From contig JAYELL010000005.1 of the NCBI GenBank assembly GCA_034717495.1, positions 1-54,440 of the forward strand: a stretch of 54,440 nt of DNA. Direction: 5' to 3'. The stretch is from Chloroflexota bacterium (lineage in GTDB: Bacteria > Chloroflexota > Anaerolineae > JAAEKA01). Both the position numbers and the translations under genes were made by a program. Under the pieces are notes generated by a model, which was given only the letters and a program-made list of their open reading frames with translations, did no database searches and had not been told where the DNA came from. Positions 1-54,440 of this stretch are shown piece after piece. The stretch's first letter is position 1, and every line of letters begins with the position of its first letter.

Positions 1-1
1 C

Positions 2-121
2 GAGATATTTGTCATCGGTCGGAAGTCGGGCAAGGCGTATCAACGGGAAGGGCGTGAACCAGAGTTGAGCCAGGAGATACCAAAGCATGTTACCATCCTC
101 GTTTGCAGAGATGAAGGATGA
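2..121 (+). CDS. Possible 3' end of an unidentified gene (partial)
   Basis: An open frame enters from the left edge and ends at TGA 119-121, giving about 39 residues ending in ILVCRDEG. I do not recognise the family, and third-position GC is only moderate, so this may be chance. The last dozen codons lie within a dispersed repeat whose second copy near 35.7 kb reads ILVCEDEG followed by a stop in the same frame. That could mean a conserved gene end or only a conserved non-coding repeat. Confidence 0.2.
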   Translation, partial: EIFVIGRKSGKAYQREGREPELSQEIPKHVTILVCRDEG

Positions 122-220
122 TTATACCGGCAACCTGGCTGGATTGGCACGTTATTGGCGGTCAAATGGCTTGTGACGAGGTTTTACAGGGTACGGTCCC
201 AGCAACTCACACTTTCTTCG
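84..220. repeat. Dispersed intergenic repeat, copy 1
   Basis: This stretch aligns with 35734-35845. Shared blocks include CCATCCTCGTTTGC, AGATGAAGGATG, GGCACGTT and GGCGGTCAAATG. The segment CATCCT...AGGATG can form a small hairpin. Both copies lie outside convincing genes. Function unknown; it could be a small non-autonomous mobile repeat or a conserved RNA/terminator element. Confidence 0.6.
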
Positions 221-226
221 GTTTTT

Positions 227-2749
227 TTAGCGCTCATCCCAGGTTGCCTGGCCAGTTCGCGTATCGTAGCAGAGGGAGATCTCGCGGCCGTCGCTGTGGG
301 CGAACTGTTTACATAAAACAGAGGGGTGGATCAGGAAGGCGTCGACGATGGCCTCACGATCTTGCTGCCGGCCGGCGAATTTCACCACCAGGTTGTATGT
401 AGCCTGGTCCAGCCGTTGCGGCTCGCCGAACACGGGATCGAGCCAGAGGTAGTCCCGGTCGGGAGAGACGGCCTGGGGCACGACGACAGGCTCGCTCCCG
501 TCCAGGGCCACGGAAAAGGCCACGTCTTCAGGCGACTGCTCCGGCACATCACCGGCGATCGCGGCCGGCGATAGCTCGTCCACGAAAGCCAGGGGCGCCA
601 GGTTATCCACGGTGTCCGGGTCCAGGCCTGTCCAGTTGATGAAGCCCCCGGTGAAACCCATGCCGGCGTCGAAGTTCATGCGTTTCCCAGGCTCGGGCTG
701 CAGGAAGTTGAGGCTTTTCAGCGGCAACGCGGCCTCGTAGATGTAGCCCTTCCCGGTTGGCTGCCAGGCCAGTTCGGCACCAGGCAAAAAGCTCTGTGCC
801 ACCCAGTTCCACACCTGGGCTCCCTGCGGTGTCTGGGCCAGGGTCAATTTGACGTCCAGCCGGTCGTGCCGGCCCCGGGTGTCCAGGTAGAGATAGAGCA
901 CATCGCCGTGCCAGACCATAGGGCCAATCTCCTCCTGCAGATGTTGGGGATCCTTGACGCTGGCAGCCACATAGAGATTCTCCTCATCCCACATCCAGCG
1001 CAGATCGATGGTCTCGGTCTGTGGGCCGGGCCAGGCGGCCGCGCCGCGCAGGACTTGCTCGCGGGTGTTCACGAGCAAGTCCTGCGCGGCATCCCACTCC
1101 TCCAGCACGCCGTCGATTGTCACAGGGCCGGGTGCCCGCACCGCCTCGGACACCCTTTCGGGCCTGGGCGCGCCGCGGCGCAGGTGGGAGGCATAGATCA
1201 GGTAAAGGTCGTCGTCGGGAATCTTGACAGGCACAGACACAGCGTCGCCTGGCTTCAGGCCAAAATAGCGGTCATTGGAAAAACGGGCCTCGCCGGTCCA
1301 GCCTCGGCGACCGTCGGTGGCGTCTCCCGCCACTTTTTCTCCGTTCTCCATTTCAACGATCAGCATTGGCGGGCTCTTGACCGCCTTGAAGTCCAGGTAC
1401 CGGCCGGCAATGGGGTCTTGATCCATCTGCATCAAAGCGTAGAGTGCCTCGATGGTCGACTCCGCGCCGCTGTTGCGGTTGACGCGAAAGGGCGTAGGGC
1501 CATCGATGCCGTCAAAGGTGCGTCCAGTCTCTGGATCATACATCTGGACGCCAGCCATATTGTTGCCCAGGAACCAGGAGGCGGTCAGACCGGCGTACCG
1601 GGCATATTGGGGATCCCCCGTGGCCTGGTAGAGCGCCCAGAAGCCGGAGGTCATCACCTCCGCGCCGTAGGCGATCTGACCCCGGCGGTTGGGCAGGGGC
1701 AGCATCTCGTTGATCAGGTCGGTGGTCAGCAGGCGCACGAAGAAGGTGTCGGCGGCGCGTTGGGCTGAGTCGATCCAGTCCTGGCGCTCCAGCAACTGAC
1801 CGGCACGGGCCAGCGCGTGCACCTGGTGGCTGCCCCAGGCATGCCACAGCGCGGTCGAGGTGGTGGTGGAGGGGTGGGCGGCGTAGGGATACTCCCCCGG
1901 CCCACCCAATTGATACCTGGCGACGCCGTTGGCCTGATTGGTGAGCAACTGGCGGGTGCGGCTGTTGGGCTCGGTTTGGTAGTACTCGGCCAGGCCCAGC
2001 ATTGCCAATGACGAAACATCGGAGCCGTTGTTGATCAACCAGGCAGGGATGGCCTCGCCGTGCAACTCCTCGTGGGCGCCAACCGGACCCATCGTATCCC
2101 CCAGGGCATCCTCACCCCGCAAGTAAGCGGTCTGCAGGCGGGCCGCGTAATCGGGATCGACCTCTTTGAAGATCCGATAGCCGTTGGCCAGTGCCCACTG
2201 GCCGCGCGCCGCCCACCAGCCCGACGACTTGTAGCTGGTGCGCCCATCTTCGTTGATCGTGCCATCGCGGTCAAAAACGAAGTTGTAGTATTGGCCGTCG
2301 TCGGCCTGGAGCCGCATGACGAAGTTCAGAGCTGCTCGAGCCAGCTCCAACGCTTGCCCATCGCCCGTGCGCTCGAAGTATTGCAAATAGACCAGAGCGG
2401 CCCGCGCCACATCGTCGACGGCTGCAATGCCCTCGCCGCTGGCGTCCACCCAGCCGTACTCGGGCTCCTCCGAGTAGATGTGCACGATGGCCGCCGGCTC
2501 GCCCTGCCACTCGACCAGCTCGGTCAGATGTTGGAGATGGGCCAGGTTGATCAGCCCGTCGCGAAGCTTGGGAACGTGGACCGTATGACCTGGCGTTGGA
2601 TTGCCGGCTGGTGGCGTAGGTGAGGTTTGCGAGTGGTCCTGGATCGGAGCCGGCAAAGGGGAGGGCACACAGGAACTGCTGGTTACTATCAAGAGCAGAG
2701 TGATGTTTACGAGCTGTACAAAGTTTCGCCGGAAGCGGTTCATTTTCAT
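227..2749 (-). CDS. Lipoprotein with alpha-helical toroid-like part and C-terminal CBM9-like domain
   Basis: The probable start is the ATG at 2749 (MKMNRFRR), because the signal sequence with a lipobox-like SSSC follows directly; the open frame extends upstream to GTG 2788. Residues of about 60-460 are helix-rich with Trp/Tyr-rich repeats (AAVDDVARAALVYLQ, SGAESTIEALYALM), as in (alpha/alpha)6 glycoside hydrolases or sugar epimerases. A short beta-type segment follows. Residues of about 560-740 resemble a family 9 carbohydrate-binding module (TIDGVLEEWD, WDEENLYVAASVKD). It is probably a lipid-anchored, surface-exposed carbohydrate-active protein. It lies at the 3' end of a sugar ABC cluster on the same strand, consistent with processing the sugar that cluster imports. 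The catalytic family is not identified. Confidence 0.7.
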   Translation of the reverse strand: MKMNRFRRNFVQLVNITLLLIVTSSSCVPSPLPAPIQDHSQTSPTPPAGNPTPGHTVHVPKLRDGLINLAHLQHLTELVEWQGEPAAIVHIYSEEPEYGWVDASGEGIAAVDDVARAALVYLQYFERTGDGQALELARAALNFVMRLQADDGQYYNFVFDRDGTINEDGRTSYKSSGWWAARGQWALANGYRIFKEVDPDYAARLQTAYLRGEDALGDTMGPVGAHEELHGEAIPAWLINNGSDVSSLAMLGLAEYYQTEPNSRTRQLLTNQANGVARYQLGGPGEYPYAAHPSTTTSTALWHAWGSHQVHALARAGQLLERQDWIDSAQRAADTFFVRLLTTDLINEMLPLPNRRGQIAYGAEVMTSGFWALYQATGDPQYARYAGLTASWFLGNNMAGVQMYDPETGRTFDGIDGPTPFRVNRNSGAESTIEALYALMQMDQDPIAGRYLDFKAVKSPPMLIVEMENGEKVAGDATDGRRGWTGEARFSNDRYFGLKPGDAVSVPVKIPDDDLYLIYASHLRRGAPRPERVSEAVRAPGPVTIDGVLEEWDAAQDLLVNTREQVLRGAAAWPGPQTETIDLRWMWDEENLYVAASVKDPQHLQEEIGPMVWHGDVLYLYLDTRGRHDRLDVKLTLAQTPQGAQVWNWVAQSFLPGAELAWQPTGKGYIYEAALPLKSLNFLQPEPGKRMNFDAGMGFTGGFINWTGLDPDTVDNLAPLAFVDELSPAAIAGDVPEQSPEDVAFSVALDGSEPVVVPQAVSPDRDYLWLDPVFGEPQRLDQATYNLVVKFAGRQQDREAIVDAFLIHPSVLCKQFAHSDGREISLCYDTRTGQATWDER

Positions 2750-2793
2750 GGCCGGTCTCAGCAGCCCATTGATTGATGCTCTTTCCACCCACT

Positions 2794-3111
2794 TCAGCGG
2801 CGGTTGCGACTGCCGCGTGTATCTCCGGCGGGATTGGGCTCGAGCACAACAGCCTCTCGGGGTGATAGTGCTTGTATTGTGCTTCTCTTGGCCTGGTCGT
2901 ATTGATCCTTGCGACGCAGCCGCATTCGATAGGGCGCTGCCCAGCGGCCATAGTCGTCGATCTCCTCAATAGTTTCATCGCGCAGGCGACCGGCCTCGTA
3001 CAGCTTATAAAAATCCTCCGAGAGCAAGTTGTACCTCTCTTCGAAGCGTTGGATTTCTCGGTCCAGGACATGAATGTCTGAAATCAAGTCTCGTAGCTGC
3101 ATAAGTGCCAT
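2794..3111 (-). CDS. Small charged coiled-coil protein, unidentified
   Basis: This 105-residue protein is preceded by a good ribosome binding site (GAGGTGAT, six bases before ATG 3111). It is helical and charged (LREL-type start, DREIQRFEERYNLLSEDFY, RMRLRRKDQYDQAKR) and has no signal peptide or membrane segment. It resembles small antitoxin-like proteins seen by the dozen in Chloroflexota and cyanobacteria, but I cannot name the family and no partner toxin is adjacent. It sits between the permease gene and the large lipoprotein gene, all on the minus strand. The basic tail (GDTRGSRNRR) could be an extension past the usual end. Confidence 0.6.
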   Translation of the reverse strand: MALMQLRDLISDIHVLDREIQRFEERYNLLSEDFYKLYEAGRLRDETIEEIDDYGRWAAPYRMRLRRKDQYDQAKRSTIQALSPREAVVLEPNPAGDTRGSRNRR

Positions 3112-3185
3112 ATGATCACCTCGTACTCCCAGTTGAGTTACTGCTTATGATTATATTCAAAAACTCTCATCCTGCCAAGCGTATC

Positions 3186-4091
3186 TTACCCCTTCACCGC
3201 CCCCACCGTCAGCCCCTCGATGAAGTAGCGTTGGGCCAGGAAAAAGATGACGAGGATGGGCGCGGCCATGACCACCGACATGGCCATCATGTAATGCCAC
3301 TTGGGTGCCTCGTTGGAAATCGATCCCTGGAAGAACTTCATGGCCACCACCAGCGGGAACTTGAGGGTGGTGTTCAGGTAGATCAACGGTCCCTCGAAGT
3401 TGTTCCAGTTGCCCTGGAAGATGAGCACGCCCAGGGCCAGCAGTGCAGGGCGGGCCAGAGGCAGCATGATGCGGCTGTAGACCTGGAAGGTATTGGCGCC
3501 GTCGATAATGGCCGCCTCCTCCATCTCACGGGGAATCGTGAGTAAATACTGGCGCATGAAGAAGATGGCCCAGGCGCCGCCCCCAAACCAAATCCGCACC
3601 GTCAACGGGTCGAAGGTGTCGATCAGATCGAGGTTTCGCCAGATCAGAAATGTCGGGATCAGGGTGATGATCGACGGCAGCATCATGGTGGCCAGCATGA
3701 TAATGAACAGGATGTTGCGGCCGGGAAAACGAAAGCGGGCAAATCCGTAGGCCACCACTGAAACGGCGATCAACTCAGCGGTCATGGCCAGCAGGGTGAT
3801 GAAAAGGGTGTTGAAGAGGATCCTCCAGAAGGTCAGGCCCGGTGCAATGCTGCTTAGCGCTGCAAAGGCATCGCCGTAGTTCTGCCACATGATGGGATCG
3901 GGTATCCACTGGATGGGCCAGGCGAAAAGCTGCTGTTCGCTCTTGAGCGAGGTGGAAATCATGTAGAAGAGTGGAACGAAGACAAACAGGGAGAAGAGAA
4001 TCAGCAGCGCATAGGTGATGATATTCGTCACCGTGCGCCTGGCGCTTACCCCAAATCTCGGTTTGTCCACACTGACAGGTGTTGTTGTCAC
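3186..4091 (-). CDS. Carbohydrate ABC transporter permease, MalG/UgpE type
   Basis: This 301-residue inner-membrane protein has six predicted membrane segments, the first at about residues 22-45. The permease-ATPase coupling EAA loop is visible as [21 protein letters not shown], and the C-terminus is the family's usual GLTVGAVKG. It would pair with the upstream MalF-type permease to form the channel of a sugar importer. The start is GTG 4091 after AAGGTAGG, nine bases after the preceding stop, so the two permeases are translationally close. No ATPase gene accompanies them, so a shared ATPase encoded elsewhere is implied. Confidence 0.92.
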
Positions 4092-4100
4092 GCAATCTAC

Positions 4101-5105
4101 CTACCTTCGTTCGCCTTCATAGTAGACCCAAGCGGCCGAGGATTTGAAAACAAGCAAGGTTATCAACAGAATAAGGATTAACTGGAACCAGGCGATGGCT
4201 GAGGCGTAGCCCATGTGCCGGAACTGGAAGGCCTCCCGATAGATCAACACATTGAGAAAGGTGCCGGCCCGCCGCGGAATCTCGATGAAAAAGGCCTGGG
4301 TGAAGATCTGCAGCGAGGCGATAATGCCGGTGATCACAACGTAGAACAGCGTCGGGCTGAGCATGGGAATGGTCACGTAGCGCAACTTCTGGCCCTGGTT
4401 GGCGCCGTCCAGGTCCGCGACATCGTACAGGTGCCTGGGGACGTTCTTGAGGCCGGCCAGCAGGATGATCGTGTTGGCACCGAAGACACCCCACATGCCC
4501 ATGATGACGAAGGAGGGCAGCACCAGGTCGGGGTCGGTGAACCAGGCCAATGGCTCCATGTCCAGCGCAGCGTAGATTGGGCTCAGCAAGAAGTTGATAA
4601 GGCCCGAGGAGGGGCTGAGCATCCAGCGCCAGAGCAAGGCCACCGCAACTACGGGCAGTACGGCCGGCAGGTAGTAGATGGTGCGCCAGACGCCGATGCC
4701 CTTGATGTCCCGGTTGAGGATCAATGCAACGCCCAGCGCGCCGAGGGTGCCCAGAGGCACGTTGAACAACGAGTAGAGAATCGTCAGTCGCAGCGAAAGC
4801 CAGAACTGCTTGTCCCCTGTGAACATCTTGACGTAGTTGTCGGTGCCAATCCACTGGGCCGGCTGCAGGATGTTGTATTGGGTGAAACTGAGATAGAGGG
4901 AGCGTGCGAAGGGGTAGAGGATCCAGATGCCAAGCCCCAACAACCAGGGCAGAACCAGTGCATAGCCGGTTGCCGTTTCGCGCTTGACGCCGAACGCCAC
5001 CAGGGCACGGTTTAAAAGCACCATGCTCAGACCGATTGCTGCTCCGACCAGAATCCAGTGCAGCAGGGTTGAGCCGTACGCGTCCCAGAAGGATAGTTCG
5101 ATCAT
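4101..5105 (-). CDS. Carbohydrate ABC transporter permease, MalF/UgpA type
   Basis: This 334-residue inner-membrane protein has the MalF-type layout. An extra N-terminal hydrophobic segment (residues 10-35) precedes the six-segment core starting at [17 protein letters not shown]. The EAA loop reads [21 protein letters not shown]. It is 56 bases downstream of the duplicated binding-protein gene, separated by a strong hairpin. The ATG at 5105 has no clear Shine-Dalgarno sequence, so translation may depend on readthrough of the leader or on coupling. Together with the next gene it makes the membrane channel of the importer. Confidence 0.92.
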
Positions 5106-5121
5106 CGGGTGGGGGTTGCCC

Positions 5122-5148
5122 GTAGGGGCGGGATAACCCCGCCCCTAC
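5122..5148 (-). terminator. Hairpin between binding-protein and permease genes
   Basis: An 11-bp perfect inverted repeat, GTAGGGGCGGG (5122-5132) and CCCGCCCCTAC (5138-5148), has a five-base loop and no U-tract. It lies just after the binding-protein stop. Such hairpins commonly cause partial termination or protect the upstream mRNA, so that binding protein is made in excess over permease. Confidence 0.65.
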
Positions 5149-5161
5149 ACCAAATGTTTTG

Positions 5162-7672
<2,511 letters not shown>

Positions 7673-7866
7673 TACTTAGTGCCTCCTTTGGTCGTCTATG
7701 ACCATGAGTCAATTTTTTCCGATCAACGGTGGTGACGCTTTCGTCCTCCTTTCATGGCGTGCGTGAATTCTCAGGATTTGCGGAGAATCGGTTTGCTGGT
7801 GAGCGAATAGCGTTTGCCTTCTTCATCCTGGGTGACGGGCATGACGTCTATTGCAGTGATATACTG

Positions 7867-8895
7867 TTACTGCCTGTCTTTGCGGTAGTAATCCACCATT
7901 ACGGCCAGGATGATGACCGTTCCGATTGCGGCTGGCTGCCAGTAAGCGGGGAAGCCCAGCAGGTTTAGACCGTTGCGAATGACACCCATGATAAGGGCGC
8001 CTATGAGCGTACCCAGAATGGTGCCCTCACCTCCAAAGAGGCTGGTGCCGCCGATCACGACCGCTGCAATGATATCCAGTTCCCAACCCGTAGCGGCGGT
8101 AGGCGCTGCTACCCCGAGCTTGGCCGTGTTGATCAAACCAGCCAGAGCAGCAAACATCGCACACGCGATGTACACCAACATCTTGATGCGGTTGGGATTG
8201 ACACCCGAGACGCGGACAGCCTCCTCGTTGCCACCTACTGCATAGATATGGCGCCCAGTCACGGTCTTGCTGAGGAAAAGGGAGGTCAGGATTGCCAGCA
8301 CAAGCATGATAATAATCGGCAACGGGATTTCCAGGCCGAGTATGCTCAGGTTCGCCTGGCCGATCTGCTTGAACTCCTCGGGCAGGCCGCGAATTGGCCA
8401 ACCCCGGCTACCGCCAAACGTGACGCCCCGGGCGATGCTCATGGTACCCAGGGTCGCGATGAAAGGTGGCAATCGAAACCGCGTGATGAGACCGCCGTTG
8501 ATAACGCCGATGACAAGCCCGGCCAGCAGACCGCCCAACACACCGATCAACACCAGCAGACCCACCGGTAGGGTCTCAGCAAGGGGAGGCCAGGTCAAAA
8601 GCCAGGCAGTTGCAAAGCCTGCCAGTGCCATCATCGAGCCCACCGACAGGTCGATGCCGGCGGTCAGGATGACCATCGTCTCACCGAAAGCGGCGATCGC
8701 TATCCAGGAAACAAAGAGCACCACGGTGGTGATGTTGCGCGTGGACCAGAATGTGTCGGTGGCGATCGCAAGGAACGCGCAAATAATTACCAGGATCATG
8801 AATACGCCGAACTCCTGGCGCGCTACCAGATGTCGGAAGAATCCTGGCGACTCCTGAGCCGGGTCTGGCGATGTGGCTGCCGTCCGCTGGGTCAT
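7867..8895 (-). CDS. Ribose/fructose-type sugar ABC permease (RbsC/FrcC family)
   Basis: This 342-residue inner-membrane protein of the BPD_transp_2 family has 8-10 hydrophobic segments. Family landmarks are [48 protein letters not shown] and [18 protein letters not shown] ribosome binding site, AGGAG, precedes ATG 8895. It works with the binding protein and ATPase encoded just upstream on the same strand. The 322-bp spacer before it contains a large inverted repeat. Confidence 0.93.
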
Positions 8896-9216
8896 AGGTT
8901 GCTGCTCCTGGATCCGTTTGCTGGCCCCCGGTGAGGAAGGTGTACTTCACTCTTTTACCAGGTTTGGTCCAAGGGCTTATCTGGTCTGACACCCGCGTTT
9001 CTGGTGCGGCCCGTCAGGGGCGCATCGACTTGCTTACCTTATCGAAGCAACGGGGTGTGTTCAACACCGGTTAGAGAGACTGGACCAGTTTCCCGGAAGG
9101 CTCATTTTTTATCTGGGCACGTCTGTGCGGAAGAGCACCATCAGAACTATGCACAAGAACTGGTCCAGTCTACCATCCTTAACTATGTTTGAACACACCT
9201 GCTGTCACTTGATCCA
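8896..9216. other. Non-coding spacer between binding-protein and permease genes
   Basis: No convincing gene is seen on either strand. The main content is the inverted repeat at 9054-9199. A possible extra half-site, TTGGTCCAA, lies near 8965. Confidence 0.6.
9054..9199. repeat. 146-bp two-part inverted repeat with ACTGGNCCAGT palindromes
   Basis: The outer arms are GGTGTGTTCAA (9054-9064) and TTGAACACACC (9189-9199). The inner arms are AGACTGGACCAGTT (9077-9090) and AACTGGTCCAGTCT (9158-9171). Each inner arm is itself an 11-bp palindrome, ACTGG-N-CCAGT. The whole could be a long stem in the mRNA between binding-protein and permease genes, a pair of regulator sites, or the ends of a small mobile element. 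Confidence 0.6.
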
Positions 9217-11265
<2,049 letters not shown>

Positions 11266-11495
11266 GGTAAGACTCCTCCTTGAGACTTGTTCCATGTCTC
11301 CCGGTGGGTAGGGCACCCAACCAGGAATGGTTTGAGATACTGCACGATGGGTTGCATCGCGGCCGGTAAAACCTTTCAGCGAAATAGGGCTCAATGGGGG
11401 CAATGGAGTCGCTGATCGTAAAATCGCTGTGCCTTAACCACCTCCTCGCGTAAAGAATGAAGTTCAGTTTTTCCGGAGCGTGACCTGCCCAGCGA

Positions 11496-12290
11496 TTATC
11501 TTTCGGGCACAGGCTGACCTTCGTTGAGGTCGTCACGGGCGCCAATCATGTAAGCGACCAGCTCCTCGCGGAAGGTGTGAATATCGCCCTGTACCGGTAG
11601 ATCGCCGACCTTGCGACCGTGGCGCATGATCATGACCCGGTCGCCGACCCGGAAGAGGTCCTCCAGCCGGTGGCTGATGACGATAATGGAAGCACCCTCC
11701 CCCTTGAGCTGTCCAATCAGGTCAACTACCTTGTCGATAGCGGCCACACTCAGGGCGGCCGTGGGCTCGTCCATAATGATGACCTTGGCGTCGAACGCGG
11801 TGGCGCGGCCAATGGCTACCGCCTGCCGCTGGCCACCGGAGAGGTTTTCCACCTTCAGCCGCACCGAGGGGATGTCAATGCGCAGCCGGTCAATCAGCGC
11901 GCGCGCTTCGTTCTCCATGCCTCGCTGGTTCATGAACCGCAGGGGACCCAGCTGCCAGCGTACCATCTCGCGGCCCAGAAAGACGTTGCTGGCCACGTCC
12001 AGGTTATTGGCCAACATAAAATCCTGGTAAACCATCTCGATGCCCATATGGCGGGAGTCCTCGGGGCTCTTGATGTCGGCCAGCTGGCTATCGATGAAGA
12101 TCTCGCCCTCGTCGGGAATATAGGCCCCACTTAACACCTTCATCAAGGTCGACTTGCCGGCCGCGTTGTCGCCGACCAGCCCCAGGATCTCGTTGCGATG
12201 CAGCGTCAAGTCAACCCCTCGAAGCGCGCGCACGGCGCCAAAGCTCTTGTAGATGTTTTTCATCTCAACGATGGGCTGGGAATCCGCCAT
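11496..12290 (-). CDS. Sugar ABC transporter ATP-binding protein, single ATPase domain (FrcA type)
   Basis: The start is ATG 12290 ([12 protein letters not shown]), preceded by GGGAG; the longer open frame upstream covers the promoter and is not coding. The 264-residue protein has one ABC ATPase domain: Walker [10 protein letters not shown], signature [14 protein letters not shown], Walker [12 protein letters not shown], switch [10 protein letters not shown]. RbsA-type ATPases have two domains, whereas FrcA-type ATPases have one, as here. It energises the importer made with the double-domain binding protein and the permease downstream. It is the first gene of a minus-strand operon starting from a strong promoter at 12517-12545. 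Confidence 0.93.
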
Positions 12291-12510
12291 GGAGCTACTC
12301 CCGTCTCGAATTATGGCAGTAATGCAGCGTATGGACCGGCCGGCGCTGATGGATTGTTCGCTGGGTGCCGATAGATGCCAGGTTGTCGGCATGGTCCGAA
12401 CCGAGAACGAGCGGAAGGCTGGAGTGGGAGTCGTTGGTCCGCTGGTCCGGGATGATGGGGACAGGCCGACGGCCATGTTGAACTGCGCGGCAAAGAGCAG
12501 TGCGTAGGTC
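12291..12510 (-). other. Untranslated leader of the frc-like operon
   Basis: This is the stretch of about 220 bases between the predicted transcription start and the ATPase start codon. One frame stays open across it, but it lacks family resemblance and a ribosome binding site. I see no strong hairpin or known riboswitch. Confidence 0.4.
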
Positions 12511-12516
12511 CAAAAA

Positions 12517-12545
12517 ATTGTAGCACAGAGAGTCACCCTTGTCAA
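12517..12545 (-). promoter_or_regulatory. Sigma-70-type promoter for the minus-strand sugar operon
   Basis: On the minus strand, TTGACA (12540-12545), a 17-bp spacer and TACAAT (12517-12522) are near consensus. It is divergent from the promoter of the LacI-family gene, with only 19 bp between the two -35 boxes. Confidence 0.8.
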
Positions 12546-12564
12546 CAGGAGGGGCGAAAAACGC

Positions 12565-12593
12565 TTGACAAAGCATGCCTTTTTTGTTATACT
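12565..12593 (+). promoter_or_regulatory. Sigma-70-type promoter for the LacI-family gene and sugar operon
   Basis: TTGACA (12565-12570), a 17-bp spacer and TATACT (12588-12593). The operators begin five bases after the -10 box and cover the expected transcription start. Confidence 0.85.
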
Positions 12594-12597
12594 TTTC

Positions 12598-12621
12598 GCA
12601 AACGATTGCGCAAACGATTGC
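12598..12621 (+). promoter_or_regulatory. Two abutting LacI-family operators
   Basis: The 12-mer GCAAACGATTGC occurs twice with no gap, at 12598-12609 and 12610-12621. Each has GCAA/TTGC arms around a central CG, the typical LacI/GalR-family operator form. Their place over the transcription start predicts autorepression by the product of the next gene. Confidence 0.8.
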
Positions 12622-12654
12622 TACCGTCGACTACGGAGGTGGATCATCGCGACA

Positions 12655-13668
12655 ATGCGGGATGTAGCGGAGCGCGCCGGCGTCTCCGTGACATCGGTTT
12701 CCCACGTGATCAACGAGACCCGACCTGTCAGCATCGAGCTGAGGGAACGGGTGCTGGAGGCTATGCGCGAGTTGGGCTACCATCCCAATCGCCTGGCTCG
12801 CAGCTTGCGTAGCGGCAAGACCCACACCGTCGGTATCATTGTCCCCGACAACGCCAATCCTTTCTTCGCTGAGATTGTCCGTGGCATCGAAGACACCAGC
12901 TTCGAGCACGGATATAGCCTCATCCTCTGCAATTCCGACGCTGATCTGGGCAAAGAAGAATACTATATCGGGGTGCTTACCGAGAAACAGGTTGACGGTA
13001 TCCTCTTCATGGCTGCCGGCGCCAGCACCGATCATATTCAAAGCCTCCTGGAACGGCACGTCCCCGTGGTGGTGGTGGATCGCGAAGTACCGGGTGTGAC
13101 CGTCGATACGGTCCTGGCGGATAATGCTCGAGGCGGCTGGTTGGCTACCCGTCATCTGATCGAAATCGGCCACCGGCGCATTGGGTGTATTTCGGCCCCT
13201 GTCAATTTGACCCTTAGCGCGGAGCGTGTGGACGGTTATCGCCAGGCCCTGCAGGAAGCAGGCATTCCAATCGACGAGGCCCTGATCGTGCCTGGAAACT
13301 TCAACCTCGGCGGCGGTTACCGGGCGACGCAGCAATTGCTGGCCTTGGGCGAACCTCCAACCGCCCTGTTTTCGGGTAACGATCTAATGGCCGTCGGCGC
13401 TATCTGCGCAGCCTGCGAGGCAGGGCGCCACGTGCCTGTCGACCTGTCAGTGGTGGGATTCGACGACATCCCTTTGGCGCTCTATACCAATCCCCCTCTT
13501 ACAACCATCAGGCAGCCCAACTACAATATGGGTGTAGCTGCCGCTACCATGCTTCTGGAACGGGTGCGCGACCCGGAATTGCCGCCGCGGCGCATAATGC
13601 TGCAAATAGAACTACAGATCCGTCGTTCGACCTCTCCTGTGGTCCCGTCGCCGACAGATGAACCGTAA
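12655..13668 (+). CDS. LacI-family transcriptional regulator
   Basis: This DNA-binding repressor of about 337 residues has an N-terminal helix-turn-helix (MRDVAERAGVSVTSVSHVIN), the hinge-helix motif PNRLARSLRSG, then a ribose-binding-protein-like effector domain (NPFFAEIVRGIED, VDRE, GFDDIPLALYTNPPLTTIRQP). The start is unsure. ATG 12655 is the first conventional start, but the GGAGGT at 12635 is 14 bases away. Most relatives start MATIRDVA, which would place the start at the ATC codon 12646, with better spacing. The earlier in-frame TTG at 12565 is inside the promoter and can be dismissed. It probably controls the sugar operon that follows and perhaps the divergent one. Confidence 0.92.
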   Translation: MRDVAERAGVSVTSVSHVINETRPVSIELRERVLEAMRELGYHPNRLARSLRSGKTHTVGIIVPDNANPFFAEIVRGIEDTSFEHGYSLILCNSDADLGKEEYYIGVLTEKQVDGILFMAAGASTDHIQSLLERHVPVVVVDREVPGVTVDTVLADNARGGWLATRHLIEIGHRRIGCISAPVNLTLSAERVDGYRQALQEAGIPIDEALIVPGNFNLGGGYRATQQLLALGEPPTALFSGNDLMAVGAICAACEAGRHVPVDLSVVGFDDIPLALYTNPPLTTIRQPNYNMGVAAATMLLERVRDPELPPRRIMLQIELQIRRSTSPVVPSPTDEP

Positions 13669-13689
13669 ATCTCGTCAGAAGGTCCTCAC

Positions 13690-15195
13690 ATGACGAATCT
13701 CTTGAAAATGCAAGGTATCAGCAAAGCCTTTTTCGGTGTGCCTGTCCTGAAGAATATCGATTTCGACCTCGACCGGGGTGAAGTTCATGTCCTACTCGGC
13801 GAAAACGGCGCCGGTAAGTCGACGCTCATGAAGATTCTGTCTGGCGCCTACGAAACGGATGCCGGATCGGTTGTTCTCGATAGCGAGACCCTTGATCTCA
13901 ATAACTACCATCCCGTGACCGCCGAGGCACTGGGCATCGTTACGATCTACCAGCACTTCCATCTGATCCCTCACCTGAGCGTGGCTGAAAACCTGGCCAT
14001 GCCCCTTTTTACCAGCGAACGCGGTTTGATTCGCTGGCGGGAAGTGGACGCCCACGCCCGGGCCGTGCTGGAACGGATCCACTACGACATTGATCCCAAG
14101 GCCAAGGTGAAGGACCTTCCCGTTTCGCAGAAGCAAATGCTCGAGATTGCCATCGCGCTCTCCAAAAACGCCAAGGTCATCGTCATGGATGAGCCGACTG
14201 CCGCGCTCAGCCGTAACGAGACCGATATCCTGTTCGATGCTATAGCCGAGATCAAGGCGCGCGGGATCGGTATCATCTACATCTCCCACAAGCTGGAAGA
14301 AGTGAAACAGGTTGGCGACCGCATCACGGTTTTGCGGGACGGGGAAAAGATCACGACGGTTTCTGCCGAGGATGCCGATCTGGATGAGATCGTTGGACTG
14401 ATGATCGGCAAAGAGTTGACCCGAAGCCACGAGGGGAGGGATGTCTCCTATGACGGCGACCTCCTCAATGTTACAGATATACAAAGCGTGTTTTTGCTGA
14501 GCCCGGCAAACTTTTCTGTTCGCAAGCGAGAGATCCTGGGGATCACAGGCCTTGTCGGTGCTGGAAAAACCGAACTCGCCCGAGCTCTCTTCGGTGCGGA
14601 CAAACTGGTCGGAGGATCTTTGGTCCTGAACGGCGATACGGTGGTGATTGATTCGCCGGAGACGGCGGTTGGGTCGGGTATCGGCTACCTGCCCGAGGAC
14701 AGGGATGCTGATGGGCTGTGTCTCAACTTGAGCGTCAAGCAGAACGTCTCCATGGTTCTGCTTACCAAGCTGAGAGGTATCCTGTTCAACAGAAATTCGG
14801 AGACAGATATCGCGACCCGCGTAGTCAGGTCCATGGATATCAAGACTTCCGGATTGTCCCAGGAAGTGAAGTATCTGAGTGGTGGCAACAAACAAAAGGT
14901 GGTTCTCGGGAAGTGGCTGTCGGCGGATTGTAATCTGCTGATCCTGGACGAGCCGACTATCGGCATCGATGTTGGCGCCCGCGGCGAGATATATTCTCTG
15001 ATACGTGAGTTTGTGGACGAAGCCGAGGATCGAGCGGTGATCTTCATTTCCAGTGACATGACGGAGGTCATTGACGTGACTGACCGCATTCTGGTTATGG
15101 CCGATGGCAACCTGGTCGCCGAGCTCGATCCGAAACAGACGTCCAAGCAGGAGATCATGCATAATAGCGTGCAGGCCCAAAGGGTAGTGGAGTAA
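13690..15195 (+). CDS. Sugar ABC transporter ATP-binding protein, two-domain (RbsA/MglA type)
   Basis: This 501-residue protein has two ABC ATPase domains. Domain 1 has Walker A GENGAGKST and Walker [12 protein letters not shown], but a divergent signature (LPVSQKQMLEIA in place of LSGGQ). Domain 2 has GLVGAGKTE, signature LSGGNKQKVVLGKWL and LLILDEPTIGIDVG. Asymmetry between domains is usual for RbsA-like proteins. The gene begins 21 bases after the regulator stop and nine bases before the permease start, so it is in the same operon. The importer would take up a monosaccharide or polyol. Confidence 0.94.
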   Translation: MTNLLKMQGISKAFFGVPVLKNIDFDLDRGEVHVLLGENGAGKSTLMKILSGAYETDAGSVVLDSETLDLNNYHPVTAEALGIVTIYQHFHLIPHLSVAENLAMPLFTSERGLIRWREVDAHARAVLERIHYDIDPKAKVKDLPVSQKQMLEIAIALSKNAKVIVMDEPTAALSRNETDILFDAIAEIKARGIGIIYISHKLEEVKQVGDRITVLRDGEKITTVSAEDADLDEIVGLMIGKELTRSHEGRDVSYDGDLLNVTDIQSVFLLSPANFSVRKREILGITGLVGAGKTELARALFGADKLVGGSLVLNGDTVVIDSPETAVGSGIGYLPEDRDADGLCLNLSVKQNVSMVLLTKLRGILFNRNSETDIATRVVRSMDIKTSGLSQEVKYLSGGNKQKVVLGKWLSADCNLLILDEPTIGIDVGARGEIYSLIREFVDEAEDRAVIFISSDMTEVIDVTDRILVMADGNLVAELDPKQTSKQEIMHNSVQAQRVVE

Positions 15196-15203
15196 AAAAC
15201 CAT

Positions 15204-16178
15204 ATGGATCAATTTGCGAGCGAGCGATCGAGCGTTTCAGCTGGCATTCGCGGCCTTTCCCGAAATCAGGGAGTCTCGATGCTGGTTATCCTGGCAATTA
15301 TGTGGCTGGTGCTCGGGCTGCTGTCGCCCTATTTTTTCACGCGCGACAATATCATGGAAATCACTCTGCAAACGGCTGTCATCGCGATTATCGCTGCCGG
15401 TGAGACCTTTGTGATTATCTCCGCGGGCATCGACCTATCCGTCGGCGCACTGTTCGCCGCTTCAGCTGTGGTGGGCGGTCTTGTGCTGGAAGCCACCGGA
15501 AGCCTTCCTCTCTCCCTGGCTGCCACCATTGCCTTCGGGTCCTTGCTCGGCCTGACCAATGGGATTCTCATTACGAAGCTCTGGGTGCCCCCCTTTATCG
15601 CCACCCTGGGCATGATGGGCGTGGCCCGCGGTTTGGCGCTCATTCTGTCGGATGGTATTCCTATCTATGGGCTACCCGATGTGTACAAGTTCATCGGACA
15701 GGGAAAGTTTTTTGATCTTATCCCCGTGCCCACGGTGATCATGGTCGTGGTGTTTATCGTGGGCTTCATCATTGCCAACTACACGCGTTTCGGCCGTTTC
15801 GTCTATGCCATTGGCAGCAACGCCGAAGCCGCACGCCTGTCCGGCATCAAGGTTGCCAGGGTTACGATCGGCGTCTACGTGATCTGTGGTCTGCTCACGG
15901 GGTTGGCATCCATCATTGAGGCTGGGCGGTTGGGGATTATTCAGCCTGCTGGCGGCAACGGCTACGAGCTACTGGCCATCGGGGCCGTGGTTATTGGCGG
16001 TACAAGCCTGTTTGGCGGCGAAGGAAGTATCATCGCCACACTCATCGGCGCCATCATCATGACAACCATTCGCAACGGGCTGAATATCCTCGGCGTAAAT
16101 TCGTTCTGGCAGTACGTGGTGACCGGCGCAATTATTATTGCCGCCATCGCGATCGACCAGTATCGGCGACGGCGGTAA
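15204..16178 (+). CDS. Sugar ABC transporter permease (RbsC type)
   Basis: This 324-residue inner-membrane protein of the BPD_transp_2 family carries the landmarks [47 protein letters not shown] and [20 protein letters not shown]. It forms the channel with the RbsA-type ATPase and the following binding protein. The second permease of this type, at 7867-8895, shares the same landmarks but belongs to a separate importer. Confidence 0.94.
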   Translation: MDQFASERSSVSAGIRGLSRNQGVSMLVILAIMWLVLGLLSPYFFTRDNIMEITLQTAVIAIIAAGETFVIISAGIDLSVGALFAASAVVGGLVLEATGSLPLSLAATIAFGSLLGLTNGILITKLWVPPFIATLGMMGVARGLALILSDGIPIYGLPDVYKFIGQGKFFDLIPVPTVIMVVVFIVGFIIANYTRFGRFVYAIGSNAEAARLSGIKVARVTIGVYVICGLLTGLASIIEAGRLGIIQPAGGNGYELLAIGAVVIGGTSLFGGEGSIIATLIGAIIMTTIRNGLNILGVNSFWQYVVTGAIIIAAIAIDQYRRRR

Positions 16179-16271
16179 GATCAAGGAGGTGAAACCGGTA
16201 AGGAAACAGGCTACGACGGAGAGATTTCGAGTTGAGCTCAATGCTCTTGCTGTTCGATAAGGAGTAAAATA

Positions 16272-17312
16272 ATGTTTAAGAAGCTAGGTCAGATTCTGGC
16301 AGTCCTGATGGTTTTCGCACTGCTAACCGGATGCGTAGCACCCGCAGCACCGGTGCAACAACCGGTCGCCGATCAGGTGCCGGCTGAGGAACCGGCGGCG
16401 GACGAGTCCGCTGCAGAGCCGGAAGACAAGGGCGAGATCGTCTTCATTCCGAAGTCGACCTCAGCCACCTTCTACCTGTTCCTGGTGAAGGGTGCCCAGG
16501 ATAAGGCCAATGAACTTGGCTACACCGTCGACTATTTGGGTCCAGCCACAGAAGCTGACATTGCCGCACAGGTTGACCTTGTCCGGAACGTTACAAAGAA
16601 GAAGCCGGCCGGAATCCTTCTGGCCGCACTCGACTCGGAAGCCCTGATCCCAGCTGTTGAAGAAGCGATGGCAGCCGGCGTGCCGGTCGCCATGGCCGAT
16701 TCGGGAATAAACAGTGATTCTCCATTGGCCAGCATTATCACTGATCAGTACGAAGGCGGCTGGATGGCCGGTGAGGAGATGGCCAGGTTGCTCGGTGAAA
16801 AAGGTCTCGTGTCCAACCTGGGCATCCAGGCGGGCTCGGTGAGCGCTGGCCGCAGCGTTGGCTTCGCAGAGGCCATCGCTCAGTATCCGGAAATGAGCGT
16901 TCTGGAAACTCAGTGGACGGATGCTGATGCAGTCAAGTCCCTGAACATCGCTACCGACCAGCTCACCGCCAATCCCGATCTGGTAGGATTCTTCTCGGCT
17001 GCGGCACCAATCGCGGCTGGTATTGCTCAGGCTGCCAAGGCCAAAGGCGTGGACAAGGAATTGAAGATCATCACATTCGATCCCAGTCCCGAGATTCTAC
17101 CGCTCTTCGATGATGGCACGATCCAAGCCATTATCGCGCAGGATCCCTATCAGATGGGCTATGAGGGCGTGGCAGCAATCCACGCGTTCATCAACGGCGA
17201 GACGATCGAAAACCCAAGCGTCGAGTTGGCGCCGGTGCTCATTACCCCTGAAAATGTCGATTCTGACGTAGTGCAGGCACTTCTGCAGACGCCGGACAAG
17301 TTCGAGAAGTAA
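16272..17312 (+). CDS. RbsB-type sugar-binding lipoprotein
   Basis: This 346-residue lipoprotein (lipobox LTGC, Cys21) has an Ala/Pro/Glu linker to about residue 52 and a single type-I periplasmic binding domain (EIVFIPKSTSATFYLFLVKG, MADSGINSD, QYEGGWMAGEEMA). A ribosome binding site, AAGGAG, precedes ATG 16272. It has the normal single-domain size, unlike the doubled binding proteins in the neighbouring block. It delivers substrate to the RbsA/RbsC-type complex encoded upstream. Confidence 0.94.
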   Translation: MFKKLGQILAVLMVFALLTGCVAPAAPVQQPVADQVPAEEPAADESAAEPEDKGEIVFIPKSTSATFYLFLVKGAQDKANELGYTVDYLGPATEADIAAQVDLVRNVTKKKPAGILLAALDSEALIPAVEEAMAAGVPVAMADSGINSDSPLASIITDQYEGGWMAGEEMARLLGEKGLVSNLGIQAGSVSAGRSVGFAEAIAQYPEMSVLETQWTDADAVKSLNIATDQLTANPDLVGFFSAAAPIAAGIAQAAKAKGVDKELKIITFDPSPEILPLFDDGTIQAIIAQDPYQMGYEGVAAIHAFINGETIENPSVELAPVLITPENVDSDVVQALLQTPDKFEK

Positions 17313-17361
17313 GCGAGCGCTGATATCCATTAGCTGATGCGGTGAATCCAAACCCTGTCAG

Positions 17362-17379
17362 CTACCGTATCGACGGTAG
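17362..17379 (+). terminator. Short hairpin after the binding-protein gene
   Basis: CTACCG and CGGTAG form a 6-bp stem around TATCGA. It stands directly before a much larger palindrome and may add to termination or mRNA protection. Confidence 0.4.
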
Positions 17380-17380
17380 G

Positions 17381-17416
17381 TCCCCTCCCTTCCCCAGGCC
17401 TGGGGGAGGGAGGGGA
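17381..17416 (+). terminator. Large GC-rich palindrome, probable partial terminator
   Basis: Two 18-base arms meet at AGGCCT and pair at 17 of 18 positions, the remaining one being a possible wobble. There is no U-tract. Its position after the binding-protein gene and before the enzymes suggests partial termination or 3' mRNA stabilisation. Confidence 0.65.
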
Positions 17417-17496
17417 TTCCGTGCCGATGGCTGGAGATCATTTCATCGGGAAAATGCTGCGGCGCCCACGGCCAGCCGCAGCGGTAGGAAGCTGAG

Positions 17497-18633
17497 ATGA
17501 ACACGTTAAACATAGGCCTTATCGGAACCGGCTTTATGGGCCGGACTCATTCCAATGCGCTTGGCCAGGTAAACAAATTCTTCAATCATCGAATTCGGCC
17601 TGTCCAAAAGGCGGTATGCGCCAGGGACGCCGAGAGGGCCGCCGCTTTTGCCGAGAACTGGGGCTGGCAGGATGTCGAAACCGATTGGCGGGATATCGTC
17701 GCGCGGAGCGATATCGACATTATCGATATCTGCACGCCCAACAATACCCACTTTGACATCGCAATGGCGGCTGCGGAGTCAGGAAAGATCATCATCTGCG
17801 AGAAGCCGCTGGCGATGAATGCCCAGGAAGCATTGGCGATGACGGAAGCTGTGGAGAAAAGCGGGAGACCATCCATGGTTTCCTTCAATTACCGCCGCAT
17901 TCCAGCTATTGCCCTGGCCAAACAATTCCTTGATGAAGGCCGTCTGGGTCGGATCTTTCACTATCGCGCCAAATATCTGCAGGATTGGACCATCAGCCCG
18001 GATCTTCCCCAGGGGGGTAATACGCTCTGGAGACTGGACGCACGGGCTGCCGGCAGCGGCGTTACAGGGGATCTGCTGGCCCACTCGATCGACCTGGCTC
18101 TTTGGTTGGCCGGCCCGATCCGGGAGGTCACGGCTATGACCGAGACGTTTATCAAAGAACGCCGACTTCAGGACGATCCGGAGACGGTAATGCCAGTGGA
18201 GATCGACGATGCCTGCGCGTTTCTGGCTCGCTTCGGGAACGGCGCTTTGGGAACCTTCGAGTCTACACGGTACGCCCGTGGCCGAAAGAACCAGAATACT
18301 TTCGAGATCAACGGCGAGAAGGGATCGATCGCATTTGACCTGGAAAACGCCCACGTGATCGAGTACTATGATCATGCTGACGACTCCCTGTCGCGCGGCT
18401 TCCGCACCGTACAGGTATGGGACAGCGATCATCCCTATATGAAACACTGGTGGGTTCCGGGCTGCGTCATCGGCTATGAGCACACCTTCATCCATCAGGC
18501 GTCGGACTTTCTGTACGGCATCGAGCGAGGCGAAAAGCTGGTGCCTGATTTCCGCGATGGCTACGAGGTCCAGCTGGTCATCGATGCTGTTCTTGCCTCA
18601 GCCCGCACCGGGACCTGGCACCAGATGAAATAG
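17497..18633 (+). CDS. Gfo/Idh/MocA-family oxidoreductase
   Basis: This 378-residue cytosolic NAD(P)-dependent dehydrogenase has an N-terminal Rossmann motif [16 protein letters not shown], the family motif EKPLA near residue 107, and a C-terminal alpha/beta domain with [19 protein letters not shown], which carries the usual catalytic-region Asp/His. Relatives oxidise or reduce hydroxyl groups of sugars and inositols. Gene order (regulator, importer, dehydrogenase, isomerase-like protein) suggests it takes the first intracellular step on the imported compound. The exact substrate is unknown. Confidence 0.92.
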
Positions 18634-18668
18634 ACAGAAGAGCTTTTGTGTAGAAAAGGGAGGAAAAT

Positions 18669-19862
18669 ATGACACAGCAGATTCTCGAGCAGGGCGGAGA
18701 CATACTGCGGCTGGCGCCCACCTGGGTTCCGCGGGAGTTTTGTATACCCGGCCGGCGCATCAAACTGCATCCCCGCGACTACTACGCGTTCGGCGCCGAT
18801 CGCGGCGGGATCGACGAGCGTTGGTTCTCGTCCACCACCAGGGCCGACAATGGCCCGCTGACCACAGCCGATGAGGGCCTGAGCTACGTCCTCTTCGGCG
18901 ACGTCGACAAGCCCGACAGGGTGCTCTTCAAGGACGTGGTGGCCGACCTGGGCGCCAGACTGCTGGGCGATGCGATGTGGGATGCCCACGGAGCCTGGCC
19001 GATCTATTCCAAGTTCTTCGACAACAAGGGTCCATTGCCCCATCACATGCACCAGATGGAGGAACACGCGGCCAACGTAGGCCAGCAACCCAAGCCGGAA
19101 GCCTATTTTTTCCCTCCCCAACTCAACAACTACGGTGCCGATTTCCCCCACACGTTCTTTGGCCTGGAGTCGGGCACAAAAAAAGAGGATGTTATTCGCT
19201 GCCTGGAGGTATGGAACCAGGGTGACAACCGCATCACCGATCTGTCCAGGGCCTATCGCCTGGACGTAGGCACAGGCTGGTACGTGCCGCCGGGGGTTTT
19301 GCATGCACCTGGCAGCCTCTGCACCTACGAGCCGCAGTGGGCCAGCGACGTTTTCGGTATGTTTGAGTCGATGACCAATGAGATGCCCGTGAGCTGGGAT
19401 CTGTTGGTGAAGGACGTGCCCGAAGGCAGGAAGCAGGACCTGGATTACATCGTCTCGATGCTGGATTGGCAAGCCAATCATACTCCGGATTTCAAGGCGA
19501 CCTACTTCCGGCCGCCAAAGCCAGTCAAGGTATTGGAGGAGATGACCGAGCAGGGTTATATCGAGAACTGGATCACCTACGGCAATGATTATTTCGCAGC
19601 CAAGGAGTTGACCGTGTTGCCGGGCCGCACGGTGAGCATTCGTGATGCCGGTCCCTACGGCCTGATTGTTCTGCAGGGGCATGGCTCTATGGGCGAGTGG
19701 GCAATCGAGTCACCGGCCCTGATTCGCTTCGGGCAACTGACTCACGACGAGTTCTTCGTGTCCTGTGCCGCGGCACAGGAAGGTGTAATAATCCACAACC
19801 CCAGCGAGTCCGATCCCATCGTGATGCTCAAACACTTCGGACCGAATCCCGAGGCGCCGTAG
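18669..19862 (+). CDS. Cupin protein resembling class I mannose-6-phosphate isomerase
   Basis: This 397-residue soluble protein is preceded by GGGAGGAAA before ATG 18669. It has a likely metal-binding site, PLPHHMHQMEEHA (His-x-His...Glu), and a later YVPPGVLHAPG segment, the pattern of ManA-type cupin sugar isomerases. Three Trp/Pro-rich stretches near the N-terminus (TWVPREFCIPGRR) are not standard ManA. It is probably a sugar isomerase or epimerase acting with the preceding dehydrogenase; the reaction is not identified. Confidence 0.75.
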   Translation: MTQQILEQGGDILRLAPTWVPREFCIPGRRIKLHPRDYYAFGADRGGIDERWFSSTTRADNGPLTTADEGLSYVLFGDVDKPDRVLFKDVVADLGARLLGDAMWDAHGAWPIYSKFFDNKGPLPHHMHQMEEHAANVGQQPKPEAYFFPPQLNNYGADFPHTFFGLESGTKKEDVIRCLEVWNQGDNRITDLSRAYRLDVGTGWYVPPGVLHAPGSLCTYEPQWASDVFGMFESMTNEMPVSWDLLVKDVPEGRKQDLDYIVSMLDWQANHTPDFKATYFRPPKPVKVLEEMTEQGYIENWITYGNDYFAAKELTVLPGRTVSIRDAGPYGLIVLQGHGSMGEWAIESPALIRFGQLTHDEFFVSCAAAQEGVIIHNPSESDPIVMLKHFGPNPEAP

Positions 19863-20151
19863 GCATTCCTGGTCAAACGCCTGCGGTGAGCGAAGTCGAA
19901 CCGTCGATAACGCGCTCATCGAAACGTTGCGGGGCCACAATTGCCCCCTGCCGCCCCTGAAGCAATGGCGGTTTTCAAGACAGGGGTTTGAAGGTGGCCA
20001 AACGAGCGGCGATGATGCTGGCAAACTCCTGGTCTCTATCAGGAATCACTTTAGTACACTGCGGGCTAAATAACTATGCAGTTACCAAGGTCCCTCACCA
20101 GAGGTAGAGACGGTCCTTAACCGCATGTTTATCTACGCCAAGCTGTACTAG

Positions 20152-20199
20152 CTAGCTCTTGCACCGCCTAGCTCTCGCACCGCCTAGCTCTCGCACCGC
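20152..20199. repeat. 16-bp tandem repeat, three copies
   Basis: The unit CTAGCTCTYGCACCGC is repeated three times with one base difference. It runs directly into an 8-bp repeat array. Confidence 0.9.
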
Positions 20200-20200
20200 C

Positions 20201-20240
20201 TGCTGGCGTGCTGGCGTGCTGGCGTGCTGACGTGCTGATG
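20201..20240. repeat. 8-bp tandem repeat, five copies
   Basis: The unit TGCTGGCG occurs three times, followed by the variants TGCTGACG and TGCTGATG. Confidence 0.9.
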
Positions 20241-20266
20241 AGGCGTGGGTTCCGGCGCAGGTGTTA

Positions 20267-20287
20267 ACAACTGACAATTGACAATTA
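20267..20287. repeat. Heptanucleotide repeat, three copies
   Basis: ACAACTG, ACAATTG and ACAATTA form a short tandem heptamer array of the STRR type known from cyanobacteria. It contains the TTGACA used as the -35 box of the next promoter. Confidence 0.8.
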
Positions 20288-20308
20288 GAGTGTGCTATAT
20301 GCTATAAT
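20278..20308 (+). promoter_or_regulatory. Promoter of glpABC
   Basis: TTGACA (20278-20283), a 19-bp spacer and TATAAT (20303-20308), with TGC just before the -10 (extended -10). The long spacer is offset by the extended -10. The -35 falls within the heptamer repeat. Confidence 0.65.
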
Positions 20309-20396
20309 TGAGATGGAGCGATGGCAACCAGTTCTGCCGACACCACCCAGAGATGGCCGCATGATCGTTAGCCTGAACTGAGATGGCAGGTCATAC

Positions 20397-22141
<1,745 letters not shown>

Positions 22142-22145
<4 letters not shown>

Positions 22146-23410
22146 TCGACTTACTCGTCATCGGCGAGGGCCTGTCGGGGCTGATGGCCGCTTACCACGC
22201 CGCCAGGGCTGGTTTGAGCGTGCGTGTCATCGGCAAGGGCCTGGGTGCGCTGCACTGGGATGCCGGCACCATCGATCTGCTTGGTTATTTGCCCGGCGCC
22301 CACGACTCCCTTCGCTGCCCCATGAAACAACTCGGTTTGCTTGATCCAGCACATCCCTACCATCTGCTGGGCGAAGCGACTCTGGCCGCCGCCCTTGCGC
22401 AATTCGTCGCGCTGACCGCCGAACTGGGGTTGCCCTACAGCCCCGCCGTTGTCGCTGGCGAAAACAGCTTGCTTTCCTCACCCCTGGGCGCAGCCCGGCC
22501 GGTGTTTCTGGCCCCCGCTGCTCAGCAGGGCGGCGATCTCGGCAGTTCCGCCCCGATGGTGGTCGTTGGCTTCAAGGGCCTGCGTGATTTCTACCCTGCC
22601 CTCATCGCTGAAAACCTGAATAAACTGGGCTACCCGGCTCGTGCTGCCTTTCTGCCATACCAGTTGCTCAGCGGCCGCCGAGACGCCAACACTGTGCATT
22701 TGGCCCATGAACTGGACGCCCCCGCACGCCGGGCAAAGCTGGCGGCGGCGTTAAAAAAATTGCTTGAGCCGGGTGAGCGGATTGGCTTGCCGGCCATTTT
22801 GGGCATAGATGATCACCCCGCTGCGCTCGTCCATCTCGAACAGATCGTGCAGGCTCCGATCTTCGAGATTCCCACCTTGCCGCCCAGCGTGCCGGGCATA
22901 CGCCTGGTCAAGTCGCTGCGGCAGCATTTGCTACAACTTGGCGTGCGCGTCGAGGCAGGCATGGAAGCGATAGGTTTCGAGACCAACGGAGGCAACAACA
23001 TCCAGTGGGTCGAGACCGAGACCAGCGCCCGTCCTCTCAAGCATCGAGCAAAAAGCTATTTGCTGGCGACCGGCGGCATTCTCGGTGGCGGTTTCGACAG
23101 CGATCACACGGGACGGGTATGGGAGGTGGTTTTCGATCTGCCGCTCACCATCCCGCAGCAACGTAGCCACTGGTTTCGACCGCAATTCCTGGAGGCCACC
23201 GGCCAGCCTGTCTTCCGCGGTGGCGTGCCGGTCAATCGACGATTTCAGCCGGTCCGACCCTCGGGTGAGCCTGTCTATGCCAATCTGTGGGCTGCGGGCG
23301 GTACGTTGGCCGGCGCTGATCCCATCCGCGAGCGCAGCCTGACCGGGATCGCCGTGGCCACCGGTTTCGCGGCTGCTCAACAGATCGCTACCAGTCACGC
23401 GCTCACGTAA
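22142..23410 (+). CDS. glpB: Anaerobic glycerol-3-phosphate dehydrogenase subunit B
   Basis: This 422-residue flavoprotein subunit starts with the dinucleotide-binding motif LLVIGEGLSGLMAAYHAARAG and ends with the second nucleotide-binding segment NLWAAGGTLAGADP...GIAVATGFAAA. GlpB carries FMN and passes electrons from GlpA toward GlpC and menaquinone. Length and position between glpA and glpC fit the family. The start codon overlaps the glpA stop. Confidence 0.94.
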
Positions 23411-23432
23411 CACGCATCACAAACCACGTCCT

Positions 23433-24701
23433 ATGTTCACAGAATCCTGGCTATCCGTCGGCCCCTCGCTCGACGACTGCATCAAATGCAATATCTGCAG
23501 CAGTTACTGTCCCGTGGCGGCCGTCACCGACCTGTTCCCCGGTCCGAAATATGTAGGCCCACAGGCGCAGCGCTTTCGGGAAAACGGCCAGCCGCACTCC
23601 CCTGACCACTCGGTTGATTACTGCTCCGGTTGCCGCGTGTGCAACGAGGTTTGCCCCACCGGCGTCAAAATCGCCGAGCTGAACGCCCGTGCGCGCGCCC
23701 AAATCGTCGCTGACCAGGGCATTTCGTTACGGAACCGTTTGTTGGGCCGCAATGAACTGTTGGGCAAGGTGGGCAGCATCGCGCCGTCGCTGGCGAATTT
23801 CGGGCTGCATAACCCTGTCAGCCGGGTGTTGGCAGATAAAGTCATGGGCATCGCCAAAGAGGCGCCGTTGCCTCATTGGAGCAGGAACGGCACCTTTGGG
23901 TCCTGGATAAAACGCACGGGGGATCAACGTCTCAGGTCGGATAGAAAGGTCGTGTACTACCACGGCTGCGCGACAATGTACTACGAACCCTTCATTGGCA
24001 AGGCGGCGGTGGCAGTGCTCGAACATAATGGTTTCGAGGTGATTGTGCCGCCGCAGAATTGCTGCGGGTTGCCGATGCTTAGCAACGGCGAGTTCAAGGC
24101 CGCCAGAAATTACCATGAGGGCAACATCCAAAAACTGACCGGGTATGCGCGTGAGGGGCTCGCCATCGTCGGCACCAGCACCAGCTGCACGTTGACGCTG
24201 AAGGAGGAGGCGCCTGAACTGCTGGATATGCACAGCGAAGAAGCCAATACGCTGAAAATGGCCGTGTGGGATATCTTTGAATGGCTGAGGGAACTGTACC
24301 AGGCCGGCGAGCTACGCAGCGACTTTCATAGAATCGATATGGTATTGCCCTATCATGCGCCCTGCCAGTACCGTGCTCACCGCGTTGGCAAACCGGCGAT
24401 GGAGATACTGATGCTCATTCCCGGGATCGATCTGCGGGAGAGTCACGCACGTTGCTGTGGCATCGCCGGCACCTATGGCTATAAGGTCGAGAAGTATCAG
24501 ATCGGCATGGATGTGGGGGAGGAGTTATTCGGGTTTGTGCGGGAACAAGGCGATGCAGTTGAGATGACTGCCTGCGACTCGGAAACTTGCCGCTGGCAGT
24601 TGGAACATGGCACCGGTCTTCCCAGCCGTCATCCCATCGAAATCCTGGCGGCCGCCTACGGGCTATACGATCTGGAGGCGCGGGCGCTGGTAGGCAGCTA
24701 A
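23433..24701 (+). CDS. glpC: Anaerobic glycerol-3-phosphate dehydrogenase subunit C
   Basis: This 422-residue iron-sulfur, membrane-associated subunit has two [4Fe-4S] ferredoxin motifs near the N-terminus (CIKCNICSSYCPV and CSGCRVCNEVCPTG) and two CCG domains (QNCCGLPM and HARCCGIAG) typical of GlpC/heterodisulfide-reductase subunit B-like proteins. It links GlpAB to the quinone pool. The gene follows glpB by 22 bases in the same operon. No glpF, glpK or glpD gene is seen nearby. Confidence 0.95.
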   Translation: MFTESWLSVGPSLDDCIKCNICSSYCPVAAVTDLFPGPKYVGPQAQRFRENGQPHSPDHSVDYCSGCRVCNEVCPTGVKIAELNARARAQIVADQGISLRNRLLGRNELLGKVGSIAPSLANFGLHNPVSRVLADKVMGIAKEAPLPHWSRNGTFGSWIKRTGDQRLRSDRKVVYYHGCATMYYEPFIGKAAVAVLEHNGFEVIVPPQNCCGLPMLSNGEFKAARNYHEGNIQKLTGYAREGLAIVGTSTSCTLTLKEEAPELLDMHSEEANTLKMAVWDIFEWLRELYQAGELRSDFHRIDMVLPYHAPCQYRAHRVGKPAMEILMLIPGIDLRESHARCCGIAGTYGYKVEKYQIGMDVGEELFGFVREQGDAVEMTACDSETCRWQLEHGTGLPSRHPIEILAAAYGLYDLEARALVGS

Positions 24702-24749
24702 TCGCCTGCGATTCCATGTTCCCATTGAAACTGCTGGATAAACCCATTC

Positions 24750-24980
24750 ATGATCCTGATTGAGCCACATAGCTGCAGCACCATGGGTCGGGCGCCAGTG
24801 GGGCTGTGGATGACGATAGGTGTGGTTTTCCTTGCCAGTGTCGTTCTTGTGGGTGCTTTGGGTTGGAAGACCAGTCCCGATATCGCCGATTTCCTGGTGA
24901 CCATTGCCGCGTACGGGTTGGCGATATTGGCAAGCTATGTCGTTATCGCCTTTGGGTCGATGGTGCCTTTCAACTGCTGA
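24750..24980 (+). CDS. Small membrane protein, unidentified
   Basis: This open frame of up to 76 residues has two hydrophobic helices (about TIGVVFLASVVLVGAL and FLVTIAAYGLAILASYVVIA). The start is uncertain: ATG 24750 lacks a ribosome binding site, and ATG 24783 or 24810 are alternatives. The hydrophobic two-helix pattern supports a real gene. It lies between glpC and a lipoprotein gene on the same strand. Function unknown. Confidence 0.45.
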   Translation: MILIEPHSCSTMGRAPVGLWMTIGVVFLASVVLVGALGWKTSPDIADFLVTIAAYGLAILASYVVIAFGSMVPFNC

Positions 24981-25035
24981 AGTTGCAGGCGCCTTAAATT
25001 AACGAGTGTAAGTCCACCAGAAAGGAGCTAGCGAA

Positions 25036-25563
25036 GTGTTCCGGTTTCTGCTCTTCATCCTGGTTCTCTGTACGTTGGACGCCTGTAGCTTTGCGCCAAC
25101 AGCATCGCCCCAGCCGACCCCGCTGGTGACGGAAGTTGATCCCGAAGAATACGTCCTTTTTTCAGCGATGATCGATCAAAAAGTGGTTGGGTACCGGCTG
25201 GGGGAGCCGGTCGTGATCCGTGAGCTGACCAGCCCCCGTATCAATGATCTTGAATTCGCACTGGAAGGACCCCATGAAATACCCAATTTGGGCCAAAGGC
25301 GAGAGGCCTCCCAACTATTCCCCCGGGGATTCACTTACTATGACTTTGAGTTTTTTAGCGAGAATGAGAAATCGACGGTATCATGGACCGCTGGAACTGG
25401 AGACATCGCTCCTGTACTTTTCAGCTTTGGAGGAGAGGAGTATTTTCTTGTCCTGCGGCAAAATGAGCTCGCAAGAGATAATGCGTTTTTGGATGATGAT
25501 GAGATGATTATCTGGCCAGAAGCTGTTTATTTGAAGAAACAGGAAGGACTCTTCTCTTACTGA
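25036..25563 (+). CDS. Putative lipoprotein, unidentified
   Basis: This 175-residue protein starts at GTG 25036 after AAAGGAG. A short signal peptide ends in a lipobox (LDAC, Cys17), followed by a Pro/Thr/Ser linker (APTASPQPTPLVTEVD) and a soluble domain of about 140 residues, rich in aromatic and acidic residues (EYVLFSAMIDQKVVGYRLGEP, EYFLVLRQNELARD). I do not recognise the domain. Its last codons overlap the convergent membrane-protein gene by seven bases. Confidence 0.75.
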   Translation: MFRFLLFILVLCTLDACSFAPTASPQPTPLVTEVDPEEYVLFSAMIDQKVVGYRLGEPVVIRELTSPRINDLEFALEGPHEIPNLGQRREASQLFPRGFTYYDFEFFSENEKSTVSWTAGTGDIAPVLFSFGGEEYFLVLRQNELARDNAFLDDDEMIIWPEAVYLKKQEGLFSY

Positions 25564-26588
25564 TGACCGATAGCAAATGCCACCAGAAAGCCCAGAAGAT
25601 AGCCGGCAACTCCCCCAATGGCAGCGCCAGACCAGATCCAGGCCCTTGAGTCTGTCCTACCGTTGACTCGTGCGATCTCAAGACCGGCATGGGCGCCGCC
25701 AACGGCCAGTGGAATAGTCACTACTGCGATGGTGGGTAAGCACAAGGGTGTACTGCCAAGAGCACTTAGGAAGTAGATCGTCAGGTCCAGTGAGTCCAGG
25801 GAACCCTCGATGAGCTTGGTGATAACCAGGGGTGCAGTGTAGACGCACAAGGCGGCAGCGATCAAGCCGCTGATGCCCCCCGCGACTACCACAAGTCTTC
25901 TATCCCTCGCCTCACTCAGTTCATCGCCTTGCGGCAATGTTGGGACTCGTGAAAGCAAGACCAGCGTGGCACCAGTGATTGCTCCGCCTGTGGCCCCAAG
26001 AACAGCACCCATGAGGGCAAGCCCTCCTGTTGACCAGGTCCGGGTTGGTAGATCGAAAAAGGCCGATGTGGGAATCGTCTCGGTGACCAGGAATACCTCC
26101 AGGGCCCAGCCAACTGCCCCGCTCAGAATCCCGGCAGAGGTCCAGGCGGCAAGGCTCGCGAGCATCAACCAGCGATTCGGAAATATCCGCTGCAGCATGA
26201 CTCCAAACAGAGCGCCGTACGCGGCCCAGGCGAAGGCCCACCCCGCGAGGAGGCTTGCCGAGGTCTCAGCCAGGGAGGTCGTCACGACGCTCACACATGC
26301 GGCCACGACCGCTGCCAGAGAGCTAGCAAGAATCCACCGACGGGCAGGGGGAAACTGCTGTCGCAATACAAAGCCGTACACACCTCCCGCCAGGATTCCG
26401 AATAGCATTATTGCCACAGGTGGGAGGGTGAGCACGGCAAGGGGCGCTACCGCACCCAGTCTGTAGCTCACGGCCCCAGCGACAGCCAGGCCCAACACCC
26501 ACAGGGCCCAGGAACCCCATCCAAGTTGGGTGAGCTCGGCAGAAGTTTGGTCCGTAGTCTCTGGTGTCAGTGGCTTCTGTTCATTCAT
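25557..26588 (-). CDS. Multi-pass membrane protein, unidentified
   Basis: This 343-residue protein has a soluble start of about 25 residues and then 8-10 hydrophobic segments rich in Gly and Ala (VLGLAVAGAVSYRLGAVAPLAV, AAIGGVAGYLLGFLVAFAIG). GGAG lies seven bases before ATG 26588. I see no transporter motif or catalytic residues. Probably a lineage-specific integral membrane protein. Confidence 0.75.
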   Translation of the reverse strand: MNEQKPLTPETTDQTSAELTQLGWGSWALWVLGLAVAGAVSYRLGAVAPLAVLTLPPVAIMLFGILAGGVYGFVLRQQFPPARRWILASSLAAVVAACVSVVTTSLAETSASLLAGWAFAWAAYGALFGVMLQRIFPNRWLMLASLAAWTSAGILSGAVGWALEVFLVTETIPTSAFFDLPTRTWSTGGLALMGAVLGATGGAITGATLVLLSRVPTLPQGDELSEARDRRLVVVAGGISGLIAAALCVYTAPLVITKLIEGSLDSLDLTIYFLSALGSTPLCLPTIAVVTIPLAVGGAHAGLEIARVNGRTDSRAWIWSGAAIGGVAGYLLGFLVAFAIGHQ

Positions 26589-26661
26589 TGGGTGGCTCCA
26601 TGCAAACGACGTAACTGCCCTTGGCTTCCGGGCGGGTTTGGAAACGATGGGTTAGTGAGAG

Positions 26662-26702
26662 ATTGCCACGTCAGCCTCTCCAAGCATCGGCTGGCTCGCA
26701 AT
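26662..26702. repeat. REP-like intergenic palindrome
   Basis: ATTGCCACGTCAGCC (26662-26676) pairs imperfectly with GGCTGGCTCGCAAT (26689-26702). Intergenic palindromes ending in ATTGC/GCAAT are widespread in bacteria. It lies between two minus-strand genes, where it could end transcription of the upstream one. Confidence 0.6.
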
Positions 26703-26731
26703 GACACTGTAGGTACCAGCTTTCCTGAGCA

Positions 26732-28513
26732 CTAGCGCCGATCCTTGTTGAGCAGCACAAATATCTTTGCATCGTTGCCCTTGATCAGAAGTCCTTCCTC
26801 AAAAACCTGAATCTGTCCTGTGTTCTCGTAGCCCCGTTCAGGCTCCGTGGCCCAACCAAGCCCACTATGCTCCCCACCCAGGTGGTTTCGCCACAGCCAA
26901 CCAAAACCTTGTTTGGGCTCAAAGAAGCCTGGCGGCGGCACCAGGCCAGCGCCATCGGGATGGCTGCCATCCCATTTCCAACTGGGATCACTTTGCCATT
27001 GGCCAGCTGGCGAATAGATGACGTATACTGCATCGGTGTCGCTGCGCCAAAGCATGTGCCCGCCCTGAAAGCCCTGTTCGGCAATGGTGGGAATCGTCAC
27101 CATTTCCTCGACCGCACAGCCGAGATCGGCTGCGTGTTGCTGATGGATGTCGGCAAAAACGGGCGCCGGTGCTATCGCACAGCCTGGGGATGGTCTGCCA
27201 ACCGCCAGGGTTGCCGAATCGCTGGAGCCGTCGTACCCTGTGGCACTGAGGTTACAGGTGACCGATCTGTCGGGAATCGGCGCCGATCCTTCCACACCTA
27301 TCTCCAGGGCCCAGTGACCGCTGATCGTTCGCCCCAACACTGGATAACAGGTTATGGTGGCCGATGCGGCATTTCGCACCAACCAATGGAGCATATCCCC
27401 CTCGAGATCAAAACGGATCGTTATCGGCTCGGTCTGTTGCACGATCGAGGGGTTCCCCTGGTCACGCACGCAGCGAATGCCGATATCGTAGCGCGCCAGA
27501 AATGGATCCAGCGATTCGCCCAGATAGGAAATACGCCCTTCAAAGGGCAGGCTGTTCCATCCGCCCCCGCGCACAACAATCTTCGGCGGCATATTGCCGG
27601 CCAGGCGGACATCCTGGTCGGTCCACTCCCAGACATTGCCTGTCATATGAAACACACCGAATGGGCTGGCGCCGTCCGGATGACTTTCGCCGGAAAACGT
27701 TCCCGCGCCGGAGAGGTTTGCTCTGGCAGGATCGGGAGTGTCTCCCCAGGGAAAGGTGCGAGTGTCATCGCCGCGGGCGGCTCGTTCCCACTCGGCGCGG
27801 CCGGGAAGGCGAGCATCCAGCCATTCCCGGCAGAACGTACTGGCATCTGTGGCCGAAACCCCCACCACCGGCCGATCAGGGTCGGCAAACTCAGCCTGAT
27901 ATGAAATCGGGCTCTCATCCAGATCGGTCCTGGTCGGTCGACAGACACCGGCCAACACACATGCGTCGTATTGGGCATTGGTGATCTCAAATTTCGTTAT
28001 GGCGAATTGCTCGACAAAAACGCTTTCCCTTGGGATTTCCCGTTCGAATTGCATTTCGAAACAGTCCCGGCCTGACGAGACACAGGCTGAATATGCTGAA
28101 GCCGCCTGCTCATCGGTGCTGCCAACGATGACATTCCCGCTGGGAATCAGCACCCACACCACCTGATCGACCACTAGCGCGGCGGTCGTTTGATCTGGCA
28201 CCTTCGTCGGTGATGTGGATGACTCGGTTGGAGCTGGGAGGGTCTGCTCAGGGGTGACTGGCGAGTTGGCTTGGGATGGTTCAGGTGTGTCCGTGGGTTC
28301 AGGTTGGGCCGGCTCTGGCGCCTCGGTGACCGATACATGGTCCAGTGCCTCGAGGGTAAGATCGGTCTGGATCTGATCCGCTGGAGCGCTTGCAGCCGCG
28401 TTAGATTCTCCAGTCTGGGAAGGGGGCTGCTCTTCCCCAACGCCTGACATGTCAACCGCGCAGGCAGCCAGGGAAAGCAGGATCAGGATAGCCGATAGCG
28501 TAGCGGTTTTCAT
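26732..28513 (-). CDS. Lipoprotein with formylglycine-generating-enzyme (SUMF1/FGE) fold domain
   Basis: The start is taken as ATG 28513 (MKTATLSAILILLS) because a lipobox (LAAC, Cys18) follows; the open frame extends to 28654 without support. Of 593 residues, about 19-110 form a Pro/Thr/Ser/Glu-rich linker. Residues of about 115-355 match the FGE-sulfatase fold (LPGRAEWERAARG, FPWGDTPD, MTGNVWEW, VVRGGGWNS). The C-terminal ~230 residues are an unassigned beta-rich part. True FGEs convert a sulfatase cysteine to formylglycine using a Cys pair near the end of the fold; here I see only one (GIRCVRD), so this is more likely a non-catalytic FGE-fold, ligand-binding surface protein. Confidence 0.8.
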   Translation of the reverse strand: MKTATLSAILILLSLAACAVDMSGVGEEQPPSQTGESNAAASAPADQIQTDLTLEALDHVSVTEAPEPAQPEPTDTPEPSQANSPVTPEQTLPAPTESSTSPTKVPDQTTAALVVDQVVWVLIPSGNVIVGSTDEQAASAYSACVSSGRDCFEMQFEREIPRESVFVEQFAITKFEITNAQYDACVLAGVCRPTRTDLDESPISYQAEFADPDRPVVGVSATDASTFCREWLDARLPGRAEWERAARGDDTRTFPWGDTPDPARANLSGAGTFSGESHPDGASPFGVFHMTGNVWEWTDQDVRLAGNMPPKIVVRGGGWNSLPFEGRISYLGESLDPFLARYDIGIRCVRDQGNPSIVQQTEPITIRFDLEGDMLHWLVRNAASATITCYPVLGRTISGHWALEIGVEGSAPIPDRSVTCNLSATGYDGSSDSATLAVGRPSPGCAIAPAPVFADIHQQHAADLGCAVEEMVTIPTIAEQGFQGGHMLWRSDTDAVYVIYSPAGQWQSDPSWKWDGSHPDGAGLVPPPGFFEPKQGFGWLWRNHLGGEHSGLGWATEPERGYENTGQIQVFEEGLLIKGNDAKIFVLLNKDRR

Positions 28514-28855
28514 GCGAACTACCCGCTTTCTGGCAGGACATTCTGTCCATCGGCCTGTTGGAGTTGCCACGTCATGGTGAACGATTTCGCACAAGCGCTG
28601 TGTGCCGTCATCAGGTTTGGAAGGATCAGGAAAAAGACTGGAAAGATATCCCACATATTATAAAGCATATGCTCGATCTGTTCCAACGACTGCAAGCCCG
28701 GTTCTTCCTTGGGTAGCGCGGCCCTTGATGGGTCAGACTGACACTGCTGGTGAAATTGACTTCTGGCAAGAATCCCTTCGCGATCAAGCTGATTCTTATG
28801 GTACAATGTGAATATTGACCCTCGGAAGCTGGAGAGAGTGCTCAGGAGGCATGCC
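28514..28855. other. Divergent intergenic region
   Basis: The open frames here are antisense or overlap promoter-like sequence and lack ribosome binding sites. It holds the minus-strand promoter at 28657-28686. A possible plus-strand -10 (TACAAT, 28802-28807) has no clear -35. Confidence 0.5.
28657..28686 (-). promoter_or_regulatory. Probable promoter of the FGE-fold lipoprotein gene
   Basis: On the minus strand, TTGGAA (28681-28686), an 18-bp spacer and TATAAT (28657-28662). It would give a leader of about 140 bases before ATG 28513. Confidence 0.5.
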
Positions 28856-29428
28856 GTGAAAGCGTTCATGAGATCAACCAGATACTTGGTAGCAGCGTTA
28901 GGAATTGGCGGGTTGTTTCTCCTCCTTATGGCCTGCGCATCGATTCCGCAACAACCTGTGTCGACAGCCGTCGTTCCGGCCAACAGGAAAAGCAGCGGAG
29001 TTTCCCCAACTGAAACTGATGCCATTACTCAACAATGGGTGGTTTTCCCCGAAGCGGTTGCTGAGCAGACTCAACTTGCAAAAATGGTGGGTCTCGGCCC
29101 TTCCTTCGAGGGGTTTTGGACGCCATCCGCAGATGTCGTCTTCCAACTCGAAGACAAAATCACTGACTATCTGCGGCAGAATCCCGAGCAGTTTTTCCAC
29201 CAACCGCCGGTCTGGCAGCGACTCGATGAGTATCAGCGACAGTATATTGGACTGAGCTTTCAGGATGGCCGCCAAATCATCTATGGGAATTTCTTCTGCA
29301 ACAATAGTGGAAGGGATTGGAGGCAGCAATTAATCTTTGTGCTTGACGGGGGCGAATGCTATTTCCAGGTAATGTTCGATGTCGATTTCGGGGAATTCGT
29401 TGAGCTTCGGGTCAACGGAGAGGCGTAG
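28856..29428 (+). CDS. Putative lipoprotein, unidentified
   Basis: GTG 28856 is chosen as the start because AGGAGG lies six bases before it; an in-frame ATG at 28808 has no such site. The 190-residue product has a signal peptide with lipobox (LMAC), a linker to about residue 60 and a soluble domain (VFQLEDKITDYLRQNPEQFF, FQDGRQIIYGNFFCNNS, GGECYFQVMFDVDFGEFVELRVNG). The last part looks like a beta-sheet ending, but I cannot name the family. Confidence 0.7.
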   Translation: MKAFMRSTRYLVAALGIGGLFLLLMACASIPQQPVSTAVVPANRKSSGVSPTETDAITQQWVVFPEAVAEQTQLAKMVGLGPSFEGFWTPSADVVFQLEDKITDYLRQNPEQFFHQPPVWQRLDEYQRQYIGLSFQDGRQIIYGNFFCNNSGRDWRQQLIFVLDGGECYFQVMFDVDFGEFVELRVNGEA

Positions 29429-29479
29429 GCCGCGGCCGAGAACTTCAGGTTTCGATCGGACTTTCCATCCGTTCTCAGT

Positions 29480-29500
29480 GCGGCATCCATGGGGGATGCC
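29480..29500 (+). terminator. Probable terminator after the lipoprotein gene
   Basis: GCGGCATCC and GGATGCCGC form a 9-bp perfect stem over a very short loop (CATGGG region), and TTTTCTT follows after CACCTG. It sits about 50 bases downstream of the stop codon at 29428. Confidence 0.55.
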
Positions 29501-29546
29501 GCACCTGTTTTCTTAAGGCTCACATATTCATGGGCTGCCCAGTTTG

Positions 29547-29815
29547 CTAATGGACAGCGGGCAACGGCGCACACATCCTCGTGATTGCTTCGATGTGGCG
29601 ATGGTCGGTGCCGCAACAGCCACCCATGACATTCAGATGGCTCATCTTATTCTTGAGAGCCCGATGCTGGATGCCGAGTTCCACAGGGTTGCCGTCGTCC
29701 ATCTCATCCGTTTCATCCAACTCTGCATGGCTTATACGAGAAGCATTGGCTCGCAAGCCGCGGATTCGTTTTGTTGATGTTCGTGCATCGAGGCCGGCGA
29801 TTTGGCGTCGAAATG
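29547..29815 (-). pseudogene. 3' remnant of a homocysteine S-methyltransferase gene
   Basis: On the minus strand, one frame reads GLRANASRISHAELDE...NVMGGCCGTDHRHIEAI and then stops at 29547. This is the conserved C-terminal end of the homocysteine S-methyltransferase/betaine-homocysteine methyltransferase family, with the GGCC pair that binds zinc. Upstream (29757-29815) the frame stays open briefly (RQIAGLDARTSTKRIR) but is not clearly family-like, then hits a stop. The N-terminal ~230 residues, with the first zinc cysteine, are missing, so it cannot be active. It lies just downstream of the liv-type operon, on the same strand. Confidence 0.75.
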
Positions 29816-29869
29816 AAGTTCAGCGATGCCCCCAAGCCTACGAAATCAATGATTTCGACCCCTCTATTC

Positions 29870-30571
29870 TCAGGCCCAAAAGGCCTTCTTCAGGTCGGTG
29901 AACTCCTCTACCGGCCCTTCGAAGCGATTGTGCCCCAATTCCAACACATAGACGTAATCGGCTATCTTCAGCGCCTGGCGTATCTCCTGGTCCACCAGAA
30001 TGATGGTCATGCCCTCCTCATCCCGCAGTCGTACCAGCATGGCATACACGTCCTCGGAAAGCAACTTGGCCAGGCCCGCGGTGGGCTCGTCCACCAGGAT
30101 GACCTTGGGATCGGTCATCAGCGCCCGGCCCACCTCCACCATGCGCTGCATGCCGCCCGAGAGCTCGCCGGCATCTGACCTGCGCCGTTCCTTGAGGGCA
30201 GGAAAGCGTTTGTAGTTCTCGGCCAACTTGCGTTGAATGCGAGTCTTGTCGCCCCTAAAGGTCCAGGCGCCCATTTCCAGGTTCTCTTCCACCGACATCC
30301 AGCGAAAGATCCCTGGCTGTTGCGGGATGTAGGACAGACCCAGATCGATGAGTTTGTGGGTGGGGGTACCCGTGATCTCGACGTCATCCAGAAGAACCTG
30401 GCCGGCGTTGGGGGTCAGGAAGCCGAAGATGGCTTTGAGCAGTGTGGACTTGCCCACGCCGTTGGCGCCCAGGATCGCGGTGATCTTGCCGTTGGCGGCG
30501 GTGATCGAAACCCCCTGCATGATGTTGAGATCCTTGTAGTAGCCCACGTAGAGATCGCGCACTTCAAGCAT
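29870..30571 (-). CDS. livF: Branched-chain amino-acid-type ABC transporter ATP-binding protein LivF
   Basis: This 233-residue ATPase has Walker A GANGVGKST, signature LSGGMQRMVEVGRAL, Walker B VILVDEPTAGL and the LivF-type Gln loop YIPQQPGIF. It overlaps livG by eight bases. With LivG it energises a LivH/LivM permease. The family imports branched-chain amino acids, but also urea, short-chain amides or aromatic acids, so the substrate is open. Confidence 0.94.
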   Translation of the reverse strand: MLEVRDLYVGYYKDLNIMQGVSITAANGKITAILGANGVGKSTLLKAIFGFLTPNAGQVLLDDVEITGTPTHKLIDLGLSYIPQQPGIFRWMSVEENLEMGAWTFRGDKTRIQRKLAENYKRFPALKERRRSDAGELSGGMQRMVEVGRALMTDPKVILVDEPTAGLAKLLSEDVYAMLVRLRDEEGMTIILVDQEIRQALKIADYVYVLELGHNRFEGPVEEFTDLKKAFWA

Positions 30572-31361
30572 CGCCGCGCTCCCCGGCCTTCTGCTCCAGC
30601 AGGGCGGTCAGGCCATGTTCTTCGTTGACCGGGCCGATATCCTCTTCCTCCTCACCCAGATAGGCCTCGATCACGCCGGGGTTCTCTCGCACGATCTTCG
30701 GTTCGCCATCGGCGATCACCTGGCCATAGTTCAGCACCAGCAGGCGCCGGCTCAGAGTGAAGATCGACTCCATGTCATGGCTGATCAGGATGATCGCCTT
30801 GCCCTGCTTGTTGACTTCGACGATGTATTCGTAGATCGTTTCCATGAGCTTGGGATGAACACCGGCAAAGGGTTCGTCCAGGATGATGATGTCCGGATCC
30901 AGCATCAGGAGTCGTCCCAATTCCAGAAGCTTCTGCTGACCCCCCGACAGGCCACGGGCATATTCGTTCACCAGGTGATCGATGGTCAGGAAGTTCAGCA
31001 CCTGCAGGGCCTGGTCGTAGAAATCCTGCTGCCGCGCTCGGGGATTGCGGGCCAGTGCGGGCACCATCAGGTTCTCCAGCACGGTCATCCTGCCGAAGGC
31101 GCGGGTGACCTGGAAGGTGCGACCGATCCCCCGCCGTGCGATCTCATAGGGCGGCAGGCCGTCGATCCGTTCCCCATTGAACCAGACCTGGCCGCCCGTG
31201 GGGCGGTGGACTCCGTCCAGGATGTTGATGAGGGTGGTTTTGCCCGCGCCGTTGGGACCGATCAGGCCCAGCAACTCGTTGCCCCGCACGGTGAAACTGA
31301 CGTGGGCAAGGGCACGCACGCCGCCGAAGTCCTTGCTGATATCCCGCACCTCCAGCTCCAT
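30564..31361 (-). CDS. livG: Branched-chain amino-acid-type ABC transporter ATP-binding protein LivG
   Basis: This 265-residue ATPase has Walker A GPNGAGKTT, the LivG signature RGIGRTFQVTRAFGRMTVLENL, LSGGQQKLLELGRLL and Walker B IIILDEPFAGV. The last ~25 residues (GEEEEDIGPVNEEHG...) are a charged tail beyond the usual end. It overlaps livM and livF, as expected of a tightly coupled operon. Confidence 0.94.
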   Translation of the reverse strand: MELEVRDISKDFGGVRALAHVSFTVRGNELLGLIGPNGAGKTTLINILDGVHRPTGGQVWFNGERIDGLPPYEIARRGIGRTFQVTRAFGRMTVLENLMVPALARNPRARQQDFYDQALQVLNFLTIDHLVNEYARGLSGGQQKLLELGRLLMLDPDIIILDEPFAGVHPKLMETIYEYIVEVNKQGKAIILISHDMESIFTLSRRLLVLNYGQVIADGEPKIVRENPGVIEAYLGEEEEDIGPVNEEHGLTALLEQKAGERGDA

Positions 31362-32374
31362 CAGGCTACGCTATCCTCCTGTATCTCGCGGCGCTTGGCC
31401 ACCGTGTCGATGGTGGTCTGTTCCCCAAACAGACGCTCAATGATCGGCGCGATCAGTCCGTTTTGGGCAAAGCGCAGGGTGAACATCAGGATCAGGCCAA
31501 AGGCAGCATAGCGCCAGATTCCCAGCTCGATGGTCACGCCGAACAGGGTGATCTCCCGCAGCAGCTCCAGGGTTATGCGGGCAACGAAGGCGCCCAACGC
31601 CGCGCCGATCAGGCTCTCGATTCCGCCGATCACGGCCATGGCGATGACCAGGGACATCTGCAGCAGCTCCATGGTGTTGGGGGTGATGATGCCCACCTGG
31701 TGATAGAAGGTCGCGCCCGCCAGTCCGACGATCAGGCTGGTGAAGAAAAACACCATCACCTTGTAGCGAACCACGTTGACTCCCATGGCCGACGCGGCTT
31801 CCTCGTCCTCCCGCATGGCCTTGATGAACAGCCCATACTTGGAGGTGATCAACCAGTACATGATGGCCAGCACCCCCAGCAGGAGCGCAAAGGTTATGTA
31901 GTACTCGGCCAGTGGTGTCACATCGCCGTACAGGTTCTCCAACTGCAGCCCATTGTTTCCCTCGGTGAAACGAAATTCCGTCAGGAGGATGATGCGCAGG
32001 ATCTCGGAGAAGGCGATGGTGAACAGAGCCAGATAGGCTCGTCGCAGGCGCAGGCAGAGCAGGCCGATGATCAAGCCCACCAGGCCAGCAAGCAGGGTAC
32101 CGATGACCACGCCCATCAAGGGGGAGGTGCCCAACTCGCGACCCAACAAGCCGCTGGTGTACGCGCCAATGGCCATCAATGCCATATGGGCGAAGGAGAA
32201 CTGGCCGGCGATACCGGCCAGTAGGGCCCAACTGGACGCCATGATGGCGTAGAAAAACCCCCCGGTTACCACAGACATCTGGTAGGGATGTTGGTTCAGG
32301 TAGAGGGGTGCCAGCAGGGGGAGGACAACCAGCAACCCGATGCCAATGGCACGGCGTATGGTCAGGGTGTTCAC
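31361..32374 (-). CDS. livM: Branched-chain amino-acid-type ABC transporter permease LivM
   Basis: This 337-residue inner-membrane permease has LivM landmarks: ALLAGIAGQFSFAHMALMAIGAY, ALFTIAFSEILRIILL, AMREDEEAASAMGVNVVRYKVMVF and VIGGIESLIGAALGAF. It starts at GTG 32374, overlapping the livH stop by four bases. Confidence 0.93.
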   Translation of the reverse strand: MNTLTIRRAIGIGLLVVLPLLAPLYLNQHPYQMSVVTGGFFYAIMASSWALLAGIAGQFSFAHMALMAIGAYTSGLLGRELGTSPLMGVVIGTLLAGLVGLIIGLLCLRLRRAYLALFTIAFSEILRIILLTEFRFTEGNNGLQLENLYGDVTPLAEYYITFALLLGVLAIMYWLITSKYGLFIKAMREDEEAASAMGVNVVRYKVMVFFFTSLIVGLAGATFYHQVGIITPNTMELLQMSLVIAMAVIGGIESLIGAALGAFVARITLELLREITLFGVTIELGIWRYAAFGLILMFTLRFAQNGLIAPIIERLFGEQTTIDTVAKRREIQEDSVA

Positions 32375-33564
32375 TCTTCCCTCCCAAATAGGCCGTTGGG
32401 TTTCAGCAGCAGCACCATGGCGAAGATCAGGAGTCCAAAGGCAGTCTTGTAGGCAGCCCCCTTGCTGGGATCGGGGTAACAGCCGGCGCCCAGGGCCTCC
32501 ACCAGTCCGATGATCAGCCCACCGACCAGTGCGCCTGGTACTGAGCCCATGCCCCCCAGCACGATGATGACAAAGGATCGGGTGGCCGCGGGCGCGCCGA
32601 CCCAGGGCACCCAGGTGAACACCGGGATCAAGGCTGCTCCGGACATGCCGGCCAGCATGGTGCCGATGCCAAAGGCAAGCGTGTTCATGGAGAGGGGATT
32701 CACACCGCTCACCGCAGCCGCCTGTTTGTCCATGCTCACCGCCCGCAGCGCCTTGCCCTGCCAGGTGCGCGTCAGATAGGCGAGCAGCGCCAGAATCAGG
32801 ATCGCGCCGATAGCCGCCGCGATCAACCGGTTGGGAATCAGCACCAGCGGGCCCAACGTCAGGCTACCGGCCGGAAGATAAGGGTCGGCCTTCTGAGAAA
32901 AGGGACCCACCACCGCCAGCACCGCGTATTGCAGAAAGAAACCAAAGCCAAAGGTGATCAGGATACCATATTCCCCTGGCCGTTCGATCTTCCCGGTGTG
33001 CATCGGCCGCAGGAAAGAGCGCTCGAACAGGAAGCCGATCAGCATGGTGACCAGGCCGGCCACCGGCACGCCCCAGATGGGGTTCAAATCGGCGAACAGC
33101 TGCAGGAAGTAGTAGGCGATGTACCCGCCAAGCATATAGAGCTGGCCATGGGCGAAGCTGATCACCCCCTGGACCGAGTAGATCAGCGTCAGGCCAACCG
33201 CCATCAGGGCGTAGATGAAGCCGATGGTGAGGCCGTTGGCGATCTGGTTGGCCACGTAGCCGCCGTTGATCACGCAGAGATTGTCCGAATTAAGCAGGGC
33301 AAAGAGCCCGAAAAACTGGAGGGCTGCCAAGATGCCCAACCCCAGAGCCCAAACGCGCCCGGTCAGGTCCGGGGTGAGCACCCAGAGGGGCAGCAACAGG
33401 AAGGGCCCGAGGGTCAGGCCCGCCAGGCCGCCGATGAAGCGGGCTGGCCCATCGTCCAGCCCGCGCCGGCGGTAGTGTTTGGGCAATTGCCAGGTGCCTA
33501 GCGCCGCCCAGATCGGTCCGGCCAGCACCAGCCAGGCCAGGACCATAGGTGGAAAGGATCCCAT
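32371..33564 (-). CDS. livH: Branched-chain amino-acid-type ABC transporter permease LivH, N-terminally extended
   Basis: This 397-residue inner-membrane permease has a LivH core from about residue 105 (IANGLTIGFIYALMAVGLTLIYSVQGVISFAHGQLYML) with the loop ALRAVSMDKQAAAVSGVN and GGMGSVPGALVGGLIIG. The usual length is about 290-300. The first ~100 residues add three hydrophobic segments (MVLAWLVLAGPIWAALGTW, LTLGPFLLLPLWVLTP, ALGLGILAALQFFGLFALL). AAAGGAC before ATG 33564 supports the long form. The substrate channel is formed with LivM. Confidence 0.92.
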   Translation of the reverse strand: MGSFPPMVLAWLVLAGPIWAALGTWQLPKHYRRRGLDDGPARFIGGLAGLTLGPFLLLPLWVLTPDLTGRVWALGLGILAALQFFGLFALLNSDNLCVINGGYVANQIANGLTIGFIYALMAVGLTLIYSVQGVISFAHGQLYMLGGYIAYYFLQLFADLNPIWGVPVAGLVTMLIGFLFERSFLRPMHTGKIERPGEYGILITFGFGFFLQYAVLAVVGPFSQKADPYLPAGSLTLGPLVLIPNRLIAAAIGAILILALLAYLTRTWQGKALRAVSMDKQAAAVSGVNPLSMNTLAFGIGTMLAGMSGAALIPVFTWVPWVGAPAATRSFVIIVLGGMGSVPGALVGGLIIGLVEALGAGCYPDPSKGAAYKTAFGLLIFAMVLLLKPNGLFGREE

Positions 33565-33584
33565 TGGGTTGTCCTTTGCAGAAA

Positions 33585-33617
33585 GGGCTTGAGGCCCGAA
33601 GGTTGGGCCTCAAGCCC
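33585..33617 (-). terminator. Hairpin between binding-protein and livH genes
   Basis: The perfect 13-bp arms GGGCTTGAGGCCC (33585-33597) and GGGCCTCAAGCCC (33605-33617) enclose a seven-base loop with no U-tract. As in other importers of this window, it stands directly after the binding-protein gene, a common way to lower permease expression relative to binding protein. Confidence 0.7.
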
Positions 33618-33625
33618 CCGAGAGG

Positions 33626-34948
33626 TTAGGGTGTGGTACCAGGGGTGATGTACAGCGTATCGTGAGTCTGGTAGACCTCGGGCCAGATCACGGCGGCTTC
33701 CTGCCAATCCTGGTTGGGCTCGAAGTACTGCAGCAACAGGATGGCCGGGTCGGGCCATTGGTGCCACATGAAGGCGGGCACGCTGCCATCGTCGGGTAGG
33801 GGATTCTGGCTGGTGTATTCGAAGTAGTAACGCCCCTGGGCCAGGTTGATGTCCGTCTCCTCCAGGGCCTGGATCAGGGCCTCCGGCTCGGTGGTGCCGG
33901 CCCGCTCGATGGCGTCGGCCAGGATCCAGATGGTGTCGTAGGCTTCCAGGGCGTAGCTGGGCGGCGCGGTGTCGAATTGGGCCTCGTAGGCCTCGGCCAC
34001 CCGCCGGGTGGTATCGTTGTAGAGGCTTGGCGGCAGGCCAACCAGGGCATAGACGAAGTAGTTACCGTTGGGAACGCTCTCCCAGAATTCAGGTTGGATG
34101 GCCACCTGGTTGGTGGTGCCGATGGTGGTCTCGGTGGGCGCGACCCCCAGCTCCGCCATCTGCTGGGCCAGGTTGTAGCTGGTCTCACCTGTGACTGCCA
34201 CCCGGATCACGTCCGGGGACGGGTCCATGGCCTGAATGCGGCTCAGAATGGGTAGGAAGTCCTCGGTGCCCAGCTCGACGAAAAAGATCTCCATGATATT
34301 CAGTCCCAGCTCTTCGGCGAACTTTTGATCCTGGTCCGCCTGACCCGTGCCGTAGTCGGTGTTCTCGGCGATGATGACGATATCGTCAGCACCGACGGCG
34401 GAAAACCATTCCGCGCTAGCCCGGGCATTCATGGAAGAGGCGGGCGCGATGCGGAAGACCTCAGGATAGCCGGTTTCGGTGATCGCATCCGACCAGGTCT
34501 CGGAGAAGAGCACGGGGATACCGTTCTCGTGGGCAACGTCGGCGATGGGAATGCCGACTGCGCTGTGATATTCACCAGCCAGGGCGACGACGTTGTTCTC
34601 GTGGATCAACCGTTCGGCCACGGCCACGCCGCGCTCTGGCAGCCCCTCCGTGTCGGCGAAGATCAGCTCCACCGGCTTGCCCAGGACGCCCCCCTGCTCG
34701 TTGATGTCATCAACGGCCAGGCTCATGGCGAACTGCATGGCGATGCCACCTACCACGCTACCGGGCGCCGACAGGGGGCCAATGCCGCCAATGCGGATAG
34801 TGTTTGCCTCCTGGGCAACGGGCTCTTCGGCAACAGGCTCAGGGGCTTGAGCTGGTACGGGCGCCACCGGTGCGACGCAGGAGGTCGCTAACAGCGCCAG
34901 GATCAGCAATGCGGACAAAAAAAGACCGTTTCGAGCGTAAATGTTCAA
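33626..34948 (-). CDS. LivK-type amino-acid/amide-binding lipoprotein
   Basis: The start is TTG 34948, seven bases after AAAGGAG; the upstream ATG-containing frame (to 35020) lacks such support. The 440-residue lipoprotein has lipobox ATSC (Cys24), an Ala/Pro/Glu linker and a type-I periplasmic binding domain of the Peripla_BP_6 family (RIGGIGPLSAPGSVVGG, DDINEQGGVLGKPVELIFADTEG, AFDTIWILADAIERAGT-like end). It is the first gene of the liv-type operon. Confidence 0.92.
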   Translation of the reverse strand: MNIYARNGLFLSALLILALLATSCVAPVAPVPAQAPEPVAEEPVAQEANTIRIGGIGPLSAPGSVVGGIAMQFAMSLAVDDINEQGGVLGKPVELIFADTEGLPERGVAVAERLIHENNVVALAGEYHSAVGIPIADVAHENGIPVLFSETWSDAITETGYPEVFRIAPASSMNARASAEWFSAVGADDIVIIAENTDYGTGQADQDQKFAEELGLNIMEIFFVELGTEDFLPILSRIQAMDPSPDVIRVAVTGETSYNLAQQMAELGVAPTETTIGTTNQVAIQPEFWESVPNGNYFVYALVGLPPSLYNDTTRRVAEAYEAQFDTAPPSYALEAYDTIWILADAIERAGTTEPEALIQALEETDINLAQGRYYFEYTSQNPLPDDGSVPAFMWHQWPDPAILLLQYFEPNQDWQEAAVIWPEVYQTHDTLYITPGTTP

Positions 34949-35075
34949 GGGGTTGCTCCTTTCTAGGTGACGTGTGATTTTGGGATTCGGGTGACCGGCG
35001 CCTGGCTGGGATGGCGGCACGGCGCAATAGGCCGGTCGCCGGCATGGCCTTGACGGCGGTTCAGGGAATCGGGGC

Positions 35076-35088
35076 AGTGATCACCTCC
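35076..35088 (-). promoter_or_regulatory. Orphan perfect Shine-Dalgarno sequence in the liv leader
   Basis: On the minus strand the leader has AAGGAGGTGATC, fully complementary to the usual 16S rRNA 3' tail, but there is no start codon at normal distance and the livK start is 130 bases downstream. It could be a ribosome standby site, or the start of an unrecognised leader peptide. Position is approximate within two bases. Confidence 0.4.
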
Positions 35089-35369
35089 TTGGGTTAGCAG
35101 GCTCTGAATCAGCTCGACATAATCGCATCGTCTGTCACGACGTGAGTCACGCGACAACCGGGCGGTTGCTTGAGCCTGTGAGCTGTTCGGTTGGTCCGCT
35201 AAATTGATCGCAACACCGATCGAGGCAGCGAACTCTCATTGGAGCGCCTGATGGTGGCGATCAGGTGTGGATGGTTGCGACTGACGATGGAGGAAATGGT
35301 GTTCCTGGACGCAGAGGGATAGCATGCGACGATCGAGCATTGGTTTGCTAGCTTGCCCTCCGGCGATGT

Positions 35370-35398
35370 ATCTTACCTTGAAACCGGCATTCTGTCAA
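35370..35398 (-). promoter_or_regulatory. Promoter of the liv-type operon
   Basis: On the minus strand, TTGACA (35393-35398), a 17-bp spacer and TAAGAT (35370-35375). It is the best promoter match upstream of livK and implies a leader of about 415 bases. Confidence 0.65.
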
Positions 35399-35733
35399 CT
35401 GGGGTTTCGCAAGGGGGATAGCGCAAGACGTGTGCTCATCCCACTGCCCGAGCCGGGCAGGAGCTTACGCAGTGAGGGCCTCCTACTACCCTGGAAGCCG
35501 GCTCGCATCGTCTGCTGATGGCTGACCTGTCGCGGCGTTCGCGGGCCTCTCCGGGTGCAACCGGGGATGACCTCGTGTTGGATACCCCGGCAAACTGAAG
35601 CGGTCCATTTGGGTGGACGGTATGTTCCCAACTCGTTTGGCCGGTGGTGTCTCGATCGCGCCTTGCGCTACAAGCCTCTCGATGTCCACCTCGTCGTACC
35701 TGTAACCTGGAAAAACCTCGCCGGACACAGCAG

Positions 35734-35845
35734 AGCATGCATCCATCCTCGTTTGCGAAGATGAAGGATGAAACCTCCGGCAGCCAGGCAAAATCGGCAC
35801 GTTTTCGGCGGTCAAATGATGTGAGATTAGGTTATGTCACAGTCC
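35734..35845. repeat. Dispersed intergenic repeat, copy 2
   Basis: This aligns with 84-220 in the same orientation, including CCATCCTCGTTTGC, AAGATGAAGGATG, CGGCACGTT and CGGCGGTCAAATGAT, with scattered substitutions. See copy 1 for the hairpin. Confidence 0.6.
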
Positions 35846-36019
35846 CTTTGAAACCAACCGGCGGGAGCTGGAGGAAACTGAAAAGGGCCGCTGACAACTA
35901 CGAAAAGTGTTGGAAAAGCCAGATCTTCGAGACACGAATGATGAGACTTGCCGGGGAGTTCGAAGGCGCTGGCGCGTGGTCGTACAAGAACTATCCTGGC
36001 AGAGGAGTATCAGACTCTG

Positions 36020-36841
36020 TCAACTATCTGGTTGTCCAGTTTCCCCTGGTGCGGCTGCGGCACGAAGTTTTTGCATTCCTTCCTGGAGGACTTCCTGGAA
36101 CATCCATATGTCTGACGAGAAGGTAGCAATCATCATCCCCCGTTCAATCCAGTGTACCAGGCGTTCAGTGTCGGGTAAATGCAAGCCCCAAGGCATGGTG
36201 TGGGCTTCACAAGTGGCTACTATGCGTTCAAGCATATGCTCGGCCAGGGGGTCTTTGGTGTTGCCAGCCACACCGAGTGAGAGGGCCAGGTCGTCCATGC
36301 CAATGACTACGCCATCGATACCGGGCACGGCAATCATCTCCGGCAAGGCCTCGACGCCTGCCTTGCTTTCAATCTGAATGAAGTTGAGGAGATTATCGTT
36401 TGCCCACCGGACATATTCACGAAAATCGATCTCGGCGAAGTCGACGTGGGCGGCCAGGCGGCTGAATCCGCGTTGACCCATCGGCGGGTACTTGCTGTAG
36501 CGCATGATCTGCCGCACCTGGTCCGCGCACTCCACCCGCGGGGTCATGATGCCCTGAGCACCGGCGTCTAACAGGCGGGCGTACATGTGGTATTGGGTAT
36601 CCGGCACACGCACGAGGGGGGTAATGCCGGCGAGACGAGCGACTTGGATGAGGTCGGCGGCGGTCTCAAGATTGTATGGCCCATGTTCCATATCGAGGAA
36701 AACGAATTCCAGGCCATAGTTGGCCAGGAGTTGAATGATCGCGGGCGCACGCACCTGGACGATCATGGTGCCGATCACTACACGGCCATCGGCAAACGCT
36801 TGTTTGATGGGACTTGAGACCAGGCCTGGTCCTTTTTTCAT
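36020..36841 (-). CDS. HpcH/HpaI-family aldolase
   Basis: This 273-residue cytosolic class II (metal-dependent) pyruvate aldolase has the family motifs FVFLDMEHGPYN (catalytic and metal-binding region), TPLVRVPD, LLDAGAQGIMTPRVE and QIESKAGVEALPEM. Relatives are 4-hydroxy-2-oxoheptanedioate aldolase and 2-keto-3-deoxy-L-rhamnonate aldolase, which split 2-keto-3-deoxy acids into pyruvate and an aldehyde. It starts one base after the dehydrogenase stop and is the last gene of the cluster. Its presence suggests that the imported compound is turned into a 2-keto-3-deoxy acid. Confidence 0.92.
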   Translation of the reverse strand: MKKGPGLVSSPIKQAFADGRVVIGTMIVQVRAPAIIQLLANYGLEFVFLDMEHGPYNLETAADLIQVARLAGITPLVRVPDTQYHMYARLLDAGAQGIMTPRVECADQVRQIMRYSKYPPMGQRGFSRLAAHVDFAEIDFREYVRWANDNLLNFIQIESKAGVEALPEMIAVPGIDGVVIGMDDLALSLGVAGNTKDPLAEHMLERIVATCEAHTMPWGLHLPDTERLVHWIERGMMIATFSSDIWMFQEVLQEGMQKLRAAAAPGETGQPDS

Positions 36842-36842
36842 G

Positions 36843-37874
36843 TCAATCCTCGAAAACTCCCCAGCGCTCTTCTGCCCTGGGCCGCACCGACTGGTTGACG
36901 ATGGTGGGAGGCCAGCAGTTAAGCAACAATTGGGCTGCGATTCCCGCGCTATTGCGGTAAAGCATATCCACGGCAGAAACTGAATAACTGGCGACGTGGG
37001 GCGTCACCAGAACGTTCTCCATACCATACAAGGGGGAGTCTGCCGGCAACGGCTCCTTTTCGGTCACATCCAGGCCGGCTGCCAGCAATTTGCCCGATTG
37101 CAGCGCTGTCACCAATGCTTGCTCGTCAACTACCGCGCCGCGGCTGGTGTTGACGAGCACCGCGCCTGGCTTCATGGCGTCGAATGCCGCTGCATTCAAG
37201 AAATGATAGGTTGCATCTGTGAGCGGCGTGTGGATGGTCACGAAATCGGAGCGGTGCAACAGTTCCTCCAGGGGTACCTTCTCCACGCCGCAGGATTCCA
37301 TGTACCCGGAATCGATATAGGGGTCGGCTGCGATCACCGTCAGGCCGAAGCTGCGCAAGCGCCTGGCAATGGACTGGCCAACGCGGCCAAAGCCGATCAA
37401 TCCCAGTGTTTTTCCATGGATTCGCACACAGGGGATGGCGCTGAGACGGTGCCATTGGCGATTGATTGCCCGACGATTAAGGGGAGCCAGGCGCCGGGCG
37501 CAGGCGAAAAGCAAGGCGATGGTGTGTTCTGCCACCTCTTCGGTGCACCAATCTGCCACATTGCTGACCAGAATACCAAATTCAGAAGCGATTCCAACGT
37601 CGATCGAGTCATAGCCGAGGCCCATGCGGATGATGCCGCGACATCGGGTGAGGTGGGGGATTGTGTGCCGGTTCAGGAGGGGGCGGACCGACTGGATCAT
37701 GACCACATCCGCGTTTTTGGCCATCACCACCACCGATTCCTCGGTGCGCTGTTGGCCGATCTTCAACTCAGCGCCCGCGTTGCCCAGCGTTTCAGCCATA
37801 TCGGCCAGGGAAGCTGGCGTGATATCAAAGAGATCCGAGTCATAGTCAACCAGGGTCACACTGTAACGGGCCAT
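36843..37874 (-). CDS. D-isomer-specific 2-hydroxyacid dehydrogenase
   Basis: This 343-residue NAD(P)-dependent enzyme has the Rossmann motif GLIGFGRVGQSIARRL, the catalytic Arg region VNTSRGAVVDEQALV, a Glu in DVTEKEPLP and a catalytic His in TPHVASYS. Relatives include phosphoglycerate and glyoxylate/hydroxypyruvate reductases. AAGGAG precedes ATG 37874. Beside an HpaI aldolase it could reduce the aldehyde-derived or 2-keto product. Confidence 0.92.
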   Translation of the reverse strand: MARYSVTLVDYDSDLFDITPASLADMAETLGNAGAELKIGQQRTEESVVVMAKNADVVMIQSVRPLLNRHTIPHLTRCRGIIRMGLGYDSIDVGIASEFGILVSNVADWCTEEVAEHTIALLFACARRLAPLNRRAINRQWHRLSAIPCVRIHGKTLGLIGFGRVGQSIARRLRSFGLTVIAADPYIDSGYMESCGVEKVPLEELLHRSDFVTIHTPLTDATYHFLNAAAFDAMKPGAVLVNTSRGAVVDEQALVTALQSGKLLAAGLDVTEKEPLPADSPLYGMENVLVTPHVASYSVSAVDMLYRNSAGIAAQLLLNCWPPTIVNQSVRPRAEERWGVFED

Positions 37875-37904
37875 TAGCTGTCGTCACTCCTTCTGCAACA
37901 TTTG

Positions 37905-37930
37905 CCGATTCGCCATTCGCTGATTCGCCC
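37905..37930. repeat. Short heptamer repeat between permease and dehydrogenase genes
   Basis: CGATTCG, CCATTCG and CTGATTCG follow one another, the same style of repeat as in glpA and at the right edge of the window. Confidence 0.6.
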
Positions 37931-37942
37931 GCTGCCAACCCC

Positions 37943-38818
37943 CTACCCCTTGATCCCTACCATGACCATGCTCTGCATCACCCAGCGTTGCATGAAAATG
38001 AACATGATGAGAAGCGGCAGCATGCTGACCAGCGCGCCGGCAGCGACCAGTGTGTGCTCGACATAAAATGCGGTGCTGAAGACCTGGAGACCCACGGTGA
38101 TCGTCATCATCTCCTGGCTGCTGGCCATGACCAGCGGCCAGAGGAAATCATTCCAGGCGAGGATGGTCTTGAGCACGGCCACGGTTACGAAACCGGGAAT
38201 GGTCAGGGGCAAGGCGACGCGGAGAAAGATCGTGAACTCACGGGCACCGTCCACGCGGGCGGCGTCGATGTAGTCGTCGGGAATGCCTTCCATGAATTGC
38301 CGCATGATAAAGACCCCGAGGACCGTCATCCAGTTGGATCCGACAATACCGGGGTAGGTGTTGGTCAGGCCGACGCTGTTGAACATGAGGTAAAGGGGAA
38401 CGACGGTGATCTCGGGTGGCATCATGAGCAGGGCGATGACCGAGAGAAACAGCAGCTCCTTGCCCTTGAAGCGCAATTTGGCGAAGGCATAGCCGGCCAG
38501 CGAGGCAAAGAACAGGCTGGAGATCACCGACAACGTGGTGACGATGACTGAATTGAGCAGCCATCGGTCAATCGGATACTCGCTGAACAACGTCTTGAAG
38601 TTCTCGAAGTAGAGCCAATTGTCCGGCAGCCAGGTCATGGGAATGCGGTTGACCTCTTGCGGGTGTTTCAAGGCCGTCAGAAGGGTCCACAGCAGGGGCC
38701 AAAGCATGATCAGCAGTCCAACCATTGAAAACAGAAACAGAGAGATCCTGCCCAGGCTGTGTGACCACCGATGCCTGTGTGGAGCGCTGTTCGTGTGCTT
38801 ATCGGGTGATGTTACCAT
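37943..38818 (-). CDS. Carbohydrate ABC transporter permease, MalG/UgpE type
   Basis: This 291-residue inner-membrane protein has six predicted membrane segments and the EAA loop DAARVDGAREFTIFLRVALP, and ends in MVMVGIKG as is usual for the family. It follows the MalF-type permease by 15 bases. The pair forms the channel for the Tat-lipoprotein binding protein of this cluster. Confidence 0.93.
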   Translation of the reverse strand: MVTSPDKHTNSAPHRHRWSHSLGRISLFLFSMVGLLIMLWPLLWTLLTALKHPQEVNRIPMTWLPDNWLYFENFKTLFSEYPIDRWLLNSVIVTTLSVISSLFFASLAGYAFAKLRFKGKELLFLSVIALLMMPPEITVVPLYLMFNSVGLTNTYPGIVGSNWMTVLGVFIMRQFMEGIPDDYIDAARVDGAREFTIFLRVALPLTIPGFVTVAVLKTILAWNDFLWPLVMASSQEMMTITVGLQVFSTAFYVEHTLVAAGALVSMLPLLIMFIFMQRWVMQSMVMVGIKG

Positions 38819-38833
38819 GACGGTTCATGCAAC

Positions 38834-39820
38834 TCAATACTCGATCTGGCGGGAGAGGACGCGGCGCTGGAGTAGCGTCAGTGCCAGGATGAGCACGAAG
38901 AGCACGATCGCGGCGGCGGCGGCCGTGCTCATGTGAAAATACTGGAAGGCCGAATCATAGATGTGCAGCACAACGGTGCGGCTGGCGTGGGCAGGGCCGC
39001 CCTGAGCCGCGATGTAGGGCAGGTCGAACGTGCGCAGTGAGGTGATCACCTCCAGAATGATAACCAGTACGAGCTGCGGATTGAGCAGCGGGAAGGTGAT
39101 GTGCCTGAACTGTTGCCAGCGGCTGGCGCCATCGATAGAGGAGGCGTCGTAGTAATCGTTGGGGACGCTCTCAAGCCCGGCCACGAAGATGACCATGGCA
39201 AAGCCCAGGCGCGCCCAGACGTACATGATGGAGAGGGAGGGCAACACCTGCGCTGTGTCGTTGAGGAAACCTTGCTCCGGCAACCCCAGCGATCGCAATA
39301 TGTTGTTGAGCAGACCGATCGAGGGGTTGAACATCCATTTCCAGACGAAGGCTACCGCCACCAGCGAGACGATCAAGGGCAGGAAGTAGCCTGCCTTGAA
39401 AAGGTTGCGTCCCGGGAGCCTGGTGCGGGATTGGAAGGCCAGGGCCGCGAGCAGGGCAAAGAAGACCGTCATCGGCACGCTCAGCAGGGTGAAGATCAAA
39501 GTGTTGACCAGGCTCTTGCGAAAGAGAGGGTCGGTCAATAGCTCAACGTAGCTCTGCAAACCCACGAAATCTCCGAATCCGTGGATGTTCCAGTTTCTGA
39601 CGCTGAGAACGATAGTGTACGCGGCAGGGATGAAAAAGATAATGATGATGTAGATGAGAGTTGGCAGGGTGAACAGGTAGCCGCTACGGGCCTCGCGGTA
39701 GGCGGTCGTGCTGCCTGTGATCACGCCAACAATGTAATTCCTGGTGCCCCACGGCTTTTTGGAGCCAGGCGGGCCACTTTGCCCAGAGGATACGTTTCTG
39801 CCGGCATTGGCCGTGGTCAT
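38834..39820 (-). CDS. Carbohydrate ABC transporter permease, MalF/UgpA type
   Basis: This 328-residue inner-membrane protein has a polar N-terminal tail of about 45 residues, then six membrane segments starting at GYLFTLPTLIYIIIIFFIPAAY. The EAA loop is YDASSIDGASRWQQFRHITFP. The ribosome binding site before ATG 39820 is weak. No ATPase is encoded in the cluster. Confidence 0.93.
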   Translation of the reverse strand: MTTANAGRNVSSGQSGPPGSKKPWGTRNYIVGVITGSTTAYREARSGYLFTLPTLIYIIIIFFIPAAYTIVLSVRNWNIHGFGDFVGLQSYVELLTDPLFRKSLVNTLIFTLLSVPMTVFFALLAALAFQSRTRLPGRNLFKAGYFLPLIVSLVAVAFVWKWMFNPSIGLLNNILRSLGLPEQGFLNDTAQVLPSLSIMYVWARLGFAMVIFVAGLESVPNDYYDASSIDGASRWQQFRHITFPLLNPQLVLVIILEVITSLRTFDLPYIAAQGGPAHASRTVVLHIYDSAFQYFHMSTAAAAAIVLFVLILALTLLQRRVLSRQIEY

Positions 39821-39912
39821 TGTGGGTTTCCGTGGTGGTTGTCTTGAGGGGTTCGTGGATCACGCATGGAGCCGGCAACCAACCTCATGCGTGATCCAAC
39901 ATGTGACAAGAA

Positions 39913-41265
39913 TCAGCCGCAGGGCCCCTTATCCATGACCTTCTGCATGTCGGCAGCTGCTGCGTCCAACGCTTCTTTGGGATCTGATTTCTGAAGCAGG
40001 ATCTCTTGAATCGCCTGGGCATGGCGATCACCCAGCTCCTGGTGGCGCGCATGGGTATAAAGCGCCTCAACGTAGTTCTCCGAGGCGTAGGCCAGCGCAT
40101 CGTAGTCGGCGCGGGCCTGCATGTGCTCGGAGTCGGTGTTTTTGGTCCAGGCCACTGGCGAGCCGTTGAGCTTGGAGGCTTCGAGGTCGCCTTCCTGGGT
40201 GGCCACGGCCATGCGGATGAAGTCCCAGGCCGGCTCCTTCAGCGGGCTGAATTGGTTGACCATCATTGCCCAATCAACCACGCCGGTGGCGCCCATGCCC
40301 TCATCAACCTGGCGGGGGATGTGGGAGACCTTGTAATTGATGTCGGGCGCGTTGTCGGCCAGCCAGCCAACCATGAAGGACTCGCGGAAGAACATGGATG
40401 CCTGTCCGGCCGCGAATTGCTGCTCGGGTTTGCCCAGCGTGATGCTGGAGATGTTCTCGTCCACGAGCCTGCGAGCGAACTCGAGGGCCTCGACCGCTTC
40501 CGGGGAGTTTGCGACATCCGCGGCCTGGCTGTTCTCCAGGTCGTAGATACGGGCACCAAAGGCATGCAGGAAGGGGATGATCTTGCTGCCGGTGCCGGCC
40601 CCGCGGGCGTCGTCGTAGCGATGAGCGAAGCCGGAGCGGGTGACGTTTCCGGCGTCATCGCTCTGGGCAAGGATCTTGGCATATTCGTACAACTCATCCA
40701 TGGTCTCCGGTGGGCCTTCGAGACCGGCCTCGGCGAAGTGATCGGTGTTGTAGAACAGCATGCTGCCCAGGCCGTTGGTGGGGCCATCGGGATAGCCGTA
40801 CCAGGTGTTGTCGTACTTCATGACGTTGTGAAAGGCTGGGATGATCTCCGCTTCCGCCAGTTCGACCAGGTCGGCGGGCATGGGATCGGCCACGCCTACG
40901 CAGCCGGCCCACGGCGCCACCAGGCCGACGAAGATATCGGGGGCGTTCTCCCTGCCGGCGAATGCTGCCAGGAACTTGGCCTCGAAACCGACGAAGGGGT
41001 ACTCGACCATATCGACCTCGATGTTAGGGTACTTTTCCTGGAACTCGGGGATGATGGTCTCGAAGTAATCGAAAGCGTCGTAGTGATTGTCGATCGGCTG
41101 CCAGAAGGTCAGGGTGCCGGAAAGCTCGCCCGGGGCCGCGGCCGGCTGAGCTGGAGCCTGAACTACTGGCGCAGCACAACTGCTGATGAGGGGCATGGCG
41201 ACCGCAGAGCCGACCGTGAATGCGCTAATCCGGAGGAAATTGCGCCGGGTGACTGGTTTGGACAT
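39913..41265 (-). CDS. Family 1 sugar-binding protein, Tat-type lipoprotein
   Basis: This 450-residue protein has a twin-arginine motif (TRRNFLRIS, residues 6-14) and a lipobox (LISSC, Cys30), pointing to Tat export and lipid anchoring, whereas the other binding proteins in the window have ordinary Sec signals. The domain is of the UgpB/MalE type (GTLTFWQPIDNHYDAF, EKYPNIEVDMVEYPF). AAAAGGAG precedes ATG 41265. It is transcribed from a strong promoter with a GntR-type operator and heads the transporter half of the cluster. Confidence 0.92.
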   Translation of the reverse strand: MSKPVTRRNFLRISAFTVGSAVAMPLISSCAAPVVQAPAQPAAAPGELSGTLTFWQPIDNHYDAFDYFETIIPEFQEKYPNIEVDMVEYPFVGFEAKFLAAFAGRENAPDIFVGLVAPWAGCVGVADPMPADLVELAEAEIIPAFHNVMKYDNTWYGYPDGPTNGLGSMLFYNTDHFAEAGLEGPPETMDELYEYAKILAQSDDAGNVTRSGFAHRYDDARGAGTGSKIIPFLHAFGARIYDLENSQAADVANSPEAVEALEFARRLVDENISSITLGKPEQQFAAGQASMFFRESFMVGWLADNAPDINYKVSHIPRQVDEGMGATGVVDWAMMVNQFSPLKEPAWDFIRMAVATQEGDLEASKLNGSPVAWTKNTDSEHMQARADYDALAYASENYVEALYTHARHQELGDRHAQAIQEILLQKSDPKEALDAAAADMQKVMDKGPCG

Positions 41266-41452
41266 AGTGGAACTCCTTTTTTCCGTGGGAATATGCGGTG
41301 AGAGGGACTAGCCAGAAAAGCAAGGCGACGGATCGGCAGTCAGGCCCAATAGGCACCTCCTTGCGCCAGGGCGACTTGCCGCGCCCGGGCGGAGCGTAGC
41401 AAAAAAGATCCTTCCGGATCGGAGTTGAACTGCGTGGGCAATATATCGTATG

Positions 41453-41462
41453 TGGTATACCA
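41453..41462 (-). promoter_or_regulatory. Predicted GntR/FadR operator before the transporter genes
   Basis: The perfect 10-bp palindrome TGGTATACCA lies three bases downstream of the -10 box. The wider 19-mer ATCGTATGTGGTATACCAG (41445-41463) is repeated before the regulator gene at 45848-45866 with only small differences. FadR-subfamily operators have this GT...AC form. Confidence 0.75.
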
Positions 41463-41464
41463 GA

Positions 41465-41493
41465 ATTATACCAGAAGGCTGGTTCGTTGTCAA
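41465..41493 (-). promoter_or_regulatory. Consensus promoter of the transporter half of the cluster
   Basis: On the minus strand, TTGACA (41488-41493), a 17-bp spacer and TATAAT (41465-41470) are a full consensus match. A leader of about 190 bases precedes ATG 41265. Confidence 0.85.
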
Positions 41494-41520
41494 CACCTTT
41501 TTTCACAAATGGTCCTCCGG

Positions 41521-42777
41521 TCAGCATCGGATGGGGTATTTTCCGAAGCGGCGCGCGGCAGCAAGCATGGTATCCAGGTTTTTAGGCGGAACATCCATCA
41601 GCACGGAGTTCGAGGTGCTGAACACGTAGCCACCACCGGGCGCAACGGCTTTCATCAGCTTGACCACCTGGGCCTCGATCTGATCCGGTGTTCCTCGCAC
41701 CAGCAGATCGCAGTCCAGGTTGCCCAGCAGGGCCAGCCGGTCGCCGTACTGTCGCTTGAAGGCGAAGATGTCCATGTTGGCGCCCGGTTCCAGGGAATGC
41801 AGGCCGTCAATGCCCACATCATCGACGAGAACCGGCAGATGGGAGCGGAGATCGCCGTCGCCATGCTTGATGTACTTCAAACCGCAGCGGTGGGTTTCGT
41901 CCACGATCCGTCTGAGATAAGGAGCGATCAGCTCGCGCAGGTGGCGCACCGAGAAAATGGGCCCGGCCTTGAATGCCCAGTCATTGCCGCCCGTGATCCC
42001 ATCCACCCCGAGGTCAGCCTGAGCCCGCACCAACTGGACGATTCCTTCTGTTGTCACCTCCATATACCGGTGAACGAGTGCAGGTTCGCACACCATCGCC
42101 ATAAGGAAGTCCGTGACGTGGGCGGTAGAGCCTGGGTAGCATACGTCGCCCCAGCCCAGGACAAAGATATTTTCCGCCAGCGGGTGTTCGACCGCCTGGC
42201 GGATTCCGTCCAGCGCATCTCGCAGTGGTTCGGTGCTGAGATCGATTGGACGGTCTTCCAGGACTTCGATGTAACGCCTTAACTCGTCGATGCCGCCCTG
42301 CTTGATCGAATCGTCGGCATCTGCCAGGATCTCGCTTTCATCGATATAGATGTGCCGGGACCAGAATCCGTCCGGGTGTTTGATAATCCAGGTGTCAGGA
42401 TTGGGTTGCTGATAACTCACCTCCAGCAATGCGTTTGGAGCCCAGTTCCCGGAACCGAACGCAAAGGGTGTGAGGAAGTCGGTGGGGCGGACGCGCACCA
42501 TGTCGAAGCCCATGTGGTCGTAGAAGGTCATGGTGTCGTCGACGATACGACTGATCACGGCGCGCCGGGCGCTGGGCCCGCTGGCGTTCGCCTCCAAAAC
42601 GGCCCGGATTGTGCGACCGCCCCCCGTGGGCAGCAGGATATCCCGGTTCATGATCCGGCGTGCGACCGCGTTGTGAAAGCCCAGCTCCCAGATCGGGACG
42701 CGGTCGGCTTCCTGAAAGGAAAGTGCTAACCGGATCCTTTCCTTACCGGACAGCCCATCAGGCTTGCCGTTCTTCAT
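41521..42777 (-). CDS. Uroporphyrinogen-decarboxylase-family protein (1 of 3)
   Basis: This 418-residue soluble protein has a URO-D/corrinoid-methyltransferase TIM-barrel fold: DRVPIWELGF, GGNDWAFKAGPIFSVRHLRELIAP, YIKHGDGDLRSHLPVLVDDVG, DGLHSLEPGANMDIFAFKRQYGDRLALLGNLD. In MtaA-type methyltransferases zinc is held by His-x-Cys-Gly-Asn; here the site reads HGDGD, with Asp in place of Cys, so classical thiol methyl transfer is doubtful. GGGAG precedes ATG 42777. The gene is the third URO-D-like one in a row; tetrapyrrole synthesis is unlikely because no other haem or cobalamin gene is near. Confidence 0.85.
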   Translation of the reverse strand: MKNGKPDGLSGKERIRLALSFQEADRVPIWELGFHNAVARRIMNRDILLPTGGGRTIRAVLEANASGPSARRAVISRIVDDTMTFYDHMGFDMVRVRPTDFLTPFAFGSGNWAPNALLEVSYQQPNPDTWIIKHPDGFWSRHIYIDESEILADADDSIKQGGIDELRRYIEVLEDRPIDLSTEPLRDALDGIRQAVEHPLAENIFVLGWGDVCYPGSTAHVTDFLMAMVCEPALVHRYMEVTTEGIVQLVRAQADLGVDGITGGNDWAFKAGPIFSVRHLRELIAPYLRRIVDETHRCGLKYIKHGDGDLRSHLPVLVDDVGIDGLHSLEPGANMDIFAFKRQYGDRLALLGNLDCDLLVRGTPDQIEAQVVKLMKAVAPGGGYVFSTSNSVLMDVPPKNLDTMLAAARRFGKYPIRC

Positions 42778-42825
42778 GGTGTTTCTCCCAAGTCTATGTG
42801 CCTGGATTTAGCAGCCAATGCGAAA

Positions 42826-43926
42826 TCATGCCCGGCCCCGCGTGCGCCAATCTGCCGGCGTTGCGCCGATGGCCATGCGGGCATCGAAGTAGGCTGCAAT
42901 GTTTTCCATGGGCAGACCGCTGTGAAAACCGCCGCCTGTGGCGAGAGCAAAGCCTGGGATATCTTTCGCCACCGAAGTCACGACATTGACTTCCGCCTTG
43001 ATATCATCAGGGGTGCCGAAAGCCAGGGTTCTGGTGCTGATGCCGCCAATCATGAACTGTCCTGGCGAACCAAAGTGTTCGATGACAGCTTCGACAGGAG
43101 TCAGAGGCGCCTCCCACATCAAGCCGTCAACGCCGGCATCGACCAGCTGCGGCAGAAAGGTGGTCATATTGCCATCGGCCACGAAGATGATCTTCTTGCC
43201 GCGTTGCCTGGCCGGTTCGAAGATCGTCGGGTAGTGGGGGAAGATGTAGTCATCGTACCAGGCCGGATTGAACATGGGCCCGGTGGCCGATGCCAGGTCG
43301 TCATGCACAAAGATGAATGGCGAGTCAGAGGCCATCGCCATCTCGGCCACGATGGCCATCGATTTTGCCACGCATGGCAAGAGGACATGGTCGTGGAACC
43401 GGTCAGGCTCCAGAGCAGCGGCCACCATGAAATTTTCCCAGCCCAGCGTCTCCACGGGCCACATGAACAGGGTCGTGTAGAGCATGGGATAGTACATGCC
43501 TGCATCGCCGACAAAGTCCTCACGTGCCGCGATATCAGCAGCTTTACAGGGGTGAGGCACGGGTGTAACCAGATCTTCGTAGCGCAGGGCCTCCGCGTCA
43601 AGGTCCCAGATCTCATCTGGGCAGTTGGCGGCATAGGTGTGGCGCATGGCCGTATCGTAGACGCCCAGATGGGCCAGGTTGTAGGGCGCACCGAGCAGGA
43701 ACCGGGTCTCGCCGGCCGGCGTTGGTGCAGGAGCATTCTCCAGCGGCACCCGATTGATGATGTCGATGCCGAGGGCTTGATAGGCTCGCATGAAGCCCTC
43801 GGCCGTGTGTCGATACACATCCAGACCGGTGACCAATTCGATCAGGCCCTGGTGATTCAAAGTTTCCTTGGAAACCAGTTTACCGCCAGGTTGCCCTGCC
43901 GCCCAGGCCAATACATCCGATTTCAA
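42826..43926 (-). CDS. Uroporphyrinogen-decarboxylase-family protein (2 of 3)
   Basis: This 366-residue soluble protein starts at TTG 43926, which overlaps the TGA of the preceding gene, with GGAGAAAA upstream. URO-D fold features are HDDLASATGPMFNPAWYDDYIFPHY, KIIFVADGNMTTFLPQLVDAG, DGLMWEAPLTPVEAVIEHFG and MIGGISTRTLAFGTPDDIK. The zinc-ligand motif position reads VADGN, without the His and with Asp replacing Cys. The paralogues in this cluster are distant from each other, so they are not a fresh duplication. Function unknown. Confidence 0.85.
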   Translation of the reverse strand: MKSDVLAWAAGQPGGKLVSKETLNHQGLIELVTGLDVYRHTAEGFMRAYQALGIDIINRVPLENAPAPTPAGETRFLLGAPYNLAHLGVYDTAMRHTYAANCPDEIWDLDAEALRYEDLVTPVPHPCKAADIAAREDFVGDAGMYYPMLYTTLFMWPVETLGWENFMVAAALEPDRFHDHVLLPCVAKSMAIVAEMAMASDSPFIFVHDDLASATGPMFNPAWYDDYIFPHYPTIFEPARQRGKKIIFVADGNMTTFLPQLVDAGVDGLMWEAPLTPVEAVIEHFGSPGQFMIGGISTRTLAFGTPDDIKAEVNVVTSVAKDIPGFALATGGGFHSGLPMENIAAYFDARMAIGATPADWRTRGRA

Positions 43927-45041
43927 GACGTTTTCTCCCGCGCAAGGTTGGGCTTGGCTGTTTTTGATTTTTCAGAAATATATGCCATTACCCCTCGGCC
44001 CTCTTCGACCGAGTCGGCCTTCATGTGCACCATCAGGCCGGCCGGCGAGAGGCCATCCATGATCTCCTCGTATTCGTCGAGGCTGAAGCCAAAGAAGACC
44101 TCGCGCGCAAGAATTAACGGCATTTTCAGTGCCTGCAATTTACGCAGGGTGGGCATGGCATCCTGTAAAGTGATCGTCTGCGAGTCGAAGTAGAAGTTCA
44201 TGGCTCGCACGTTGGGCACTGAGGCCAGGGTCTCAGCCAGGTGAAGGGAGGGGATATGCAGATGCAGGGTGCCAAACGGGAAGCTTGAAATCCGCCGGAA
44301 TGGTTTCAGGAAGAACTGGCGGTAGTGGGCCTCCGACATCATGCTCGACGTGTCGTCTTGCAGCCAGGGTGCGGCCTCGGGCGCCCACAGGCCGAACTGG
44401 CGCACGCCGTAGCCGCCGCGGTAGCGGGGCAGTATCTTGGCCTGGGCCCGGGCCACATGTTGCCAGAGCTGGGCAGCTTCGGCAGCCAGGCGCGTGATGG
44501 CACCTGGATCGTCGAACATGGTGTAGAACAGACCCTCGCTGCCCAGCAGCGCAATAAGGATGTCGGCGGGGCCGCGCAGATGGCTGAAGCTGACCGCATA
44601 ACGGCCTTCCACGTGCTCGATGACGGTTTGCATCACGGCCATCAGTTTCCGGAACCAGGGATTGTCCGACGAGAAGTTGATGGAGGTGCGAGCCGTGGGA
44701 TCCAGCGGTTGCCCGGGCCACAGGCTCTTGCCTTCGGGCACCAGCACCCGGCAGCCGGCCATAGCCTCCAGCCAGGGCACTCCCAGGAGGCATTCGGCCA
44801 CGGCCACCATATCATCGCCGATCAGTTCGCGGGCCGCGGCGACCCGGTCGTATTCGGATAGCAAGGCGCCGGGATCGATGCTGTCAGGGCTGAGTTCGCC
44901 CTGCCCCATTGCCCGCGCCGTCAACTCGGTGTCCACGTAAGCATCGTAGACCACGCCGATCAGGGGCCGATCTGCCGGTTCACATGCCCAGAACGCCCGG
45001 TGGCGACGTTCGAGTTCGTTCCAGTCGCGGGTTTCGGTCAT
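43923..45041 (-). CDS. Uroporphyrinogen-decarboxylase-like protein (3 of 3)
   Basis: This 372-residue soluble protein starts with RDWNELERRHRAFWACEPADRPLIGV, a common opening of URO-D-like proteins found beside sugar transporters. The last third has TLHLHIPSLHLAETLASVPNVRAMNFYFD, where normal members carry HxCG. It is the most divergent of the three. It is the first structural gene after the regulator, 73 bases downstream, with AGGAAG about 12 bases before ATG 45041. Function unknown. Confidence 0.8.
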   Translation of the reverse strand: MTETRDWNELERRHRAFWACEPADRPLIGVVYDAYVDTELTARAMGQGELSPDSIDPGALLSEYDRVAAARELIGDDMVAVAECLLGVPWLEAMAGCRVLVPEGKSLWPGQPLDPTARTSINFSSDNPWFRKLMAVMQTVIEHVEGRYAVSFSHLRGPADILIALLGSEGLFYTMFDDPGAITRLAAEAAQLWQHVARAQAKILPRYRGGYGVRQFGLWAPEAAPWLQDDTSSMMSEAHYRQFFLKPFRRISSFPFGTLHLHIPSLHLAETLASVPNVRAMNFYFDSQTITLQDAMPTLRKLQALKMPLILAREVFFGFSLDEYEEIMDGLSPAGLMVHMKADSVEEGRGVMAYISEKSKTAKPNLAREKTS

Positions 45042-45114
45042 CGTCGGGACACTTCCTGATCAGTGTTTTACAGGGAGTCGTCGGCGTCGGGTTATAATCG
45101 CAAGGGCTAACTGT

Positions 45115-45816
45115 CTACGAGCCTGCTCTCAGCATACGCAGGGAGCGGTTGAGGGCGTTTTCGGTATGGTGAGCAAGGCTTTCTTTGGCCGTTTGGGGAT
45201 CGCCGGAGTTGATGCACTGCACCAGATCAACGTGCAAGTCCAGGGTCTTATTCCAGTCATAGGCGCCGGCGTGCCAGGCCACGAACATGAATATGGGACC
45301 TAACATGGAGTCTAGCACGTTGACCAGGTGGCAGTTGTTGGCCTGGTGCCAGATCAGCCGGTGCATCTCCAGATCGCTGTGAGTGTAGGAGTCGCTATCC
45401 TTTTCGGCTACTGCTTGTTCCATCTCGGCAAGTTTGGCCAGGAGTGCGCTGCGGTTCTTGGGGTTGGTGTTTTTCGCCGCCAACTCGACGGCCAGCATCT
45501 CCAGCGTCAGGCGCACCTGGTACAGCTCTGTAACATCCCGTTCGGACAATTCGATGACGTAACGGCCATTGGGTTTGGAGATGACAAGCCCTTCCTGCTC
45601 GAGCTGCATCAGCGCATCACGAGCGGGCGCGCGGCTGATGCCCAGGAGGTCCGCCACTTCGCGCTCGACCAACTTGGTGCCGGGAGCGAAATGGCCGCCC
45701 GTGATGTAGGAGCGCAGGAGCTCGGTGGCTTGATCCTTCAGCAGTGTTCTTTCAAGACGGGGCGCAGCGCTAGGTCGGTTGTTGAGGAGTCTGGAGAGAT
45801 TGTTGGAGCCGTTCAT
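45115..45816 (-). CDS. GntR-family transcriptional regulator, FadR subfamily
   Basis: This 233-residue DNA-binding protein has an N-terminal winged helix-turn-helix (EREVADLLGISRAPARDALMQLEQEGLV) and a C-terminal FCD domain with the Asp/His pattern for metal and ligand binding (DLEMHRLIWHQANNCHLV, LAHHTENALN). Such regulators usually bind organic acids or sugar acids. It probably represses itself and the transporter promoter through the palindromes at 45856 and 41453. The three URO-D-like genes would be cotranscribed with it. Confidence 0.92.
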   Translation of the reverse strand: MNGSNNLSRLLNNRPSAAPRLERTLLKDQATELLRSYITGGHFAPGTKLVEREVADLLGISRAPARDALMQLEQEGLVISKPNGRYVIELSERDVTELYQVRLTLEMLAVELAAKNTNPKNRSALLAKLAEMEQAVAEKDSDSYTHSDLEMHRLIWHQANNCHLVNVLDSMLGPIFMFVAWHAGAYDWNKTLDLHVDLVQCINSGDPQTAKESLAHHTENALNRSLRMLRAGS

Positions 45817-45855
45817 TGTGATTCACCGGCGCGAAAACGTATCGTATGTCGTATG

Positions 45856-45865
45856 TGGTATACCA
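45856..45865 (-). promoter_or_regulatory. Predicted GntR/FadR operator before the regulator gene
   Basis: The palindrome TGGTATACCA lies just downstream of the -10 box, flanked by CGTATGT direct repeats. It is the same element as at 41453-41462. Confidence 0.75.
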
Positions 45866-45867
45866 GT

Positions 45868-45896
45868 ATAATAACATAGGGTTCTGCTGCTGTCAA
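45868..45896 (-). promoter_or_regulatory. Promoter of the GntR-family gene
   Basis: On the minus strand, TTGACA (45891-45896), a 17-bp spacer and TATTAT (45868-45873). It has the same layout relative to the operator as the promoter at 41465-41493. Confidence 0.8.
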
Positions 45897-46028
45897 TAGT
45901 TGTACCGTGAAGGCTTTCCATTTCTGGGTCGCCTGGCAGTGGGTTTCAGCACCCTGATGCGATGAGCGGCAAAAAGCCGTACCCAGGCCGAAAAACAGTA
46001 TCGATGTCCTAAGTACGATCAATGGGCG

Positions 46029-46283
46029 ATGTCTTTTTACCGCCAGTCGCGAACAGGAACAGGTTCGCTGCTGGCAAAGGATTTGACTCTAGCCGCCGCC
46101 GGTACCACCATCGATTTCAAGTTGCCCGAAAACGAGATTACCCGCATTGTCCAGAGCATCGCCGAGGGCTACGAGGAGTCCCGCGACATGGTGGTGGTGG
46201 AGAACCTGTTGGGTGTGTGCAACAGCAGCGGGGCGGCCGTGATCGAGAAGCAGGGTGTCGAAGTGGCTCTGGTGAGAAACTGA
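46029..46283 (+). CDS. Small open reading frame, unidentified
   Basis: This would encode 84 residues (LTLAAAGTTIDFKLPENEITRIVQSIAEGYEES, VENLLGVCNSSGAAVIEKQG). Amino-acid composition is protein-like, but there is no clear ribosome binding site and no recognised family. It may be a small gene or the end of a decayed larger one. It is convergent with the membrane-protein gene at 46315. Confidence 0.35.
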   Translation: MSFYRQSRTGTGSLLAKDLTLAAAGTTIDFKLPENEITRIVQSIAEGYEESRDMVVVENLLGVCNSSGAAVIEKQGVEVALVRN

Positions 46284-46314
46284 AGGAATATGGCGGTATC
46301 GGGGCGATGCTCTA

Positions 46315-47019
46315 CTATTCGGCCGGCTGAACCGGTTGACGCTCTCGCAGCAACCACACGGCACTGCCCCACACCCAGGGCGCGTATAGGGCGAAGCTGA
46401 TCAGCAGGGGAATGGTGGCAGCTTGAGGCGCGACCACCAGCAGCAGGGTGGCCAGCATGGCAATGGTCCATTCGGCAACGCCCAACCACCTCAGCCAGCG
46501 GGGGTAGTCCGCGGTGGCGAAGAGGGCGGGAAGCAGCAACAGCCCGGCAAGGGAATAGAGGCCAAAGGCGGCCACGTTGACCAGGCCATAGGCCAGCCCT
46601 TCCATCGCGCGAAAGAGGATCTGGAGCGCGGGGTCTGGGTTGGCCAGCGCCTGGGCCAGATCAGGCAGGACGACGATGTTGACCAGCACGCCCACCAGAT
46701 CGACGGCGGCGGCCACCAGGGCCACACCGATGGCCAGGGCGGGCCACGGGCGTCTTCCCCCAAGATGGCGGCCGAGAGCGTAGTAACTCCAGGCAAAGCT
46801 GAGGGTCACGGCGAACCAGAAGAGCCAGCCGGCCTGCCAGCGCAGCGTGTTCTCGCCGATCCAGGCTGCGCGCAGTAGAATGTCGGGCTGGCCGCTGCTG
46901 GTGCCCGGGGCCAGGATAACGCCGGCCACAAACAGGGCCAGGAAGGTGTTGATCAGCCCGGCCAGGAAGAGACCGGCGGCGTCCAGGCGTACATCGGGAA
47001 AGCGGTCTTTACTCAGCAT
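46315..47019 (-). CDS. Multi-pass membrane protein (six or seven helices), unidentified
   Basis: This 234-residue hydrophobic protein begins FPDVRLDAAGLFLAGLINTFLALFVAGVILAP and has further helices rich in Leu, Ala and Trp. It resembles DUF4386-like membrane proteins in size and layout, but I cannot confirm this. Its start overlaps the end of the next upstream membrane-protein gene by 11 bases, so the two are cotranslated. Confidence 0.75.
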   Translation of the reverse strand: MLSKDRFPDVRLDAAGLFLAGLINTFLALFVAGVILAPGTSSGQPDILLRAAWIGENTLRWQAGWLFWFAVTLSFAWSYYALGRHLGGRRPWPALAIGVALVAAAVDLVGVLVNIVVLPDLAQALANPDPALQILFRAMEGLAYGLVNVAAFGLYSLAGLLLLPALFATADYPRWLRWLGVAEWTIAMLATLLLVVAPQAATIPLLISFALYAPWVWGSAVWLLRERQPVQPAE

Positions 47020-47860
47020 GTTCGGCCAGGTTTTCCACGGGGGAGCGATGGCTCAGAATGACCATCGAAAAGGCGAGCAGCACGAAGCCGGCGATGACAT
47101 AGTAGAGCGTCAGCGTGCTGCCAGCATTGGGACGCAGATCACCTGGGTGCAACATGGGCAGCAGCAGAAAGAGCAGGGCAGTGGGCGGCGCCTGCCAGAA
47201 CATAGGGCGCACCCGTATCCAGTCTCCGTCCCACAGGGCCCAGGCATAGGCTACGGCGTGGGTGGTGAAGAGCACACCGATCAGCCCGCCCACCAGGGGT
47301 GGCATTGTCCAGGGCCAGTACTGGTTGACCGTGTCAATGCGAAAAAGCAGGCCCAGGCCGCAGACCAGGGCGGCGATCATGGCCAGGGCAGCCAGCACTT
47401 TGGCCCCCAGGTTGAGCGGGATCCGCACGGGCAACCGACCGCCGTGGGCACGCTCCTGGGTGATGAACACATAGGGGGCCGCGAAGAAGAGGATGAGGTA
47501 CATGCCCAGCCAGTAGGTCAGGTGGTACCAGGGATGGGCCAGGAAGGGTTTAAGATAAACGAAGGTCAGGAGGGTAGCCAGGATTGAGAACAGGGTGATC
47601 ACAACCATGATGATGCGTACCCGGGGCCAGTTGGGCTGGAAGATACCGATGGCGACCAGCAGTAGCGCATTGCCATACATGACACCCACCAGGCGGGCAT
47701 TGATGACGGGCTTGACCGTCCAGACGAAAAGGGTTTCGGTCCAATCCGGCAGGACCATCAGGATGAAGAAGGCAGGCACCGCGTTGGCCAGCAACACGGC
47801 GAAGACGAATTTCACCGATTTCGGCAGGTCGTTGGACCACCACGTTTTGAGACTCTTCAT
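47009..47860 (-). CDS. Multi-pass membrane protein, unidentified
   Basis: ATG 47860 is chosen because GGAGGAATT lies just before it; the frame is open to 48040, but that part covers the promoter. The 283-residue protein has eight or so hydrophobic segments (FVFAVLLANAVPAFFILMVLP, LVGVMYGNALLLVAIGIF, YYVIAGFVLLAFSMVIL). I see no catalytic motif. It pairs with the overlapping downstream membrane-protein gene. Confidence 0.75.
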   Translation of the reverse strand: MKSLKTWWSNDLPKSVKFVFAVLLANAVPAFFILMVLPDWTETLFVWTVKPVINARLVGVMYGNALLLVAIGIFQPNWPRVRIIMVVITLFSILATLLTFVYLKPFLAHPWYHLTYWLGMYLILFFAAPYVFITQERAHGGRLPVRIPLNLGAKVLAALAMIAALVCGLGLLFRIDTVNQYWPWTMPPLVGGLIGVLFTTHAVAYAWALWDGDWIRVRPMFWQAPPTALLFLLLPMLHPGDLRPNAGSTLTLYYVIAGFVLLAFSMVILSHRSPVENLAEHAE

Positions 47861-48018
47861 AATTCCTCCAATAATAGATATGCTGGAATGTTGGCGATGC
47901 TGAAAACCAGGGGACGAAACACTGCCCTGCGCCAGCCTCTCCGCCAACTCCCCGGCGCCAAAGGACTTCCAGGGTCTGTGGGGATCTGACGAATGTGAAG
48001 TGACTGTGTACGCTCCAC

Positions 48019-48047
48019 AGTATAACATCTGTACAAGCATCTTACAA
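48019..48047 (-). promoter_or_regulatory. Promoter of the two-gene membrane-protein operon
   Basis: On the minus strand, TTGTAA (48042-48047), a 17-bp spacer and TATACT (48019-48024), with a leader of about 150 bases. Confidence 0.65.
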
Positions 48048-48100
48048 ATCGAAGGTAGCCAGTAGTTAAGCCCATGAAGCCACCCCTGGAGTTCGGGTGA

Positions 48101-48129
48101 CCCAGCCCCAGGCGCATGTGGAACTGGTG
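48101..48129. repeat. 29-bp direct repeat, copy 1
   Basis: This is identical to 48162-48190, 61 bp away. Copy 2 is in frame at the broken start of the oxidoreductase gene. In copy 1 the same reading runs into a stop at about 48148. Confidence 0.9.
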
Positions 48130-48154
48130 ATTAAGGGTGATCAATAACTGTCCC

Positions 48155-48910
48155 ATGAGCTCCCAGCCCCAGGCGCATGTGGAACTGGTGGATATGGCGG
48201 CCCGGCAGGATCTCACCTACGCGGTCGGCTTCATGAAGCGCTACGATCCCGGCATCCAGTTCGCACAGCAGGCGGTGGCGAACTTTGTGGAAAGTGGCGA
48301 GCTGGGCCCTCTCAAGATGGTGGGCGCTACCTGCTTTCTGGGCGACTGGCTGAACAACCCCGGGAAACCCATCGAAAGCGGCGAGCCGCCCCTCGTCAAC
48401 GATCTGGAACCGACCTTCCCGGCTTTTCTTTCCCGAGATCAACGAGGAATCTACGACCATTTTCTGAACATCTATGCCCACAATGTCAACCTGTTGCACT
48501 TCCTGTTACCGGGTGGGCCCATGGTCTGCCGTTCGGCCCATCGCGGCGGCCAGTCCTTCCTGGTGGCCCTGCGCCACGAGGATGTGCTGGTCAGTCTCCG
48601 GGGCACCCCCAGCCACAGCCACCATTGGGAAGAGCAGACCTCGCTGGTTTTCGGGGGTGGGCGGGTGGAGATTCGCTCGGCGACTCCGTTGAATCGCCAA
48701 CAGGTGGCACAGGTCAGCATCTGGCGGGAGGTGGCTGGCGTCTGGTCGGAGCAGCGGCTGTTCCCGCCGGTCGAGTGGGCCTTTCACCAGCAGGCTCAGG
48801 CTTTTGTGGCGGCCATTGTCCACGGCAGCGACCTTCCCACCAGCGGGGATCGTTGTCTGGCCGATGTGCTGCTCATGGAGGACATCTTTCGCAAGTTGCA
48901 GGAGGGGTAA
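48155..48910 (+). pseudogene. N-terminally truncated Gfo/Idh/MocA-family oxidoreductase
   Basis: The frame starts with codons corresponding to about residue 125 of a normal family member: MAARQDLTYAVGFMKRYDPGIQFAQQAV follows the usual position of the EKPLA helix. The substrate domain then continues to a normal end (FVAAIVHGSDLPTSGDRCLADVLLMEDIFRKLQEG). The NAD-binding Rossmann domain and the EKP motif are missing, so the product of 252 residues or fewer should not bind the cofactor. A 29-bp direct duplication lies exactly at the broken end. It could be a dead gene or a domain-only protein. The cupin gene follows three bases later. Confidence 0.7.
48162..48190. repeat. 29-bp direct repeat, copy 2
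   Basis: This is identical to 48101-48129. It encodes PQAHVELV at the start of the truncated oxidoreductase. Confidence 0.9.
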
Positions 48911-48913
48911 CCG

Positions 48914-49273
48914 ATGAAGGAGAACCTTGGGAAGCTCGACCGCACCAGGTTCGAGAAGGCCCACGCCGATACCATGTTCGTACAGCGCATCTTCCCCGAT
49001 CTTGAGCCCGATCAGATCCGGGAAAACGTGTTTGCCTATGCTCCCTGCTGGGGGATCCTCGACCCCGGCATGACCATGGAGCGACACCGCCATCCTATCC
49101 CCGAGTTCTACGTGTTTGTGCAGGGCAGCGGGCAGATGTTGTTAGGTGCGGACGTGTTCGATGTGGCCGCGGGCATGAGCGTCAACATTCCCCGGAACAT
49201 GGACCACGAGGTGACCAATCCTGCCGCGGCCGTGGAGCCGCTGATCTGGGTCTCTATCGGTTTGGCGGCGTAA
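48914..49273 (+). CDS. Small cupin-domain protein
   Basis: This 119-residue soluble protein has a good ribosome binding site, GGAGGGG. A single cupin barrel is shown by PGMTMERHRHPIPEFYVFVQGSGQMLLG and VNIPRNMDHEVTN; the His, His, Glu and His positions could hold a metal. Such proteins are often sugar-binding or sugar-modifying enzymes. Its closeness to the truncated oxidoreductase suggests a former sugar-metabolism pair. Confidence 0.85.
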   Translation: MKENLGKLDRTRFEKAHADTMFVQRIFPDLEPDQIRENVFAYAPCWGILDPGMTMERHRHPIPEFYVFVQGSGQMLLGADVFDVAAGMSVNIPRNMDHEVTNPAAAVEPLIWVSIGLAA

Positions 49274-49279
49274 CCCGCC

Positions 49280-49846
49280 TCAGTTCCCCGCTTCCTCGCC
49301 CGGCGCCCGCCACTCGTGGCGCAGTAGACCGTAGACCAGCATGTCGTGGCGTTGTCCATCGCGATGCACAAACTCTCGCATCGCGCCCTCCTTCTGAAAA
49401 CCGAGGCTTTCGTAGAGGGCAATGGCTCGTTGATTATAACTGAAGACGGTGATGCCAATGCGGTGCAGGTTCAGCTCTTGAAAGGCAAAGCGCAGGATCA
49501 ACGCCAGTGCCTCGCGGCCATAGCCGCGGCCCCAAGCGTCTCGGTTCCCGATGGCGATGCTGAGGGAAGCTACCCCTTGATTCCAAAGAATACCATCTAA
49601 CTCGACATAACCGAGTAACCGGTCGTCGTCCAGGGTGCGGATCGCCAAGGTCATGTCCCGATCGGAAGCGCTGCTGTTTTCGATCCAGCTACGCAACTGT
49701 TTTTTGCTGCGCGGTTGGGCTGGCGTAGCGTTCAGGAGACGCAGAAAACCGGCATCCTGGTACCAATGCCATAGAAGGGGCAGATCTTCTTCGCTCAAGG
49801 CGGTCAGCCGAACCTGATCACCCTGGAGCAGATTGGTGTTTTGCAT
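49280..49846 (-). CDS. GNAT-family N-acetyltransferase, RimJ/RimL type
   Basis: This 188-residue acyl-CoA-dependent acetyltransferase opens with VRLTALSEEDLPLLWHWYQDAGFL. The acetyl-CoA-binding motif is DAWGRGYGREALALILRFAF, and the typical end is NQRAIALYESLGFQKEGAMREFV. The acceptor cannot be read from sequence. It is convergent with the cupin gene, with only six bases between them. Confidence 0.92.
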   Translation of the reverse strand: MQNTNLLQGDQVRLTALSEEDLPLLWHWYQDAGFLRLLNATPAQPRSKKQLRSWIENSSASDRDMTLAIRTLDDDRLLGYVELDGILWNQGVASLSIAIGNRDAWGRGYGREALALILRFAFQELNLHRIGITVFSYNQRAIALYESLGFQKEGAMREFVHRDGQRHDMLVYGLLRHEWRAPGEEAGN

Positions 49847-49907
49847 TTGAGCCGGCCGTGATTGGGCGGTCAGGTTGATGGCCTGGGCGGGTGAGGTTGC
49901 GTCCTAT

Positions 49908-52478
49908 CTATTCATGATGCGCCGTTACCGGCGTATGCTCGTGGTAATAACCCTGAGCGTGCATGCGATTGTGCAAAGTGCGATGTGCAGACGTGAGAAC
50001 CAGCCGCATGCGCTTGTAAGCCTTCTCGTCGGCGCGGGTGCCGATGGCGTCCACGTAGGCCAGCGCCCCTTCGATTTGCTCCAGGATGGTGACGGCGTCG
50101 GCTGCCGCCAACAGGGGCGATCCTTCCAGCGTGATCATGACCGGGGAGGAGTGGGCTGCGATGATTTCCGGCTGCTCGGGTTGATGGCCGCGCACCAGCA
50201 GGGCCAGCCAACCGCTTTTCTCTACCTTGAACGACCAATGTCCGGCGGCCTGGTTGGGGGAGACGGCCGCACTCTCCCGAATTTCGCCATTGACCACTAA
50301 CTCCACGCGTGTCATAGGAGTGGTGACGCTGGCTACTTGCCAGGTGACATCTACTGTGCCGCCGCTGGCAGACATCCCGATGCGGCTGCCCATGGGCTGT
50401 CCATCGACAGCGAATTCCAGCAATGGCCCATAGGTGACAAAGGTTTCGGCACGGCGCACGGCCTCCATCCAGCTTTGGTAGGTGAAGGGCGTGTTTGCGG
50501 CGATGCGGGCATAGGTGCGTATGGTGCCAACGGCTGTGTTCGCCGTCATCTTGTCCGTGCCGCCCGCCAGCGGAACCAGATAGCCGCAGTTCAAATAACG
50601 ATACCAATCCGATAACGAGTATGGGTCAATGCCGACGTACAACTCGCCCCATGAGGTCATTTCGATGGCGTCAATATCCCCTTCGATAATGCTGGCGGCA
50701 TTTTCCAGGCGGGGATCGGGGAAGTGAGGCATGACCACCAATCCACCCTGCTTTTTGCACTGCCGCGCCCACTCCGTCAGCAAGACCGCAACCGGATCGC
50801 CCAGTGCCGACTCGTCCGGGCCGCCGCTGCACAGGGGGACGATGATGCTGCCCTGGTAGCCCAGCAGGGAGATATGCCCCAGCACATGCTGGCGATTTTC
50901 CGTGCCTACGCGCACCAGATATTCGCCGTCGCCGCCTGCTTCTTTAGACCCCCAGGTGGTCCTGCCATCGAAATCGCCCACGTTGGTCATCAACTCGCCC
51001 CACTGGCTGGCCAGCAGGTTGATGACATTCACCCCTTCAGCGCTGCCCTCCAGCAGGCTGGTGGTGGGCGAAAGGAAATGGACGTGGGTATCGGCCGTAA
51101 CCCAGCCTTTTTCACGCCAGTGCAGCGCCCTTTCGATTTTGAGGGTGATGGTTTCGGTATCGGCGGTTACTTCGATGATGGTGCGTAGCGGCCGTATCTC
51201 AAACCCCTTTGATACCTCCACATACACCTGTCCCAAAGGCAGATCAATTACCGTCTCGCCAGGGATATAGGTCGAATAATGGGCTCGATCGGGCTCGGCC
51301 CGGGCGGTATGCACATAATCCACGCTATAATCCTCAAACCATGCGCTGTTGGGGATGCGGTGGCGGTCGATCGGTGCCAGGTATTCGCCCCACTCGCCAT
51401 GCACGTGCAGCCTGACAGGCACAACACGGCCGTTTTCCTTTTCTACCACCCGCAGATTGACGCGCCGGCTGGCCCGTTCCACCGGTTGCAAGATGCCGTC
51501 GGCTGCACCAGCCTCGACCTGGGCCACGGCCGTCGTATGCCCGCCGCTGAGATGAAAATTGGCGTCTGGGTGTGCGGTGTATTCGATCAGGATCTCATGG
51601 TTGGAGATGAACGGCCGCCGGTTGTTGTCGGTGTCCGGCCACTCATCCTGAGGATAGACGGGGCGGGGCACGGCTGAGATAACCTGCCCCAAATCAAGTT
51701 GAATCTGCTCGAGCAAGCCGAAATCGTTTGAATCGGGCTGGAAGGTTACGCCCTCGGGCAAAGCCAAACAGGCTTTGCGGCGGGTTTGCCAGCGCAGAGG
51801 GTTGGATGAGGCGTTCCCGGCAGAAACAGCCATCACAAGCACCGGCCCCGATACCGGCTCGAAGCGAATACCGGTTATTTCCTTGCGTGGTTGCGGGTTT
51901 TGCCACGCCCACAGCCAGTTAATCCAGGACAGACTGTTGCCGGGTTGAATGGTGCGTGTTTGTGTCCGGCCCCAGCCTCCCCGGGTCTGTTCATGTGCCG
52001 CTCGCATGGGATGCGGTTTTTGATGAGCAACCGCCTGAAAACAGTTTTCGCCCCACCGTTTGCTGAACGCTCCAATTTGATGTCGACGGCGGATGGCGGC
52101 CCGTTCTTCTGTGCCGTCGGCGTAAAGCAGGATGTAATCGGCGGTGTGTTCGGCCAGTCGCCCCTGGCCGCGCATGGGGGAGATGAAACCGTGCGCGTTG
52201 GTTTCGATGGGCGGCAGGTCAGAAGTGTGCATGAAGATGAACCACTGCGCGGTCGTCGGAGCACATTCGATGGTAACGGGTCCCTCGTTCAGCAGGAGCA
52301 CGCTATCAATCTCGAAAGGGATGCCCCAACTGACGCACGACCCGCTTGGCGCGTGGTCCAATGCGGCTGCCATCCCTTCGGAAATATCTGCATCGGTCAA
52401 ATCGGACAGTCTGGTGTTTCCCGCAAAGGATAGGGTTGCGAACAGGGGTGAATGAGGACCATCTTGAATTTCGGGCAT
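49908..52478 (-). CDS. PHP-domain metallohydrolase, CehA/McbA-like
   Basis: This 856-residue protein has AGGAGAAAACC before ATG 52478. The N-terminal ~430 residues are unassigned beta-rich sequence. A CehA/McbA-type PHP domain begins at about residue 455 with WREKGWVTADTHVHFLSP (His-x-His metal ligands) and continues with VVMPHFPDPRLENAASIIEGDIDAIEMTSW and YLVPLAGGTDKM. The final part is an alpha/beta tail. CehA and McbA hydrolyse phosphonate or carbamate esters, but most relatives are uncharacterised. No signal peptide is seen. It lies downstream of the DnaJ-like gene on the same strand, with a hairpin between them. Confidence 0.82.
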   Translation of the reverse strand: MPEIQDGPHSPLFATLSFAGNTRLSDLTDADISEGMAAALDHAPSGSCVSWGIPFEIDSVLLLNEGPVTIECAPTTAQWFIFMHTSDLPPIETNAHGFISPMRGQGRLAEHTADYILLYADGTEERAAIRRRHQIGAFSKRWGENCFQAVAHQKPHPMRAAHEQTRGGWGRTQTRTIQPGNSLSWINWLWAWQNPQPRKEITGIRFEPVSGPVLVMAVSAGNASSNPLRWQTRRKACLALPEGVTFQPDSNDFGLLEQIQLDLGQVISAVPRPVYPQDEWPDTDNNRRPFISNHEILIEYTAHPDANFHLSGGHTTAVAQVEAGAADGILQPVERASRRVNLRVVEKENGRVVPVRLHVHGEWGEYLAPIDRHRIPNSAWFEDYSVDYVHTARAEPDRAHYSTYIPGETVIDLPLGQVYVEVSKGFEIRPLRTIIEVTADTETITLKIERALHWREKGWVTADTHVHFLSPTTSLLEGSAEGVNVINLLASQWGELMTNVGDFDGRTTWGSKEAGGDGEYLVRVGTENRQHVLGHISLLGYQGSIIVPLCSGGPDESALGDPVAVLLTEWARQCKKQGGLVVMPHFPDPRLENAASIIEGDIDAIEMTSWGELYVGIDPYSLSDWYRYLNCGYLVPLAGGTDKMTANTAVGTIRTYARIAANTPFTYQSWMEAVRRAETFVTYGPLLEFAVDGQPMGSRIGMSASGGTVDVTWQVASVTTPMTRVELVVNGEIRESAAVSPNQAAGHWSFKVEKSGWLALLVRGHQPEQPEIIAAHSSPVMITLEGSPLLAAADAVTILEQIEGALAYVDAIGTRADEKAYKRMRLVLTSAHRTLHNRMHAQGYYHEHTPVTAHHE

Positions 52479-52490
52479 GGTTTTCTCCTG

Positions 52491-52533
52491 GTGGTCACTT
52501 CAGCGAAGAGTAACTTCCTTCGCAAAGGACCAC
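52491..52533 (-). terminator. Hairpin between the DnaJ-like and PHP genes
   Basis: Nested arms: GTGGTC (52491-52496) pairs with GACCAC (52528-52533), and GCGAAG (52503-52508) with CTTCGC (52518-52523). It starts immediately after the DnaJ-like stop and may cause partial termination. Confidence 0.55.
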
Positions 52534-53865
52534 TTACGCTTCGCCGCGGCGAAGCAGGTAATAACCGCTGGCCGCCGGAATGAGGGGCCAGCCCTGGGTC
52601 AACACATCGTTTATCTGAAGGTTGGCCTGCGTGGCCAGAAAGCTCGCGGCAACCAGGCTCGCAACGCCTGCCATAATCCATCCGCGCGAATGACTGCTTA
52701 ATCCTTGCTCAACCAATATCAACGCCAGGGCCATAACCAGTAGCCAGCCGACGGGCGTACCTGCCACCGCCTGGGCGGCGATGGCGATCAGACCGACTGC
52801 CAAAAGCCCGATGCCGGTCAGCCTGCGCAGCCAGTTTCTCCAGGAACCACCGGTGGAGTCGCCAGCCTGCTTTTTGGCTCTTCGACGCCTTCCCTTGGTG
52901 ATTTGCACAACGGCGAAAAGATCGCCCATCTGGCCCGGGGTCTGCAGGCTGGGCATGCCCTTCCCCCGGAGCCGGATCGCTTGACCATGTTGCGTATCGG
53001 CGGGCAAGGTCAACCAAACAGGTTGCTCCATGGTGGGCACCTGTAGCTCGCCAGAGCTGTCCACCGTGGCCTGATCGACGTTGACTTTGACCCACAGATC
53101 ATCGCCCTTGCGTTCGAACCTGGGATCGGGCGTGACTTCCATATCGAGAAAAAGGTCGCCGCGGGCGCCAAACAGGCTTCGTTGTCCCTGTCCTTGCAAG
53201 CGCAAGCGAGTGCCCGTGCTGGACCCTGCAGGGATCGTCACCTCTACCCGACGGCCGTCACTGTAGCGAAGGGTGCGTGTTGTTCCCGTGAAGGCCTCTT
53301 TCAGGGAAACCTCGGTTGACATGCGGATGTCTTTGCCGCGGGGCTGCGGCGTGCGCTGTCCGGACCCTTCTTCGCTGGCCCAGAAACTGCCAAAAAGGGC
53401 GTCGAAGAAATCGGAGAAATCGCCGCCGGAAGACTTGCGTTTGGTACGGGTGCTGCCGTAGGCAGCAGCGAAGCCGCGCAGGATGTTTTCCAGATCATCG
53501 GCGTCGATGGTTTGTGTGTAGGTGCGGCGTCGACTCTGGCGACTTCGCGTCGAAGAGTCAGTCTGCTGTGCTGTTGTTCTCTGATAGCTTTGCCGGGAGG
53601 TGGACGCGCGCCCGTAGCTCTGGGAACTCGAATAGCTTCGCTGGGTCCAACGCGCATCGAAGCTATCGTAATGTCGCCGCTTTTCGGGGTCGGACAATAC
53701 GGTGTACGCCTCGTTGAGTTCCTTGAATTTTTCGGTGGCAAAAGCCTTGTTATCGTTGACGTCCGGGTGGTATTGCCTGGCCAATTTGCGGTAGGCGCTC
53801 TTTATCACCTGTTCATCCGCGCTCTTTGATACCTCTAAAATCTGATAATAATCTTTGTATTCCAT
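52534..53865 (-). CDS. DnaJ-like co-chaperone with C-terminal membrane segments
   Basis: This 443-residue protein has an N-terminal J domain (residues 4-70, HPD motif in YHPDVND) that would stimulate an Hsp70 ATPase. A Ser/Thr/Arg-rich linker replaces the Gly/Phe region, with no zinc-finger CxxCxGxG repeats, as in CbpA/DnaJ class II. Residues of about 165-330 form the substrate-binding DnaJ C-terminal domain ([41 protein letters not shown]). The last ~90 residues have three hydrophobic helices ([49 protein letters not shown]), which is unusual and suggests membrane anchoring. Confidence 0.92.
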
Positions 53866-53880
53866 TTATCATCCTATCTT

Positions 53881-54350
53881 GCCGAACCGACCACCGAACC
53901 TGGTAACCCGTAACTGGTAATCGGTAATCCGATCCGGAACCGCGTCAAATCCCATCTGATTACCGAACCTGGTAACCCGTAACTGGTAATCGGTAACCCG
54001 ATCCGGAACCGCGTCAAATCCCATCTGATTACCGAACCTGGTAACCCGTAACTGGTAATCGGTAACCCGATCCAGAACCGTGTCGAATCCCATCCGATTA
54101 CCGAATAGCGAATACCGATTACCGCTTACCGTCCACCGAACCTGGTAACCCGTAACTGGTAATCGGTAACCCGATCCAGAACCGTGTCGAATCCCATCGG
54201 ATTACCGAATAGCGAATACCGATTACCGCTTACCGTCCACCGAACCTGGTAACCCGTAACCGGTAATCGGTAACCCGATCCAGAACCGTGTCGAATCCCA
54301 TCGGATTACCGAATACCGATTACCGCTTCAGGTCATCCGTAACTGGTAGA
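53881..54350. repeat. Tandem repeat array, five units, upstream of the DnaJ-like gene
   Basis: A core beginning CCGAACCTGGTAACCCGTAA starts at 53894, 53963, 54032, 54136 and 54240, so the spacings are 69, 69, 104 and 104 bp. The longer units carry 35 extra bases made of heptamers such as CGATTAC, CGAATAG, CGAATAC and CGCTTAC. The array fills the region upstream of ATG 53865. Confidence 0.92.
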
Positions 54351-54376
54351 TTAGCTCTCGCCCGATCACCTTTAGA

Positions 54377-54382
54377 ATTATA
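54377..54382 (-). promoter_or_regulatory. Possible -10 box for the DnaJ-like gene
   Basis: On the minus strand TATAAT appears beyond the repeat array. No good -35 is found at 15-19 bp. If it is used, the whole repeat array is transcribed as a leader of about 500 bases. Confidence 0.3.
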
Positions 54383-54440
54383 CACCATTTGTGTGAGAAT
54401 TGCATTTGCGCAGCCGTCAAAGGGACACATTGGGAGCCAA

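Follow-up and report, generated by a model that had tools for sequence, protein, structure and literature searches.

Within the window analysed here, meaning the whole 54,440-nucleotide stretch of this Chloroflexota contig, nine minus-strand genes form a cluster at positions 36020-45816, and the -35 box of its promoter starts at 45896. A first-pass annotation from the sequence alone had described ten same-strand genes; the corrected count is nine, all on the minus strand. The gene types that it had named, namely a GntR regulator, URO-D-like proteins, an importer, a dehydrogenase and an HpaI-type aldolase, have Pfam matches in every case except one of the URO-D-like proteins (UroC), so that its description holds in part, with corrections to the gene count and to the support for UroC. 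The features, by descending coordinate, are:

45868..45896, minus strand: promoter P1, TTGACA-17-TATTAT (11/12, TG before the -10 box; sigma-70 consensus scan), upstream of gntR-uroC-uroB-uroA
45849..45866, minus strand: putative operator copy 1, CTGGTATACCACATACGA, containing the palindrome TGGTATACCA; exact 18-nt match to copy 2
45115..45816, minus strand: GntR/FCD-family regulator (Pfam GntR 1.7e-14, FCD 3.4e-23)
43923..45041, minus strand: UroC, divergent URO-D superfamily protein with an HLHxxS loop (H260, H262) (iterative profile, AF2 model, PDB fold matches)
42826..43926, minus strand: UroB, URO-D family, VADGN loop, metal His lost (Pfam URO-D 1e-14)
41521..42777, minus strand: UroA, URO-D family, KHGDGD loop (H305, D307) (Pfam URO-D 3.3e-28)
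41465..41493, minus strand: promoter P2, TTGACA-17-TATAAT (12/12, TG before the -10 box; sigma-70 consensus scan), upstream of SBP-permeases-DH-aldolase
41446..41463, minus strand: putative operator copy 2, identical 18 nt; exact match to copy 1
39913..41265, minus strand: solute-binding lipoprotein (SBP) with Tat signal, TRRNFLR ... LISSC (SBP_bac_1 4.7e-23; N-terminus)
38834..39820, minus strand: CUT1-type permease A (BPD_transp_1 4.2e-18; best NCBIfam GlcT/UgpA, below cut-off)
37943..38818, minus strand: CUT1-type permease B (BPD_transp_1 3.3e-18; best NCBIfam GlcU/UgpE, below cut-off)
36843..37874, minus strand: D-isomer-specific 2-hydroxyacid dehydrogenase, DH (2-Hacid_dh_C 2.1e-62)
36020..36841, minus strand: HpcH/HpaI-family class II aldolase (PF03328 3.7e-30; closest solved relative 3qz6, 5.6e-42)

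A putative 18-nt GntR-type operator lies directly 3' of the -10 box at both promoters, and no further exact copy occurs in the window. The regulator carries the HTH and FCD domains (Pfam) of the GntR/FCD subfamily, and the palindrome TGGTATACCA, present at both promoters, is its predicted operator. Since P1 and P2 share an identical operator, the two predicted transcripts, gntR-uroC-uroB-uroA and SBP-permeaseA-permeaseB-DH-aldolase, look like one regulon. That the genes belong together is further supported by another Chloroflexota genome (G047), in which DH, UroC, UroB and the aldolase recur jointly.

The SBP begins MSKPVTRRNFLR...LISSC, a Tat motif and lipobox, which together with the SBP_bac_1 and two BPD_transp_1 matches (Pfam) bears out the proposed Tat-anchored importer and assigns it to the CUT1 sugar ABC type; the cluster contains no ATPase gene, and a shared ATPase is presumed to be encoded elsewhere. 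The aldolase has the PF03328 fold of the pyruvate-aldol family, like the HpaI, GarL and YfaU (RhmA) class II pyruvate aldolases, but scores far under each of their NCBIfam equivalog cut-offs (134 versus 369 bits for HpaI), and the title of 3qz6 names no function. A gene 56% identical to DH adjoins UroC in G047; around homologues at 47-50% identity in other genomes (L167-L173), the fetched stretches contain neither a URO-D nor a corrinoid gene, so the dehydrogenase alone is not a marker.

All three URO-D-like assignments stand. UroA and UroB score 99 and 55 bits against Pfam URO-D (cut-off 23.9 bits), which places both in the superfamily with the PF01208 fold. UroC has no match in Pfam or NCBIfam; iterative profiles connect it to UroA at 5e-22, and the 15 best PDB fold matches of its AlphaFold2 model (pLDDT 92) are MtbA and UroD structures. 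The profile and fold searches, by which alone UroC is placed, argue that it is a real member of the superfamily and rule out an unrelated protein. The UroA model (pLDDT 87) also has a URO-D-type fold, with MtbA as its top PDB match.

The metal loops read HGDGD in UroA and VADGN in UroB, just as first reported, and HLHIPS in UroC. In corrinoid O-demethylase MT1 proteins the Cys ligand(s) are exchanged for a carboxylate or a non-ligand (PMC10418091). UroA, with H305-x-D307 and Asn at the third position, shows this pattern; UroB and UroC depart further from His-Cys-Cys, and for both the ligand rule is non-discriminating. MtaA/MtbA (4ay7/4ay8), which are methylcobalamin:CoM methyltransferases, are among solved structures the nearest in fold to UroA and UroC, and type 1 mlp gene clusters each contain three URO-D paralogues, as here (PMC10418091). 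However, those proteins have His-Cys-Cys zinc sites with their own corrinoid protein and activase, whereas UroA, UroB and UroC have HxD, xxD and HxH loops. Membership of MtaA/MtbA/Mlp is rejected on the missing His-Cys-Cys site and on scores of 46-62 bits for UroA and 24-51 bits for UroB, where the cut-offs are 235-600. HemE, the uroporphyrinogen decarboxylase, is rejected as well: UroA reaches 26.3 against a cut-off of 302.95 bits, and UroB and UroC have no match to the hemE equivalog.

Searches of the window's contig for corrinoid protein (PF02607), RACo (PF14574) and pterin methyltransferase (PF00809) returned no match, in agreement with the earlier statement that no corrinoid protein or reactivase is nearby; the corrinoid protein, MT2 or activase of an O-demethylase MT1 cluster is absent from this locus. 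Elsewhere in the genome there are five PF02607 proteins and two RACo, one set of homocysteine methyltransferase, corrinoid protein and RACo, and a URO-D(YHTDGA)-MetF-MT2 arrangement (L029). The genome has 43 Pfam URO-D matches, and HxDG is its commonest loop type (21/48, versus 13/48 for HxCG), most HxDG paralogues having no adjacent corrinoid gene. Across 60 class-level genomes, RACo is present in each of the 24 that have 10 or more URO-D candidates and in 23 of the 36 others (Fisher p=8e-4, a value uncorrected for phylogeny or anaerobic lifestyle).

UroA falls within a clade (support 99) of KHxDGN proteins. Its closest relative found (L164_8, 40%) neighbours a CUT1 importer, GH38, MetF and a methyl-THF:corrinoid methyltransferase (MT2) that exceeds its NCBIfam cut-off (285.9 versus 259); the best PDB match of this MT2 is 4o0q, identical in sequence to 4o1e/4o1f, and 4o0q/4o1e served as ligand template for CdmA, likewise an MT2 (PMC13222342). 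A second clade member (L165_2) adjoins GH1, and a third, in the same genome as UroA (L020_10), adjoins an MttB-family protein and a CUT1 importer. One HxDG protein (L028_6) combines B12-binding_2, B12-binding and URO-D in a single chain, with the loop pair KHSDGN/SSNS against KHGDGD/TSNS in UroA. Three stretches (L036, L174, L192) share one module of CUT1 importer, corrinoid protein, URO-D(HTDGK) and L-fucose isomerase, and the arrangement of corrinoid protein, URO-D and permeases recurs in two more (L191, L193). The corrinoid partner that had been named as the finding to speak against a new reaction is thus absent from the window and present in relatives, for example in L164 and beside HxDG members. 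Genes found beside this URO-D class encode, among others, CUT1 importers, L-fucose isomerase, alpha-L-fucosidase, GH1, GH31 and GH38, which fits the suggested sugar or methylated-sugar substrate. A LarA-like racemase gene and MR_MLE enolase-superfamily genes also lie near other URO-D paralogues, and fusions of a LacI HTH, a sugar sensor and URO-D are conserved in the class, with the decayed loops HTVG (L026_2) and HTAG (L196_1).

UroB forms a clade with relatives that adjoin alpha-L-fucosidase or fucose isomerase/GH31, and UroB-type proteins occur in four fetched stretches (L102-L105) without an HxDG partner. In the closest cluster (L099), UroB, UroC, DH and the aldolase are retained alongside four BNR_2 proteins, and a corrinoid gene is absent. 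The nine genes are not strictly co-conserved, as only UroC, UroB, DH and the aldolase recur in G047 and only UroC and UroB in a further genome (G012); in both, the nearest transporter genes are oligopeptide-type. The picture for co-conservation of the URO-D-like genes with the importer is therefore mixed: the UroC/UroB core is kept, the CUT1 importer is not. A collection-wide UroC profile scan found the same two Chloroflexi contigs and nothing else. Of the three URO-D proteins, UroC shows the highest conservation in the orthologous clusters (61% and 58%), and many of its polar residues are invariant; apart from one UroC-type gene that is separated by about 5.6 kb from a corrinoid gene (L107), no close corrinoid link was found for it.

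The vitamin-B12 partner genes in related clusters suggest that these URO-D proteins demethylate methylated sugars, a function with which the family has not so far been credited. With slightly more belief than doubt, we favour a model in which the cluster is a GntR-repressed, two-transcript catabolic regulon for an O-methylated sugar or sugar acid, with UroA as a corrinoid methyltransferase and UroB and UroC as diverged paralogues. The Tat-exported lipoprotein and two permeases would import the compound using the shared ATPase. UroA, the proposed O-type sugar-methyl:corrinoid methyltransferase with His305 and Asp307 in place of His-Cys-Cys, would transfer the methyl group to one of the corrinoid proteins that the genome encodes at other loci; this use in trans is assumed because the window contains no corrinoid, RACo or MT2 gene and most HxDG paralogues likewise have no corrinoid gene beside them. 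RACo would keep the corrinoid protein active, and the methyl group would go on to tetrahydrofolate (through MT2 and MetF) or homocysteine. The roles of UroB and UroC are less certain than that of UroA: they may serve other methyl positions or be metal-free methyltransferases. DH and the HpaI-type aldolase would turn the sugar acid released in this way into pyruvate and an aldehyde. Several observations sit uneasily with this demethylation model: neither the aldolase nor the 2-hydroxyacid dehydrogenase is an obvious step once a neutral sugar has been demethylated, the metal His is missing from UroB, the loop of UroC is of another type (HxH) and its corrinoid linkage is weak, and the close orthologues in G047 and G012 have BNR/sialidase-like genes and the oligopeptide-type transporters.

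Many glycans of plants, algae and microbes are capped and protected by methylated sugars, and the route known to us for removing a sugar methyl ether is an oxygen-requiring P450. In marine bacteria, oxidative demethylation of 6-O-methyl-D-galactose by a P450 depends on oxygen and yields formaldehyde (PMC10033563); there, too, a methyl ether is taken off an imported sugar and normal catabolism is opened, but here the step would be an oxygen-independent methyl transfer. The corrinoid O-demethylases (MtvB, OdmB, VdmB, MtoB) and the CdmBCA chloromethane system combine a URO-D superfamily MT1 with a corrinoid protein, an MT2 and an activating enzyme, and resemble our case in the URO-D fold, the altered or absent zinc ligands and the MT2, MetF and corrinoid genes beside close UroA relatives. 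They differ in acting, as far as is known, on aromatic methyl ethers or haloalkanes, in contrast to sugar import and glycoside breakdown here, where the corrinoid partner would act in trans and three URO-D types occur together. A literature search on URO-D proteins with sugar importers, Lentisphaerae expansions and corrinoid sugar demethylation found nothing relevant. More tentatively, and with doubt outweighing belief, the Chloroflexota URO-D set may constitute an oxygen-independent corrinoid O-demethylation toolkit for methylated glycan sugars, in which UroB (xxDGN) and UroC (HxH) represent new catalytic classes, possibly without the usual metal site or at a step other than methyl transfer.

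The first-pass interpretation is supported in part. A rival model along its lines appears unlikely as a whole: here UroA, UroB and UroC would perform a new corrinoid-independent reaction, for instance a decarboxylation, an epimerisation or a C-C cleavage, with an imported sugar acid as the substrate and a 2-keto-3-deoxy product that the aldolase splits. The lack of a corrinoid gene in the window and in L099, two of three loops that are not recognisable zinc sites, and the racemase and MR_MLE neighbours are all in its favour, but the loop pair that UroA has in common with the corrinoid-fused L028_6, the MT2 and MetF beside its nearest relative and the RACo that accompanies URO-D expansion weaken the step from a missing corrinoid gene to a new reaction, and no such reaction on a sugar acid is known to us from the URO-D superfamily. 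The methylated-sugar option of the first-pass interpretation has become the favoured one, and since the metal loops of UroB and UroC are atypical, the new-reaction idea may survive for these two. A mixed operon, in which UroA is a corrinoid methyltransferase and UroB and/or UroC are inactive binding or regulatory paralogues, is also rather improbable: the LacI-URO-D fusions with decayed loops offer a precedent and neither protein retains an intact HxCG/HxDG loop, but the conservation and invariant polar residues of UroC suggest catalysis, and UroB-type proteins occur without an HxDG partner. A tetrapyrrole role in an accidental neighbourhood has the URO-D fold to recommend it and next to no probability otherwise, being contradicted by the hemE score (26 versus 303 bits), the operator in common with the importer/aldolase operon and the sugar-gene neighbours across the family.

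If the demethylation model is right, it would explain dozens of "uroporphyrinogen decarboxylase" genes beside sugar importers in anaerobic-type Chloroflexota, caution against a haem-biosynthesis annotation of such genes and extend corrinoid O-demethylation from aromatics to carbohydrates, with UroA, L028_6 and L036_7, together with their own corrinoid proteins and RACo, as clear assay targets.

The cluster may serve the import and breakdown of an O-methylated sugar or sugar acid, and we judge it an even call that UroA acts within it as a methyl-ether:corrinoid protein methyltransferase, passing the methyl group to a corrinoid protein encoded in trans. The nine minus-strand genes (36020-45816) are transcribed in the order gntR, uroC, uroB, uroA, solute-binding lipoprotein (SBP), permease A, permease B, dehydrogenase and aldolase, with intergenic gaps of 73, -4, 48, 255, 92, 15, 68 and 1 bases. 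Pfam identifies GntR+FCD, URO-D, SBP_bac_1, two BPD_transp_1, 2-Hacid_dh and HpcH_HpaI domains; the SBP N-terminus (MSKPVTRRNFLRISAFTVGSAVAMPLISSC) carries a Tat signal and a lipobox, and no ATPase gene lies within the cluster. Since the cluster has an aldolase of the pyruvate-aldol family and a dehydrogenase, we suggest that the carbon skeleton would end as pyruvate and an aldehyde. URO-D corrinoid methyltransferases are already known, and a search of open-access literature, a scope outside which most subscription journals fall, gave no report of sugars as their substrates.

The region's two best promoter-like sites precede the two transcripts:
45896-45868, minus strand, promoter P1 (TTGACA-17-TATTAT), before gntR
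41493-41465, minus strand, promoter P2 (TTGACA-17-TATAAT), before the SBP gene
Immediately downstream of the -10 box at both lies an identical 18-nt sequence, CTGGTATACCACATACGA, which contains the palindrome TGGTATACCA and has no other exact copy in the window. Because both promoters share this sequence, at which the regulator is inferred to bind, the three URO-D genes and the importer, dehydrogenase and aldolase genes probably form one GntR regulon in two transcripts. Downstream of P2 and ahead of the SBP gene, a short stem with a run of six T behind it (41420-41407, minus strand) is possibly a leader terminator; such stem and T-run sites are no more numerous in the region than in shuffles.

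UroA and UroB match the Pfam URO-D family at 99 and 55 bits, respectively (cut-off 23.9), and the predicted UroA structure (pLDDT 87) finds its best PDB match in MtbA. UroC has no match in Pfam or NCBIfam; it was reached at 5e-22 by iterative profiles started from UroA, and the first 15 PDB matches of its AlphaFold2 model (pLDDT 92, pTM 0.91) are MtbA (Methanosarcina mazei) and UroD structures. When the proteins are aligned to fragments of MtbA and HemE, KHGDGD in UroA, VADGN in UroB and LHLHIPS in UroC take the place of the HICGN loop of MtbA. The cluster's own genome holds 43 stretches with Pfam URO-D matches. Among 48 aligned proteins, which include two UroC-like types of the window's clade without Pfam support, 21 loops read HxDG, 13 HxCG, four are His-less with DG, three HxH and seven other; HxDG being the most frequent, the UroA variant is the common type there and no isolated oddity. 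CdmB, a chloromethane methyltransferase of the URO-D family, functions without zinc (PMC13222342).

In a quick tree of 78 URO-D proteins, to be read with care given its many long branches, UroA groups with L020_10, L033_11, L164_8, L165_2 and L166_9 (support 99), whose loops are mostly KHxDGN. L164_8, 40% identical to UroA and encoded in genome G033, neighbours a sugar (CUT1) importer, a GH38 gene, MetF and a methyl-THF:corrinoid methyltransferase (285.9 bits against an NCBIfam cut-off of 259; best PDB match 4o0q, identical in sequence to 4o1e/4o1f). A GH1 gene adjoins L165_2, and L020_10 adjoins an MttB-family protein, with importers on either side. These sugar importer, glycoside hydrolase, methyltransferase and MetF neighbours suggest a methyl-transfer role within sugar catabolism. 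The MttB-family (trimethylamine methyltransferase-like) gene, at L020:13046-14506 (G000:C50), immediately precedes the KHSDGN URO-D; this sugar-importer cluster belongs to the window's own genome.

The window contig has no match to a corrinoid protein, a corrinoid activator (RACo) or a pterin methyltransferase; elsewhere the same genome encodes five PF02607 proteins, two RACo and three pterin-binding proteins, and stretch L047 unites a homocysteine methyltransferase, a corrinoid protein and RACo in one set. HxDG URO-Ds show physical links to corrinoid genes. L028_6 (L028:5028-6833, G000:C85) joins B12-binding_2, B12-binding and URO-D in one chain, with loops KHSDGN and SSNS resembling KHGDGD and TSNS of UroA, and L029, also of this genome, combines a URO-D (YHTDGA), MetF and a methyl-THF:corrinoid methyltransferase above the NCBIfam cut-off. 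The order CUT1 importer, corrinoid protein, URO-D (HTDGK) and L-fucose isomerase in L036 is repeated in L174 and L192 (three genomes in all), making this module the clearest candidate for O-methyl-fucose demethylation; L191 and L193 show corrinoid protein, URO-D and permeases. Beside L028_6 we also noted a DeoR-type regulator and genes resembling a ribose-type importer.

Across 60 class-level genomes, RACo was present in every one of the 24 that carry 10 or more URO-D candidates and in 23 of the 36 with fewer (Fisher p=8e-4), with URO-D candidate counts that are a loose first look and statistics that ignore phylogeny and anaerobic lifestyle. The candidate count correlated with RACo (Spearman 0.60) and with corrinoid proteins (0.56); for the latter, the presence/absence table alone gave p=0.07.

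The functions of UroB and UroC are the weakest part of the model. UroB groups in one clade with xxDGN proteins (support 100 in the quick tree). Four of its relatives, from the family to which G027 belongs, have as neighbours an alpha-L-fucosidase (in L102 and L105) or fucose isomerase with GH31 (in L103), as well as LacI regulators and importers. Of 150 class-level genomes, G047 and G012 alone have UroC orthologues (61% and 58% identical); a scan of the whole collection likewise yielded just their two contigs, which are labelled Chloroflexi. The order is aldolase, dehydrogenase (56%), UroC, four BNR_2, UroB-type and oligopeptide-type ABC ATPases in G047, and UroC, UroB-type, BNR_2 and URO-D (HTCGN) in G012. 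A 2-keto-3-deoxy sugar acid would, as a guess, fit these BNR/sialidase-like genes (L099:10921-16095, L100, L101), which stand four in tandem in the G047 cluster, with no signal peptide evident in those that were read, and singly in G012. In L106, L111, L113 and L023, the last of these from the own genome, more distant UroC-type genes (about 30%) have CUT1 permeases close by.

Single proteins combining a LacI HTH, a sugar-sensor domain and URO-D occur at L026:1392-3695 (G000:C105), L196:110-2476 and L195:768-2855, with further matches in frames of 726-786 aa in G105, G005, G083, G020, G058, G099, G019 and G062. Their URO-D domain, close kin of corrinoid-linked URO-D, has a decayed metal loop (HTVG, HTAG), and the fusion is likely a methyl-sugar-sensing regulator derived from an inactive demethylase. 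The window also encodes a second CUT1 importer (3186-7672, minus strand), whose 836-aa binding protein contains two tandem SBP domains; other SBPs of 822-941 aa occur in L036, L039 and L174.
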